A DNA stretch of 64,000 nt from Clavelina lepadiformis (lineage: Eukaryota > Chordata > Ascidiacea > Aplousobranchia > Clavelinidae), in the NCBI RefSeq assembly GCF_947623445.1, contig NC_135244.1:3906001-3970000 (forward strand), read 5' to 3'. Below the pieces are notes generated by a model. That model worked only from the letters and a program-made list of their open reading frames with translations. It ran no database searches and was not told the DNA's origin. Shown here in pieces: positions 1 to 64,000 of this stretch. Made by a program: the position numbers and the translations under genes. The stretch's first letter is position 1; each line of letters opens with the position of its first letter.

Positions 1-2737
1 GATTCAACCAAATGATCGAGCGCTATATTACTAGTGTTTACGAAGTATTTGTAATTACATGTATTTTCACGTACGGCACCATTAAAATGCTTATACATAC
101 ACAAACACTTTAGATTTCTTTTTACAAAAAACTAGTTAGAAAAACAAAAGTAAATGAAATATTTCCGTGTAGTTGTACTCACAGCTTCACAATTCATAGC
201 CTTCATACGAACTGCTTGCTTTGTAATTGTTCCTTGTATTTAAAAGGTTAAAACAACTTTTTACAAAAACTTGTGACATCTAATAGAAGTTTTATGCTTT
301 TCATTGCACATGTTCCAGCACTTTCACTGTTTTATTTTTTTTTTCAGCAAATCAACTGTATTGTCTGATTTATCGGGATTTAATTAAAGAAAATATCCAA
401 AAAATAAATAGATATCTAATTGTTATGTTTTCGAAGCACATATGTCAGAATAAAGAGCTTTTAAAGACAGGTAAAAAGCAATAAATTACGGTTACAGCTG
501 AAAATTTTGTACAAATATCTTACAGTAATAATATCTCATCAAGGATTGATTACGATATTAAAACGCATTAAAACCAAAAAAAAGCTAATTTAGTCAAATA
601 AAGATGTAATGTAAAACGGGAAAGAAACACAGTAACTTTCAGTGTTTGAATACTAATGTCGTGAGAAAAATTGAATCATATTCAGTTATATTTGCCTATT
701 GCCGCCATTGGATAAACATCCATAAATACGCTCGTTCAATTTACAGGCAAGTGCAAATGGGCATGCCGGGGGCGGATTGACCATCTCGTGCGTTCCCTAT
801 CGCGTTTACGTTTTGGGACGTCTTTGCTGTATCGCTACAAAATCGCACCTATAGTGTACATGTATTTTAGATCTTTTGTTTTGGGCTTGAGGTTGTCAAC
901 TTTTATGTGCTGCCTATAGCTCACTAGCGCCACTATCGGTCCGCAAACTGAGGCAAACAACGTACTTGCAGAATTTGCAAAATGATTAGTTGCAATTGAA
1001 GGCGGATCTCGGAAGCAAGGGAGAACGGGAAAGCAGAGAATACGTCTCAGTTGTGACAAAATAGAATTCTGAAAATAGACCGAAGTATCTCTGTACAAAT
1101 GATAATGCTGGATATTGATATTTCCTGGAAAGTTTCCTGAACTGACTGATACAATATTACAAGACAATCACGGCTCTGTGACCTAACAACAGGCTTATAG
1201 CAAAAGACCAAGGCCGCAAAAGTTGTCAGTTTGACGTTCATTGAGTGTGCACGGCGATGTCTTGGCAAAACACGTAAAGTAATGCCTGGATGTAGGCTTC
1301 AACCAGTTTCACGGCCACTTAAATCAAATCTTCACAATCAGGATTGGTCTCCTGCATAAATTGGCTTAAGTCTACTCGCGATAAGAAAAAAACAAAAGAA
1401 AAGAAAAATAACGATTTTTTAAGATGGACACTCCGAAGCAAAGACTGAGAAGTCCAAGACTGAGCAATGCAAATCTCTACAAGAAAGAAAAAGAAAATGA
1501 ATGCAAAAAAGTAACAGGACACAATATACGGCAGAAGATAAGAAAAATGTAAATTTGGTTTTTGCAAGGAAATTCATTTCAGAAAACTCGAGCAAAGTCC
1601 GCAACAAAACCTTTTCAGAACAACCGTGGCGGTCCATGTGGTCCACAAAAGACAACCATCGAAGGTACGTATGTGGTGTCATTTTACCTTACTCACATCA
1701 ATTTAAACATATTCTCTTGACGACACAATAAATGTTACACAAGAGTTGATGTGATGGGTTTAATTATGAAGTGGCTTGTTCGTAGGTCGCGAAGTAATTT
1801 GTTGAAAAATATACCTGATATAACGTATAGTAAGGCTTTACTGTGTTCTAATTCCAATAAATTGTAAAAAAGCTTAGATTTATTTTAAAGCGCAGATCAT
1901 AAATAAGAACACAGTGAGTGTGATACAGTCAGGTTAATAAACGCAAAATTGTCTCAAAAATTTGTACAACCGAGATGTTCGTCATATAAAATCCGATGTG
2001 ATAATCCCAAAATTTAGGCTTTACGAAAATTTCTTAAAGCGTTAGTAGCGCAAACGCAGGCCATGAAACTGCGTTAGAAAGTCCGGAAACATTTATCCAG
2101 GTATTTTTTGTCGTATTACCTACTGCAACAAAAAAAGATTTGTAAATCTGTAATTCAAAGTTTGAATGATGCAATCGAAGATGACAAGCCGGAAATATGC
2201 TCTCTTTAATTATTATGAAACCGCAGTGTTGTAACTTGTGTGTGTTTGTGATGATTAGTTGCTAAGAGCGAAGTAACCGATCCCACTGTTTTTTCTCGGA
2301 ATAATAGCGATGAAATTGAATATCTGCCATATCATGTTGCCTGAAACAATAACGTCTTTGTGAAAATGCCCAAGTCATTTGCTGTTTTGGAGACAAAAAT
2401 AGCTTCTATATTTTGTAATGAAACAACAGCGGTGAAGCTCTAGTCTCAGCTCTAGTCTCAGCTTTAGGTATATGTACTACATGCAGATAAATTTTGTTCT
2501 ATTATAATCTTATGACACGAGCCGTTGTATATGTAATAAACCTTAACACCGTTGCTGGTCAATCGAACTCAGTTTAGATTTTTTAAATATTAGCATGTGG
2601 TAAATAAAGAAAAGAAAATGTTTAGATCATTTTTGCAGAAAGCTTTATACTGATCGTAGAAATTAACTTGCAGTTACTTAAAGTTCAGAGCAGGAAGAAT
2701 TGATTCTTGCTGAAAGCGATTCAAAGAAATTGTCAGG
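1..2737. other. 5' stretch with no recognised gene
   Basis: AT-rich non-coding-looking DNA. The open frames between 835 and 1731 are short, overlap on both strands and resemble no family I know. I see no tandem array, no transposon ends and no RNA gene. The last few hundred bases presumably hold the promoter of the claudin-like gene that starts at 2738, but no convincing TATA box was identified. Confidence 0.4.
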
Positions 2738-3777
2738 ATGGCTCAAGTTGCCCACGTTCTTGCAGTCCTTTTGGCATTGGCCGGGATCAGTCTCTCTTCA
2801 GTTGCATTTGCACTTGTTGATTGGCTGACGGTCCAAAAACAGGATGGCAGCACAAATAAAATTGGACTTTGGGTAGATTGCTCCACCACACCTTGTACAA
2901 ACATTGGTGAGCTTCAACGTTTGTGATGCTAAAGCTAACATTAACAGTTTATATACTATGCTCTGTCATATTGCACTCAAAAAATATCAAGCCCAATTAC
3001 CATGGATAGTTATTTGATATAAACACAAGTTGGTTTAAGGCATTTTTTCAAAACACTTTTTTGTTTTTATAGAATGGTCAGTGCTGCACATCGCAATAGG
3101 AAGAGGTCTAATGATCGGAGGCATATTTTTCTTTTCTCTTGGGCTCTTTTTAGGTTTCTCTGTTCTATTTTGTTGCGACAGCAGCAAGGCATGCTGCAAG
3201 GGCACCGTGTCTTCACTTTACATAACTGCAGGTGAGACTGTCGTTCATGCATATGTTTGTCGGTTACGTGTAATATTTAATGTGAGCAATTCGTAGGTAT
3301 TCTTGTTGCTGCCGGAGGAGGAGTCTTTTACGGATACAGTTCTCTTTCATCTCTTCTTCAAGATTCTATCAGCAGTATTGTCGCAACTGATACGGTCACG
3401 CCCGGCCTTTCTGTCTATTTAGCACTTGGTGGAGCTTCAGCTTTGTTTGTTAGTGGAATATTCTACAGCGTAAGCGCATGCTGCGAATCTTCTCCAGTAA
3501 GTAAAACATTATTGTAGAACTGCACTTCCACATTCCACGCAATTCCCCACATTATACACATCCAAATTTAGATAAGAAGTAGAAAATTCAGTTAATAAGA
3601 TGTTTAATTATTATCATTGAACACTTGATTGCTAACTTGTTTTACTCCAATTTTTAGGCACAGGTAGCGCCTAAGACCAATGCGGTTACAGCCACCACAA
3701 TAGTTGCCCAGCCTGGTGTCTACATTCCAAATCAACTACCTGGCCAGAAGGTGCAGTACCATCAGCAGCTAGTTTAA
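2738..3777 (+). CDS. claudin-like four-transmembrane junction protein, gene 1
   Basis: Four exons: 2738-2906, 3073-3231, 3297-3496 and 3658-3777, all with GT..AG introns and matching phases (1,1,0), give 215 aa. Residues 1-27 form TM1. The first extracellular loop has the claudin signature W...GLW..C...C (WLTVQ, then GLWVDC, then PC). TM2 lies in exon 2, ending in a CCDSSKACC cytoplasmic turn. TM3 and TM4 lie in exon 3, around a loop of about 25 residues. The tail ends QQLV, which could be a PDZ ligand. Length is normal for claudins (210-230 aa). Claudins seal epithelial tight junctions; here the role is inferred from the signature and topology. A second paralogue lies 3 kb downstream on the same strand. 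Could also be another PMP22/EMP/claudin-superfamily member, but GLW-C-C favours claudin. Confidence 0.85.
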
Positions 3778-4285
3778 AGGTCCTTAATTCCATACAAGTC
3801 TAATCTATGACAGAAACTAGCTACCAATGATGTTGTTTGGTTTATATGGCCATCATTTGATGTGACTGCATGATTGTAATTAGCAAACTTTTGTGAAACC
3901 AAACACAGGAAGCATTATGTGTTGTTGTTAATGCCCTTTCGTATTTTAATTATAAACTAGTTTCATGTGTGATACTTTGGTGTATACTTCTTGTGCTCTT
4001 GCCTTTTAGTGAGATAGTGTATTTTAAAAGCTTACATAAAATAGCAAGATATGTTTTACTACTAAAACTTATCAAAATTATGTAACTTTTTACTTACATG
4101 GCCACTGTAAAGTTGACTTGCATATTACAGAAAATATCTTTTCAAAGAAGTTATTTACAGTTATTGCTATTTTGTATGAAATAATGTCTATACAATCGAT
4201 GTTATTTATGTGTTTTTTATTTAAATTTTTCATGTATATTTATGTTGTAAAAGCTTTCATGACAATTCACGTAGTGAGTTTGATC

Positions 4286-4291
4286 AATAAA
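4286..4291 (+). terminator. probable polyadenylation signal of claudin-like gene 1
   Basis: An AATAAA hexamer about 510 bases after the stop codon, in the AT-rich 3' flank. It is the clearest such signal before the next element. Earlier or later sites may also be used. Confidence 0.4.
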
Positions 4292-4986
4292 AAAATGTAA
4301 ATAGACTTTTAGCTACTTTTATTTCACGTACCACAATATATGGTAAAATAGCAGAAACAAAAGCAATGATGCTATAAAAAGCGAACAAAAACAGCAAGGG
4401 CACTAACAGACACTATTTTGCTTGCCAAATATCCGAATTTCACAATTTCTACGGATTTAATTACCATGAATGTAAACCTTGATTAATAAAACCTGTTAAA
4501 ATGCGTACATTACATGTCTTTTTGCCAAGAAAACAAGACTTACAGTACAATTCTTGGTAAAAAAAATTTAGGTAAGGATTGATCGCATGCAGTTTAGTTC
4601 GTTTCCTGCTTAAGTAACGTCACTGACTTTTGAGACCAGTTTAAGCCTGACTTCTTCTTTACGGCAAAAAGAAGAGAGAAGAGGCGATAAGCCACTAAAA
4701 TGAGAGAAGTGACGTGTTTGTTAAATGAACCGCAAAAGGAAAAACGCAATTATGTTGAAATATTTCTATTCATTGTGTAGTCTACGTCGTAGGAAAAGAG
4801 CAACGAGCGATGTTTGTACAACCTAATCAAACACAAACATATATTTTAATTGAAATTTCAGGTTTCATTATTTGCTATCGACAGCGACACGCTGTATTTA
4901 TTATAACATAGAGTTTATATGTCGACTTACATTCGTTCTAATACTTTATACTGTACATATTACTTTTGGGTCTGCTTGGTCATAAT

Positions 4987-5654
4987 TAGGGCAACCAAAA
5001 GTCAATATGGTCAATTTTTTTTACCTGCTCAGAATGCTATGAAACAAGCACAAAACAAATTTCAGCTTTGTACGACGTGTGGTATAGAAGTTATTAGGTC
5101 AGATAAAGTCAAAATGTTACGTTAGGTCAAAATACGGTCAAATTGTTTCGTTAGGTCTTTTTTTTAGGTCAAAATCTATTAAACTTGTAATTTTGTAACC
5201 ATTTTGTAATATTATTCTTCCGTTTTTCTCTTTTCTTGTACCGCAAACAATTCCAGTCCCGCAAATTTTACTTAGAACCAAAGACACAAAGAGAGGGAAG
5301 GCTTTTCAGCGCGTTTGGTGACGTCACGATGTGACGGCATTGCATTTGAAACTGCAAGTTGTCAATCTTAATACGCAGAAACGAAAAAAAAGTCAACACT
5401 AGAAAAGCATTTTGTCATTTTTAAATGCAGCTTTAGATTAGAAAGTTGCTGTAGACAGTGTAGAGACTATCAGTATAGCGTTTTTCAAAATGAGGTCAAA
5501 ATTTAAACGTTTTAGGTCAAAATAAGGTCAAAATGTAAACTTTTTAGGTCAAAATAAGGTCAAAATGTAAACTTTTTAGGTCAAAATGAGGTCAAAATTT
5601 GCAAATTTTAAGGTCAAAATTTAAAATTTTTAGGTCAAAAAACTGGTTGCCCTA
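4987..5654. mobile_element. hAT-type MITE (668 bp) rich in AGGTCA motifs
   Basis: The 8-bp direct repeat GTCATAAT (4979-4986 and 5655-5662) flanks inverted ends TAGGGCAACCA / TGGTTGCCCTA. An 8-bp target duplication and TAGGG-type ends fit the hAT superfamily. No transposase is present, so it is non-autonomous. Both flanks of the interior carry repeated AGGTCAAAAT units, about ten in all, in the same orientation. Subterminal repeats are normal transposase-binding sites in hAT elements, but these also contain nuclear-receptor half-sites (see findings). Confidence 0.85.
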
Positions 5655-5662
5655 GTCATAAT

Positions 5663-6734
5663 TGACGATTTGTGTTCCTCGAAGACGATTAGCAATTTAG
5701 GCCTTCTCTGTGTAACAAAAATATGTCACGTGTTATTTATAGTATCTTATATTTTACCGTTTTTTATGGTGTGTTAATTCTCTACTTGATGTGCAATGAT
5801 CACGGTGTTTTGCTTTTAGTGGATTAATTGCGATTATCGTTGTTTACCTCACGTTTTGTGCACTTTTGTCTTATCAATAGCTTAAAACCTCACCTTTTGT
5901 ATTGTATAAAAGCCGTTGTTAAGTGATTTAAGAAGGTCGGTTTGGTTTTGGTCGTGGGGGCTGTTTAATAATATAAATCTTTCTTGGGTTTTACACTGAT
6001 CGTGTCGCGGTTCACTGTGAATGTGGGAAGACAGCCAGGCATTCGAAAGTAAGAATTTTCGGTTACATCTGTACTTTTACTATATAACATCTGTAAAATA
6101 TTATATATTTTATATAGGCCTACATATGGTTGGGAATTAGAGGCACTTCATTTAATAGAACGCAATGAGAATGGTTACAAAATAAACAAATACAACGAGC
6201 AAACAAACAATTTAATTAACCTGATACTGCATGTGATACTGTTGGAAACCGCATTATTAGTTTTGGCTAATAAACATTGCTTCAAAGATTTCCGATCTGC
6301 AAATAAAACTATAATTTTTAAATAAATGAGTTTTGTTTTCATAATCGTTCAACAGGACTCATAAAATACAACGTATTACGTATTACGTAATACAACGTAT
6401 TATTTATAGAATATAGATAATTGATATACTGCAGTAAAGCAGATTGTAAAAAACAGTGTACTTTCACTATGTTGTCAGATTTAGGCCTAGAAAACAGAAA
6501 GTAGAAGCAGTAATACATTTCCGGGTATATCAAAAACGAAATAGTCCTACATATAAACCTCTTCATATCTCTGTTGGTAGATAAACTAATATCGGTCGGT
6601 AAAGTGAAAACGGTCAGGCATAAAACAGGTTCCAATAAGAAATTTACTTTTAAATGTGGGTAGGTTAAACTCACGGAAGATATACTGTAATCGCCATAAC
6701 TAAGAACTGAGACATTATAGTTTAAGGTTTCAGA
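5663..6734. other. intergenic DNA between MITE and claudin-like gene 2
   Basis: AT-rich, with no coding sequence recognised. The segment includes a short CGTATTACGTA tandem near 6370-6400. The part just before 6735 is the presumed promoter and leader of the next gene. Confidence 0.4.
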
Positions 6735-8049
6735 ATGGTCCTCCAGATCATATCCTCAAGCAAAACGTCAGCAGTTGCTCTTAATGTTGGTTTGCTTACT
6801 GCAATAATTGGTGCTACTCTGTCGACGGTTGCCTTTTCTACAACGGGCTGGTTGTATTACCAGAAATCTGGAGTCACCTCATTGACATTGGGTCTATGGC
6901 AGCAGTGCACCAGTGAGGAGTGCGATGACATTGGTAAGTCTGCTGTTCACAGTGATTTGCCTTTTGCAATTGGCAGTTTTAAAATTGCATGATCCTTATA
7001 ACTACATACGTTGACGTTGACATACAAGAAACGTAAAATAACACTTAACAATAATATTTTTGTTACAGCCTGGTCGTCTAGTGATTTCAGTCTGGCAAGA
7101 GGTTTTCTCATTTGTGGCGTGGCGTTTCACACTTTTGCTATGTTGCTCGGGGCTGGGGTGGCACGGTGTGTAGGCGGTCGTCAAGTTTGTTTCAAGATAA
7201 TTATTGGGTTGTTTTACATCGTCTCAGGTTCTTAAATTTTTAATTTGTAAATGTAGATTGCTTTAGAACACATTTTTTTGACAGTAATTTCTATACATCA
7301 AAACAATAATACGATTTCTACGTCGATGTTTGAGGTCTGCAATGTATCCACAAATTCAAGCGCTGATGCTTGCTGCGCTGAGTGTTGCATAAAATGCATA
7401 CAAAAAAGTTAACCTGGCGCAAGTATCATTGCCTATGTAGTTTCGTGAATACCTCTAAGGATATTGTACTGTACTTTATTAGCGTTTGTACCCATTGCGC
7501 CTACATTTTTGGTAACAGAGCAAAAACTGCACAATAATGGAAATCATCGCCCGTGTGCTGCTCAAATCTATAGAGGGAACCTGAAGTGCAACGTAAACCG
7601 GTATGCCATCATATAGGTATTTGTTAAATGTTGTCAGGAGCGTTTCTACTTGTTGGTGGAGGATTATTTTATGGATTTGAGGATTATACCCTGCTGGTAC
7701 CGGAGCCTATAGTGGACATAACTGAAACGGATGCTGTGTTCGGATATTGTGTTTATCTGGCCTTTGGTGGCGCTGCCTCTCTAGTTCTGGCAGGAATTTT
7801 CTACGGCGTAAGCAGCTGCTATTCACAACCAGTAAGTAATTAAAAAATTAAAAAAAATTAAAAAATTTGTAAAACGCATTGTAAACAGGCAGAGAGTTAA
7901 CTTTGCAAACAGCACGTTCACTTGTGGGAATATGACCAGACGTAAAATTTCGATTTTAGGAAACGGTCAAAAAGAACGAAGAAAAGACCACTGGTGATGC
8001 AAGCCTTCCAGCAGTTTACTACAATGCATCGGCCGATAGCAATAAATAA
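6735..8049 (+). CDS. claudin-like four-transmembrane junction protein, gene 2
   Basis: Four exons: 6735-6933, 7069-7227, 7638-7831 and 7960-8049, giving 213 aa. Phases and the 159-nt second exon match claudin gene 1, so the two are tandem paralogues. TM1 spans residues 12-35. The extracellular loop carries W (GWLYY), GLWQQC and C (EECDD), the claudin GLW-C-C pattern. Exon 3 supplies TM3, a loop and TM4 (AFGGAASLVLAGIFYG). The third exon is best started at 7638 (after TTGTCAG): an upstream AG ending at 7616 would read through GT ATT TGT into TAA. The C-terminal tail is short, charged and less like a PDZ ligand than that of gene 1. Membrane junction role inferred from family. Confidence 0.83.
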
Positions 8050-8114
8050 AATGAATAAGTTAAACGCAACATAATACTATAGCTCAACGGTTACTTGGTC
8101 CTTTGTAATGCTGT

Positions 8115-8120
8115 AATAAA
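8115..8120 (+). terminator. probable polyadenylation signal of claudin-like gene 2
   Basis: AATAAA 66 bases after the stop codon, a typical spacing for a short 3'UTR. A second AATAAA overlaps the stop codon itself. Confidence 0.45.
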
Positions 8121-10218
8121 CTATAGAGATAAACATATATCGTTTATGAGATTATCTCTGAATTGATTTATTTAACCCTTAATTTATCTTACTGAAATTT
8201 TAAATAATTTAGACAAAAGCAGTATACAAAAATTTATTATGTGCCATCATGTCAAAATTATATCGATAAAAAATTTACTTAAAATACAGTGAAAGGTATT
8301 CAAACCAATTTCGTTTAATTTAAATTTTCCTGTAATTACTCGAAGCAACTTTCCAAACATAGACCCTTTTTTGGCGTATACCGTCCTATTTCGTTTAAAT
8401 AAAAACTATATATATACGGTTAACTCGAAGATTCGATTAATTAAGTTGAAGTGTTTTCATGGTCCAAAAAGAGCGCTCTTTGACAAAAGTTCCCTGGAAT
8501 CTTTGTGAAATTTCGTGAGCTTTAGGGGTTTCATAGAGGTTCCGTCTCCCATTTTGGAAGAAAAGATTTCTTGCAGTTTGTCAAAAGATTACCAGAGTAA
8601 TAACAACAGTATATAGCCGACATTAATAACACTCACATAAAGTTAAATCACTTTTAGTTGGGCCCAGTAATATTGCGTAAAGTTTCTCCGACACTGACGT
8701 CATTGAAGAATATTCTTGTGAAAGGGTTTGATAAAAACAAACTAAGAAATATTCGTCGAATGGATTTACATCGCTAACAAACACGTTTTTAACGTCATAA
8801 ACTCTCATAACCAGCACACATCGTATTTGCAAGAAGTATGTCGCGTATTGAAGGAACATACAAGATTAATCATATGTTAATCACTAAACCAGCAGTGGTG
8901 TCAAACTTAATTGAGGCACTCAAAGATTTCCAAAGTAGCGCGTCAAGCGTATTGACCACGGTTACAGTCACAAATTATTCTTATGGCCTGTAAAGCGCGC
9001 ATAAAATAAAGATAGCAAATTTGATAGTGAAATAACGAGGATAAGCTCAGCATGAAGGCATGACATCGAGCGAGCATGTTTTTCTGACGTAAGTCTATAA
9101 AGTAGCGGACAGCAACAGGAAAATGAGTTAAAGCTTTAGAAAAAATAAAAACGAAATTTTACTATACTTTATAACATTGATACTTTCCAAAGAAAATTTG
9201 AATAAATTTTCAGAATAATGTTGTTTTTCTTCCATTTGGCTAAAAGCATTTTTTTAATTTACAAGATATGGTTTCAACGAAACATCACTCACGCAATATT
9301 ATACGTTTTCTGTTATACTCTGGCAATATATAACCGTTGGCATATAGAGTTGTAAGTCGGCCGGACTTTTCGTGTCGGTTTCGAGTTCGGGCTTAATTTT
9401 TACTCACACTCTGCCACATTTGCGTCGTTATTTCACCTTCTTTGCTCGAATGTGGATGCGCTCAGAGTGCTATAAAACCTCCCGCACAACGCAAAGCTCA
9501 ACTTAGAAAGCATAATTATAGTAAATACCTCGCAAAGACATTCGCTTTATATAGATAACAGCGACTTTCGCGTCTACATTTGTGCTTCAGTTTCTGCTCC
9601 TTTCAAGTTTCATTTCGCTTCAGACTTTCTGCCAAATTTAAAATCGAAATTCTTTTAAGGGCAAAGCAAGTAATAAAAACGAGGTAACCATAGTGAAATG
9701 TTTTCGGGCTTAAAGGGAATTTTGGCTATTGGCAAACCCCTTAATGAAATCCTAAATACGTCATTGGCTACATATCCTTATGGTGCTCGACAAGTTGTTC
9801 CAAGCAACTTGTAATTCAAACCGGTATTTCAAACAATTATTATTTAAGCGTATAATAGACCATTCCATCTTAAAAACCAGCTGAAAGCATACAAAGTAGG
9901 AGAGAGCAAGACGCGTCTATCCACATTGCACTATTGTTACTTTCCCTATGCCAAGTGTTTTATTGCTTCCGTTGCTGTTTCCCAGGTGCAATCGTATACG
10001 ATCGACGTAAGTTAAACGCTCTGTGTACCCGTATAGCGGAATTGGTGGTTTCGGAGATGCAGTATAGACCATACGAAACAAACATGCTATCAAAACGTGT
10101 TCATATTCAGGAAGATTAGTAACTACAGTATAATGAATATAATGAATAAATTTGTGAGAAAAACAATAAATCATTTTGTAACATAAGCATCTAAGATAAC
10201 TATATTTTGATAAAACAT

Positions 10219-10249
<31 letters not shown>

Positions 10250-11400
10250 CAATTAAGTGTACAAGCAAAACTCAAACTAAATCCTCAATAGTGAGATAAA
10301 TGGCTAATATTGAAAACATTCGTTACATGTCTTAAAGCTGCTCAAAACGGACAAATCATACTGTACAGTATCAATGAAAAGCTATGCACGCTGCAAAAGA
10401 TTGCACTTTTTTCTGATAACGTCGATATTTGCGATACAGTTTTAAACTTTCACAAGTTTCTTATTGTCATTACATGTACATAGTGTTATAAGATAAAACG
10501 CAAAGATTGACTGAACAAATTGAAGTTACAGTATGATAGAAAATTTAACACTTCAATATATGAAGCTTTATGGGCCTGTAATGTTGACCCGCTAAAGTGC
10601 CATATAGTCAAAATAAACGAATTTTTTAAGACAGGTAGGATATATGTTGTGCTGTTTTTTGGATTGTAATTACAACAATTATTGTGACTAGTTAAAAATT
10701 TATGATTTCAAAGTTGTCGGCTACCACTTATGTGTGCATACATGACCGCAAACGCCAAATCATCACTTCAATTTACATTGTAAGGTTGACATCACCAATT
10801 TCTGCAAACGAACTTATGTTGATGTTTTAATAAACCTGTAAAAAAATTGGGACTAAACATTTTTACAGTATATTGCTACTGAGTAGCATATATGCTGTGA
10901 AAAGGGATTCATCATAATATAACAACCACCATGTAAAACACTATAACTCAGTATAAATGAAAACATTCAAATCGTTTATGTCACGGTCATCGCAAAATCT
11001 GTTATGTTTAGAAATTATTTATAGCAATTGTACTTGGCTGACGAACGAATTAAAACCTTGTTTGCCTTCCGGCTGGAAAACTTAACTCGACACGAATTTA
11101 GGATTCGAAACTTTCGTTTTGCATTAATATTAAAACCAGCAGGTTGTAAAATTACCGTAATGCGCTTTAATTAAACGCTATCGTTGCAGCAGTAGAAAGG
11201 TAACTTGGGAATGGAAGTTCCCGATTACAACAACAACAACAAGTGATTTTTCATATAGAAACAAATTTATAACATCATTTATTGAGTTGGTGGGATTTGG
11301 AATGAACTGGCTCGCGGCGGTAAGGTTTTTCCTTAATGCGTGGTTTCAACGTTGATGCTTTAAATGTTTTTTTTTTATAAATCTTTGCAATACTCTGGAA
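8121..11400. other. intergenic DNA, no gene recognised
   Basis: AT-rich. A 27-bp run of alternating AT lies at about 10223-10249 and a CAACAACAA tract at 11228-11240. A TATA-like GCTATAAAACC at about 9470 sits in a locally GC-richer patch, but I could not attach an open gene to it. The short open frames at 8623-8859 and 9917-10252 look accidental. Confidence 0.4.
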
Positions 11401-11403
11401 AAC

Positions 11404-11449
11404 ATGAAACCGCTGATGTTGTCACAGCCAGCGACTGGCTTTATAAAGG
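11404..11449 (+). promoter_or_regulatory. conserved proximal promoter with TATA box, BPI gene P1
   Basis: TTTATAAAGG (11440-11449) is preceded by ATGAAACCGCTGATG. The same ATGAAACC..TSATG block, 30-45 bp before a TATA box, occurs upstream of four other genes in the window (26.5, 31.6, 38.2 and 43.2 kb). A small 5'UTR intron probably follows, from a GT near 11558 to TTTTGCAG at about 11591, at the same place as in the paralogues. Confidence 0.65.
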
Positions 11450-11657
11450 AGTAAGCTACACCACATGAACCAGAAGTAAAAATTTTCTCAGAAATTGAGA
11501 AGCAACTTCTCAAAAAAATCATAAATCTTGTCGGTTGATATTGCTCTGAAGTCTGTGAAACTCATGAACTTGAATGTGCTTTGTTTTGCAGATTAATACT
11601 TGTTCAGGTATAAACTTTTACTGATCACATTTGTCATTCTTATAAAACCTTATAAGG

Positions 11658-13250
11658 ATGTACTTGAAGAAACTTCAATTTCTCGTGGTTCTGTTTGTTT
11701 TGACAAGCGCTACAGCGACCACTGGCTGTTTAACTGTGCCCCAAAATGAACTTGACGAACGTGAGTGCTTTTGTAAAGAAACTATGCGTAAAATATTACG
11801 TTTTATCAAGCATATAACAAGAATTACATATTTTCTGAGCAGTTGCAAGCATTGGGGCAAACTTCTTGAAAGGCTATTTGTCACAGTTGCCGATCCCAGG
11901 AAAGAAAGGAGGAAATTACGAAGTCCGGAAGTAAGTCAACGAATATATTTTGTTTTAAATATTTTTAGCACTTTAAAATGATATTAGCTAATAGCAGTTA
12001 TTCCCTGTATTTCATTGTTTAAAACTCTTTTTTATTTGCATTGTAGCATTAAAATGGAGAGTTTCAATCTGGGGACAATCAGTATTAAACAGCCAAAGGC
12101 ATGTCAGTACAGGATTTGTGTTAAAGGCGCATATCTTCGTGTGAGAGCTGATTGGAAGGCTTGGAAAAAGATTTTGTAAATAATTAATTAATGCTTTGAT
12201 TCAAACGATATTCATAAGAAAGAGCACATCAGTTTCTCATAAATGCTAAAAGTGTAAAATATTTTACAAAGTCGTTTTTGTTAACATCGTTCTATCACGT
12301 TTCAGATTTTTCACCTTGCGTAAATCAGGAAGCCTTCGCGCTACAGGGAGCAGGATTGACCTTTGTCTTACAATAGGACTTGGAACAACTGGCGGGCGTC
12401 CTTATGTGAGATAGATACATACAAATAATCTAATTTACCGTTGTGATGGTTAAATGGCGCGTATATGAATATGTTTTCAAGTCAAAAAATTGTGATTTTT
12501 ATATGGAAGGTTAATAAATTACTTTTTATACTGAATTGGTTGAAATAGTAAAAATCATTTATTGATTTGTTATAGTTTTCATACGTACGAAAAAGCTGCT
12601 ACGCCAACATTGGTAAATTTGACGCCAAAGTTTACAACACTGCGTTCAAATGGATAGTCAATCTCATCATTAATCTTTTCGAAAAAAAGATCAGAGACAA
12701 ACTAGAAGACGCAGTGAGATAAAATCTAATCTAAATTTGAATTTATCAGTCTACGCATTTTTATTTGAATGTCACTTTGGGTAAATGTTTTACTATATAC
12801 TAAATACTAAATATACAATTTCTCTTAATACCAATTTTTAGATATGCCCAGCTGTAGACACAGCGCTGACTAAAAACGCAGCTAAATTAAACAAGCTGCT
12901 TGTTGGTAAGAACATTTTTTCTATCAATCAGGAATATTCTCGCAAAACACTTATAATACAACGTGTCGAATTTACGGATATTTTGCGAAGGACGAACACT
13001 TGTTTCATTAAAAAAACAACGTCTAAAAAAATGACACATGTTATAGTTACAAGAAAAAGATTGCTTTACGTATAAGTTCTTAATTTTTATTATGAGGTGT
13101 GTATTATACAGTTCAGGTAATGCAAAAAGAACAAATTGCTCTATAGCCATAACAAGATCATTGTTGACGTAACAATAAAATAACGTTATCGCAGACGTAA
13201 TTATAAAAATCTGTTTTTTGATTACAGGAAATCTTCATCTCCGTGGATAA
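11658..13250 (+). CDS. secreted single-domain BPI/LBP-fold protein, + class, gene P1
   Basis: Seven exons (11658-11760, 11843-11930, 12047-12175, 12306-12405, 12576-12713, 12842-12905, 13228-13250) join in phase to 214 aa. A signal peptide covers residues 1-23. The rest aligns by eye to the N-terminal domain of BPI: YEVRNIKMESFNL matches the first strands, ADWKAWKKILFF aligns with the human BPI tip (GKWKAQKRFLK), SGSLRATGSRIDLCL with the next strand, and the amphipathic helix WIVNLIINLFEKKIRDKL with helix B. Cys148 and Cys188 sit where BPI has its structural disulphide. The protein stops after this helix, so there is one BPI domain and no second. Likely secreted lipid or LPS binder; ligand not proven. 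The paralogues P2 and P3 have identical exon lengths. Confidence 0.85.
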
Positions 13251-14629
13251 AGAAACGAATGACGTCGCAAGAAATTGTCAAAGGCGGTACTTTGGAAACT
13301 TTTTTAAATTTGGCTGTATTTTAATGTATTTGCTCACGCTTTATTTGGTTGTTAGCTATTGCTTGATTTGATTGAATTTAAAATATGCTGAACCGTTCCT
13401 CCTAAAATACCGCTATAATACATTGCTGTGCATACATATCAAACATGAGTCTGGGTGCGTTATAGCAGTCACAAGAATTTAAGCAATAGCTACAGTACAC
13501 TGAGATTAATGTCAATCATGGCTGTTGAAAGTAAATGGGGTAACACTGGCTCTGGAAAATTTATCAATCAAGAGATGGTTCTGACCTGGAACGCTTTTGC
13601 AATCCTATCTCTTTTCATAAATAAAGTAGAAGTGTTCAGCAGCACAGCTCATCTAGAATGTTTTATCAAAGTGAGGGTATAAATAGCCAACCAACGGTAC
13701 ATGGTGCAGCAGAAGTGGAAAGCGCAGCGAAAGATGAATTACACCCGTTTTGTGCTGTTCAAATAGAGAGACTCAAATAAAATAATGATGTAAGAAAAAT
13801 CCTCTCGTTCACGAAACCAGGCTAAAATTTCACGTTTACGGCGAACCGCAAACACCCTTCACTGTGAGTAACTGTATACTGTGTAGCGTCGTGACGCTAG
13901 CAAAACAAACTGATCAACTTTATAAAGCCACATATAAATAATCGTTCATAGCTAGACACCGACTAACTTCAACAAAAAGCAAGCAAAACGTTTATATTGA
14001 TCAAAGGTGTCACACACAGTGATTAAAAAGGATAAGAACAAACGCTTAAAAGGTGCTAATTGAAAACACTCTTCAAACTCACAACATAGTCATGAATGAC
14101 AAGCTACGTGAGGAACAAACTTCGCAACCCACCCTCATCTTGAATCAATGTCCACCCGAGCGATACTTTTTCCTTGTTCCAAGGTATGTGAAGGAAATGG
14201 AGGTGAATCGTTTGTCCAATAGAAGTTAAAAACATCAGACCAATCCAAGTTCTCCTACAGTATTACCTAGAAATCTTCGAACTCCAACACGTGTTCGTGC
14301 TCCTCAAAAAAACGGCTTAAAGGGCGCTAATTGATAAAACGCTTCAAACAGACAACATAGTAATCATGATAAGGCACGTGAGGAACAAAATTCGTCACAG
14401 TGGCTTTAATAAAACTTTTGTGCATTTAAAAATTTAGATAACAAAGATTCGTTCATTTAAACAAACTCAACTGAACGAAAAAAACATATGAGAGATTTGC
14501 TTAACGTAATTTGGCATTCAAAATTCATGCAAATTATAACACGAACCTAAGTCAGAAAGGGGATTTCCCAACATGCCGAGGCTATTTTAAAGATGGGATA
14601 CAACAATTAAGTGTTTGTTGATACTACAC
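13251..14629. other. intergenic DNA with array-specific repeats
   Basis: No coding sequence was recognised. The segment 13795-13905 (hallmarks CACCCTT..GAGAGTAACTGTATA) is repeated in diverged form near 18705-18815, beside the - strand gene. A block at 14041-14130 (GCTAATTGA..ACGTGAGGAACAAA) is repeated at 14318-14400. These look like debris of local duplications of the BPI array. Confidence 0.45.
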
Positions 14630-14638
14630 ATAGCTCAC

Positions 14639-15661
14639 GGTTTGGTGACACTTAATCACGCGACACTTAATCACGCGACGCTTAATCACCGACACATACT
14701 CACTAGGACATTTAATCACGCGACATTTAATCACACATTTACAGTATCGAAAATTGCATGTCTACACACGAAAAAACAAATATAAACCTGAAAAGAAATT
14801 GTTAAAATGTTTAAACATTGCTTGCGCAGATAAGGCTACCGTACACAGTAGGTAACAATGTCATGCATGGGAAATGTGAGCAACTGCACGAAGATAAACT
14901 AAAATCTCGCTTGACAGATAACGGTCAACTGTGTTTTGTACGCGCAGTTTCAGTGCCTTGTACCGCATTGGAATAGAAGGTTGATTATATAAATGTCGCG
15001 TGATTAACTGTCTAGTCATAGTAATGTCCGCTAAATTAAAATAATCACGATTTACAACGGTAAGACAGCGGCAGGCTATAGACCAAGGGTCGGCAACCTA
15101 CAGCCCGGGCCTGCGAAATCGTCCGGCCCGAGACATAAAAATGGTGCGAAGGCGGTAGACTAGTATCTCGTACCAAGTACGAGATTGTCTGTAGACTAGA
15201 CTAGTAGACTAGACTAGTCGTTATAGATACAAAGAGAGATGCACACGAGCTTGAATTACTGAATTTCCCTCACGCTTTTCCGACATTCGTTCTCTACAAA
15301 ATAAATTCAGGCTATTCAGTACTCCTTTTGATGTGGACGCCAATACCATTCCCGAAAAATTTCAAATTGACCTTATTCAAGTGTGAATACATATATTTTG
15401 CTCTTTTTGTGATTGGTATGATTGAGATTGCAGCAATGTAGCGTAATATACTGAAGTGAGTGTGAATTATAGTATTAATGAAAATTCCGGCCCGCCAAAG
15501 AGTTGTACACTCGACATTTGGCCCGTGACTAGCAAAAAGTCGCGTCCAAGTGATTATGTGTCGCGTGATTAAATGTCCAAGTGATTATGTGTCGCGTGAT
15601 TAAATGTCCTAGTGATTATGTGTCGGTGATTAAGTGTCGCGTGATTAAGTGTCGGTACACC
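14639..15661. mobile_element. non-autonomous DNA transposon with long repeat-built inverted ends (1023 bp)
   Basis: The 9-bp direct repeat ATAGCTCAC (14630-14638 and 15662-15670) flanks the ends GGTTTGGTGAC... and ...GTCGGTACACC. Each end is about 95 bp of head-to-tail GACACTTAATCACGC-like units in opposite orientation (14648-14745 and 15540-15655). There is no transposase. An 8-9 bp duplication with long inverted ends suggests Mutator-like or a related superfamily, but the family is not identified. An extra GTCGCGTGATTAA unit lies at about 14995. Confidence 0.75.
15083..15520. mobile_element. hAT-like fragment nested in the 14.6-15.7 kb element
   Basis: CCAAGGGTCGGCAACCTAC followed by GGCCCG-rich sequence resembles one end of widespread hAT elements (CAGGGGTCGGCAACCT type), and CCGGCCCGCC near 15488 resembles the opposite subterminal part. 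The matching terminal repeat and an 8-bp duplication are not visible, so the copy is truncated or rearranged. A short ACTAGACTAGT-rich tract lies at 15150-15220. Confidence 0.4.
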
Positions 15662-15670
15662 ATAGCTCAC

Positions 15671-16878
15671 AACAGGCATTTAATACAGTTTCGGTGCTGG
15701 ACAGGATTCTTTATATTTTACCTTATGAATATCCAAATGAAGTCAATCAGAATAGTTAATGCATATTATTGTTAAACATTGGCCTAGACTTTGCTTTGAT
15801 TTCTGTTTCCTTTAACCTACTTATACTTGCTACTGTAAATGATGTTTAAGCTTTTCATGGAGATTAGTTTTGTAATAGCCTTTTAACAGAGCATTTTTCA
15901 AACTAATCCCTGCAATCTACATTTAGTTTATGTAATGCTTACAACGCAATGCACAGCCACAAATCAATGTATACCAAGAGAAAAAAGAAATGTACTCACA
16001 ACATTAATAGTACACGTTATGTTTGCCTCCCCTTTACAACATTGTTTTTCTGTTGCTGAGCAAAGCTTAATTGCAACTGTAAAAAAGCTTCCTTTATGAT
16101 CTAAAATGGTATATTAACGGTGTAGAAATGTCCAAACTTTTGCCTTAAAAATAAGACTAAAATAAAGACGTAGGCTAAGTGAAAATAAGGACGTTTCGTA
16201 GAAAAAATGACCAAAATATTTTCTAAGACACAGACTTTCAAAATAAGGAAAATCTTAGAATTTAGGACGGTATGGCGACCCTGACCATATGCTGTATGGT
16301 CCATACACCTAATTAACACGATTTTAATCGTTTTTTAATCGTCACTTTAGTTAAATATGCAGCAGAAGCTAAATAGTGCAGTTGCTGCAAAATGTGTTAT
16401 TCAGAATTTCGAACTTCAGCTAAATCACATAATTAAACTAAAGATGCCGGATTCATTACAAACTGTTAATCAAATTAGTCTGTAAGTTGCACACATTTCA
16501 TGTATTTTTACAAACAGCGTTTCCATTCATAAAAAGTTGCAAACGCAAAGTTTATTATTGCAACAAATATGAAAGGTTATGATGCATTTTTGATTAAATA
16601 ATTATGTCTAAGGTTTTTCAAGTAAACTTTAATGATTATTGAAATATTTCAAGCTATGATGATCGTCTTGCGTTTGTAATAATAAAACAACTTAATGCAG
16701 TATGCAAAAGGATTTTTGTTGTATTTGACAGTTTCAAGCATTAAATTGTTTTTACCTCTATAACTACGTTTGTCAAACTTACATTGCTTTATTTGTTGGA
16801 GTGTTTATTGCGAACAAAAATAACAATAACTTACTTAATATTAAGTTTAAATATTTTGTTTCACATTTTTTGGAAATA
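15671..16878. other. intergenic DNA, no gene recognised
   Basis: AT-rich. GGTATGGCGACCCTG at 16269-16283 resembles a transposon end, but no partner end was found. Open frames are short and unsupported. Confidence 0.35.
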
Positions 16879-16886
16879 CTTATAAC

Positions 16887-17453
16887 TAGGGCGATTATTT
16901 TTTGACCTAAAAAACGAAAGTTTTTGACCTAAAAATTGAAAATTTTGACAAACTTTGACATTAAAAAACTTTTTTTTGACAAATTTTGACGTATGAAGAA
17001 CTCAAGTAGTTAAATTAAGCATTATTGTACAAAATTTAAAATTTATTGTAGTAAAGAAAGGCAAAAATCTGAACACAGACCTAGCCTATTCTGAAAAGGG
17101 AAATGAGCTAATTGCAAATCACTGCCAAAAAACTGCAACTAAGACACACCAAAAACTGTTCTAAACTAAAGATACATGAAGTACCTAAAGCAAAACCGAA
17201 GCAAGAGCTGATTCACAATAAGTAGACAATGGGCCATTTACAATAGTAAAAATTAGGCTACAAGGTGTACGATGTAAAATGACAAGTTCACCTACAGTGC
17301 AACTTCTATTACACCATAACAATGCAGTTTGTAAACAATTTTGACTTGGTAAAAAATTTTGACTTTTTAAACAATTTTGACAATTTTTAACCTAACGCTG
17401 TAAATTTGACAAATTTTTGACTTTTTTTGACAAGTCAAAAAATAATCGCCCTA
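16887..17453. mobile_element. hAT-type MITE (567 bp)
   Basis: The 8-bp direct repeat CTTATAAC (16879-16886 and 17454-17461) flanks near-perfect inverted ends of about 20 bp, beginning TAGGGCGATTATTTTTTGAC. The subterminal parts repeat TTTTTGACCTAAAAA and TTTTGACAAA motifs. There is no coding capacity. The end design (TAGGGC, then GACC/GGTC repeats) is related to the MITE at 4987-5654 but is a distinct family. Confidence 0.87.
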
Positions 17454-17461
17454 CTTATAAC

Positions 17462-18349
17462 TCTTTACTTGCATTTGTATTGACTTATCAAAAATTAAAT
17501 TATTATATAACATTATTATATACTATTATATAATATTCTATACTATTATATAACATATTTTAATTAAACAATTATATCAACATTTTTTAAGTTGTATAGT
17601 TTTCCCCAATTATTTTGAAATTATCTTAAACTATGCTTTTTGCAATAGGTAGCAAGTGATTTGAACAGTAACCTAACCTAATAAACTACAATTTCACGTT
17701 TTAATTAGGTAACTGAAGAAACAACCAACGCACTGGTAACCAATTTGCATGGTGCCTGTTATATTTGCGGTATTTTGCAACTTTCTCATAACATAGAGAC
17801 GAAATTTTGAAATATTGCAAAATTTTTTTGATACTGGTTTTCCAAGCACTGTGGCTACCACACTCCGTTTACTATTAAAAACTTAATGACGGTATTGTTT
17901 TGCAAAAAAAATATATTTTTTAAATTTCTATAATGTGCCATCATATATGAAAATTAAAAACGTGCAGGAAAAATATTAAAACCCTTTGTTTTCAGCCGTT
18001 AAAAACAGTTGAAATTCTTGTTAGAAAATGGTTTAAGATAAACTTGGCTGCCAACTTTACTCTCAACGATCTGTCCAAAAAACTGCTATAAATCTTATTA
18101 TATCTAACAAATGCAAAGGCAAAGCACTACTGCTGCGATTATACTGTAATTTTATTCATCACGTTGGATTAGCCATATACTCCTTTACGACTGGAAAGTT
18201 ATAGAAAATTGTAATAAACATTCAAAGAACATTTCATAACAAATGACAGAAAACATGTTTGAAACAATTTGTGAGAATTATGACAAAGAGAAAGCGAGTT
18301 GTGACTTCCAAACAATGGTAGAATATCAGCTCATTTAGTTTATCTCATT
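17462..18349. other. AT-rich intergenic DNA
   Basis: Includes a TATTATATA-rich low-complexity tract at about 17500-17570. Nothing coding was recognised. The right end is the 3' flank of the - strand gene that ends at 18350. Confidence 0.4.
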
Positions 18350-20534
18350 TTACACACGTCTGTTTAGGGAATATCTGTTTAACCGATTGCGCGGAATAGC
18401 TGTAAAAAGAAAAAAAAATGTTTTAAAAAACAAAATAAGAGTTATTTTAAGGAAAATTTTGGTAATTTTTAAAATCACGACTTTTTTGCAAACATTAAAA
18501 ATTTAGTTACATTTTACAGTACTAAACGTATGCAAAACTGATCACAGACTTAATAAACACTGTTCTACAGTACTCACAAAATATTGTGAGTCCGGAGTCT
18601 TTGTTAAGTTTGTTGTCAACGACTTCACAGATCTGTATGAATTAATGGTGTTATTTATAGTAGAAGTTGACGAAAAACAATACACAAACAATCTACAAAT
18701 GTTACAAGAGTTCTCTCATCCATGAAATCAGGTTTAATTTCGGAGTTACGGTGAACCTCGACACCCTTGAATGAGAGTAACTATACAGTAAACCGCTAAT
18801 TGTCACGCTAAAGGTTAAAAGATACGCCAATTGCTAAATCGTCGCAAACACACAACACAATAACGCAAACACTATATAAACAACTAAGTGAAGAAAAGGT
18901 TTTTAAAACCGACTTACCTTGTTTTCAATAATTTTTCTAGCGATTGTGCCACGTAACAACTTCAAGATGGGGTTGATGATGAATTTGAGCTTGTTATCAC
19001 TGATCCTGATTTTAAAATCGTTTATGTCGTCATCGCAACTGTTTGGCAAAGAGGTGAGCTAAACGTAATAAAGCGTTAAAGATGCACAAAATCCGCGTTA
19101 AAGAGTTCTCATTTTTACATCATTATAAGATTGGTTACTTTCTTATGTTGGTTCCTCGTGTATACTTATTCAGTTACTAGCTATTTCATTTTGGTAAATG
19201 ACTTTATTAATAGGAATAAATAACAAGCTATAAGTAACATAAACAACTTGATGTGTAAATATATAAGTAACGAAATAAAAAGACGCATTGCGGATAGGTA
19301 AATTCGAGTTTTGCATATAAACCTGCAAATAAATATAAAGAACTATAGTGATGATCGACTTCAAGCCTGTCTTTTACATTTAAAATTTGTTGATATATTT
19401 GTTCACTGTAATTTGATATCATTGGGAGTTTTACCACAAGTTTTTCTCCCTTGGTTTCCAGCTTTAGTGTCACAGTCAAATCAATTTTACCGCTCACTTG
19501 GACATTACCTGATGTTTTAATAGTGGTCAACCTAAACACATAACAAAAGTTAAAACAAAACAAATTATGGTAACTTCAAATGAAGTTATTGCATGTCTTT
19601 GGTAGTATATCAGGCGACGTACAAATAGTCAATGATTTAACCAAAATATAGAATGAATATACTCACTTGAATTTCGGTGTTTTATCCAGAACCGTTTTTA
19701 CTACTTTTTTAGCAAGATCGAAAGGTTTTTTGACAACATTTTTAATTTTCTTGAAGACTTTGCCGATAAATCGTTTTTTTCTTCCAAAAAACGGCAAAGC
19801 GGCTGCTATAATTGGCACTCTAAAAAACAACAATCATTGTATTTAAAGTTTGTATAAATCAAGTTTTCAGTTTATCAACAAAACAAAAATTATAAAGTTA
19901 TTGAGTTGCATGATGAAGGACCTTAAGTTATACACATGAGTTGCATGAGAGAATAAAAACAATGTATTCCAATCACCTTATTTCTTGTTTGAATCGAAAT
20001 CTTCCTTTTATTGAAATATCGATGTTTTTCAGCGAAATCTTGAATTCACTTGGCTTTGGATTTTTGATTATAACGTTTCCTACGCTTGCTCTAGTGACGT
20101 CCAAGCTGGAAAACGTATCAGCTGTTGCATTAATCCAGCTTATCTCCAAATATATTGCATGATCTTATGTTTTTAGGTTTTATGTCAACTTGGGTTACTA
20201 TAGAAAACACAACCTATATACTTTGTGAGTTCCAACTTCTTGTTGTCTTTGATGTCGGGAATAGACGCTTGACGAAGAAAAGTTCCCACCATCAATTTCA
20301 GAAATCCGGCGACTGCAGGAGCATATAGTATATGAGTAAAATAGCTTAATTGTTAACATTGGAAAAACTTACTGTTATATCAATAGAAGATATTGTGCAG
20401 ATCACTTACAATTGTCCAACTGTGTTTGCGAGACAACAAGGGCTGACGATTTCTCGTTGAGACTAAAAACCACCACGAGAAGTAGTACGAGTTTGAATTT
20501 TTCCAGAAACATCGTGAACTTTGTAGTTTACAGC
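18350..20534 (-). CDS. secreted BPI/LBP-fold protein with cationic cassette, - class, gene M1
   Basis: Eight coding exons on - (ATG at 20512): 20410-20512, 20222-20312, 19977-20105, 19667-19819, 19435-19531, 18918-19058, 18578-18632 and 18350-18399, giving 272 aa. A signal peptide covers residues 1-24. Exon 3 ends in the BPI strand NIDISIKGRFRFK, matching human NANIKISGKWKAQK. The 153-nt fourth exon (residues 108-159) is an insert absent from the + class: RKKRFIGKVFKKIKNVVKKP plus a further basic helix, about +13 net. Exons 5-7 resume the BPI fold. Cys199 and Cys240 are the expected disulphide pair. The last exon encodes a short basic tail. A 74-nt 5'UTR intron lies at 20535-20608. The 5'UTR exon upstream of it is split by a piggyBac insertion, so expression may be altered. 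The coding frame is intact. Confidence 0.82.
19667..19819 (-). other. cationic cassette exon of gene M1 (51 codons, phase 2-2)
   Basis: The exon starts and ends in phase 2, so it could be skipped without losing frame. Skipping would give the exon order of the + class. The peptide has 15-16 Lys/Arg and 2 Asp, with hydrophobic residues spaced every three to four and one Pro between two helix-like halves. It sits at the tip of the BPI barrel. Paralogous exons lie at 48538-48681 and 53413-53562. Confidence 0.8.
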
Positions 20535-20608
20535 CTGTTAAAATATACCATACAGTAATTAATCCATATTGATCAACATCTATGTAATAAGTTGTAGATA
20601 ACTCTTAC

Positions 20609-20653
20609 TTTAAATTCCAGCTCTGACAAAAAATTAAGTAAGCCGGTAATTGT
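20609..20653 (-). other. 5'UTR exon of gene M1, proximal part, cut by piggyBac
   Basis: On the - strand this segment ends in a GTAAGAG donor at 20608. Its upstream continuation is 23173 to about 23225, on the far side of the transposon. The TATA box is beyond that, at 23251. Confidence 0.55.
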
Positions 20654-23172
20654 TTAACCCTCCGTCTACCATGGGGTCAAATTGACCCCAATCGTAATTT
20701 TACTGTGTGATTATTTCTTTAGTTTTAAAGATTGAACATTGAAATTTGGTGACTTTGTGCGCATACCCCAGTGGTATAACCAACACAAACTTCAGTAAAT
20801 AAAATCATCTTTTACTACGCCTGCCAAACGAAGCAGCGTTATGAACCAATGGGGTCAAATTGACCCCAACGGAATCATAACCGGAAAACTGAGGTTGCAA
20901 AAAGGTTTTTATATATAAATCACCAAAATAAACTAGGAGTTGCACTTTTATTTGTATATGATATAATAGTAACCACAAATATTAGTTTATTTTTGATATA
21001 TAAGACTGATACAGTAATTTTTTTTTGAAAATTGCAAAAGAGATAAAACCAACAATTTTTCAAAATACAAGAGTTCTACTATGGAAAGGAGATGGTTAAC
21101 TGTGGGGGATGTTGCGCGTTTGCTGGACGAAGAAGATCTAGAGTCGACTGATGATGAATATTTGTCTTCTGATGACGGAGAGGTTGATCACATCAGCGAC
21201 TATGCTTCCTCAGATACTTCAGTCGAAAGTGACAGTGAAGATGTTTCGTTGACAGCTGCCACAAGTTCTTTTCTCTCTCGAAACAAATCCGTATGCTGGT
21301 CTTCCAGTCCTGTAGGACATTCAGTTGGCAGAGCTCCTGCTCGCAACATCATCCATGCAACACCAGGCCCATCACGATTTGCCAACAGGCAAGGTGGTTC
21401 CGTTGTCGACTCATTTATGCTGTTTCTACGTCAACCACTCATAGAAACAATTTGTAAATGGACCAATGCAGAAGGAGAAGTTGTATACAACAGAGAATGG
21501 AAACATGTGGAAGCTGAAGAGTTCAAGAGTTTCATTGGCGTGGTAATACTTATTGGAGTTTATAAGTCAGGAAATGAAAATGCAACCCATCTTTGGAGTA
21601 AAGATGATGGCAGACCAATTTTCAACAAAATCATGAGTCGTGGAAGGTTTCAGCAAATACTGAGAGTTCTTAGGTTTGATGATGCACAAAGAAGAAGAAG
21701 AAATAGGTCTTTGGACAAACTTCAACCAATCAGAGAAGTTTTTGACACTTGGGATTCATACTTACGAGATGCGTATATCCCTGGGGCTTGCATGACGGTG
21801 GATGAGCAGCTCTTATGCTTCAGAGGCCGATGCCCTTTCCGGCAGTATATACCCTCTAAACCAGGTAAATACGGTATCAAAATTTGGACAATCTGTGATT
21901 CGAATACTTATTATGCTTGGAAAATGCAAGTATACTTGGGAAAAAATGATAACGCTCCCCGAGAAGTCAATCAAGGCACAAGAGTTGTTCTCGACATGAC
22001 AAAGGAGATTGAAAAATCTGGACGAAATGTTACGTGCGACAACTTTTTTACCAGTCTTTCACTGGCACGAACACTTTTGGACAAAAAACTAACCATCGTT
22101 GGAACGCTAAGAAAAAACAAACCAGAACTTCCTCCTCAATTCACAGTGGGAAAAGGTAGGGAGACCAAATCAACATTATTTGGGTTTCAAGATGATGCCA
22201 TGATAGCTTCGTATTGCCCTAAGAAGAACTGTGTTGTGCCGATGCTGTCAACTATGCATTCCCAGCCAGATGTTGATGCAAGTTCTTCAGACAGAAAGCC
22301 GGAAGTTATATTGTACTATAACTCCACCAAAGGAGGTGTCGATACCTTGGACCGGATGGTGAGAACGTACACCTGCAAGAGGATGACAAGAAGATGGCCT
22401 GTTGCACTCTTCTACAATATGATCGACGTCAGTGCTGTAAATGCCTTTATTGTATGGCTGGAATTGAATGGTGAAAGCCCAAGCATCAGTGTAAAGAAGA
22501 GACGAAATTTCCTTCTAGAGCTGGGTAAAGAGCTTGCTGGCGTGAACACCCAACCTGACCCCTCTCAAAGGTTTTCAGTTTCTTCTGCATCAGCACAAAA
22601 AAGAAGAAACAAAGATGATGTTGACAATCCTCCAAAAATGAAACGACAGCGCTGTAGCCTTTGTGACAGAAAAAAGGACAAGAAGACTAGTTTGGTTTGC
22701 TATATGTGCAAGAAGCACGTTTGCTCGGGACATTCCGAGACAATTTGTGGTCTATGTTGCTAGTGCTTTTGCATTGAACATTGCTATCTTGCAAGTGTTA
22801 TTTGTTACTTAGCTTTTGGTGTTATTTGTTAATTTTTTTCATTCTTTTACTGATGTTTGTTTATTCTAAAACTTTAGCATTTTTCGTTTGAATGTGTTAT
22901 TGTATTATTTGCGAGAGTACTTCAAAATGATTTTAGTTCACAAGTAATCCAAAACTTCATAAAGTATTTAACTGATCAAGCACGTAAAGTATATGCTAAA
23001 GCTTATACCAAAATTAATAAAACAACAGTTTAAAGTACTACTTTGCTATCCTGCATGAAAAGCAGACATTTAGGTCGTAGAACTACAGCAACATATGAAC
23101 AATACAGCATGGGGTCAAATTGACCCCATTGGTTCACAACGTTAGTTTTTTTCGTGGTAGACGGAGGGTTAA
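20654..23172. mobile_element. complete piggyBac DNA transposon
   Basis: TTAA target duplications lie at 20654-20657 and 23169-23172. Terminal inverted repeats of 13 bp (CCCTCCGTCTACC) are perfect. Subterminal TGGGGTCAAATTGACCCCA near-palindromes occur at 20672 and 20850 on the left and 23110 on the right. The interior has one uninterrupted transposase gene. Perfect ends and an intact frame indicate a young insertion, possibly still mobile. It lies in the 5'UTR of BPI gene M1, transcribed in the opposite direction. Confidence 0.95.
21081..22763 (+). CDS. piggyBac transposase (DDD family, PGBD-like)
   Basis: One exon, 560 aa. An acidic Ser/Asp-rich N-terminus (residues 15-60) precedes the DDE_Tnp_1_7 catalytic core. 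The three catalytic aspartates are recognisable from context: Asp241 in MTVDEQLLCFRGR, Asp320 in VTCDNFFTS and Asp421 in STKGGVDTLDRM, with the accompanying Asp424. The C-terminal CRD zinc-binding domain (about residues 524-560) is a dense run of C..C and C..H pairs ending GLCC. Length is normal for piggyBac (550-600 aa). It cuts and pastes at TTAA and excises precisely. No frameshift or stop is seen. ATG at 21081 is the first in frame and sits just after an AT-rich leader. Confidence 0.96.
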   Translation: MERRWLTVGDVARLLDEEDLESTDDEYLSSDDGEVDHISDYASSDTSVESDSEDVSLTAATSSFLSRNKSVCWSSSPVGHSVGRAPARNIIHATPGPSRFANRQGGSVVDSFMLFLRQPLIETICKWTNAEGEVVYNREWKHVEAEEFKSFIGVVILIGVYKSGNENATHLWSKDDGRPIFNKIMSRGRFQQILRVLRFDDAQRRRRNRSLDKLQPIREVFDTWDSYLRDAYIPGACMTVDEQLLCFRGRCPFRQYIPSKPGKYGIKIWTICDSNTYYAWKMQVYLGKNDNAPREVNQGTRVVLDMTKEIEKSGRNVTCDNFFTSLSLARTLLDKKLTIVGTLRKNKPELPPQFTVGKGRETKSTLFGFQDDAMIASYCPKKNCVVPMLSTMHSQPDVDASSSDRKPEVILYYNSTKGGVDTLDRMVRTYTCKRMTRRWPVALFYNMIDVSAVNAFIVWLELNGESPSISVKKRRNFLLELGKELAGVNTQPDPSQRFSVSSASAQKRRNKDDVDNPPKMKRQRCSLCDRKKDKKTSLVCYMCKKHVCSGHSETICGLCC

Positions 23173-23250
23173 ACAAAATTAACAGTTTATACTTAATTTG
23201 TAGAACTTCATTTTAACTTGCTATGATGAAGTTCACCTTCACACATCCGC

Positions 23251-23258
23251 TTATATAC
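23251..23258 (-). promoter_or_regulatory. TATA box of BPI gene M1, stranded beyond piggyBac
   Basis: Reads TGTATATAAG on -. It is 79 bases from the right TTAA of the transposon and, with the element removed, about 220 bases from the start codon. The flank at 23280-23510 is repeated in diverged form at 35340-35570, where no - gene body remains. Confidence 0.6.
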
Positions 23259-23299
23259 AGCTCTCAATGTAATAACTTGCGACTCAGAAATTATTTTTG

Positions 23300-24470
23300 G
23301 CTTTATGACGCTATAAAGTCACGATTTTCATCAGTCTTGAATTCAAAAGTGACGCAATTAGTAATTTAATGCTTCTCAATAAAAAGCACAAAATGGCACC
23401 AACGTTTAGAAACAGTTTGACCTCGAGGAGTTTCTATTAAACTTGTTTTTTATGATTTCTTGCGTTTGAAGAGTTTTGAACACTCGCTGCGAGATTTTGT
23501 GACTGTAATACTTACTGTACTGTAAATAGATTTTATACTTGAGATAACTTTGTCATGTAATTAATCTAAGTACCAAGGTTTTATAGATGAAATGTAAGTT
23601 AAATTACTCATGAATAAATGGTTTATAATTTTAGTACACAAAGTTCTTTTTAGCTATACTGCTAAAAATAAATTGCTTCTTAATTAATGAACATACAAAG
23701 ATTTAAAAGTATGCAATTTATGTAACAAAATTTTTTATGAACGTAATTATATGCATAGCTTATATGATGTTTACATATGTAACCAAACTTTTTCTCAGCC
23801 AGGAACTTCCCGCTCGACAGCTAGTCAAATAGCTCTGTTTGCTTTAATAACTTTTAATAGCATTTTCTTAAATAAAAACAATCATCTTCTCGCTATAAAA
23901 CCCAAACGTAACTAAACCACCACTCTATACCCGAGCGCAACACCACACCAAAACAAATTCCACGCAATCATAGAATCAACGTGGGACGGCTAAACACCAA
24001 TTAGGCCCTAGGGGTCGCGATGCGAGACGTCACAAAAGATCGACTAAAAACACGTGTACAAATAAATAAGTAAAATACAGCATCACGTGAGCAAACCTAA
24101 AACCTGACAAGCATGCATACAAAAGACACAACGCGAATAAAAATAAGAGCTGACTCACACATTTAACTAGATTAAAATATAGGAGTGGTGCGAACAAACG
24201 ATACGGTGGCTATAAAACGGGTGCATAAAATAATCCCGTGACACATACAGTAAATCATTTCTTATAATGGCAATGATTGAACTTTGCTTCACAACTAACG
24301 GGTTTATGTAACGCGTCCACTCCTACTAGGCCGATTTTCTTGAACGGTGAACCGCTGCGTCGAACACATCAGGTAAAGACAAGAATTTTGAATAAAAGTT
24401 TTTATTTGCAACAGAAAACGACTACTCTTGCTTAACATGAACAAGGCTTATATTATATAAGCTACTGGGT
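23300..24470. other. intergenic DNA, upstream of M1
   Basis: Nothing coding was recognised. This is AT-rich sequence with a GC-richer patch at 23990-24040. The left part is M1 promoter flank shared with 35340-35570. Confidence 0.4.
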
Positions 24471-25713
24471 TACAGCTTAGACGTAAAAATGAAAGATAAG
24501 ATGTGAAAAACGTGCAAATTGATAAAGCTACAAGACACGCAAATATCGGACAAAAACAATTAAAACATGTTGAAATAAGTTACGCAGTGAAACCTGTTTA
24601 AATTATAAGTGTAAATTTATTGATAATTCCATCACACAAATACTGTGCATGCAGATTAACAAACATCTCATTAGTAAAAACATAGATCCATAAAATTGGG
24701 AATTCCCGTCAATAAACCATTTAACAAGCTATCAAAAACAATAACGCTTTTGCATTTATGTTGTTATTAACGTCTGGTTAAATGTGAGCTTGTGTTACTT
24801 CGTGTGTATTTCTTAGTGTACCACTTTCCACTTCGATTTTAGCCCACTTAAGTTTGAGGCTATATCTTTCTGTTTACCAAACGTTTTAAGTTTTACCGCA
24901 GCATAATTATACCCGCAGGATAAATGCGGTAAAATTTAACTTGAAACGTGGCATGAAATGACGCTACCGAAACAGCTTTAGGTTAAATTTCTGTGATGAA
25001 ATTAGCCAAATTTACTTTTCGTGAGATCGTTTAAATCGATAATTAAACATGATTAAAACGAAAAATACAAGCTGGAAAGTCAACGAGAATGGTTTTGAAA
25101 CTAATTGAAACCATGCGCATGTAAAAAGTACAGCCTGAAATAACAACACTATGTCATAGCCTTTTAAAGAAATTGAACAAGCTTTGTAATTTAAAACATT
25201 TTTCAACTTTGAGAATGTGCTATTACATATTAATTTATTTGAAACATGCCTACCATAGTATATCAGACTCATTGATTTGTGTCATTAAACCTGGCTTACC
25301 AGATTGACCCAGAATTTCAAGGTAACGTTGGGCAGTATGGAAACATAAGGTATAAGTTAATAAGATGATATGCGCAGCTTTTTTGCTTACGACTTTTGTA
25401 CAATACAGTAAACCGCTGAGTAGTTACTTAGGCCGTTGATAAAATTGTCATAATTTTTAAATTCTTAACCTTCATATGGCTAGCTTAAGAACTAATAAAT
25501 TTTGTTTTTTAAATAATTCTTATCATAATTAATAATTAATATTTCTCAATTAAGATTTAAAACCTAATTAAGAATCAAAAATATTCTTAATGATGATCTT
25601 AATGAAAATGTAATCACGCGTCAGTTAACGGTTCTGATAATTCTGTATAAAGTTATTATATGTATAAACACATATCGATTACAAAATCAATTTTAAATTG
25701 CTTTTGGTAAAAC

Positions 25714-25796
25714 GCATTTGAAGAAATTCCTTGAAGGGTTAATTGGCAGAGTTGTCGGACCTACGTCGGAAAGAAAGCAATTACGAAGCCTTAAAG
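25714..25796 (+). pseudogene. orphan BPI exon-2 relic
   Basis: Similar to exon 2 of P2 and P3 (shared TTGAAGGG..TTGGCA.AGTTGTCG and AAGCAATTACGAAGCCT) with no flanking exon 1 or 3. The corresponding place in unit 2 is occupied by the 10-bp minisatellite. Confidence 0.65.
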
Positions 25797-26463
25797 GAAT
25801 TGTCTGATAACATCTTGTTTAATTCTCCCTATAGATTGCACGGTTAAAAACAAACTTTTAGTTAAAATAGCAACAAACGATTCCGACAAAAATTACGTTG
25901 TTTGATAGAACTTCGAATCAAAGTTTTAGATTGTCAATTTTCGAATATGGAAGTTAACCGGATTACGTTTGTGATACGTATGATTAGCGGTTGCTGATGC
26001 TTCAAAACCACAGCGTTGGCCGGCGGAGATCATCAATGTTGTTGTCATTATAATTGGTTATAGATATACTGTAGTTGCGTGCAGAAAGTAAAACGCTTAC
26101 GTGCCACATGAGCGTCATCACGACACTGATTTATACTTTAACAATATCACACTCACCACTAAGAAACCTTAATCTGATTAAACTACTGGTTAATTGAAGA
26201 TTTTTTCATGCATAATTTTAATTTGTTTTATTGATTTTTGTTCGACTGACGATGACAAATTTATGCGATGTGACAAAACAGTGTGGGAATGCTGAAATTA
26301 CATTAGCATAAAAAAAATATTTGAACGCAGAATTTGTATCTTTCTTTATGATTTTTTCAATCCAATAAACCTATTATACAGTATAAACGCAAAATCTTGA
26401 CGTGCAACGCAATATGCGGTTTTAGTTGACCCTTTGAAGTTGATTTTTGGATCTAAGCATTAC

Positions 26464-26517
26464 TTTGGAAACATGAAAACGATCATGTCTTCATAGGTAG
26501 CAGTCGACTATATAAGG
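26464..26517 (+). promoter_or_regulatory. conserved proximal promoter with TATA box, secreted-peptide candidate S1
   Basis: TATATAAGG at 26509-26517, preceded by the ACATGAAAACGATCATG block also found before the BPI genes. A probable 5'UTR mini-intron runs from GACC|GTAAAC (about 26627) to TTTTTACAG (about 26660), in the same position as in the BPI paralogues. Confidence 0.6.
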
Positions 26518-26728
26518 AGAAAAATTACGTTATCTGAGCCAGAAGCAATGAGGTTTTCGAAGAATGCAATTTTTCAGTAAAAAACAACTTCAAAAAGACA
26601 GTTCTATTGAAATATCTCCGAAGACCGTAAACGGAACTGAAATTATAAAGTGTTTTTACAGATTAATTAATCGACAAATTAGGTTACTGCTATACTGAAG
26701 TTTGTCACTAATAAAACCTTTTATAAAA

Positions 26729-27322
26729 ATGTACTTGAAGAAATGTTATCTTCTTGTGGTTTTGTTGGTTCTCATAAGCGCTACAACGACCAATGGCTGC
26801 TTTTCTATGCCCCAAAATCAAATTGACGAACGTGAGTATGTTCGTGAATAAAATACGAATAATATATGAAGATTTTTTTATACTCATCAGATTTTACTTT
26901 TAGGCACTTTGCTTTGTATTATTTCATGTTAAAGTATAGCTTCCGTTTGTTTATAACCTCCACTTTTAGATGCATTGGCTCTTTCCACCTTTTTACCTTA
27001 GACATAGTATATAGTCTCCTCAATTTTTTTCTTTTCAAATTAAAACCTAAGTTGAATGCTTTTTATCTTTCTCAATTTTCCACACGCTGCGTTAATTGCT
27101 TCGTCCGTCTTTAAGTTTTCTTCTCCATCACAAATGTATATTGATATTTATTCTTACACAGGTAAAGAGTCGACGGTCACACCCCAATCAGAAACCGTTC
27201 CGGCAGAGCCGCAAGATGGCGATCCAAAAACTTTCACCGGAGGTACGAGCCCGGTGGGAGCAAATTGCCATTCGTCGCTGTTACAACGACCGCGAAACGT
27301 GCGACGACATGCTTGCTTATAG
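26729..27322 (+). CDS. putative short secreted peptide S1: BPI signal exon joined to an unrelated exon
   Basis: Exon 1 (26729-26831, 103 nt) is a clear copy of BPI exon 1, including leader and PQNQIDE, with the GTGAGT donor. BPI exons 2-7 do not follow. The next good acceptor (TTCTTACACAG) opens a GC-richer exon at 27162; joined in phase it gives 87 aa: signal peptide, then a Ser/Thr/Pro-rich stretch and a basic tail ending RRHACL. The paralogue S2 at 38482 keeps the same structure. However, the 17 differences between the two second exons show no excess at third positions in any frame, and a different frame of the exon is also open in both. So it may be a dying gene, a non-coding transcript, or read in the other frame. 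Function unknown. Confidence 0.45.
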
Positions 27323-27399
27323 TACATCCTTTCATGTCTCATGTCCACTATTTATGTTTAACGCCAACGTGCGTACTGTTCTGAGTTAAAAATCGAATT

Positions 27400-28800
27400 T
27401 TTTACATTTGCATTACAGCAAGTGAATCAAAAAAGCTGTTCCCAGCATACGTATGGATTTTGGTGGACGTATGAAATACAATAACAAACTTTATTGTGAG
27501 GCGTTTGTCATATTTGTTAAAACACATGATAGTAGTTTTTTTTTTAAATTATTTGCTTTTAAGTCAATGATTGTTTGAATTTATTTGAGTTTACATGATA
27601 TTATTTACTGTAAATTGAATTAGAATTGATTTTTATTGAACTCAACACAAGCTTGCAAAATGCAATATAACTGCAGACTATAAATACATGATTTTTTTGA
27701 AGTAATTAGCTTCGGACATACTTTGGCCGTCAACAGAGGCTTGTTTAAATAGGTTTTAGATTTATGAATTGTATAAAACTATTCTATATTGGACGAAAGG
27801 AAAATTAACAACACACAGTATCATTAATATATTATCAAATTAAAATCATGCACATTATTAAAAATAAGAGTAAGTATAATGAATTTGTATAAATTCGAAT
27901 AAGTTTATTTAAACTTATGCTTAAAACTTTTTAAATTGATTTAAATCTTGACTCTTACATAAGTTAACAAGTAATTAAACAGGTAAATCGCTTGAACTGC
28001 GAATCAAGAACCATAAATAAGCGATAAGAAAACCAACGTTACGTCTGTCATGATGAATCATTCATATGTATCTTGCACGAAACGCACAATGTAACAGTCT
28101 TAAATGTTTTTTTTTTAATTATCGAGAAGACTTACAATTCCTCATAAACCAATAACGTTTTCGATTTTTACTTTGGAGACCTCTTATAATTCCTATACAG
28201 TTAAAATTGACTTGTTGTATTCGACAAACAGTTAGTTATTTATTAGTCCTCCATGCTGTAACATTGCTACCATAAGTATTGCAGACATAACAGGCAAAAA
28301 CAGTTGCGGCCCATAATGCATCTGCATATTTTACTGACTTTTAAACGTGAAACCAACTAAGGGGAAACCCCAACCTTCACGCGGGAAGAAAGAAAAAGGC
28401 AAACTCCTCCGCTAGTTGACAGTTTGTGATAACTCAAGGCAAGTTTGATGTTGGTTTGAACTGCCTTCATTACTGTTAAAATGATAAAAATGATGAAAAC
28501 GTTTCTTTGACACAAAAAATATCAGCCTGTCTATTCGTTTTTAGTTCATGCTTACAACTGCGATAAATCACAAAAGCACGTTTTATATTTCATCATTCGA
28601 GCTCATTTGCGTTGAAATACCACATCAACGTTTCTTCTATTTATGAAATGTATGCAAAGAGAAAGAAACTTAGCCTAACTCAGCCTAATTTAGCCTGCAC
28701 TTGTTTATCAGCCGCACAGAAAACACAAAACAAACAGATATGGGTCGTCCTTGAGTATAAGCCACGCAATACATTAAAGGGGACTTCAGTGTAACAATGC
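27400..28800. other. intergenic DNA of unit 1
   Basis: AT-rich sequence, matching 39600-40960 of unit 2 at moderate divergence. Nothing coding was recognised. Confidence 0.4.
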
Positions 28801-28837
28801 TGCATTCTGGCAAATGTCGTGTGGTTGTTGTGAGTAT

Positions 28838-28922
28838 CCAGCGTTTGGTGGCGCTACAGGTCTAATTCTCATCGTAACTTAGATTTCTATGGCATGAACA
28901 GCTGCTATTCGCGACAGTTAAA
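28838..28922 (+). pseudogene. claudin exon-3 relic, copy 1
   Basis: GCGTTTGGTGGCGCTACAGGTCTAATT... through the AGCTGCTATTC segment matches the TM4 part of claudin gene 2 exon 3 (about 7755-7825), but has in-frame stops, an altered frame and no other exons. Related relics lie at 36790-36875 and 41005-41090. Confidence 0.7.
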
Positions 28923-29333
28923 TTTAAAAAAGCGGCGCAACACGTAGCACAACAGTGAATGTATTTATATTGCAAGTACACTCACTTATGCCCTTACAAG
29001 CCCAACCCAAGAAGAGTAGACATGAGGTGACCACAGATGAAAAAAGCTTTCAGAGTTACCATAATAGCGCAACAGTTAATAAGTAATTTGTAGTGCTTTA
29101 TTAACCTATAATAAAATAAACCTACATATCTATTATAAGATCAACATTAAACTGCAATTTTTTAGAAGTAAATTTTTATTGCTGAAATTTTAAAAGAAAT
29201 CAAATGCCGTAATATAATATTCCGTGTTATACATATTGATTTAGACTTAACTTAATATGTTTATCAGAGTGACTATTTCACCGTAAGTAAGTCATGCAGT
29301 TCATATAGTTAAACATAGGCGGTTAGGTTAGGA

Positions 29334-29928
29334 CAGCTTTTCCTAACCTGAGGTAAATTTACTCCTGGGGGTAAATTTCTTCATTTTTTGGGGTAAATTT
29401 ATAACCGTTTCTCTCATAGCAAAAGCTTATACCAGGGATGTCCAACCTGCGGCCCGCCTGAGATTTTTGTGCGGCCCGCTAGTCATTTTCACTCCAAGTA
29501 GTATTTTGAACTTTGAATCTTAGCCTAATTAAAATGTACCAGTCAGCTTTTAGGGGCGCAGTAATAGTATAGTATGGGAGAAACAGGATTATATATATAT
29601 GTATATATATTCTTTATGTACCCATTTTCTTGAAATTTAATAGGTTCTGCGGCCCATTGAATTATTTCAAGTGACAATGCGGCCCACTATAATAAAAGGT
29701 TGGACATCCCTGGCTTATACCATCTTTACTCGATTGTAAGGCGCATGAGTGGTGCTAAAATTGGCACACACTGAGCATGCAGTTGCAACTTCTCATGCTT
29801 TTCTTTCTTTTATTATCCTGTGTTAGCCGTTTTTTTAATAAATTATCACCATTGAATATTTTGGGGGTAAATCTGGTAATCTTGTTTGGCAAAAGGGTAC
29901 AATATAGAAAAAAGGTTAAGAACCAGTG
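29334..29928. mobile_element. hAT-type MITE, outer element, interrupted by a second MITE
   Basis: The 8-bp duplication GGTTAGGA (29326-29333 and 29929-29936) flanks imperfect inverted ends: CAGC..TTCCTAACCT left, and the complement of CACTGGTTCTTAACCT right. The interior has GGGGTAAATTT repeats typical of this hAT type. Unit 2 has an empty site at about 41490-41500 (GGCGGTTAAGTCAGGAGAA), so insertion post-dates the segmental duplication or the copy was never there. Without the nested insert the element is about 307 bp. Confidence 0.8.
29433..29712. mobile_element. hAT-type MITE (280 bp) nested inside the outer MITE
   Basis: The 8-bp duplication GCTTATAC (29425-29432 and 29713-29720) flanks 16-bp perfect inverted ends CAGGGATGTCCAACCT / AGGTTGGACATCCCTG. 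GCGGCCCGC motifs lie just inside, as in Charlie-like hAT elements. No coding capacity. Confidence 0.92.
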
Positions 29929-29939
29929 GGTTAGGAGAA

Positions 29940-31570
29940 CGAGTATGCAAAATTTCGATTTATGCTATTTAGGATTTAATTGAAGTTAGATTTGGATTAG
30001 TAGGAAAATTTAGGTTAGGTTTAGGTTATAATGTTGTAACATTTAAGTGAGGTAAAAAAACGTAAAAATGACTTTGAACGTACAATGTTTTTCCGGTAAA
30101 ATAGTAACAGCATTTGTTTATATACTGTATAGTGTATATGCATCTGGTTTAGATTATATGACATCATAACAAGGATATTTGTGGGCGCGATAAATTTCTT
30201 ATACGTGACATATAGTATAGGCGTTCGCTTGATATAGATAAAAGGTCTCGGTGTCTATTTCTGTTCTTCTAATTCGACGTCCCGCATGTTCGATTGTCCT
30301 CCGGGCATTCTGCAAATGAATGCTCATTGTGTCAAACTTTAAGTCGAAGTTGTTTTGAGATATATACCGAAAACTAATAGAACTTAGTTTATCATAAATA
30401 TACCAATTCTCTGTTATAGTTGTGCAGCACGTCTTCTGTGAATTTGTATATGTTCACTAAATATGAATTGAAGTTGCTCAAAAAACAAAGGTATAAAATA
30501 CTGCATTCAAATACTGCTTTTTTGATCGGTTTCTACTTTCCATATTTTTGTGCAGTTTTATCTACAGACTTTCTCATGTTCAATTAATATTTTAAGGTTT
30601 GGCTTTGTAGACCGCTAACTATAATTGAGACAGCGAATTTTGGCGACTAAACTGATAATGTATTCTGCTGTAGATGCAGACGTAGAAATTGTGAAAGATC
30701 CTTTTGATCTTTTAAAACTCAAAAAGCACTGGCGTCAGTTATACAAATTATATAAATGTTACAATCACCACACAAATGTCGATTTAACAAATTAAAGTTG
30801 TGACTGATAATTTCTTTATAATTTAATTGAAAAGTATAATAGTTATTGTGTGGTGGTAAGTGTGTTGCCCTTTAGCAAAGAAGTTTTTTAAATGACGCTT
30901 GTATTCGGCACGTAGACATTATAGTTTCTGCACGCAACTGACCGATTATTATGACGAAAACATTAAAGACTCGTGACCAAAAGCTGTCGTTGTCTGCCTC
31001 TATATTCGAAGATTGACAAGTTAATACTTTAATTTTAAGTTTTAATGTTTACAAGAAACTTTCAACGCATAATTTTGTTTCTATATTTATCAAGTTTATT
31101 AAAAGTGTACCAACAAAAACGTTTAAATTATAAAGTGCTATACATGATAACAATCAAAAAGCTAAGGATAATAACACATGGAATTTGAAAATGTAAATAT
31201 TGGCTAAATGCCATAACCATTGCAAAAATGCCGCAAAGAAGTGTAATTTTGATATTTGGCATATAGCCTGCATATTTGGGGTGGTGAATAGTGAATAGTA
31301 ATAGAAGTTACCTATACAAAGTTTTTGTTATTGTTAGATTTTAAAACTGCAAACAAACGCCAAACTTTCGATCATCGCAGCAACAAATTTTGCCAAGTAA
31401 CATCACGGGTAGATGAATGTATTTATAGATGAGCTTTTATTTCGTAAACGAATGTTTCTACATTTTATTTTGACAGTAATTGGAATGGAAAACTCGCTTG
31501 CGGAGCCAAAAGTTTTTTTTGACTTCGTAGTTTCTGTTGACAGGTTTGAACTGTTTTCTGGATCTATGCA
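29940..31570. other. intergenic DNA of unit 1 upstream of BPI gene P2
   Basis: AT-rich, matching 41500-43140 of unit 2. No separate gene was recognised. The distal promoter of P2 presumably lies here. Confidence 0.4.
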
Positions 31571-31572
31571 TT

Positions 31573-31629
31573 ACTCCAGAAAACATGAAACCACTCATGA
31601 CGTCAAAGTCAGCGGTCGACTATATAAGG
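31573..31629 (+). promoter_or_regulatory. conserved proximal promoter with TATA box, BPI gene P2
   Basis: CTATATAAGG at 31620-31629, preceded by AACATGAAACCACTCATGAC. A 5'UTR mini-intron is likely, from ACC|GTTAAAAT (about 31741) to TTTTTTACAG (about 31800). Confidence 0.7.
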
Positions 31630-31852
31630 AGAAAAATTGCGCTATATGAACCAGAAGTGAAATGTTTCTCAAAGAATGAGAAGCAACTTTTCAAAGAAAA
31701 TTTTAAAATACTGATCGGTTGAAAGTTATGCTTCCGAAACCGTTAAAATTGCAATTTGTGTAGAAATTTACTGGTTTTTTTAAAAGAGTGTTTTTTACAG
31801 ATTAATTATTCAGGTAAATACTGTTTGCCATTGCCATTTGTTAATCTTAAAA

Positions 31853-33380
31853 ATGCACTTGAAGAAACTTCATCCTTTTGTTGCTTTGTTGGTTCTCATA
31901 AGCACTACAGCGACCACTGGCTGTTTAACTGTGCCCCAAAATGAACTTGACGAACGTGAGTGCTTTTGTAAAAAAAACTATGCATAAAATATTAAGTTCA
32001 TATAGCATATGACAAGATTTACGTGTTTTTTGAGCAGTTGCAAGCATTGGGGCAAACTTTTTGAAGGGCTACTTGGCACAGTTGTCGATTCCACGGCAGA
32101 AAGGAAGCAATTACGAAGCCTGGAAGTAAGTTTCTGAAGTCAAAAACAACTTGTTTTAAATTTTCCGACAGGCTGCAACATCATTAGGAAATATATATAA
32201 CATAGCATTATTGTTTTGCAAGTTATTGTTTAGCTCATTTTTTGCACTATTTCTATTTGCATTTTAGCATTAAGCTGGAAAGTTTCAACTTGGGAGCAAT
32301 CAGTATTAAACAACCAAAGAGATGTCAGTTTAGAATTTGCATTAAAGGCGCATATCTTCGAGCAAGAGCTGACTGGAAAGCTTGGAAAAAGATTTTGTAA
32401 GTATTTTCTAGAGACAAATGATACTTTTATCAAAACGCACAAAAATACAATGCGAAATGTTTGAGCTGTTTGGTTTTTAACAGAGTTGCCGTGCAAACGT
32501 TTTCTTTTTAAACTCAATCCTTTATAGGTTCTTTACCTTGCGTAAATCAGGAAGCCTTCGCGCTACAGGAAGTAAAGTTGACCTTTGCCTAACAATAGAA
32601 CTGGGAACAAGAAATGGCCGCCCTTATGTGAGTTGGGATAAAATTTTATTTTAGTTGACAACGCTAGATTTTACATTATGTAAAATTTGAGTATAAAAGA
32701 CCATAGCCTATAGCCTATCTTATGTATTTATTGATCGGAATAGCAAAATGTGTTAGTTGGTTTTCTAGTTTTCATATGTGCCAAAAAGCTGCTACGCCAA
32801 CATTGGTAAATTTGACGCCAAAGTTTACAACACTTCGCTCAAATGGATAATCAACCTCATCATTAATCTCTTCGAAAAAAAGATCAGAGACAAAATAGAA
32901 GACCGAGTGAGTAAAATCTAAAACAAAATTTCAATTACAAAAATCCACTGGTTTTATTTTTAAGTTATTTTAAGTAGTTATCTGTTTCACGTTACACAAT
33001 TTTTACCAACTTGCAAACGTTATTTTTAGATTTGCCCAGCTGTGGAATCAGCAATGACTAAAAATGTGGCCAAGCTCAACCAACAACTTTTGGGTAAGAA
33101 CGTCATTTATAACACCAGTAATCTTGCAAAACATGTTTTGTTATCAAATGTTTAATATTGTTGTTGCAAAGGAAAAATAAGACGATTGTTTAGCGAACCA
33201 ACCTCCAAGCAAATAAATTAGTTAATTATCAGTTTATATAATGATTTTTGATTAGAGGTATTTTGTAAAACTATGCCAAAATTCTGTTTATTGGTTAAAC
33301 CAAAGTTTTTGCTGATGCAAATGGTGTTTTAGTCAGAAAATTGTTTTCTATTTACAGCAAACCTTCACCTCCGTGGATAA
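31853..33380 (+). CDS. secreted single-domain BPI/LBP-fold protein, + class, gene P2
   Basis: Seven exons: 31853-31955, 32038-32125, 32268-32396, 32528-32627, 32769-32906, 33030-33093 and 33358-33380. Exon lengths are identical to P1 (103, 88, 129, 100, 138, 64, 23), giving 214 aa. A signal peptide MHLKKLHPFVALLVLIS.. is followed by LTVPQNELDE. Exon 3 gives YLRARADWKAWKKIL, the BPI tip; exon 5 carries the conserved Cys of KSCYANIG and the helix WIINLIINLFEKKIRDKI; exon 6 gives the partner Cys of ICPAV. It ends HLRG. All introns have GT..AG and all frames are open, so it looks functional. The closest relative is P3, made by the tandem duplication. Presumed extracellular lipid/LPS binding. Confidence 0.87.
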
Positions 33381-33909
33381 AAGTCTAAATGATTACACAT
33401 ACAACTTTTGAAGACAAAAATTTGCTGTTTTTTTTGCTCACTTGTTGTTTATTAATTTTGTTCAAGTTTTGCTGCCTGATTTAGACGTACATAAAATTCT
33501 CCGCGTTTTATTCAACAACGCCAATCTATAATACAAATTGCGGTGTATATCAAACATAAGTGTATTTATTTACTGCTCTAGTTAAACAGATTTTAAAACG
33601 AATAGAGTTACATTAAGATCAATGTCTTTAAATTTTCCTTACGGTCAAGGTCATTATACTTTAACTGATTCTGGATTAATTTACTAATCGTAGAGTGGAG
33701 ATAGAACTTAAGGTTTTTGTAAAACTTTTAAGAAAACCTTAAGAGAGTATCAACAACACAAAATTTAGGCTACAGGCTACAGCTTAAAATGATAGACAAG
33801 ATAAGAAAAACGTGCAAAGTGATAAAGCTACAACACACGCACAAGTCAGACAAAAACAATTAAAACATGTTGAAATGTGTTACGCTGTAAAACCCTGAAT
33901 AAAACATAA

Positions 33910-36400
33910 GTGTGAGATCATTGATAATTCTATCACACATATGCTGTGCATGCAGAGCCGGTGTAACAGACACAGTATTACAAAAATTAATTAAAATTTC
34001 TTTTACTAAACCAATGCAGTACAAAGTTACAAAGAGTATAAAAACTATTTATAGAAGCAATAAATTACAGTAAATCATTCTTTTTGATAGATATGTAACA
34101 AATGTTACATTTTATAATTGACGTCTATATAAAATGTTACATAGTATAGATTGCTTGATGCAAAACTTTTACAAATTTGATTATTTTCTAAGGCAGTTAA
34201 CATATAAGCATTAACACATAAATATTTTTAATTTAATATATACCTATTCATGAAAATTTTCAATACGTTTCTAACAGCATTGAAAAAGCAAGATACATAA
34301 AGCACGGCGAACCTCATCAAGTAATATGAAGTTATATCTTGACTTTTACATTGTCCACAGCGCAATCACAGTTAAATTTAGCCTGAAGTGTGGCAAAAAG
34401 TTATTATAATGAAAGAGCTTTAGGTTAAATTTCTCTGATTGAAGTTTCTAAGTATACGTTTCATGAAATCGTTTACATCTACAATAATTAAACATGATTA
34501 AAAAGAAATACAAGAAATCAAAGAGTTAATGAGAATCGTTTTGAAATATATTTAAGTCGTGTACGTAAATTGTAAAATAACATATAGCAAAAAGTTTGTG
34601 TAGGTTTAATTCAAGCTACCCACGTTGAGTTTTGAACATTATTTTGGCTTGAATCGTTTTTGTTTGTATGCGAGATGCAATTTTATTTAAATGTATTTTT
34701 CACTAGTTTGAAAGACCCTCGAAACGTACAGGAATGAGCTTTTGGCTTCCTTTCCTGGAACAACTCATTAGTAAATTTCAGACCAATGAAACTGGAAATT
34801 CCCGTCAATAAACCATTTAACAAGCTATCAAAATGAATAACGCTTTTGCATTTATGTTGTTATTAACGTCTGGTTAAATGTGAGCTTGTGTTACTTCGTG
34901 TGTATTTTTTAGTATACCACTTTCCACTTTGATTTTAGCCCATTTAACTTTGAGACTATATATTTCTGTTCAGCAAACAGTTTAAAGCATGCTGTGGAAG
35001 AAATATATTGACTTTATGGTACTAAATCTGATACCAAATTGAATTACGTAAAGTACGCAGCATTTCGTTGGAAATGCTCATTTGTTATATCGACTCGATC
35101 GTATGGAAACAAGGCGCGAGCTGCTTTTTCACTTACCTCTCATGTAATGTTCAAAGAAATATTGCCAACCTGACGCAAAACTGTCATATTGAAAACCACT
35201 TCAGCTGTTGCGTAGAAACAGTTATTTCCAACGATTGGAAATTGATTCGACGCCGGATCTTTTCATGTGAGACCTTGTTTCACCAGTGAAGTCTAAATTT
35301 GATAATTATAGCCACTTAAAAATTATTTGTGCATTAATGAGGCTAAATGAGTCACGATTTTATGTATTTGTGATTACACAAGACACGCAAGCCGTAACTA
35401 AACTAAACACTGCCCACAAAACAAAAGCTTGCCCAGTAGCAGTAGCGCAATGGCACAAACGTTTATCGAAACACTTTTGCCTCCAGGGACTTCTATTAAT
35501 TTCGAAATTTCTTGTTTTTTCTTGCGTTTAAAAGTTGTGTACGCTTGCTGAGAGGCTATGTGATAGTATTGTAAATAATTTTCTTTTGCATAAAAACATA
35601 AATGTAATTGATTTATAAACAAAAACGTATTTCACGTAAAACTTATACGGTGAATTAATCATAAATTAGCGCATATTTGTATGTTTTCATCCAAGTTCAG
35701 ATATTTTTATCGGACTTGCTAAAGCGTACTTGCTTATTATTGAGTAGATAAAGTTTTGAAATTACAAAAATCTCATCACCAAATTTCAAGTTAATATTTA
35801 GCAAATGCAACAGATTACTACACATGTCAGGCGTACCATGTCAGTAGTAAATCATTTGAAGCATAAGCATAAGCAATTATGAATATGATGACAACTTTGA
35901 AGATGTGCTGTTACATATTAAACTATTTGAAGCCTACATACCAAAGCATATCAGACTCATTGATTTGTGTCACTAAACCTGACTTACGTAATTGATCTAG
36001 AATTTCATTGTCACGTTGGGCAGTGGAAGCATAAGTTAATATTATAAGTTAATAAGATGATATGCGCAGCTTTTTTGTTTACGACTTTTGCACAATACAG
36101 TAAACCGCTGAGTAGTTACTTAGGCCTAGTACTATATTGCAATTAAAGCAAGCTACTTGTTAAAAATCACTTACTTGTTGTTGTGATATATTTGTAAGGA
36201 ATCGTACAAATTTAAAAAAATTTATACAATTTGAAAACTTTTTTTACAAGATGAAAGGTAATAGAAAGTCAAAAATTGTCATAAACATTTATATAACTGA
36301 TATATAAATGATGTCTACAAATATATATAACTGATATATAAATATATAAATATATAACTGGCAACTGATTAATCAGTATTAGGTCGATTTTACATGACAA
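33910..36400. other. unit 2 left part, no gene recognised
   Basis: Diverged copy of 24.6-25.5 kb, with an inserted stretch around 35340-35570 that resembles the region upstream of M1 (shared GCAC.AACGTTTA..GAAACA.TTTTG and CTTGCGTTT..AG). It suggests that a - strand BPI gene once lay here and its body has been lost. An ATATATAACTGATATATAAATG-type tract occupies 36290-36360. Confidence 0.45.
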
Positions 36401-36768
36401 AGTAACCAGGAAACCGGTAACAACCAGTTTCACGTTGGTCGCCAGATGTTTGTTGTTGCATTTTATGATAAATCAAGGCAAGTTTGTTGCATATTCCGTA
36501 ATAAATTTACCTTTGTACTTGTTTATAATTACACTAATTACTGCAATATATGAAAAACCGTCACGTTCATTATGTTATTATTCGTGCACGTAGGCGTTAA
36601 AATAACATGTCAGTGCTTTAATTTGAAAATTGTACCTAGAGAAAAAAGTATTAGCCTACAACATACCGTCGTTTGTCAGCCGTAAATAAAAGACTAAATA
36701 AATAAATGACAAAGCAGTTACGAGCAGCTTTTGAATATAAGCCGCGCAACACGGGTTGCTCTTAAATA

Positions 36769-36880
36769 ATGTTGTATCCTAAAACATACTGTGTAGCCGT
36801 TGTCATTATTTTAGCGTTTGGTGGCGCTGCAGCTCTAATTTTGGCCTTTACTCTCCACAGCATAAGCTGCTGCTTGCAAG
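36769..36880 (+). pseudogene. claudin exon-3 relic, copy 3
   Basis: The frame reads YCVAVVIILAFGGAAALILA, then HSISCC, close to YCVYLAFGGAASLVLAGIFYG..SSC in claudin gene 2. It is open for a short stretch but lacks the preceding loop and other exons. The upstream 90 bases match those before the relics at 28.8 and 41.0 kb, so all three descend from one dead copy. Confidence 0.7.
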
Positions 36881-37169
36881 CATTGCGATTTAAGCAACTT
36901 GGAAAAATATATAACATAGAGGCAATAAGCATCACAAGCACATATAGGGTTGACCATATGAGCCTAATGCAATAAGGAAAAAAGTGAGGTGGCCACAAAT
37001 GAAATAAAATTTTCTTCATTCTTGTATACGGCAATGTGTCGGATATTAAAAGATCAAACTTTCGGGAAAATGTAATGACGCGTCAGTTAACGGTTCTGAT
37101 AATTCTGTATATAGTTTTTATATGTATAAACAGATATCGATTACAAAATCAATTATACGAACTACTCTC

Positions 37170-37590
37170 CACAGTGCAACCAGTGCAACACAGTGCAACA
37201 CCAAAGCGCACCAGTGCAACCAGTGCAACACAGTGCAACACAGTGCAACACAGTGCAACACAGTGCAACACAGTGCAACACAGTGCAACACAGTGCAACA
37301 CAGTGCAACACAGTGCAACACAGTGCAACACAGTGCAACACAGTGCAACACAGTGCAACACAGTGCAACACAGTGCAACACAGTGCAACACAGTGCAACA
37401 CAGTGCAACACAGTGCAACACAGTGCAACACAGTGCAACACAGTGCAACACAGTGCAACACAGTGCAACACAGTGCAACACAGTGCAACACAGTGCAACA
37501 CAGTGCAACACAGTGCAACACAGTGCAACACAGTGCAACACAGTGCAACACAGTGCAACACAGTGCAGCACAGTGCAACCTACAGGTTGC
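37170..37590. repeat. 10-bp minisatellite (CAGTGCAACA)n
   Basis: 34 perfect, uninterrupted units cover 37221-37560, with variant units on both sides and an inverted end (CAGTGCAACC TACA GGTTGCACTG) at 37571-37594. The homogeneity implies recent expansion; true copy number may differ from the assembly. Because 10 is not a multiple of 3 and the unit lacks stops, every frame is open on both strands with a 10-residue period. These frames are artefacts. It replaces the stretch that in unit 1 holds the orphan BPI exon 2. Confidence 0.97.
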
Positions 37591-38221
37591 ACTGTTAAAA
37601 AACAAACTTTTAGTTAAAATAGCAACAAACGTTTCTGACAAAAATTACGTCGTATAATAGAACTTCGAATCAAAGTTTCAGATTGTCAATTTTCGAATAT
37701 GGAGGTTAACCGGATTACGTTTGTGATACGAATGATTAGCGGTTGCTGATGCTTCAAAACCACAGCGTTGGCCGGCGGGGATCATCAATGTTGTTGTCAT
37801 TACAGTTGGTTATATATATATACTGTAGTGGCGTGAAGAAAGCAAAACGCTTACGTGCCACATGAGCGTCATCCCGAAACTGATTTATACTTTATCAATA
37901 TCACACTCACCACTAAGAAACCTTAATCTGATTAGACTACTGGTTAATTGAAGATGTGTTCATGCAAGGTTTTCATTTGTTTTATTGATTTTTTTCGACT
38001 GACGGTGACAAATCTATGTGATGTGACAAAACTGTTTGAGAATGTTGAAATTACATTAGCATAAAACATTATTTGAACGCAGTCTTTGTATCTTTCTTTA
38101 TTCACATTTTCAATTCAATAAACCTAATATACAGTATGAATGTGAAATCTTGACGTTCAACGCAACATGCAGTTTTAGTTGACCCTTTGAAGTTGTTTTC
38201 TGGATCTACGCATCACATTGG

Positions 38222-38270
38222 AAACATGAAACCGATCATGTCTTCACAGGTAGAGGTCGACTATATAAGG
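38222..38270 (+). promoter_or_regulatory. conserved proximal promoter with TATA box, secreted-peptide candidate S2
   Basis: CTATATAAGG at 38261-38270, with AAACATGAAACCGATCATG upstream. A probable 5'UTR mini-intron runs from GATG|GTAAACG (about 38380) to TTTTTACAG (about 38413). Confidence 0.6.
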
Positions 38271-38481
38271 AGAAAGATTGCGTCATCTGAGCCAGAAGCA
38301 ATGAGATTTTCCGAGAATGCCATTTTTCAGTAAAAAAAACAACTTAAAAGACAATTCCCTTGTGATAACCCCAAAGATGGTAAACGAAAGTGAAATTATA
38401 AAGTGTTTTTACAGATTGATTGATCAAAAATTTAGGTTACTGCTATACTGAAGTTTGTCATTAATAAATCCTTTCATTAAG

Positions 38482-39037
38482 ATGTACTTGAAGAAAAGTT
38501 ACCTTCTTGTGGTTTTGTTGGTTCTCATAAGCGCTACAACGATCACTGGCTGCTTATTTATGCCCCAAAATCAAATTGGCGAACGTGAGTATGTTTGTGT
38601 TTTACTTTTAAGCATTTTATTTCGAATTATTTTATGTTAAAGTATTGTTTCCTTTTGTTTATAACCTTCACTTTCTGATGCATTGGCTCTTTCCACCTTT
38701 TTCACCTTAGGCGCTATTTTGGTCTCCTTAATTTTATTTCTTTTCTTATTTTTCTTAAAAATTAATTTGAATGCTTTTTATCTTTCTCAATTTTCCACAC
38801 AATGCGTTAATTGCTTCATACGTACTTAAGTTTTCTCCTTCATCACAAATGTATATTGATATTTATTCTTACACAGGTAAAGAGTCGACGGTCACACCCC
38901 AATCAGAAACCGTCCGGTCAGAGCCGCAAGATGTCGATCCAAAAACTTCCACCGGAAGTACGAGCCCGGTTGAAGCGGACTGCCATTCGCCGCTGTTACA
39001 ACGACCGCGAAACGTGCAACGACATGCTTGCTTATAG
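38482..39037 (+). CDS. putative short secreted peptide S2, duplicate of S1
   Basis: Exon 1 (38482-38584) is the BPI-type signal exon (MYLKKSYLLVVLLVLIS..., then PQNQIGE). Exon 2 starts at 38877 after TTCTTACACAG and, in phase, ends at TAG 39037, giving 87 aa with a Ser/Thr/Pro/Glu-rich middle and the end QRHACL. The alternative frame of exon 2, open to 39101 in this copy, contains RRCYNDRETC and a third Cys and looks more protein-like, but it does not join exon 1 in phase. See S1 for the substitution argument against strong coding constraint. No known homologue recognised. Confidence 0.45.
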
Positions 39038-39109
39038 TACATTCTTTCATGTCTCATGTCCACTACTTATGTTTGACGCCAACGTGTGTACATACGCATA
39101 ATGAAGATG

Positions 39110-40960
39110 AAGATTTGCTATTTTTTGATGCTAGTGCTCGGCAATTTCTGTTTTGAGAGGACAGCAAGTGAATCAAAAACTTCAAATGAATTAAATAAAA
39201 TGTTTATAGTTTAACTTTTTTTATTGTGGAAACTGTCTTATATGCATGGGAAATGGAAAAAACTCCGTATTAACTACAGCTAGTCCTAAGTGAAATACGA
39301 AATAAGTTACTTGTTTTTGTTTAATAAAATTGTTCATCGAGGCTTATGAACAAGGGTGGCTAAAATCAAGAGGAATACAGAATTCCAATATTTCTTATCT
39401 CCTGTAAAGAGATAAATCGATTTTGTGAGGACGAAAGGTTTTGACTACAACGTTTGAGAAAACACAAGCCGAAACAGAACACGTATGACGTCATGAAAAA
39501 ACAAATACAGAAGGTTAAATGTTAGCAACACGTTTTGCCTTTATATACAATGAGTTTTTACTCGTTCATAATATCCGTTCTTGGCATACGAATGCACTTA
39601 GGTGGATGCGTGAAATACAATAACAAACTATATTATGAGTTGTTTGTCACGTTTGTTACAGCGCATTATAATAACTTCTTAAAATGTTGTTTGCTTTGGT
39701 TGTGTATTATAGCTTGAATTTATTTGAGTTTACATAATATAATTTACTGTAAATTGAATTAGAATTCTTTGATTGTAAGTTATTTGTTTTGTAATGAACT
39801 CACCACAAGCTTGTAAAATGCAATATAACTGCAGGTTGTAAATACATGATTTTATTGAACTAATTAGATTCGGACATGCTTCGGCTTTTGACAGAGCAAT
39901 GTTTAAAAAGGTTTTTAAACTTATGAACCGTATAAAGCTATTTTATATTTAACTATTTATTAAAATTAAAAACACAAACTATCATTAAAATTATTAAATT
40001 AAAATTATGCGTATTACCAAAAAGAAAAGTAAGGTTAATGAATTTGTATAAATTCGAATGAGTTTATTGAAACTTATGCATGAAATCGTTTGTAATTGAT
40101 TTAAATCTTGACTCTTACATAAGTTAACAAGTGATTAAACAGATAACTCTCTTGAATTGCGAATTAAAATCTATAAATAAGCGATCAGGAAATCAACTTT
40201 ACGTCTGTCATGATGAATGTAACTTACACGGAGCGCAAAATGTAACAGTCTTAAATGTTTCTTCTTAACTTATCGGGAAAACTTACAATTCCTCATAAAC
40301 CAATAACATTCTCGATTTGTATTTTGGAGGTCTCTTATATAATTGTTATACACTTAAAATTGACTTATTGTATTCGATAAATAGTTAGTTGTATATTAGT
40401 CGTCGATGCTGTAATATTGCTAACATAAACATTTCAGACATAAAGAGCAAAAACTGTTGCGGCTCATAATGCATCTGCATTCTTTACTGACTTTCAAACG
40501 TGAAACCAACTAATGGGAAACCCCAACCTTCAAAAGAGAAGAAAGAAAAAAGCAACCTCGTCCGTTAGTTGACACTGTTGACAGTTTGTGATAACTCAAG
40601 GAGAGTTTAACACTGGTTTGAACTGCCTTCATTACTGTTAAAATGATTGAAATGATTAAAACGTTTCTTTGACACAAAAAATTTCAGCCTGTCTATTCGT
40701 TTTCAGCTTTTGCTGAAAACTGCAATAAATCAGAAAAGCACGTTTTATATTTCATCATTCGAGCTCATTTGCGTTGAAATACCACATCAACGTTTCTTCC
40801 ATTTATGAAATGTATGCAAAGAGAAAGAAACTTAACCTAACTCAGCCTAATTTAGCCTGCACTTGTTTATCAGCCGCACAAAAAGCCTAAAACAAACAGA
40901 TATGGGTTGCCCTTGACCTTGAGTATAAGCTATGCAATACATTAAAGGTGCTTGCAGTGA
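39110..40960. other. intergenic DNA of unit 2
   Basis: AT-rich. The first 500 bases (39110-39590) have no counterpart in unit 1, where the sequence jumps directly from about 27440 to the part matching 39590. Nothing coding was recognised. Confidence 0.4.
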
Positions 40961-41004
40961 AACAGTGCTGCATTCTGGCAAATGTCGTGTGGTTGTTGTG
41001 AGTA

Positions 41005-41090
41005 TATAGCGCTTGGTGGCGCTACAGGTCTAATTCCAAACGTAACTTAGATTTCTATGGCATGAGCAGCTGCTATTCACAACATTTAAA
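41005..41090 (+). pseudogene. claudin exon-3 relic, copy 2
   Basis: Unit 2 counterpart of the relic at 28838: GCGCTTGGTGGCGCTACAGG..., then AGCAGCTGCTATTCACAAC. It is frame-broken and lacks other exons. Confidence 0.7.
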
Positions 41091-41099
41091 TTAAAAAAA

Positions 41100-43145
41100 A
41101 GACGATGCAATACGTAGCACAAGAACTAATGTATTTACATTGCAAGCACACTCACTTATGCCCTTACAAACCCAACCCAAGAAGAGCACACATGAGGTGA
41201 TCACAGATGGAAGAAACCTTCAGACTCACCATAATGGCGCAACAGTTAATTAGTAATTTGTAATGGTTTATTAACCTGTAATAAAATAAACCTACATATC
41301 TATTATAAGATCAACACTAAACTGCAATTTTTTAGATGTAATTTTCTATTCCTGAAGTTTTTAAAGAAATCAAATGCCGTAATATAATATTCCGTGTTAT
41401 ACATATTGATTAAGACTTAACTTAATACGTTTATCAGAGTGACTATTTAACCGTAAGTAGGTCACGCAGCCTGTAGTTAAGCATAGGCGGTTAAGTCAGG
41501 AGAATGAGTATGAAAAAAGTCTATTTAGGCTATTTAGGATTTAGTTGAAGTTAGATTTGGATTAGAGGAAAAATTTAAGTTAGGTTTAGGTTATAATGTT
41601 GTAACATTTAAGTTAGGTAAAAAAACATAAAAACAACTTTAGTAACAGCCTGTATTTAAATGCTGTATAGTGTATACGCATCTGGTTTGCATTATATGAC
41701 ATCATAACCAAGAGGTTTGTAGGCGCGATAAATTTCTTCTACGTGACATATAGCACAGGAGGGCATTTGCTTAATATAGATAAGCGGTTTTGGTGTTCTA
41801 TTTCTGTTCTTCTAATTCGACTTCTCGCATATTCGATTTTCCTCTGGGCATTCTGCAAATAAATGCTCAATTTGTCAAACTTTAATTCAAAGTTGTTTTG
41901 AGATATATACCGAAAACTAATAGAACATAGTTTATCATAAATATACCAATTCTCTGTTATAGTTGTGCAGCACGTCTATTGTAAATCTGTATATGTCCAT
42001 TAAATATTAATTTAAGTTACACAAAAAAAGTATAAAATACTGCTTTTTTGATTGGTTCCCATATTACTGCAAAGTTTTATCTACAAATTTTTCTCTTATT
42101 CATTCAATTTTTTAAGGTTTGACTTTGTAAACCGCTAGCTATAAGTTTAAGAGGCAACAAATTTCGAAAACTAAACTGCTAATATTCTGCTGTAGATACA
42201 CAGAAGAAGAAATTTTAAAAGACGGTTTTGGTCCCTTAAACTCTAAAAACACTGGCGTCAGTCATAAAAATTATATACATGCTTCAATCACGAACACAAA
42301 TGTAGTTTTAACAAATAAAAGTTGTGGCTGATAATTCTTTTATAATTTAGTTGAAAAATATAATAGTTAATGTTTGGTGGTAATTGTGTTGCCCTTTAGA
42401 GGAGACATTTTTTAAATGACGCTTGAATACGGCACGTAGACATTTTAGTTTCCGCACGCAACTGACCGATTATTATGACGAAAACATTAATGATTCGTGA
42501 CCAAAAGCTGTCGTTGTTTGCCGCTATATCCGAAGATTGACAAGTTATTTCAAGTTCTAATATTTACAAGAAACTTTCAATGTAAAATTATGTTTCTATG
42601 TTTATCAAGTTTATTAAAAGTGTGTCGACAAAAACGTTTAAATAATAAAGTGCGATACATGATAACAATCAAAAGCTAACGATAATAACATATGGAATAT
42701 GAAAATGTAAATATTAGCTAAATGCCATTACCATTTCAGCAATATTGCAATGAAGTTGCAGACACTTGGCATATAGCCTGAATATTGGCTGTATGGTGAC
42801 GGATAAACTTGTAGCAAGTTCATTTGGCTTCCGGCTGGAAAACTTATGTGGTCAAAATATAGTTTACAAAGTTACCTATACTGTACAAGGTTGTTGTTAT
42901 TGCCCGATTTTAAAACTGCTAGCAAACGCTGAACTTTCGATCATCGCAGCAACCGATTTTGCCAAAAAAGTTCCCGAGCAGATGAATGTATTTATAGATG
43001 AGCTGCTATTTCGTAAAGGAATGTTTCTACATTTTATTTTGACAGTGATTGGAATGGAAAACTCGCTTGCGGCGTCAAGAGTTTTCCTTAATTTTGAGGT
43101 TTCTGTTGACAGGTTTGAACGGTTTTTCTGGATCTATGCATTACT
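41100..43145. other. intergenic DNA of unit 2 upstream of BPI gene P3
   Basis: Matches 28930-31570 of unit 1 without the nested MITEs. The open frame 42766-43158 covers the P3 promoter region and is not preserved in unit 1, so it is not called as a gene. Confidence 0.4.
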
Positions 43146-43150
43146 TCAGA

Positions 43151-43200
43151 AAACATGAAACCACTTATGACATCAAAGTCAGCTGACGACTATATAAGGA
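43151..43200 (+). promoter_or_regulatory. conserved proximal promoter with TATA box, BPI gene P3
   Basis: TATATAAGGA at 43191-43200, preceded by AAACATGAAACCACTTATGAC. The 5'UTR mini-intron is probably ACC|GTTAAAAT (about 43312) to TTTTTTACAG (about 43370). Confidence 0.7.
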
Positions 43201-43423
43201 GAAAAATTGCGCTCTCTGAACCAGAAGTGAACTGTTTCTCAAAGAATGAGAAGCAACTTCTCAAAGAAAATTTCAAAACACTGATCGGTTGAGAATTTTG
43301 CTTTGGAGACCGTTAAAATTGCAATTTGTGTAAAAATTAATCGGTTTTCTAAAGTGTGTTTTTTACAGATTAATTATTCAGGTAAATACTGTTACAGACA
43401 TTTGTCAATTTTAAACTCTTAAA

Positions 43424-44930
43424 ATGAACTTGAAGAAACTTCATCCTTTTGTTGCTTTGTTGGTTCTCATAAGCGCTACAGCGACCACTGGATGTTTAAC
43501 TGTGCCCCAAAATGAACTTGACGAACGTGAGTGCTTTTGCAAAGAAACTATATCCATAAAATATTAGGTTTTATAAATCATATAACACGATTCACGTTTT
43601 TTGTGAGCAGTCGCAAGCATTGGAGCAAACTTTTTGAAGGGCTACTTGGCGCAGTTGTCGATTCCAAGGCAGAAAGGAAGCAATTACGAAGCATGGAAGT
43701 AAGTTTCTGAAGTCAAAAACAACTTGTTTTGAACTTTACAACAGACTGAAACATTATCAGGAAATATAACATAACATTATTGTTTTGCAAGTGATTGTTT
43801 GACTCATTTTTTGCATATTTTCTATTTGCATTTTAGCATTAAGCTGGAAAGTTTCAACTTGGGGGCAATCAGTATTAAACAGCCAAAGAGATGTCAGTTC
43901 AGAATTTGCATTAAAGGCGCATATCTTCGAGCAAGAGCTGACTGGAAAGCTTGGAAAAAGATTTGGTAAATATTTTTAGAGACAAATAACACTTGCATCA
44001 AAAAGCACGAAAATACGAAGCGAAATATTTGACCTGTTTGGTTCTTAACAGAATTTCCGTACAAACCCTTTCTTCTTAAAACTCGATCCTCTATAGGTTC
44101 TTTACCTTGCGTAAATCAGGGAGCCTTCGTGCTTCTGGGAGCAACATTGACCTTTGCCTAACAATAGAACTTGGAACAAGAAATGGCCGCCCTTATGTGA
44201 GTTAGGATACAATGTGATTTTGGTTATACGCTATAGTGTACATTATGCAAAATCTTGAGTATAAAAGACTATATCCTATATGTCTTTATTGATCAGAATA
44301 GCAAAATGTGTTAATTGGTTTTCTAGTTTTCATATGTGCCAAAAAGCTGCTACGCCAACATTGGTAAATTTGACGCCAAAGTTTACAACACTTCGCTCAA
44401 ATGGATAGTCAATCTCATCATTAATCTCTTCGAAAAAAGGATCAGAGATAAAATAGAAGACAGAGTGAGTAAAATCTAAAACAAAATTTCAATTACAAAA
44501 ATCTACTGGTTTTACTTTTAAGTTATTTTAAGTAGTTTTCTGTTTTACGTTACACAATTTTTACCAACTTGCAAACGTCGTTTTTAGATTTGCCCAGCTG
44601 TGGAATCGGCAATGACTAAAAATGTGGCCAAGCTCAACCAACAGCTTTTGGGTAAGAACGTCATTTACAGCACTAGTAATCTTGCAAACATGTTTTGTTA
44701 TCAAGTTTTTAAAACTGTTGTTGCATAGGAACAGCAAGACGATTGTTTAGCAAACCAACTTCCAAGCAAATAAATTATTAATTTATATAATGATTTTTGA
44801 TTAAAGGTATTTGGTAAAACGATGCCAAAATTCTGTTTATTGTTTAAACCAACGTCATTGCTGATGCAATTGGTGTATTAGTCATAAAATCTGATTTCTA
44901 TTTACAGCAAACCTTCACCTCCGTGGATAA
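43424..44930 (+). CDS. secreted single-domain BPI/LBP-fold protein, + class, gene P3
   Basis: Seven exons: 43424-43526, 43611-43698, 43837-43965, 44097-44196, 44327-44464, 44588-44651 and 44908-44930, with exon lengths identical to P1 and P2; 214 aa. Signal peptide MNLKKLHPFVALLVLIS.., then LTVPQNELDE. Differences from P2 are few and mostly conservative: at the exon 3/4 junction P3 has KKIW for KKIL; exon 4 has SGSLRASGSNIDLC; exon 5 has KWIVNLIINLFEKRI. Both structural cysteines are kept. No stop, frameshift or lost splice site. Tandem duplicate of P2 with the same promoter, so co-expression is likely. The role is inferred from the BPI family. Confidence 0.87.
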
Positions 44931-46220
44931 AGGTCTAAATGATCACAAATACAACTTTTGAAGACAGAAATTTGCTGTTTTGTTTGTTCGCTTGTTGTTT
45001 ATAAATTTTGTTTAAGTTTTGCTGCTTGATTTAGACGTACATAAAATACTCCGCGTTTTATTCTACGACGCCAATCTATAATACAAATTGCGGTGTATAT
45101 CAAACATAGCTGAATTTGTTTACTACTGTAGTTAAACAGATTGAGTTACATTGAGATCAATGTCTTTTAAATGACCTTACGATGAAGATCATTATATTTA
45201 AACTGATTCTGAACAAATTTACCAATCGTAGGCTGGCGCCAGAGCTTAAGGTTTTTGCAAAAGTTTTAGGTAAACCTTAAGAGAGAGTATAAACAACAAA
45301 AAACTAACAACCAATCAAACATAGAAATATATTGTCGTTTCATTTTAAGCATTTTTATGAAAAAATAAAACAGATTTAAAAATAGATTTTATTTGTGTTC
45401 TATGCTGTAGTTTTTACGTGCAACTTTTCAGTGATCTTATCTCGTGTTGAGCAACTTTAAAACAATTTATAGCAGTTCAGTTCGTAAAGAAATTCCTATC
45501 AAAGTAAGGATACAGAACAAACGTTTAACTAATAATATTTCATGTTGTAACTCGCAATGGAAGAGGAAAACGCCGTAACTATATAAGCTACACCCGTTTT
45601 GTACATTTTATGTTCTGCAACTTCTTTAAAATAAGACCTCAATAAAACGTTTTGCTTTTATAGGCTTATATAAATAGCAAGAATTGATATCTTTTATTGT
45701 TTTTAACTGAACCAATGAGGCAAATAAAATATTTTGTCAACCTAATTTTGCGTTAAAAGACCCCAACCAAATGTAGCAAAAATGTCATTTAAAACACGAA
45801 ATTTCCTTAAGAACGGGTTTTAGTTCCAGAGCAATTTACCAACAATTAAATTCTCTTGCGCAGAGCATAAAAGCAATGTCACAATAATCTAAACGCCTAA
45901 TTAAATCATGAGTGGCTAACAGTTGTAAGTAGTCAATAAGTATTACATAGTTAGTTCACATTATGACAAAATTTATATACTTTTTATTTTTGGTATAAGC
46001 ATGTTCACATTTATTCAGGTTTACTTTCCAGCAACATCATTACTTTTTAATTAAACTGACATGAAGAATAGCTTGGTAATTTCCTTACACCAAGTGTTGT
46101 CGAAATTTGACCTTACTGCAACGCGTGTTGTCAAAATAAAATGTCTATGAGTCATGTCACATATTTCATATGCACACCGTCACATTGTATAAAATCTAAA
46201 AGTATTATTTTAACCGACAA
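44931..46220. other. 3' flank of P3 and intergenic DNA
   Basis: The unit 2 match ends near 45300. AACTATATAAGC at about 45578 looks like a TATA box and may be the promoter relic of the pseudogene that follows. Nothing coding was recognised. Confidence 0.4.
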
Positions 46221-46221
46221 C

Positions 46222-47015
46222 CTAGGACAAAGTCTGACTGCAAAGTTTGGAAAAAGATCTTCTAAGTGATTTCTCTTGTTAGTTAAACGATATTTATAAC
46301 ACAGTATAGATTATAGAACAAGAATTTAATGCTAAATTTTGATTGATGAACTCCGTTTTTAAAGGATTTTTTGTACAATCGTTTTCTGCTGGACTCCGTT
46401 TAATATTTCAAATTTTCATCTTTTGTAAATCAGGAAGCCTTTGGGCTTCAGGCAGCAAAATCAACTTTTGCCTTACGCAAAGACTTGGAACAAAGAGCGG
46501 TCGTCTTTATGTGAGTTAAAACTTAGTTTAATTGTGATTATTATTTACAATATATAGCGCACAGTTGAGCATATCTGTAAGTCGAAAACACTACACGTTG
46601 TTTCAAGCGTTGTACGATACGACATCTTAAATGGGTGCAAGAGTAAATAGTGTTAATGGAATTTTTATACGGTTTTCATACATACTAAAAAGCTGCATTG
46701 CCAACACCGGTAAATATGACGATAAAATTTACAACACTTTATTTATTCACTTTATGGATAATCAACTTCGTTAAAAACCTCTTCGAAAACAGGATTTGAA
46801 ACAAAATAGAAGACAGAGTGAGTTAAACAAGATTTGAATTATAAAAGTTTACATGCTTCTGTTTTAATTTTTGGTGTTGCTTAGATACGTATAACCTTTC
46901 TGTTATATGGAATTTATCTTAATTTCAATATTTTGTTTTTACATTTGTCCGGCTGCGGAATCCGCACTGACTAAAAACGTGGCAAAGCTCAACCAGAAAC
47001 TTGTGGGAAGGAACA
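46222..47015 (+). pseudogene. BPI-fold pseudogene, + class (exons 3-6 relics)
   Basis: Remnants lie in gene order: exon 3 tail at 46225-46265 (CTGACTGCAAAGTTTGGAAAAAGAT), exon 4 at 46421-46512 (TCAGGAAGCCTTTGGGCTTCA.. to CTTTAT|GTGAG), exon 5 at 46675-46820 and exon 6 at 46946-47012. Compared with P2/P3, exon 5 carries an inserted TTTATTCAC-type duplication and a TGA in the helix, and exons 1, 2 and 7 are not found. It is clearly dead. It derives from the same family as P1-P3 and is more diverged than they are from each other. Confidence 0.8.
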
Positions 47016-47740
47016 TTATTTTATAGCGAGAACATATTTTTTTCCAAAGCATTTTAACGTCACCAAGTCCTTCAAAACTGTTACAATAGAAAGACTTTCA
47101 TATCCATGCTGTAGAAAACCTACTTCATATCAGCATATATATGTAAAGTAATCTGTGATAAACGGTATTTGGTAATACAAAACCATATTTCTTAATTAAA
47201 GCAACGTCATTGTTGATGTGAACCATGACGATGACGTAACTATAAAATCTGCATTGCACTGAAAAGATTAATATTTAAAAATATCTTTATGGTCTCAATT
47301 GACCAGAGCTGAGTATAAATATTCACAAAGTCGACAACAATTTAAATGCTTTACGCGATGTTTGGTGTCTTTTTTTTTGCACATCCGCAAACGCATTTTT
47401 TTCTGAATTTTTCTTTAAAACACAAAATGAGGCGTAGATTTTGTTTTCGATCAGCCTAAAAACTTAGTCAGTTCTTTTTCATGTCATTTCTGAGCTATCC
47501 TAGAAATTTCATCAAAATTGAATAATAATTTTTGGGTGATGCTGCTGCTAGGAGACAAACAATACAATTGAAAACACTTCTTTTCATGAAAGCAATAAAC
47601 AGGTTTATTTACAAACAAACACAACAGTATGAATACAACATATAAAATGGTGTAATGGAGTAAAAGCTTTTCTATAACACACAGAAAAAGGACATATGTG
47701 AGGTCTGAGAAATATCAGAATATCTTCAGTGTAGTTTGAT
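47016..47740. other. intergenic DNA, no gene recognised
   Basis: AT-rich, between the pseudogene on + and the 3' end of gene M2 on -. Nothing recognised. Confidence 0.4.
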
Positions 47741-47745
47741 TATCC

Positions 47746-49380
47746 TTATCGACGCGTGAAATATCCAGGAAAAGCTGTTGAAAAGGCAAAAAAAAAATTT
47801 TTATTTTATAGTACTGTACATAAACGTTGATATTGTTTAAAAATAATGCGGATAAATTTTTTAAATTGATAATTTTTGTTAGTTGACATAAAGTTACAAT
47901 CCTTAACAAAACAATACTCACAGAAAAGCGTGGTTCCGGTCCTTCTGTTAATTTTGCTTTCGACAGTCTCGCAAATCTATAAAATTTATTAAACTTTCAA
48001 GTTTAATCAAACATATACAGTAATTCACAAATTTGATGACCAAATTTACACACATATCAAAGAAAAACAGTCAGGTGAAAACAAAAAGAATTTCTGAATA
48101 TATCCTTACCTCGCCTTCGATATAATTCCTAGCAATTATGCCACGTAACAGACTCAGAATAGGATTGATATAGTATTTGAGCCCGTTGTCAGAAATCCTA
48201 ACTTTAAAGTTGTCTACGTCGTCATCACAACTATTGGGTACAGTGGTAAGCTGATAGAAAAATTGCAAAAGTATCATCATACTGAAACTTTCTGGTTAGA
48301 ACATCATTGCCAAACACACGCACACACACACACGTACACATAAGTAGATATTTTGGGCAGTCTTACCACAAATTTTCCTCCTTGAATGGTCAGCTTGAGG
48401 GTCACTGTCAAATCTATCTTAGCGCTGGCAGTGAATTTACCTTGAGTTTCAAAATGGAACAACCTGGAAATCCACAAGAGGTCGCATCAATCAATGTGGT
48501 TAAAATATTTCCAAAAACAAAACCAAATCATGCTTACTTGATTTTGGGTATTTTGTCAACTACTTTGTCAATTAACTCTTTAGGTTTTTTGATAACATTT
48601 TTAATTGTGTTGAAGACTTTGCCAATAAATCTCTTCTTCCTCAATGGAAAAAACGGCCGAATAATTGGTCCAACTGGCACTCTGCCAAAAGCATTGTTGT
48701 AGACACATCATGATATAATCATGAGATTATCATATGTTATATATTAAATTTCAAATCAATAAATCTTTATACAACCCAAGTCGATAATTAACCGAAAACA
48801 ATGAATATGCACAAAATACTTTAAACTATAAAATCTGTTTAAATTTTGGTTTCTCACTTTACTTCTTTCTTGACACGAAACCTGCCGTTTAACGAAATTG
48901 CGACATTTCTCAATGACACTTTAAACTGGTGTGCTTTCGGATTTGTAATCTTGATGCTTCCAACATCGGCTCTGGTGATGTCCAAGCTAAAATTTGGATT
49001 TTATTTGGTCACATTTAATATAAGTCTATATGTTGCCAAGAAAGAGATCGCGTTACCTATAATATCGATAAGTTATTATCCGTACTAAAAACAGCTTACT
49101 CTCTAAGTTTCAAGTTTTCGTTGTCCGTCACATCCGGAATCCGCGCTTGGACGAGATACGTTTCCATCAGCGGTTCCAGAAAACCGGCAACTGCAAGTAC
49201 AAAGTGAATTAGTTTGCTTGATAACTTGATGATATTAGTACTGTACTTTGATTTAAGTAGATGTGTCTGTCACTTACGGTCGTTCAGTTCATTTTGTGGG
49301 ACAACAAGTGCCGATGACTTATTGCTAAGCTTGCAAATTGCCACACAAAGAAGAATAAGTCTGATTTTGTCAAAAAACAT
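47746..49380 (-). CDS. secreted BPI/LBP-fold protein with cationic cassette, - class, gene M2
   Basis: Eight exons on -: 49278-49380, 49100-49190, 48858-48986, 48538-48681, 48367-48463, 48110-48250, 47922-47976 and 47746-47774; 262 aa. A signal peptide covers residues 1-24, then LVVPQNELND as in the + class. Exon 3 ends NVAISLNGRFRVKKE. The cassette exon is 144 nt (48 codons, residues 108-156): PLRKKRFIGKVFNTIKN, then IKKPKELIDKVV, net about +11, less cationic than in M1 and M3. Exon 6 gives NSCDDDVDNFKVRISDNG (Cys196) and exon 7 gives ICETVE (Cys237). The last exon encodes only a short tail ending FTRR. Exon lengths 1-3 and 5-7 equal those of M1. A 5'UTR acceptor (GTTCAG) lies at about 49407. 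Looks intact. Confidence 0.84.
48538..48681 (-). other. cationic cassette exon of gene M2 (48 codons, phase 2-2)
   Basis: Same position and phase as the M1 and M3 cassettes. It conserves RKKRFIGK, the IKN turn and the KKP hinge, but has acidic residues in the second half. Three codons shorter than the M1 version. Confidence 0.8.
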
Positions 49381-49429
49381 TGTAAGGTTTGCTTGTATTT
49401 AAAAATCTGAACAAAGTATGTGTCAGTTT

Positions 49430-50450
49430 ATATACAAAGTTATCAATATTTTACAAACTAGATTTTAAATACAAATATAATTAAACAGCTGAAGTTTAAA
49501 AGTGTCTAATAATAGCTGTCAGAATACTTGCGGTGTTTGCTACAAATATTTTAAAGCTTGATCTGAAGTATGCTCGCACATTGCCATTTATATATTGCAC
49601 ACCAGACTTTGTGACCTTCAATATGCTGTACAGGGGATATATTTTGATCTAAATATAACTAAATAAATCGTGATTGCTTCTGCGTGGTCACTTTGTGACG
49701 CAACTAAAACTGGAAGAAAACAAATTTCTCATTTTGACCTGCGCGCTTAGGCACGTTACTTTAAAAAGCGATTTGCCTTGAGGCTGTTTACTAAGCTGTG
49801 TTTTTGAATTGTTATATTTCTAGAGCGATATTTTTTGCTATTTCTTGCAGTGTCATAAATTGATTGACATCGAAAGATACTTTCTTTCCAAGGAAATCAT
49901 ACTTCATATAGTTCATATACTGGATATTCCAGATCAAAGACCCAGCTAATGGTCAGCTGTTTATGAATTATTTCGAAGAGGATTATACACGGTTTTCCAA
50001 TATCGCTTTAAATATAACTTTAATACTATATTGATTGTTCTTCTGATTTTATACACTTTGCCACTGTTGAAGAATAAGCTACTTGGTTTCTGTACCATGC
50101 TAATAGTAGAACTAAAAAATGCAAATGTGTGCAATACAATTTCAATTTCAACTATAGCCTCATCAACCGAAGTACTTTAAATTACAAAGAAATGAAGATA
50201 TAAAACAATTATAATTGGAAAGCGTAGAATAAGTCTTTAAACTTCCAAAAGTCTACGCTCGTTCTTACAGACCTTTGGCGTTTATGATTGATCAAAAGTA
50301 ACATCATCAAAATCTAAGCACAATATGCTACAAGTCTAGCAAAAATGTCATACCTAAGCTGAATCTCAAACCGTCGCAAAATAGTGTAGTTACTCACTTG
50401 GTGTTGACAACGAGTAATTAAAATCATTTTTGCAAATCTTTATGAACGAC
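49430..50450. other. intergenic DNA upstream of M2
   Basis: TATA-like sequences on - lie near 49428-49436 and 49585-49592; which one serves M2 is unclear. Nothing else recognised. Confidence 0.4.
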
Positions 50451-50650
50451 TATATAAGCGTGGTCAAAACGGAATATGAATGCGGCGCATTTTCGTTTTT
50501 TCGTGTTTGCTTACACATTTGCTAACATTGATAAATTTGATAGTTAAATCACGTTAAAATCACTTCGCTCAAACATGTAGACAATGAACATTGTCATTAA
50601 CCTGTTCGAAAAAAAACATAATGGAAAGTTAGATGACAGAATGAGTTGAA
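50450..50650 (+). pseudogene. TATA box plus BPI exon-5 relic, + class
   Basis: CGACTATATAAGC at about 50449-50460, like the + class promoters, is followed within 60 bases by a degraded exon 5 (GCTAACATTGATAAATTTGA, then CACTTCGCTCAAA, CATTAACCTGTTCGAAAAAA, ending at GTGAGT-like GAGTTG at 50642). All exons between promoter and exon 5 are missing, so this is an internally deleted gene relic. Confidence 0.65.
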
Positions 50651-51746
50651 TATTTTAAAACTATTGTAATAGCGTAGAATCATAGATATATATACTCGTT
50701 TTTGTATACTTTCCTGTCGCTTCATTTTTCGTTGTTTTGTACTTTTTATTGTCATTACTTGTTTTTGTCATAGCATCCAATCCATCATATGCTCTTCAGT
50801 TGATTAGGTGTAGAATTTGACCTAACCAAAAAAATTTTTTTTTAGTACATATTTCTTTAGGGGGATGGAATATTGTTTTATTAAGCGCGTGTTGTGGGTT
50901 TTATTCAAGACAAAGGTTCTATTTGACAAAAAAAAATTTTTTGAAAAGATATCGTCACAATGGATGATGTGAAATATATTGTACATATTCTACAATGAAA
51001 TGACAAAATTTATTTACTGATTATAAGACAATAAGTTAAATTTATATAAAAAAGACATTAAATTTCATCTGCCTGGATGGGGATAAGATTTAAGAAAACA
51101 AAATCTATGAAAAATAAATTTGAATTTTTGTTGCTCGACGTCATCGTTGCGAGTGTTGTTTGATTTTGTAGCTTTTTTACTGCAACCCTTAGATCTTCTC
51201 AAAGTTTCTAAAAAGTGCAAAAAGCAAACTTTTACGCTCATATATCAAAAATGAGACATTAAGGGCCGAAGTCGCCTTAAAGTAAATTTATCAGTCCCTA
51301 GTGGGAGCCAGATATTTATATGTTTTTTAATTGTGAAAATGAAAAAGAAAAACAATAAAATCATACATAATCCTGTATAACTATCACATCTAAACGTGAT
51401 TTATTGCAATATTACAACGTTTCGGTAATATTCCACAATTTTTTAACACAAAGCTTAAATACCCCATACCGAATATCGAAGCATAACTAATACGCATTAA
51501 TATGCGCCTTCGCAACCTTATTATAAACTGTTTCAGTGATCTGAAACAACTGAGAGCCGGAGTTTTTCACGATTTATTTGTTAAACTAAATCTCAATGTT
51601 CTTAAGCAAATGTAACTCTTAGATAATATGCAAAATTAACCAATATATGCTTAAAGATATACTTAAATAAAAGTTATCATTATGCTTGATGATGTTGCTA
51701 CGTTTAGCTTTTGTTTTGAAGCTCGTTCTTCCACTTTCATACTTGG
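50651..51746. other. intergenic DNA, no gene recognised
   Basis: AT-rich. Nothing recognised. Confidence 0.4.
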
Positions 51747-51754
51747 GTTTTGAG

Positions 51755-51985
51755 CAATGTTCCCTCTAAGCTGCGCGCGTGCGCAAATGCGCATTGCTGA
51801 CACGGTCTCCGCGCACAGAAAATCTGTGCTGCGCACAAGAAAAATATCCAGCCTGAATTGAAAATAGAATAAATGCATAATAATGGCCACAGTGCGCACG
51901 TCTGATGTTGCTCGCAGTGGTCCAAGAGACCGCTCAGGGAGTTAGTGTGTTTGCTCAGACTCGTGAAAAATTAGAGGGAACATTG
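51755..51985. mobile_element. hAT-type MITE (231 bp)
   Basis: The 8-bp duplication GTTTTGAG (51747-51754 and 51986-51993) flanks perfect 15-bp inverted ends CAATGTTCCCTCTAA / TTAGAGGGAACATTG. A GC-rich, alternating CGCGCGTGCGC segment lies just inside the left end. No coding capacity. Confidence 0.92.
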
Positions 51986-51993
51986 GTTTTGAG

Positions 51994-52588
51994 GTCATCT
52001 GTCTAAAAAGTTTAAACGAACCTGTTTAAGCTCAACATTCGCTTACAGACCTACTCACACAGCATACAGAGCGAAGAACATTATCTACTAGCGATGGTTT
52101 GCGCCAATTGAATGCTATACAAGGTGTGCATTACCAGTAACTCGATCAAGTCTATTTAATTGTTTCGTAAATTTTGTGCCTTTTTGTGAAATTTGATAAT
52201 CTAATTTTGCGCAGTGCAGACATTTTGTGCGAAATTATATCAAGATTAGTTTTGTCACCAATCTTTTAACAACGACAAATGCTTGCTCCCAACAAAAAGT
52301 GCCCTTCCATCATCTTTAAGGTTGTTTCCTTACTCAAGGAAATGTATAAATCATAATCAAAATGCGAGAAGAAAGTTTATTTACGCCATTTACACTTTAA
52401 GGTGGTTAAGTCATTTTTGTCATGGACTTAACAAGCACGCTTCAAATGCGATAAAAATGTTCATCAACAGTATATACGCGAAAGTTACATAAACAAAAAA
52501 GTGTACAACTTCCTTATGATAACATAAAGGCAGTGATGTCCAAAGAGTGCCCAAAAATCTTTTCACGTTATTTGCTTCATGTCAAAAT
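51994..52588. other. intergenic DNA, 3' flank of M3
   Basis: No gene recognised. Confidence 0.4.
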
Positions 52589-54248
52589 TTATCCACTTGA
52601 AAAATAACTGCTTGACAAGTAGGGAGGAATAGCTAAAAACGATAAAAAAACACAAGTTTTACAGAAAATAAAACTTAATCAATTAGTTTAAATAAACTTT
52701 CAAGAAAACCTACATCACTTTAACATAAAATCTCCGAAAAAAGCATCATACTCACAGAAAACTGTAGTTCCAGGTCCTTTGTTGATATTGTCTTCAACAG
52801 CCTCGCAGATCTAGAAAGGGCAGCAAAATCGCATGTTAAGTACAAGCAGACGACACAATTTCACATACTTACGTCAATTAAATGCAATTAGGCTAAGACG
52901 AGATAAAAGTAAGACAATCTTACTTCGTCTTCAATGTATTTTCTAGCGATGGTGCCACGTAACAGGCTTAAAATAGGATTGATAAGAAACTTGAACTTGT
53001 TGTCACCAATCTTAACTTTAAAATCGTCTATGTCGTCATCACAACTGTTTGGCAAAGTGGTGAGCTAAACAAAAACATCTATAAACTTCTAAAATTCTGC
53101 TCCTAGTATGACTAATACACATATGTTTATATGTAATACATATGCTTATATGTATATTGTGTACGTAATATATTTTACAATATTTTCGTGTCTATAGAAG
53201 CCTTACCACAAGTTTTCCTCCTTGAAACGTCAACTTGAGGGTCACAGTTAAGTCTATTTTTCCGCTGGCTTTAAAACTACCGGAAGATTTAATGGTGGTC
53301 AACCTGTAAAATTGGCAAACTCAAGATTTAACATAAACAAGACCACATGAACAAACCTTAAACAAAATTATAATGTGTCTTTGGCAGGTCCATAATTTTG
53401 CAAAATACTCACTTAAATTTGGGTGATTTGTCTATAACTGTTTTAACCACTTTTTTAGCCACATTCACAGGTTTTTTGATAATGTTTTTAATTTTCTTAA
53501 AAGCTTTGCCGATGAATCTTTTCTTTCTTCCGAGTACAAACGGTAGCGCCACTATCGGTACTCTGTAGAGAAAACGTTTATGTACAGATAATTACTCTAT
53601 CATTGAGTAACATCCTGAGTGTTTGTAAGGTATTAAGTTTGTCAGAATAGCAAACAAGCAAGGTCTTTTTAGCACAAAATTGCCTCGAAGAATGAGAAAT
53701 ATTTCATTATCAATTCCTTACTTTACTTCTTGTTTGACACGAAATCTTCCGTTTATTGAAAGATCGATATCTTTCAATGAAACTTTGAATTGGCTCGGTT
53801 TCGGATTCGTGATTGTAATGCTTCCAACATTGGCATTGGTGATGTCCAAGCTGAAATAGCAATCAGATGCTGCGATAATTAATCCAGCCTTGTTACCGCA
53901 ACAATACGCAGTCTTCTGTTTTGTTGGCTTTTTATCAGCTTGTACTACAAGAAAACAGAACTTACTTCGTGAGTTGCAGTTTCTCGTTGTCTTTCATATC
54001 CGGTATGGAAGCTTGTCCGAGAAAACTTTCCATCAATGGTTCAAGAAAGTCGGAAACTGAACAAGCATGACAGATTAATTGATTGCTAGCATGGTAAAGT
54101 CGACAACATATGTTTCGGCCGTCACTTACGGTTGTTTAATTCACTTTGTGGAATTACAAGGGCTGAAGATCTTCCGCTAAGGCTGAAGATCGCCACACAC
54201 AGTAAAACGAGTTTGCATTTGTCCACAAACATTTTGATCTTCGATATC
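52589..54248 (-). CDS. secreted BPI/LBP-fold protein with cationic cassette, - class, gene M3
   Basis: Eight exons on - (ATG at 54232): 54130-54232, 53966-54056, 53722-53850, 53413-53562, 53207-53303, 52924-53064, 52756-52810 and 52589-52632; 269 aa. A signal peptide covers residues 1-24 (MFVDKCKLVLLCVAIFSLSG..), then LVIPQSELNN. Exon 3 ends DIDLSINGRFRVKQE. The 150-nt cassette (residues 108-158) reads RKKRFIGKAFKKIKNIIKKP, then AKKVVKTVIDKS, net about +15 with one Asp. Exon 5 SGSFKASGKIDLTVTLKL aligns with the + class exon 4. Cys198 and Cys239 form the expected pair. The tail encoded by the last exon (SIPPYLSS...) aligns with that of M1 and supports that exon in both. A 5'UTR intron is likely (acceptor at about 54249, donor at about 54396), with a TATA box at about 54463 on -. 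Intact. Confidence 0.85.
53413..53562 (-). other. cationic cassette exon of gene M3 (50 codons, phase 2-2)
   Basis: The most cationic of the three: 16 Lys/Arg against a single Asp, with hydrophobic positions spaced i, i+3, i+4 in both halves and a Pro between them. Confidence 0.82.
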
Positions 54249-54462
54249 TGTATCAAATTGTATATGGCAGTTAGTAACAAAATGTGTACTTGTAAGATTA
54301 TTTCTAATTCAAAAGATATATCATAATAACTGAGTTAAGACAATAATTTATATAACACGTTAATCCAATAGTCATAGATACAAGTCTATAATATACCTCA
54401 AATGCTGAATTTCTACTTTGTATATTTTTGGACTTGCACTGAAATCTACTCTCGTGGCATCG

Positions 54463-54472
54463 TTTATATACT
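54463..54472 (-). promoter_or_regulatory. TATA box of BPI gene M3
   Basis: Reads AGTATATAAACG on -, about 235 bases upstream of the start codon. It is separated from the ATG by a short 5'UTR exon and an intron, the same plan as inferred for M1 without its transposon. Confidence 0.55.
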
Positions 54473-54539
54473 ATCTGCTGAGTCGAGTAATGCCGATTAG
54501 GGGTTATTTTTAGCTTAATTGAGGCGGATCGAGGCATGA

Positions 54540-56035
54540 TTATTTATCCCCAGTTTCCTAGTGACGTAAGCCGCAACTGAAACCGGCAAAGAACAAATGC
54601 TTCTGCTCAGCACGCGGGCAACGACCCGAATGCTTAAAAAAAGTTTTCGCCCCAAGACATTTTGTTAACCGCAATTTCACCTTGTTTTTTTTTTTTTAAA
54701 GTAACAAACACTAATTGCTGCAAAGTAGGTACCACAGAATGAGGTGTATCGATACCGTTATTTTGAGGTAATTATAGGTCATGAAATTGATTTCAACAAA
54801 AATATGTTCTTGCTCAAAAGTATATTAAGGATAATTACGCTAAAGATCAAAGAAATTTTGTTCCAAACTTGTGGTTTTTAATTCACGTTCCAATTTCGTT
54901 TGAACCATATAGTTCTAAGTACATCATGTATACAGCCTATATTATTTAAAAAGAATAGGCAAAATTTGAAAAGTTTGTTTTTGTAAAAGCAAAACTTACT
55001 TTTTATACTACGAAAAATATGTCACAAGTTTTTGTGCTGATTGCGCTATTTGGCAGAGTTATTACGCACAGTACGTCATAAGTGACGATATTTAATTATG
55101 GTTAGCATAATGTTTGTACTGTAATCTAAGTCTTCTTTTTCGTAGTTGCCGATCTAACCGAACAAATTCAATGTGCTCGTACACACACGGTTACGCATAT
55201 TATCAAATATGGATAATTTATATTAATGATTGTGTCACCAAATTTCACGTTTGGTGATTCTTTGTATATTAACCATGCTGACCGGCGTGTCAAAGTAGCA
55301 CTGCCAATTGATCTGTGTTTAGCTGTATAGTTAGATTTATATTCCACGATGTGTTTTTAGATTTATATTAAGATGTATTCCACCCGTATTGTTGTGGCCA
55401 TAATGTGTGACTGCGTGTTTATGTAGTATTAGTAATTCATCGATATGCCACTTGTGACTCCATTTATTGTTAGTAAGTTTTCTGCACACATACACGGTTT
55501 ACTCCTTTACCCACAACTCCCCCCGAGGTATGTTACGCTGCCCGCAATTTCCAATCTCACACCCTAATGATAATTGATTACGCTGTGGTTTGTTGGAGAA
55601 AAGTTGATTCAGTCTACATTTGGTTTTAATACAAGAAAGACGTTTGTTTTTATTAAAGGAATGCTCATAAAGCAGAAAGCAGAACTGGCTAATCGACTAT
55701 AGCCGTAAAAGCGGGAGGTTTCCTGGCCAAGGAAAATCTTGGTTACAATTGCTAATTCCATTTATACTAAAATTGAAAAAAAAAAATCAAACCATAATTT
55801 TGATAAACCAAACAGGATAACCATTTATAAGTGATATCAACCCATAATTTGTGATATTCTTTCGATGCAAACTTTTTATAAAATCGTTTATTTGCCAGAC
55901 TTTACCTGAAGACATAAAACCACCTCTAATCGGAAAAGTCACGACCATGAATTTGTTTTATTTCTGTTCTAACCATCTTGCAAACATACAATGGAAAACA
56001 CCGACAACCTGATGAAATAATTCGTCAATATCATG
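54540..56035. other. intergenic DNA, no gene recognised
   Basis: AT-rich with a poly-T tract at about 54685. No coding sequence, transposon end or RNA gene was identified. Confidence 0.4.
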
Positions 56036-56043
56036 GCATATAC

Positions 56044-56372
56044 CAGGGGTCGGGAACCTTTTTAACTAAGGGAGCCATGAAAGCTACATATTTGTAATTG
56101 TATTTCCATCAGAGCCATGTAATATTTTTTAACACTTAATGCAACTAACGTGTGCATGTTTAAGCAAAACCAACAATTTTAGGCGACAATGAATGTCTGA
56201 ATTTACTCTTTAATATCATGCTTCTTACTGTTAATGCGTTATGAAAAATTACAGAAAAAGTTTTGCTCGTAACAGTCGTGCTGAGAAATGCCAGCTCAGA
56301 TTTATTTGCGAGCCAGATGTCGTCATCAAAAGAGCCACATCTGGCTCGCGAGCCATAGGTTCCCGACCTCTG
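56044..56372. mobile_element. hAT-type MITE (329 bp) of a widespread animal family
   Basis: The 8-bp duplication GCATATAC (56036-56043 and 56373-56380) flanks inverted ends CAGGGGTCGGGAACCT / AGGTTCCCGACCTCTG. The interior GAGCCATG and GGCTCGCGAGCC motifs are those of hAT non-autonomous elements seen in many vertebrates and invertebrates, to my recollection. No coding capacity. Confidence 0.9.
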
Positions 56373-56380
56373 GCATATAC

Positions 56381-59300
56381 AGTACATTGCCCGTGGCCAT
56401 ACAAGCGCGTTAAATTTAGCCTTAAATGCAACAACATGAAGTTATGAAAACCAAAGTTCAATCTTTCTGATCTTGACGATATTAATTTAACCTTCGGTAT
56501 AAAGTATAAATTATTCAAATATAATTTCTGTCAAATAAAAATTATTTTCAATTAATCATCATTTTTTCGTCAATCATCATTTCAAATATAAACTGTTCAA
56601 ATATATTTTCTGTTAAACTTATGGAAGCATATGAAAACGCATGAAACTTGAAAGCCAAAATCGAACCATATTGAAGTTATCTTATATCATGAAGCATCTG
56701 AAAATTCCAACTAATTTAAAGCAAGCAACAAAAACTTTGTATCTTAAGTATAATTTTGGTTAAAGTCATTTTAAGCTTTAGAAAATATTGATTGCAACAT
56801 TTCTTTAAATTTGATAAACTTTCAAATGATTTGCAAAAATTCCGTAAATTAGCCAGAGATGTCACTCGCAAAGAAAGGATCTCCGCCACGACGTGGTTCT
56901 GTCTTTTTATTCCCTGGCCAGTCGATTTTTGAAAGTTCGAACGTGATACCAAATGTGCTGGAGGGTTTAAGTGGTGACTGATCTTAGGGATAATTACTGT
57001 ATAGTATGTAATGACGCAATAGTATCAAATGTCCGCCGTCACGATAATTACAAATAAGGCTAAAAGTGCCATTAAAACAAGGCAATCGTTCAAGAGATCT
57101 ATTAGCCGTTAACTGTAGCTGGATTTAGAATCCGAAACTCACTGTACGTGCATTTATCCTGAGTTTCAAACATAAGAATTTAAGATGAAGAAGTTCAGGA
57201 AATTAAAATTGGGTTTACAGCATTTTCGATTTTCGACTTCCCGTTTCTGACATTTCCATTTTCAGAAAATAATCGTTTTGATTTCCTCAAACAGCCGATA
57301 TTAACTAAAATTCGATGAATCATTGACGGCATAATATTCGTATCAGTCCAAACTTTTTTGCTTACATTTACGAGACAATGGAACAACTATGTACAGTAGT
57401 TTTCAATTTGTGCAATAGGAACATTTTTATCCATGCCATATGCTACGTTAGCCTACAGCGAACCACCAGCATACAGCAGAGCCTAAGTGTGGCGTAAAGA
57501 AATGTGGAATAACTTGGCATATATAAGCCTATATCATCATGTCATATATCATAATATCATCATCATAATATCATCTTATGATGTAACAGTTTTTGGTTTA
57601 ATCGACATCAATTTAAGGCAATTGAAAGAAAAATGTTTATGCTTTGGCTTGGCATATTTGTGAAATAGCTTAGAGCACCTTTCGTAAATCTCTTCACTCC
57701 GGTCAGGCCATCATGTAGTTAGTCCCACAAATTAAACTTTTTAGCTTCATTCGGTTTATTTTTAGTTTTGCGTTGATCGGCTAAACCGAAATGGCATGTG
57801 GCCAAAAATCTTTGACGAGATTGTCTTTGTACGTTCCTGGTTTCCTGACATTTTTGAAAGGTATTTTTAGGATTTGTGAAAGCCTGGGGTGTTGCACTGG
57901 TATTGTACGCTCTTTTTTTATATGAAACTTCGAGATTTAGCTTCTGATAACTTTGATTTTGTAGTTTCATAAGTTTTAGAAAAATTTCATACTAACATTT
58001 TCAGATTGCCGTTGTACGATATGGTATGACAATCTTTATGATCAGACTGCATAAGGAAATTCTTTGCACTACTTAAACTCGGCGTTGATCTCTCATCGCT
58101 CGAGCCAGCGGTTACCGAGCTTGTATTAACGCAAGCTCCGATCGTCACATACATTTTTGTATTTCTTTTTTTTTCTTCTATTTTTATAAAGTATTGCCAG
58201 AATTTAAAACTGTTCACTGTGATAAGGTGTAGCCTCAATATACTTTTTCTCTAAAAAGAGTTTCTTATAAAAAGAGCGTTTTATATAACATCCAAACATT
58301 AGTATATTTTGTAATGCCTGCACACGAACACACTCTGTCTTGGTTATGTTTAGTTACATGTTTAGTTGGTTGTTGTCATAGGCAAATGACAGAACTTGGT
58401 CACTTTTCCGTTACTAATAAAATCTCGTGTGTAATTTCCGACGTCACCAATCCGTCACACCAGGATGTGCAACAAAAAACTGTAGTACAGTAGATATCCG
58501 TAGTGATCTAATACGGTTTCTGTAGGGCAAACACTTCACTTACCATCTGACTCTTTGGTTATCACAAGCTAGTTTTACTTTTTGTATTAATTATTATAAG
58601 TGTGATTTTATGTGAATAAAATATTACAACTCGTTTTGTGACTTAAGTCTGATTTTTATTTAAAACGTCAACTTAAACCGTTTACCAATACCATGATATA
58701 AACTTTGGACATATAATCTACACGCGGATCATAGATTTATAGTGTTTCCTTACATGTAAATGATTTTTTGCCATTTTTATGACGTCATACTTTTAGACTC
58801 AATCCAGGCTCACATGAATGTGTGATTATAATAAGTTGCTTTAATCGTTTTGGTACTAATTGTCACCAAACTTTTTTCGCTCATCGGTTCGAAGTTGTTG
58901 TGCGCCGCAGCGACATCCAGCGAGCTCTTGAGAATAAAAACAAGAAAACCTTTGTTTGGATAAACGGGATATCCTGAACCTATAAGAATTTGGCGTAAAA
59001 ATATAAACTTTCAAACGGTGTGAAACAATATAAAATAATGACGGGGCAAAACGTCACATTGAAATTATTTGGTTGCTTGCTGACTTTTCAAACTACAACT
59101 TCATGCTGCTATTATCTTACGTTAAATGTATAGTGACATCTCAGAAACGACATGTAGTGCGCAATATAGCGATATTAAATCATTTACATCAATTATATTT
59201 TGCATTATCTGTATGTATTTATTTTTTATATTTACATTTTGTATCTTAACCATTACATCTTGCTTATGTATTACTAATTCATAAGGTTTAAAACAATGTC

Positions 59301-59630
59301 GTGTGGTATAACAGAAACATTCTCATACCGGGCTTGAAGTTTACACCGCGGCCAACGCCATCGATTTAAATTTTAAGTTGCGGTTGAACTAGTTCATGCT
59401 GAACTATGAAGAGTACTGTAGTTCACCATAAAAATAAAAAGACTTGTTGTTCCTCTTTCATCAACGCATATGGTAATGAAAGCTTCTTGTTTGACCTCAA
59501 CCAAATATGCTGATGCTATCTGCAAACAAATTGATATCACAGCTTAGTCGAAGTTATTTTAATTATGCGTCAGTGAACAATTTCAAACCTTTCATAGCTT
59601 ACAAGCCATTACCCCTACTTAGAACGTAGA
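56381..59630. other. intergenic DNA, no gene recognised
   Basis: Short open frames only. ATCATCATAATATCATC repeats lie at 57535-57585. A GC-richer - strand stretch at 58900-58925 (CTCGCTGGATGTCGCTGCGG) follows a possible CAAGAG acceptor and could hold the final exon of the BPI gene at 59.6 kb; I could not confirm this. Confidence 0.35.
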
Positions 59631-59639
59631 ACTGTATAC

Positions 59640-60609
59640 CGTAAATGTATTGGCCCAGCTTGGCACCGTGATTGGAAATGGCCTCTTCCACAATTATTGG
59701 ACATTCCTTAGATAAAAAAAACAAAAACTTGTTTAAGCTACTGTACTAAGATATAAAGAAATAATTTTAGCATTGGAGTACGTCTTTAAAATTTAAAATT
59801 AATTATTTTATTTAATGTGATAGATAATGCTAGATAAACTACAGGTATATGTAAAACAAAATTAATGCCCTACATTTTGAAGTTTTCTCTTCAGTTTTCC
59901 GTTAAAAAACTTTAAGAAAAAGTTGAAGAAGCCGCTGAAAAAAGAGTTTTGGACATCAAAACTAAGTCCTCCGATGTTGACTGAGCAACTCCCACTAACA
60001 GGAGAAATCTAGAAAAATACTAAGATTGTATACTGTAGTTATGTAAAAATAGAACCAATTTATGTATAATTAATCGCACACTAACTTTCGGAGGCAAATA
60101 GGATTCTGTTAAAATGGTCACCACAAGATCAACGTTATTTATTTCTGCAAACACGGTTCCTGTTAGAGACAGGAAATATCTGAGGAAAATGATATTATAA
60201 AAAATGCGAAATTCAAATAGTTATATTTGCGTAATAGTCAGAACCTCCTCTAAACGAATAATAATTTGACATTATAAAGGCTGGTGTACAATATCTCAGT
60301 TCGAATGTTTTCCTAACTTCACTCTCCAATCAGCCGAAAAATACAGAACAAAGCTCTTCAGAGAAATTCTCCATTCATCTGCGCTTTTATTTGTTATTGT
60401 AGTTTTTCCAACGTTCCTATTTTTCCAAAGCTTCGCGCTACAAAAATATAAATTAAAATGGATAAAAGATTTTGCAGCATATTTCAAAATACTGAGTCGC
60501 TTAATGTTTTTCTCACTTCGTGGTTTGAATATAGTCTCCGGTGTGGGGTGGAAGTTTAACTTTTTGAAAAGAATCAATAATTGACAAAATTTTTCTCTGC
60601 GCCATGCGC
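59640..60609 (-). CDS. diverged BPI/LBP-fold gene without cassette, gene M4 (exons 2-6 seen)
   Basis: Five exons on - in consistent phase: 60517-60609, 60318-60437, 60086-60179, 59874-60008 and 59640-59706. The first gives QKVKLPPHTGDYIQTT, matching human BPI KRIKIPDYSDSFKIKH in position. The second gives NVGKTTITNKSADEWRISLK, then FSADWRVK, the strand leading to the barrel tip; the third gives LTGTVFAEINNVDLVVTI; the fourth gives SGSCSVNIGGLSFDVQN and the helix FFNFFLKFFNGKLKRKL; the fifth gives ECPIIVEEAISNHGAKLGQY, with the partner Cys. The 138-bp intron after exon 3 holds no cationic cassette. The signal-peptide exon and the terminal exon were not found with confidence, and the entry phase of the 60609 acceptor is uncertain. 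A divergent member, possibly functional; family membership is well supported. Confidence 0.65.
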
Positions 60610-63370
60610 CTGAGCACAGCACCCATAGTTTGATGGTGACTAGGTTTTTATGGTATTTTTATGGTTTTTTAGGTAAAGTTTTATTTGAATTCAAGCACGC
60701 AAAGAAGTAATCTATCTCTCAGTATAGAAATCTATCTAGATGTTCATCTGCTGTTATAAATTATACAGCAATCAATCAATCCAGCCAAGGAACGATCAAA
60801 ATTACAACAAGGGACAAAATAAAAGTCAGGCTTTGGCGGGTCAAATTGTACAAATAGTGACAGAAAACTAACATTTTCAATTGATAATGATTAAATCGAC
60901 AGAAAATGATACGCTGCTCCCGTGACAAACATGAACCACAAAAACGTTTATTCAGCATTTCAAAGTAGAATAGTTTTTCCCCAATAACTAACAAAGCATT
61001 AGCTGAAGTTCAAACTTTGCTCAAACTGGGCAAAATTTGTTGTCTGTTTCTGTGTGAAGTATAACTTTTGTTTGTTTATACCTGAGGTCGATTTGTTTTT
61101 GTGAATTGCTTATACAAATGTGACAACATTTCATTTGTGATGTGTTTTTAGATGATATAAGCAAGTTGATGTTATTATAACTTATATTAACTAAGTTATA
61201 CTTATACTTATAGTATATTAACTCGATCCCGATAGTTATACGATACTTGATTCTTGGCAACTTTTGTAAATTCACTCTTCTCTTCTCTTCTCTATTGTGT
61301 CTATACAAGCCTTTGCGCTATCGTACTTAGCAGACTGAATGTGTAACTCATTCTATTAACGTGCACACTCATTAAACCACCTAATTGCTAGCCACGCACT
61401 TAGGATTTTAAGCAAGCTGAAGATTGTCGTTACATTGTTTTGAGCCAAGCGTATGCTGTTTTCAGAAATACAACTCACATTCAAAGTTAAAATAACAGTA
61501 TAGCGACTAAGAACAGAATCGCACTAAGCTACTTTTAATTGAAAAGTTAAAGTTTAACTGAATTGAATAAACTTGTGTGCAGTCGCTGTGAGTAAACATC
61601 AGTCGACACGCTGCGACAACCGGAAAAAATTAAAACAACCAAGTGTCCTATAGCAAACAAAAAACGCATCCTCAAACGTTCATAAAGCCTAAACTTGAAC
61701 TAGGTATAACTTAAATAAGTATTACCGTATCATAAATTGCGTTAGGAATACTTGCAAAAGACTAAAGTTCAACGGTTTATTTTAGCGGTTTTTGTTTTGG
61801 TTAACTGTAATGTTTCCAAAACCTTTGCGAAAACGTATGAACGTATTTCTCGAAAACTGTTATAAGACTGACTTTGTTACAACATGTTGATTAACATTTT
61901 GAAAACTAGATCACATGAACGTTGTTGCAACCAGTGACATAAACGTTCTCACATTTCTATCAACATCAAAAACGCTGTTACAACTGAAACGCGCATTGTG
62001 GAACACTGAAAGCGACGACGTGATGGAAAGCACCACGAGAATGATTTGTTTGTAGTTAATGTGTTTTTAATACTGTTGTATAGTCGTTTGTGGTTTGTAC
62101 ATTTTAACAACTTTGACTATAATTTTAAGTTTGCCGTTCTCGCCTCTGTTTTAGCCTTCGCCACTTTTGCTTATTTAAGATTGAGTTTGTGCACCACCCA
62201 CACTTTGAACGTTCCCCGTCTTTACATTACTTATCACTACAATTCCTAGCATTCCAGATTGCTGTTTTGGCTTTTATATTCTGACTAGCGTTGGTGAAAA
62301 AGAGGAGAGATGTTTTAGTTTTGTACCGACTTAGAACGTGATTCTGATTGTCTCAGTGTACTCTCTATACTCTATAGTCTATACTCTATACAGTCTATAG
62401 CCTTCGTGTTGATTATTTTTATAGTTTCTATAGTAGCCGCATTTCGGGCCTTTGTGCATGTTTTCTCGTTTATTCATTAACTGTTAGTTTGTATTGCTGC
62501 ACCGTTCCTACTGTTTTTATCAAATCCCTTTCTAATTTATTTGATACTACAACTCGCCGTTAAAGTGATATCAATTTTGGCTTTTAACATATTTTTATCG
62601 TAACACAACCAATCACACAAACGTTTCTGCAAGTAATTGGTTGAAACATTTTTACAAACTCCCACAAAACGAAACAGCTAATAAAAGTCTTTGTACTAAT
62701 CATGTTTGTTTTATTTGAGTATATTTTCATAAATTATTAAGCTCAGTAAAATGTTATCAGCGATAATACGCAGTATATGAGATCTGTATGCTGATACTGT
62801 ATCCTGTTTTTGAGTTGATTTTGATTGCGATAAAAGACCAATATAAAACGATTTTTTAAGCTTTTATTGCTTTTACAAAATTATTTGCTTATTTAGAGAA
62901 ATAATCAGATTAAAATCAATCTCTCCTAAACAAAGAAATCTTACTTGTTTTGCCCTTCCCATTTGAAAGTTGTGCAATGAAGACTCAATTCTTGATTTTA
63001 TCTAAAATTGTTGATGTCATCTGTAACAAAATCGTTCAGGTTAAAACTAAATAAATTAAGTTTTAAGGCTATAATGCTGCAAAGATGGAAAATTAGCACT
63101 GATGAAACTCAAGCCAGGATTTGTATATTTAAAGTTGCAAGCAGGTACGCAAACTTTTAATCCGCTTACCGAGAATATTTGTGGTCAGCCTGGAGCTGTG
63201 GTCAGATATGTGTTTTTCAATAGTTGGACATATCTACGTATTACAAAGGAGCCACTTAAATATAAACAAATTTTTGAATGTTTGACCTCGTTTTACACAA
63301 CCAATATAAACACTGCAATTATATACAGGTATCGCTATTAGCAAACTTGTATAGGATAATTTATATGTAC
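60610..63370. other. intergenic DNA between M4 and M5
   Basis: Must contain the first exon of M4 and the last exons of M5, if both are real genes, but I could not place them. Low-complexity TCTTCTCTTC at about 61275 and CTCTATA repeats at 62365-62402. Confidence 0.35.
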
Positions 63371-63963
63371 CCTTTGCTCTAGACTCTAGAGCGTTCTTTA
63401 GGGTCCCACTAAAGATCTTCAAAAGGTGGTTGATGATGCTATCGAAGGAAGTATTTTGTACACTCAAACTGATCTCCCCGGTACCAGAAGAACAACTTCC
63501 AGGAGCTATAGAAACCTGAAAAAATGATCATGTTTGTATGTAAACAAGCAACTCTCTGTATACAGGTTTATAAGAGACCCATGCTTACCTGGGGACGTCC
63601 ACCTGATATTCCCAGAACAAACGTCACTGCAAGGTCAACATCACTAGCGGCAGCGCGAAGACTTCCCGCCAGTGATAAAAATAAGAATCTAGAAAAACTT
63701 AGTGTTGGTAACCATGAGCATAAAGTTAAAATTTGTAACCTTTTAAGTTTAACATATTTCAGCTACGGTAAATAGTTGAAAACAGATACTATATTGACGT
63801 TTATGCAACAATTACATAAAATCAGATGATTTTCTTTTAAAAACCTTACTTTCCAATCAGCGCTAACATCTACTATACGTTGCTAAGACTGACTTTAAAC
63901 TGGTTTGGATTGGGGTTCGTTATTGTGGTCAGTTCAGCGTTTGCATCTTTTTCAAGCACTACA
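63371..63963 (-). pseudogene. BPI/LBP-fold gene M5, partial at window edge, frameshifted
   Basis: Three exons on -: 63845-63963 (LTTITNPNPNQFKVSLSN, then SADWKV in another frame), 63589-63688 (LAGSLRAAASDVDLAVTFVLGISGGRPQ without break) and about 63371-63515 (GSCSSGTGEISLSVQN and the helix IINHLLKIFSGTLKNAL). They align with BPI exons 3, 4 and 5 of the + class. The first is 119 nt where its neighbour M4 has 120; the missing base lies between SLSN and IVDVSADWK and brings TAG TAG into frame. Either a pseudogene or a sequence error. There is no cassette in the 156-bp intron. The donor at 63370 also breaks the usual phase. Upstream exons lie beyond 64000. Confidence 0.6.
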
Positions 63964-64000
63964 CTAAAAGTTTACGAAATTATACTAGAGTTGAAATGTA

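Follow-up and report, generated by a model that had tools for sequence, protein, structure and literature searches.

A lysine-rich exon with a furin-type motif at the hairpin site of three BPI-type genes in the ascidian Clavelina lepadiformis

Three BPI-type genes and their relatives

The window analyzed here is a stretch of 64,000 nucleotides from Clavelina lepadiformis (contig C5, NC_135244.1, positions 3906001-3970000). It contains three minus-strand genes, M1 (18350..20512), M2 (47746..49380) and M3 (52589..54232), each predicted to encode a secreted, single-domain BPI-fold protein. The genes were spliced manually and every internal junction was checked; each has eight exons, GT...AG internal introns and a single open frame to the stop. 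The exons of M1 are located at 20410-20512, 20222-20312, 19977-20105, 19667-19819, 19435-19531, 18918-19058, 18578-18632 and 18350-18399; those of M2 at 49278-49380, 49100-49190, 48858-48986, 48538-48681, 48367-48463, 48110-48250, 47922-47976 and 47746-47774; and those of M3 at 54130-54232, 53966-54056, 53722-53850, 53413-53562, 53207-53303, 52924-53064, 52756-52810 and 52589-52632. Coding exon lengths are 103, 91, 129, 153/144/150 (M1/M2/M3), 97, 141, 55 and 50/29/44 bases, and the spliced frames comprise 272 (M1), 262 (M2) and 269 (M3) codons. M2 and M3 are 65% identical. All three products begin with a hydrophobic leader that resembles a signal peptide, as judged by eye, and in all three the stop in exon 8 follows one BPI domain, so the two-domain boomerang of BPI/LBP proper is not present.

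The assignment of these proteins to a family depends on their neighbors. Against the Pfam profile LBP_BPI_CETP (PF01273), M3 scores 28.1 bits (E 2e-6) and M1 26.2 bits, both under the curated cut-off of 28.8, and M2 by itself has no match to this profile. A phmmer search of the PDB with M3, the only M protein tried, found no BPI match. The paralogue P31, encoded on the plus strand at 31853..33380 (214 aa, 7 exons, with exon 3 at 32268-32396 and the next exon at 32528-32627), is a single-domain BPI that passes PF01273 with 44.3 bits (Pfam E 2e-11); its alignments with human BPI (1bp1) and LBP have E values of 4.9e-7 and 7.7e-7, respectively. Two further plus-strand paralogues are P11 (11658..12906), whose final exon is unplaced, and P43 (43424..44930), a partial model whose first exons come from tblastn only. 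The M and P genes have common exon sizes of 103/88-91/129/97-100/138-141, and M3 shares 32% identity with P31 and 30% with P11. Cys198 and Cys239 of M3 are invariant in 5/5 aligned sequences, and their P31 counterparts align with human cysteines; we take them to be the pair that forms the BPI disulphide. By way of these close paralogues of equal exon structure, M1-M3 are assigned to the BPI/LBP N-terminal domain.

Just upstream of M1 is an intact-looking DNA transposon (20658-23168), presumably of the piggyBac type, whose inverted ends, CCCTCCGTCTACCA, are bordered by TTAA; its plus-strand frame (21081-22763, 560 codons), scanned from the second codon, matches Pfam DDE_Tnp_1_7 at E 3.6e-86. 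A tandem duplication occupies 24600-46000, with copies 10.1-12.2 kb apart and 85-96% identity in the two-copy stretches shown, and contains BPI genes without the extra exon described below (P31 and P43) as well as lone pieces that resemble first exons (26729 and 38482). A minisatellite of 10-base period that reads open in more than one frame (several frames) is located at 37111-37600. BPI fragments at 46406-47008 and 50518-50682 have shortened or broken exons and are probably decaying genes. The BPI cluster extends past M3, because more BPI-like exon matches occur on the minus strand at 59949-60415 and 63378-63944. BPI-family exons are also clustered on contigs C9 (10.8-12.04 Mb) and C4 (22.39-22.42 Mb). 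Among the exons that were read, a junction resembling WKAWKK leads into an intron-like break, except for two on C9 that have ASKT there.

A conserved exon at the bactericidal hairpin

Exon 4 of M1 (19667..19819, 153 bases), M2 (48538..48681, 144 bases) and M3 (53413..53562, 150 bases), all on the minus strand, encodes a cassette of 48-51 residues with a net charge of +14, +11 and +15, respectively. Both of its boundaries are in phase 2, because the three preceding exons add up to 323 bases (103+91+129) and exon 4 is itself a multiple of 3. The cassette is ordered as a hydrophobic linker of the form V-P-[IV]...P-F, the tetrapeptide R-K-K-R, a predicted helix (A), a proline, a second predicted helix (B) and a return to the barrel. 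An earlier note on this DNA had given the same coordinates exactly and the same phases, and its net charge of about +11 to +15 agrees with the values computed here.

The killing of Gram-negative bacteria by BPI depends on a short cationic hairpin, which we take, from the human crystal structure, to be the tip of the barrel. In the alignment of P31 with human BPI (1bp1), WKAWKKIL of P31 stands opposite human W91-L98 (W91 K92 A93 Q94 K95 R96 F97 L98, with residue numbers as counted along this alignment), and exon 3 of P31 ends in the codon opposite Leu98. In M1-M3, exon 3 matches that of P31 in both length (129 bases) and end phase, and the cassette comes next. Through this paralogue the cassette can be shown to map to about Leu98 of human BPI, within its bactericidal hairpin, and the placement proposed in the earlier note is thereby supported. 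The placement relies on paralogues and the common intron, because M3 found no BPI in the PDB and M1-M3 are below the cut-off or without a match in Pfam; the junction was read from intron positions, because the MAFFT alignment scattered paralogue residues inside the cassette. If the limits of human BPI region II are taken as 82-108, the insertion point falls inside this region. Killing has been reported to be determined by 15 residues of human BPI region II, and in scorpionfish BPI a dense positive cluster is reported at the N-terminal tip (PMC10353861).

The cassette is conserved among the three genes. Its identity is 80% between M1 and M3, compared with 67% for barrel exons 2, 3, 5, 6 and 7, and 62% between M1 and M2, slightly above the 57% of the same barrel exons. 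Between M2 and M3 it is 59%, below the barrel value of 68%, which we count against the interpretation favored below. The eight codons of R-K-K-R-F-I-G-K differ at 5 (M1-M2), 3 (M1-M3) and 4 (M2-M3) of 24 bases, and every change is synonymous, so the core that had been noted as conserved is invariant in protein. Nei-Gojobori dN/dS for exon 4 is 0.07 (M1-M3), 0.34 (M1-M2) and 0.17 (M2-M3), values that are rough because dS is 0.74-1.6, near saturation, and that show purifying selection on the exon. By its frame, splice sites and selection, exon 4 of M1-M3 can be shown to be a real coding exon.

Searches of the genome covered 209.06 Mb in 95 contigs. The published assembly has 210.1 Mb in 102 scaffolds (PMC10884593), so small pieces may be missing from the searched set. 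Within it, the DNA pattern for RKKRFIGK had exact matches in M1-M3 only, and a protein search with the M3 cassette returned M1-M3 only at E up to 10, with no donor gene found. Allowing one mismatch in RKKRFIGK added 10 places; of these, 7 were read in frame without any resemblance to a secreted peptide, and 2 had a stop in the pattern. These matches are near chance, because a reversed-pattern control gave 7. Genome searches with a styelin sequence and with clavanin A gave no match, an empty answer that is uninformative for such a search. The cassettes had no Pfam match in M1 and M2 and only a phage model in M3 (E 0.066, under its cut-off), and no convincing relative of the cassette was found in the PDB (best E 0.48 with the M3 cassette and 9.5 with a three-row profile). 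Origin of the cassette as a piece of a transposon was considered and dropped, as it occurs in M1-M3 only and is under selection.

No cassette was seen in the equivalent intron of any of the 14 relatives examined (P11, P31, P43, seven on contig C9, three on C4 and one elsewhere on C5). In nine of them the intron has no open phase 2-2 AG..GT stretch of 75-240 bases; five have such a stretch, with a net charge of at most +5 and RKKR in none of those printed (up to 3 per relative, with approximate ends). By parsimony, a single-domain BPI gene probably acquired exon 4 within an older phase-2 intron, ahead of the divergence of the three copies; gain rather than loss is proposed because the relatives and human BPI are without the cassette.

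Predicted helix, furin-type motif and likeness to tunicate peptides

Helix A follows the pattern F-I-G-K-x-F-x-x-I-K-N-x-x-K-K (15 residues, mostly Lys-rich) and is encoded on the minus strand in M1 (FIGKVFKKIKNVVKK, 19726..19770), M2 (FIGKVFNTIKNVIKK, 48585..48629) and M3 (FIGKAFKKIKNIIKK, 53472..53516). Its hydrophobic moment is 0.75, 0.70 and 0.75, respectively, with shuffle P values of 0.0042, 0.0032 and 0.0039, and its net charge is +6, +4 and +6. In each mature protein, the 18-residue window with the highest moment begins at the Arg that precedes F-I-G-K. The moments of helix B are 0.53, 0.68 and 0.51 (M1, M2, M3), equalled by 3.2, 3.5 and 4.7% of shuffles, and its charge is +2, 0 and +3. 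Both helices are thus predictions from hydrophobic moment, the second the weaker, and Chou-Fasman helix means of only 1.00-1.14 count against the favored interpretation, as does M2, in which helix A is only +4 and helix B neutral. The description of the segment as conserved, cationic, amphipathic and Pro-hinged is borne out, helix A having a moment of 0.70-0.75 that is found in 0.3-0.4% of shuffles. An extra barrel strand was also considered for the cassette and dropped, since the moment of helix A at 160 degrees is 0.06-0.12, versus 0.70-0.75 at 100 degrees.

Immediately before helix A, each of the three predicted secreted proteins has R-K-K-R, an exact match to the furin-type pattern R-x-[KR]-R, on the minus strand at 19771..19782 (M1), 48630..48641 (M2) and 53517..53528 (M3). 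It is the sole such match in each protein; with no second R-x-[KR]-R, release of a free short peptide by furin alone is not expected. The M1 and M3 cassettes have 14 Lys and 2 Arg, both in the motif, and the M2 cassette has 11 Lys and 3 Arg, one of which lies outside the motif. Cassette arginines therefore occupy P4 and P1 in 2/2 cases in M1 and M3 and in 2/3 cases in M2. Shuffled cassettes yield R-x-[KR]-R in 1.0 (M1), 3.0 (M2) and 1.1% (M3) of cases. Since both BPI cysteines are C-terminal to R-K-K-R, and the pair is thus wholly in the C-terminal half, a cut at the motif would break no disulphide of that pair. Against cleavage, Phe at P1' is not known to be favored by furin. Furin has been reported in morula-cell granules of Botryllus (PMC9966394). 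Helical antimicrobial peptide candidates of Ciona are described without basic processing motifs (PMC7387483), which we likewise count against cleavage. The built-in tip segment proposed in the earlier note is real, conserved and cationic, but the furin-type motif had been overlooked; given R-K-K-R just before the helix, this segment may be nicked instead of remaining an unbroken loop.

The cassettes were compared, without gaps, with 12 peptides, 2 of them taken from published sequences. Styelin A (GXFGKAFXSVSNFAKKHKTA, PMC8719109) scored 39, 35 and 38 against M3, M1 and M2, the highest of the 12 in all three. Clavanin A (sequence from PMC4904370) scored 26, 30 and 30, LL-37 35, 33 and 28, and cecropin P1 34, 33 and 21 (same order); by raw score clavanin A is not set apart from LL-37, cecropin A, cecropin P1, pleurocidin or BMAP-27. 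Under class-preserving permutations, which shuffle residues solely within the hydrophobic, basic and other classes, only styelins A and B and clavanin A gave values of 0.062 or lower in all three cassettes; cecropin A reached 0.031 in M1 alone. The scores of styelin A and clavanin A were jointly reached by 0.225, 0.45 and 0.4% of permutations (M1, M2, M3) and their summed score by 0.6 (0.625), 1.05 and 1.2%, for a choice of peptides made post hoc and for homologous cassettes whose P values are not independent. The best register between styelin and clavanin matches the one obtained through the cassette, and that pair alone is not significant (0.25). In this register, the residue after R-K-K-R aligns with the second residue of styelin A and the fourth of clavanin A, and the invariant cassette Gly aligns with clavanin Gly6. 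Substitutions of Gly6 are reported to have nearly abolished clavanin activity (PMC4904370).

The ascidian-peptide texture that had been noticed in the segment reappears as an in-register likeness beyond class-preserving permutations, with the post hoc choice stated above. Because these peptides were singled out once their likeness had been seen, and because the cassettes are homologous, we treat this likeness as a lead toward common descent or convergence, not as proof. In the styelins and clavanins of Styela clava, an F-x-G-K....[IV].N pattern in a cationic amphipathic helix falls in the same register as in the cassette, a likeness that may or may not reflect homology. They are stand-alone short peptides, with precursors reported to be cut N-terminal to D or DD (PMC7387483), whereas the cassette is an internal exon of a gene of 262-272 codons and not a stand-alone prepropeptide with a short mature peptide of the styelin/clavanin kind.

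A candidate protease-activated helix in a BPI domain

The best explanation of these observations as a whole, to which we give a probability of about 50%, is that an antimicrobial-type helix was gained at the BPI tip and is probably freed by a furin-like protease. The BPI domain would bring the M protein to lipid A or to a different anionic lipid of the bacterium. Within haemocyte granules or the secretory path, a furin-like protease would cut after R-K-K-R, and the halves of the domain would be held together by the sheet. The cut would expose an N-terminus similar to that of styelin or clavanin, F-I-G-K, which could then insert into the membrane and disrupt it. A more specific form of this proposal is a protease-armed two-in-one antibiotic, in which a styelin/clavanin-type helix was captured, or evolved afresh, as an exon in the BPI killing hairpin, the furin site frees its N-terminus and the barrel aims it; this form we hold only tentatively.

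The intact cassette might instead, in line with the proposal in the earlier note, enlarge the cationic LPS-binding tip with a hinged helix pair, R-K-K-R serving as charge only. The net charge of +11 to +15, the amphipathic character of the cassette and its position, which corresponds to the cationic hairpin of human BPI, would suit such a role, and furin-type motifs are not always cut. Against this stands the use of arginine: the 12, 9 and 12 basic residues outside the motif (M1, M2, M3) are all Lys save one Arg in M2, so that Arg is nearly confined to P4 and P1, where it has been kept through synonymous codon change. We regard an uncut extension as somewhat unlikely. Less likely again is a basic loop with no membrane activity, binding heparan sulphate, tunic polysaccharide, nucleic acid or a partner protein; Lys-rich segments generally bind polyanions and M2 carries less positive charge than M1 or M3, but such a loop would need neither the 100-degree hydrophobic periodicity nor the in-register likeness to tunicate antimicrobial peptides.

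Two other explanations concern the exon rather than the helix. Skipping of exon 4 preserves the frame in all three genes and would yield the architecture of the paralogues, and exon 4 could be included in some tissues or after infection only, giving ordinary and helix-bearing BPI from one gene. The donors of exon 4 are near-consensus (GTGAGTAT in M1, GTAAGCAT in M2 and GTGAGTAT in M3), which argues against this, and we consider optional use improbable, though compatible with the favored proposal of a helix freed by protease. That exon 4 is an artefact (unexpressed, a set of chance open frames, or part of decaying genes) we find scarcely credible: the neighboring BPI fragments at about 46.4 and 50.5 kb do look broken, but each of M1-M3 has an open model, their exon lengths correspond, and exon 4 is under purifying selection.

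The favored proposal can also be set against known BPI-fold proteins. The N-terminal domain of human BPI (1bp1, 1ewf) and LBP (4m4d) is the same domain, with the two conserved cysteines and, in the P31 alignment, the hairpin at the insertion site; neither has an insert at the cassette position when aligned with P31. Human BPI and LBP have a second domain, whereas M1-M3 end after one. Helix alpha4 of human SPLUNC1/BPIFA1 presumably precedes the first strand and is not in the hairpin. Against the human BPI hairpin and alpha4, the likeness of the M3 cassette helix is not beyond permutations (0.71 and 0.32). SPLUNC1 (256 aa, PMC6456746) is, like M1-M3, a single-domain BPI-fold defence protein, and deletion of its amphipathic alpha4 is reported to lower antibiofilm activity 1.5- to 3.1-fold (PMC6138395). 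Compared with the cassette, alpha4 is weakly charged (+2, moment 0.373), and the 30 residues printed in that source contain no Arg and hence no furin motif. Pieces of BPI proteins can act as antimicrobial peptides, as described for flounder LBP/BPI-derived peptides (PMC4210897) and for a 27-residue human BPI peptide (PMC4894568); these are parts of the common fold, whereas the cassette is an extra exon with a processing motif. The statement in the earlier note that no equivalent has been described was overstated in view of alpha4, a helix in a BPI fold (PMC6138395). It holds to the extent that no BPI protein with such an insert appears in the titles and abstract openings among the matches listed in the PMC open-licence literature, a collection that subscription papers mostly lie outside. 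Two domains are reported for human and oyster BPI in a review of marine invertebrates, the available text of which covers BPIs of oyster, squid, annelids, sea urchins and molluscs and has no occurrence of ascidian or tunicate (PMC10672452).

In M1-M3, the site of the human killing hairpin appears to have been enlarged by a separate exon with signs of both a helical antimicrobial peptide and activation by a protease. If the proposal is true, two unrelated defence devices would have been fused through the gain of one symmetric exon.
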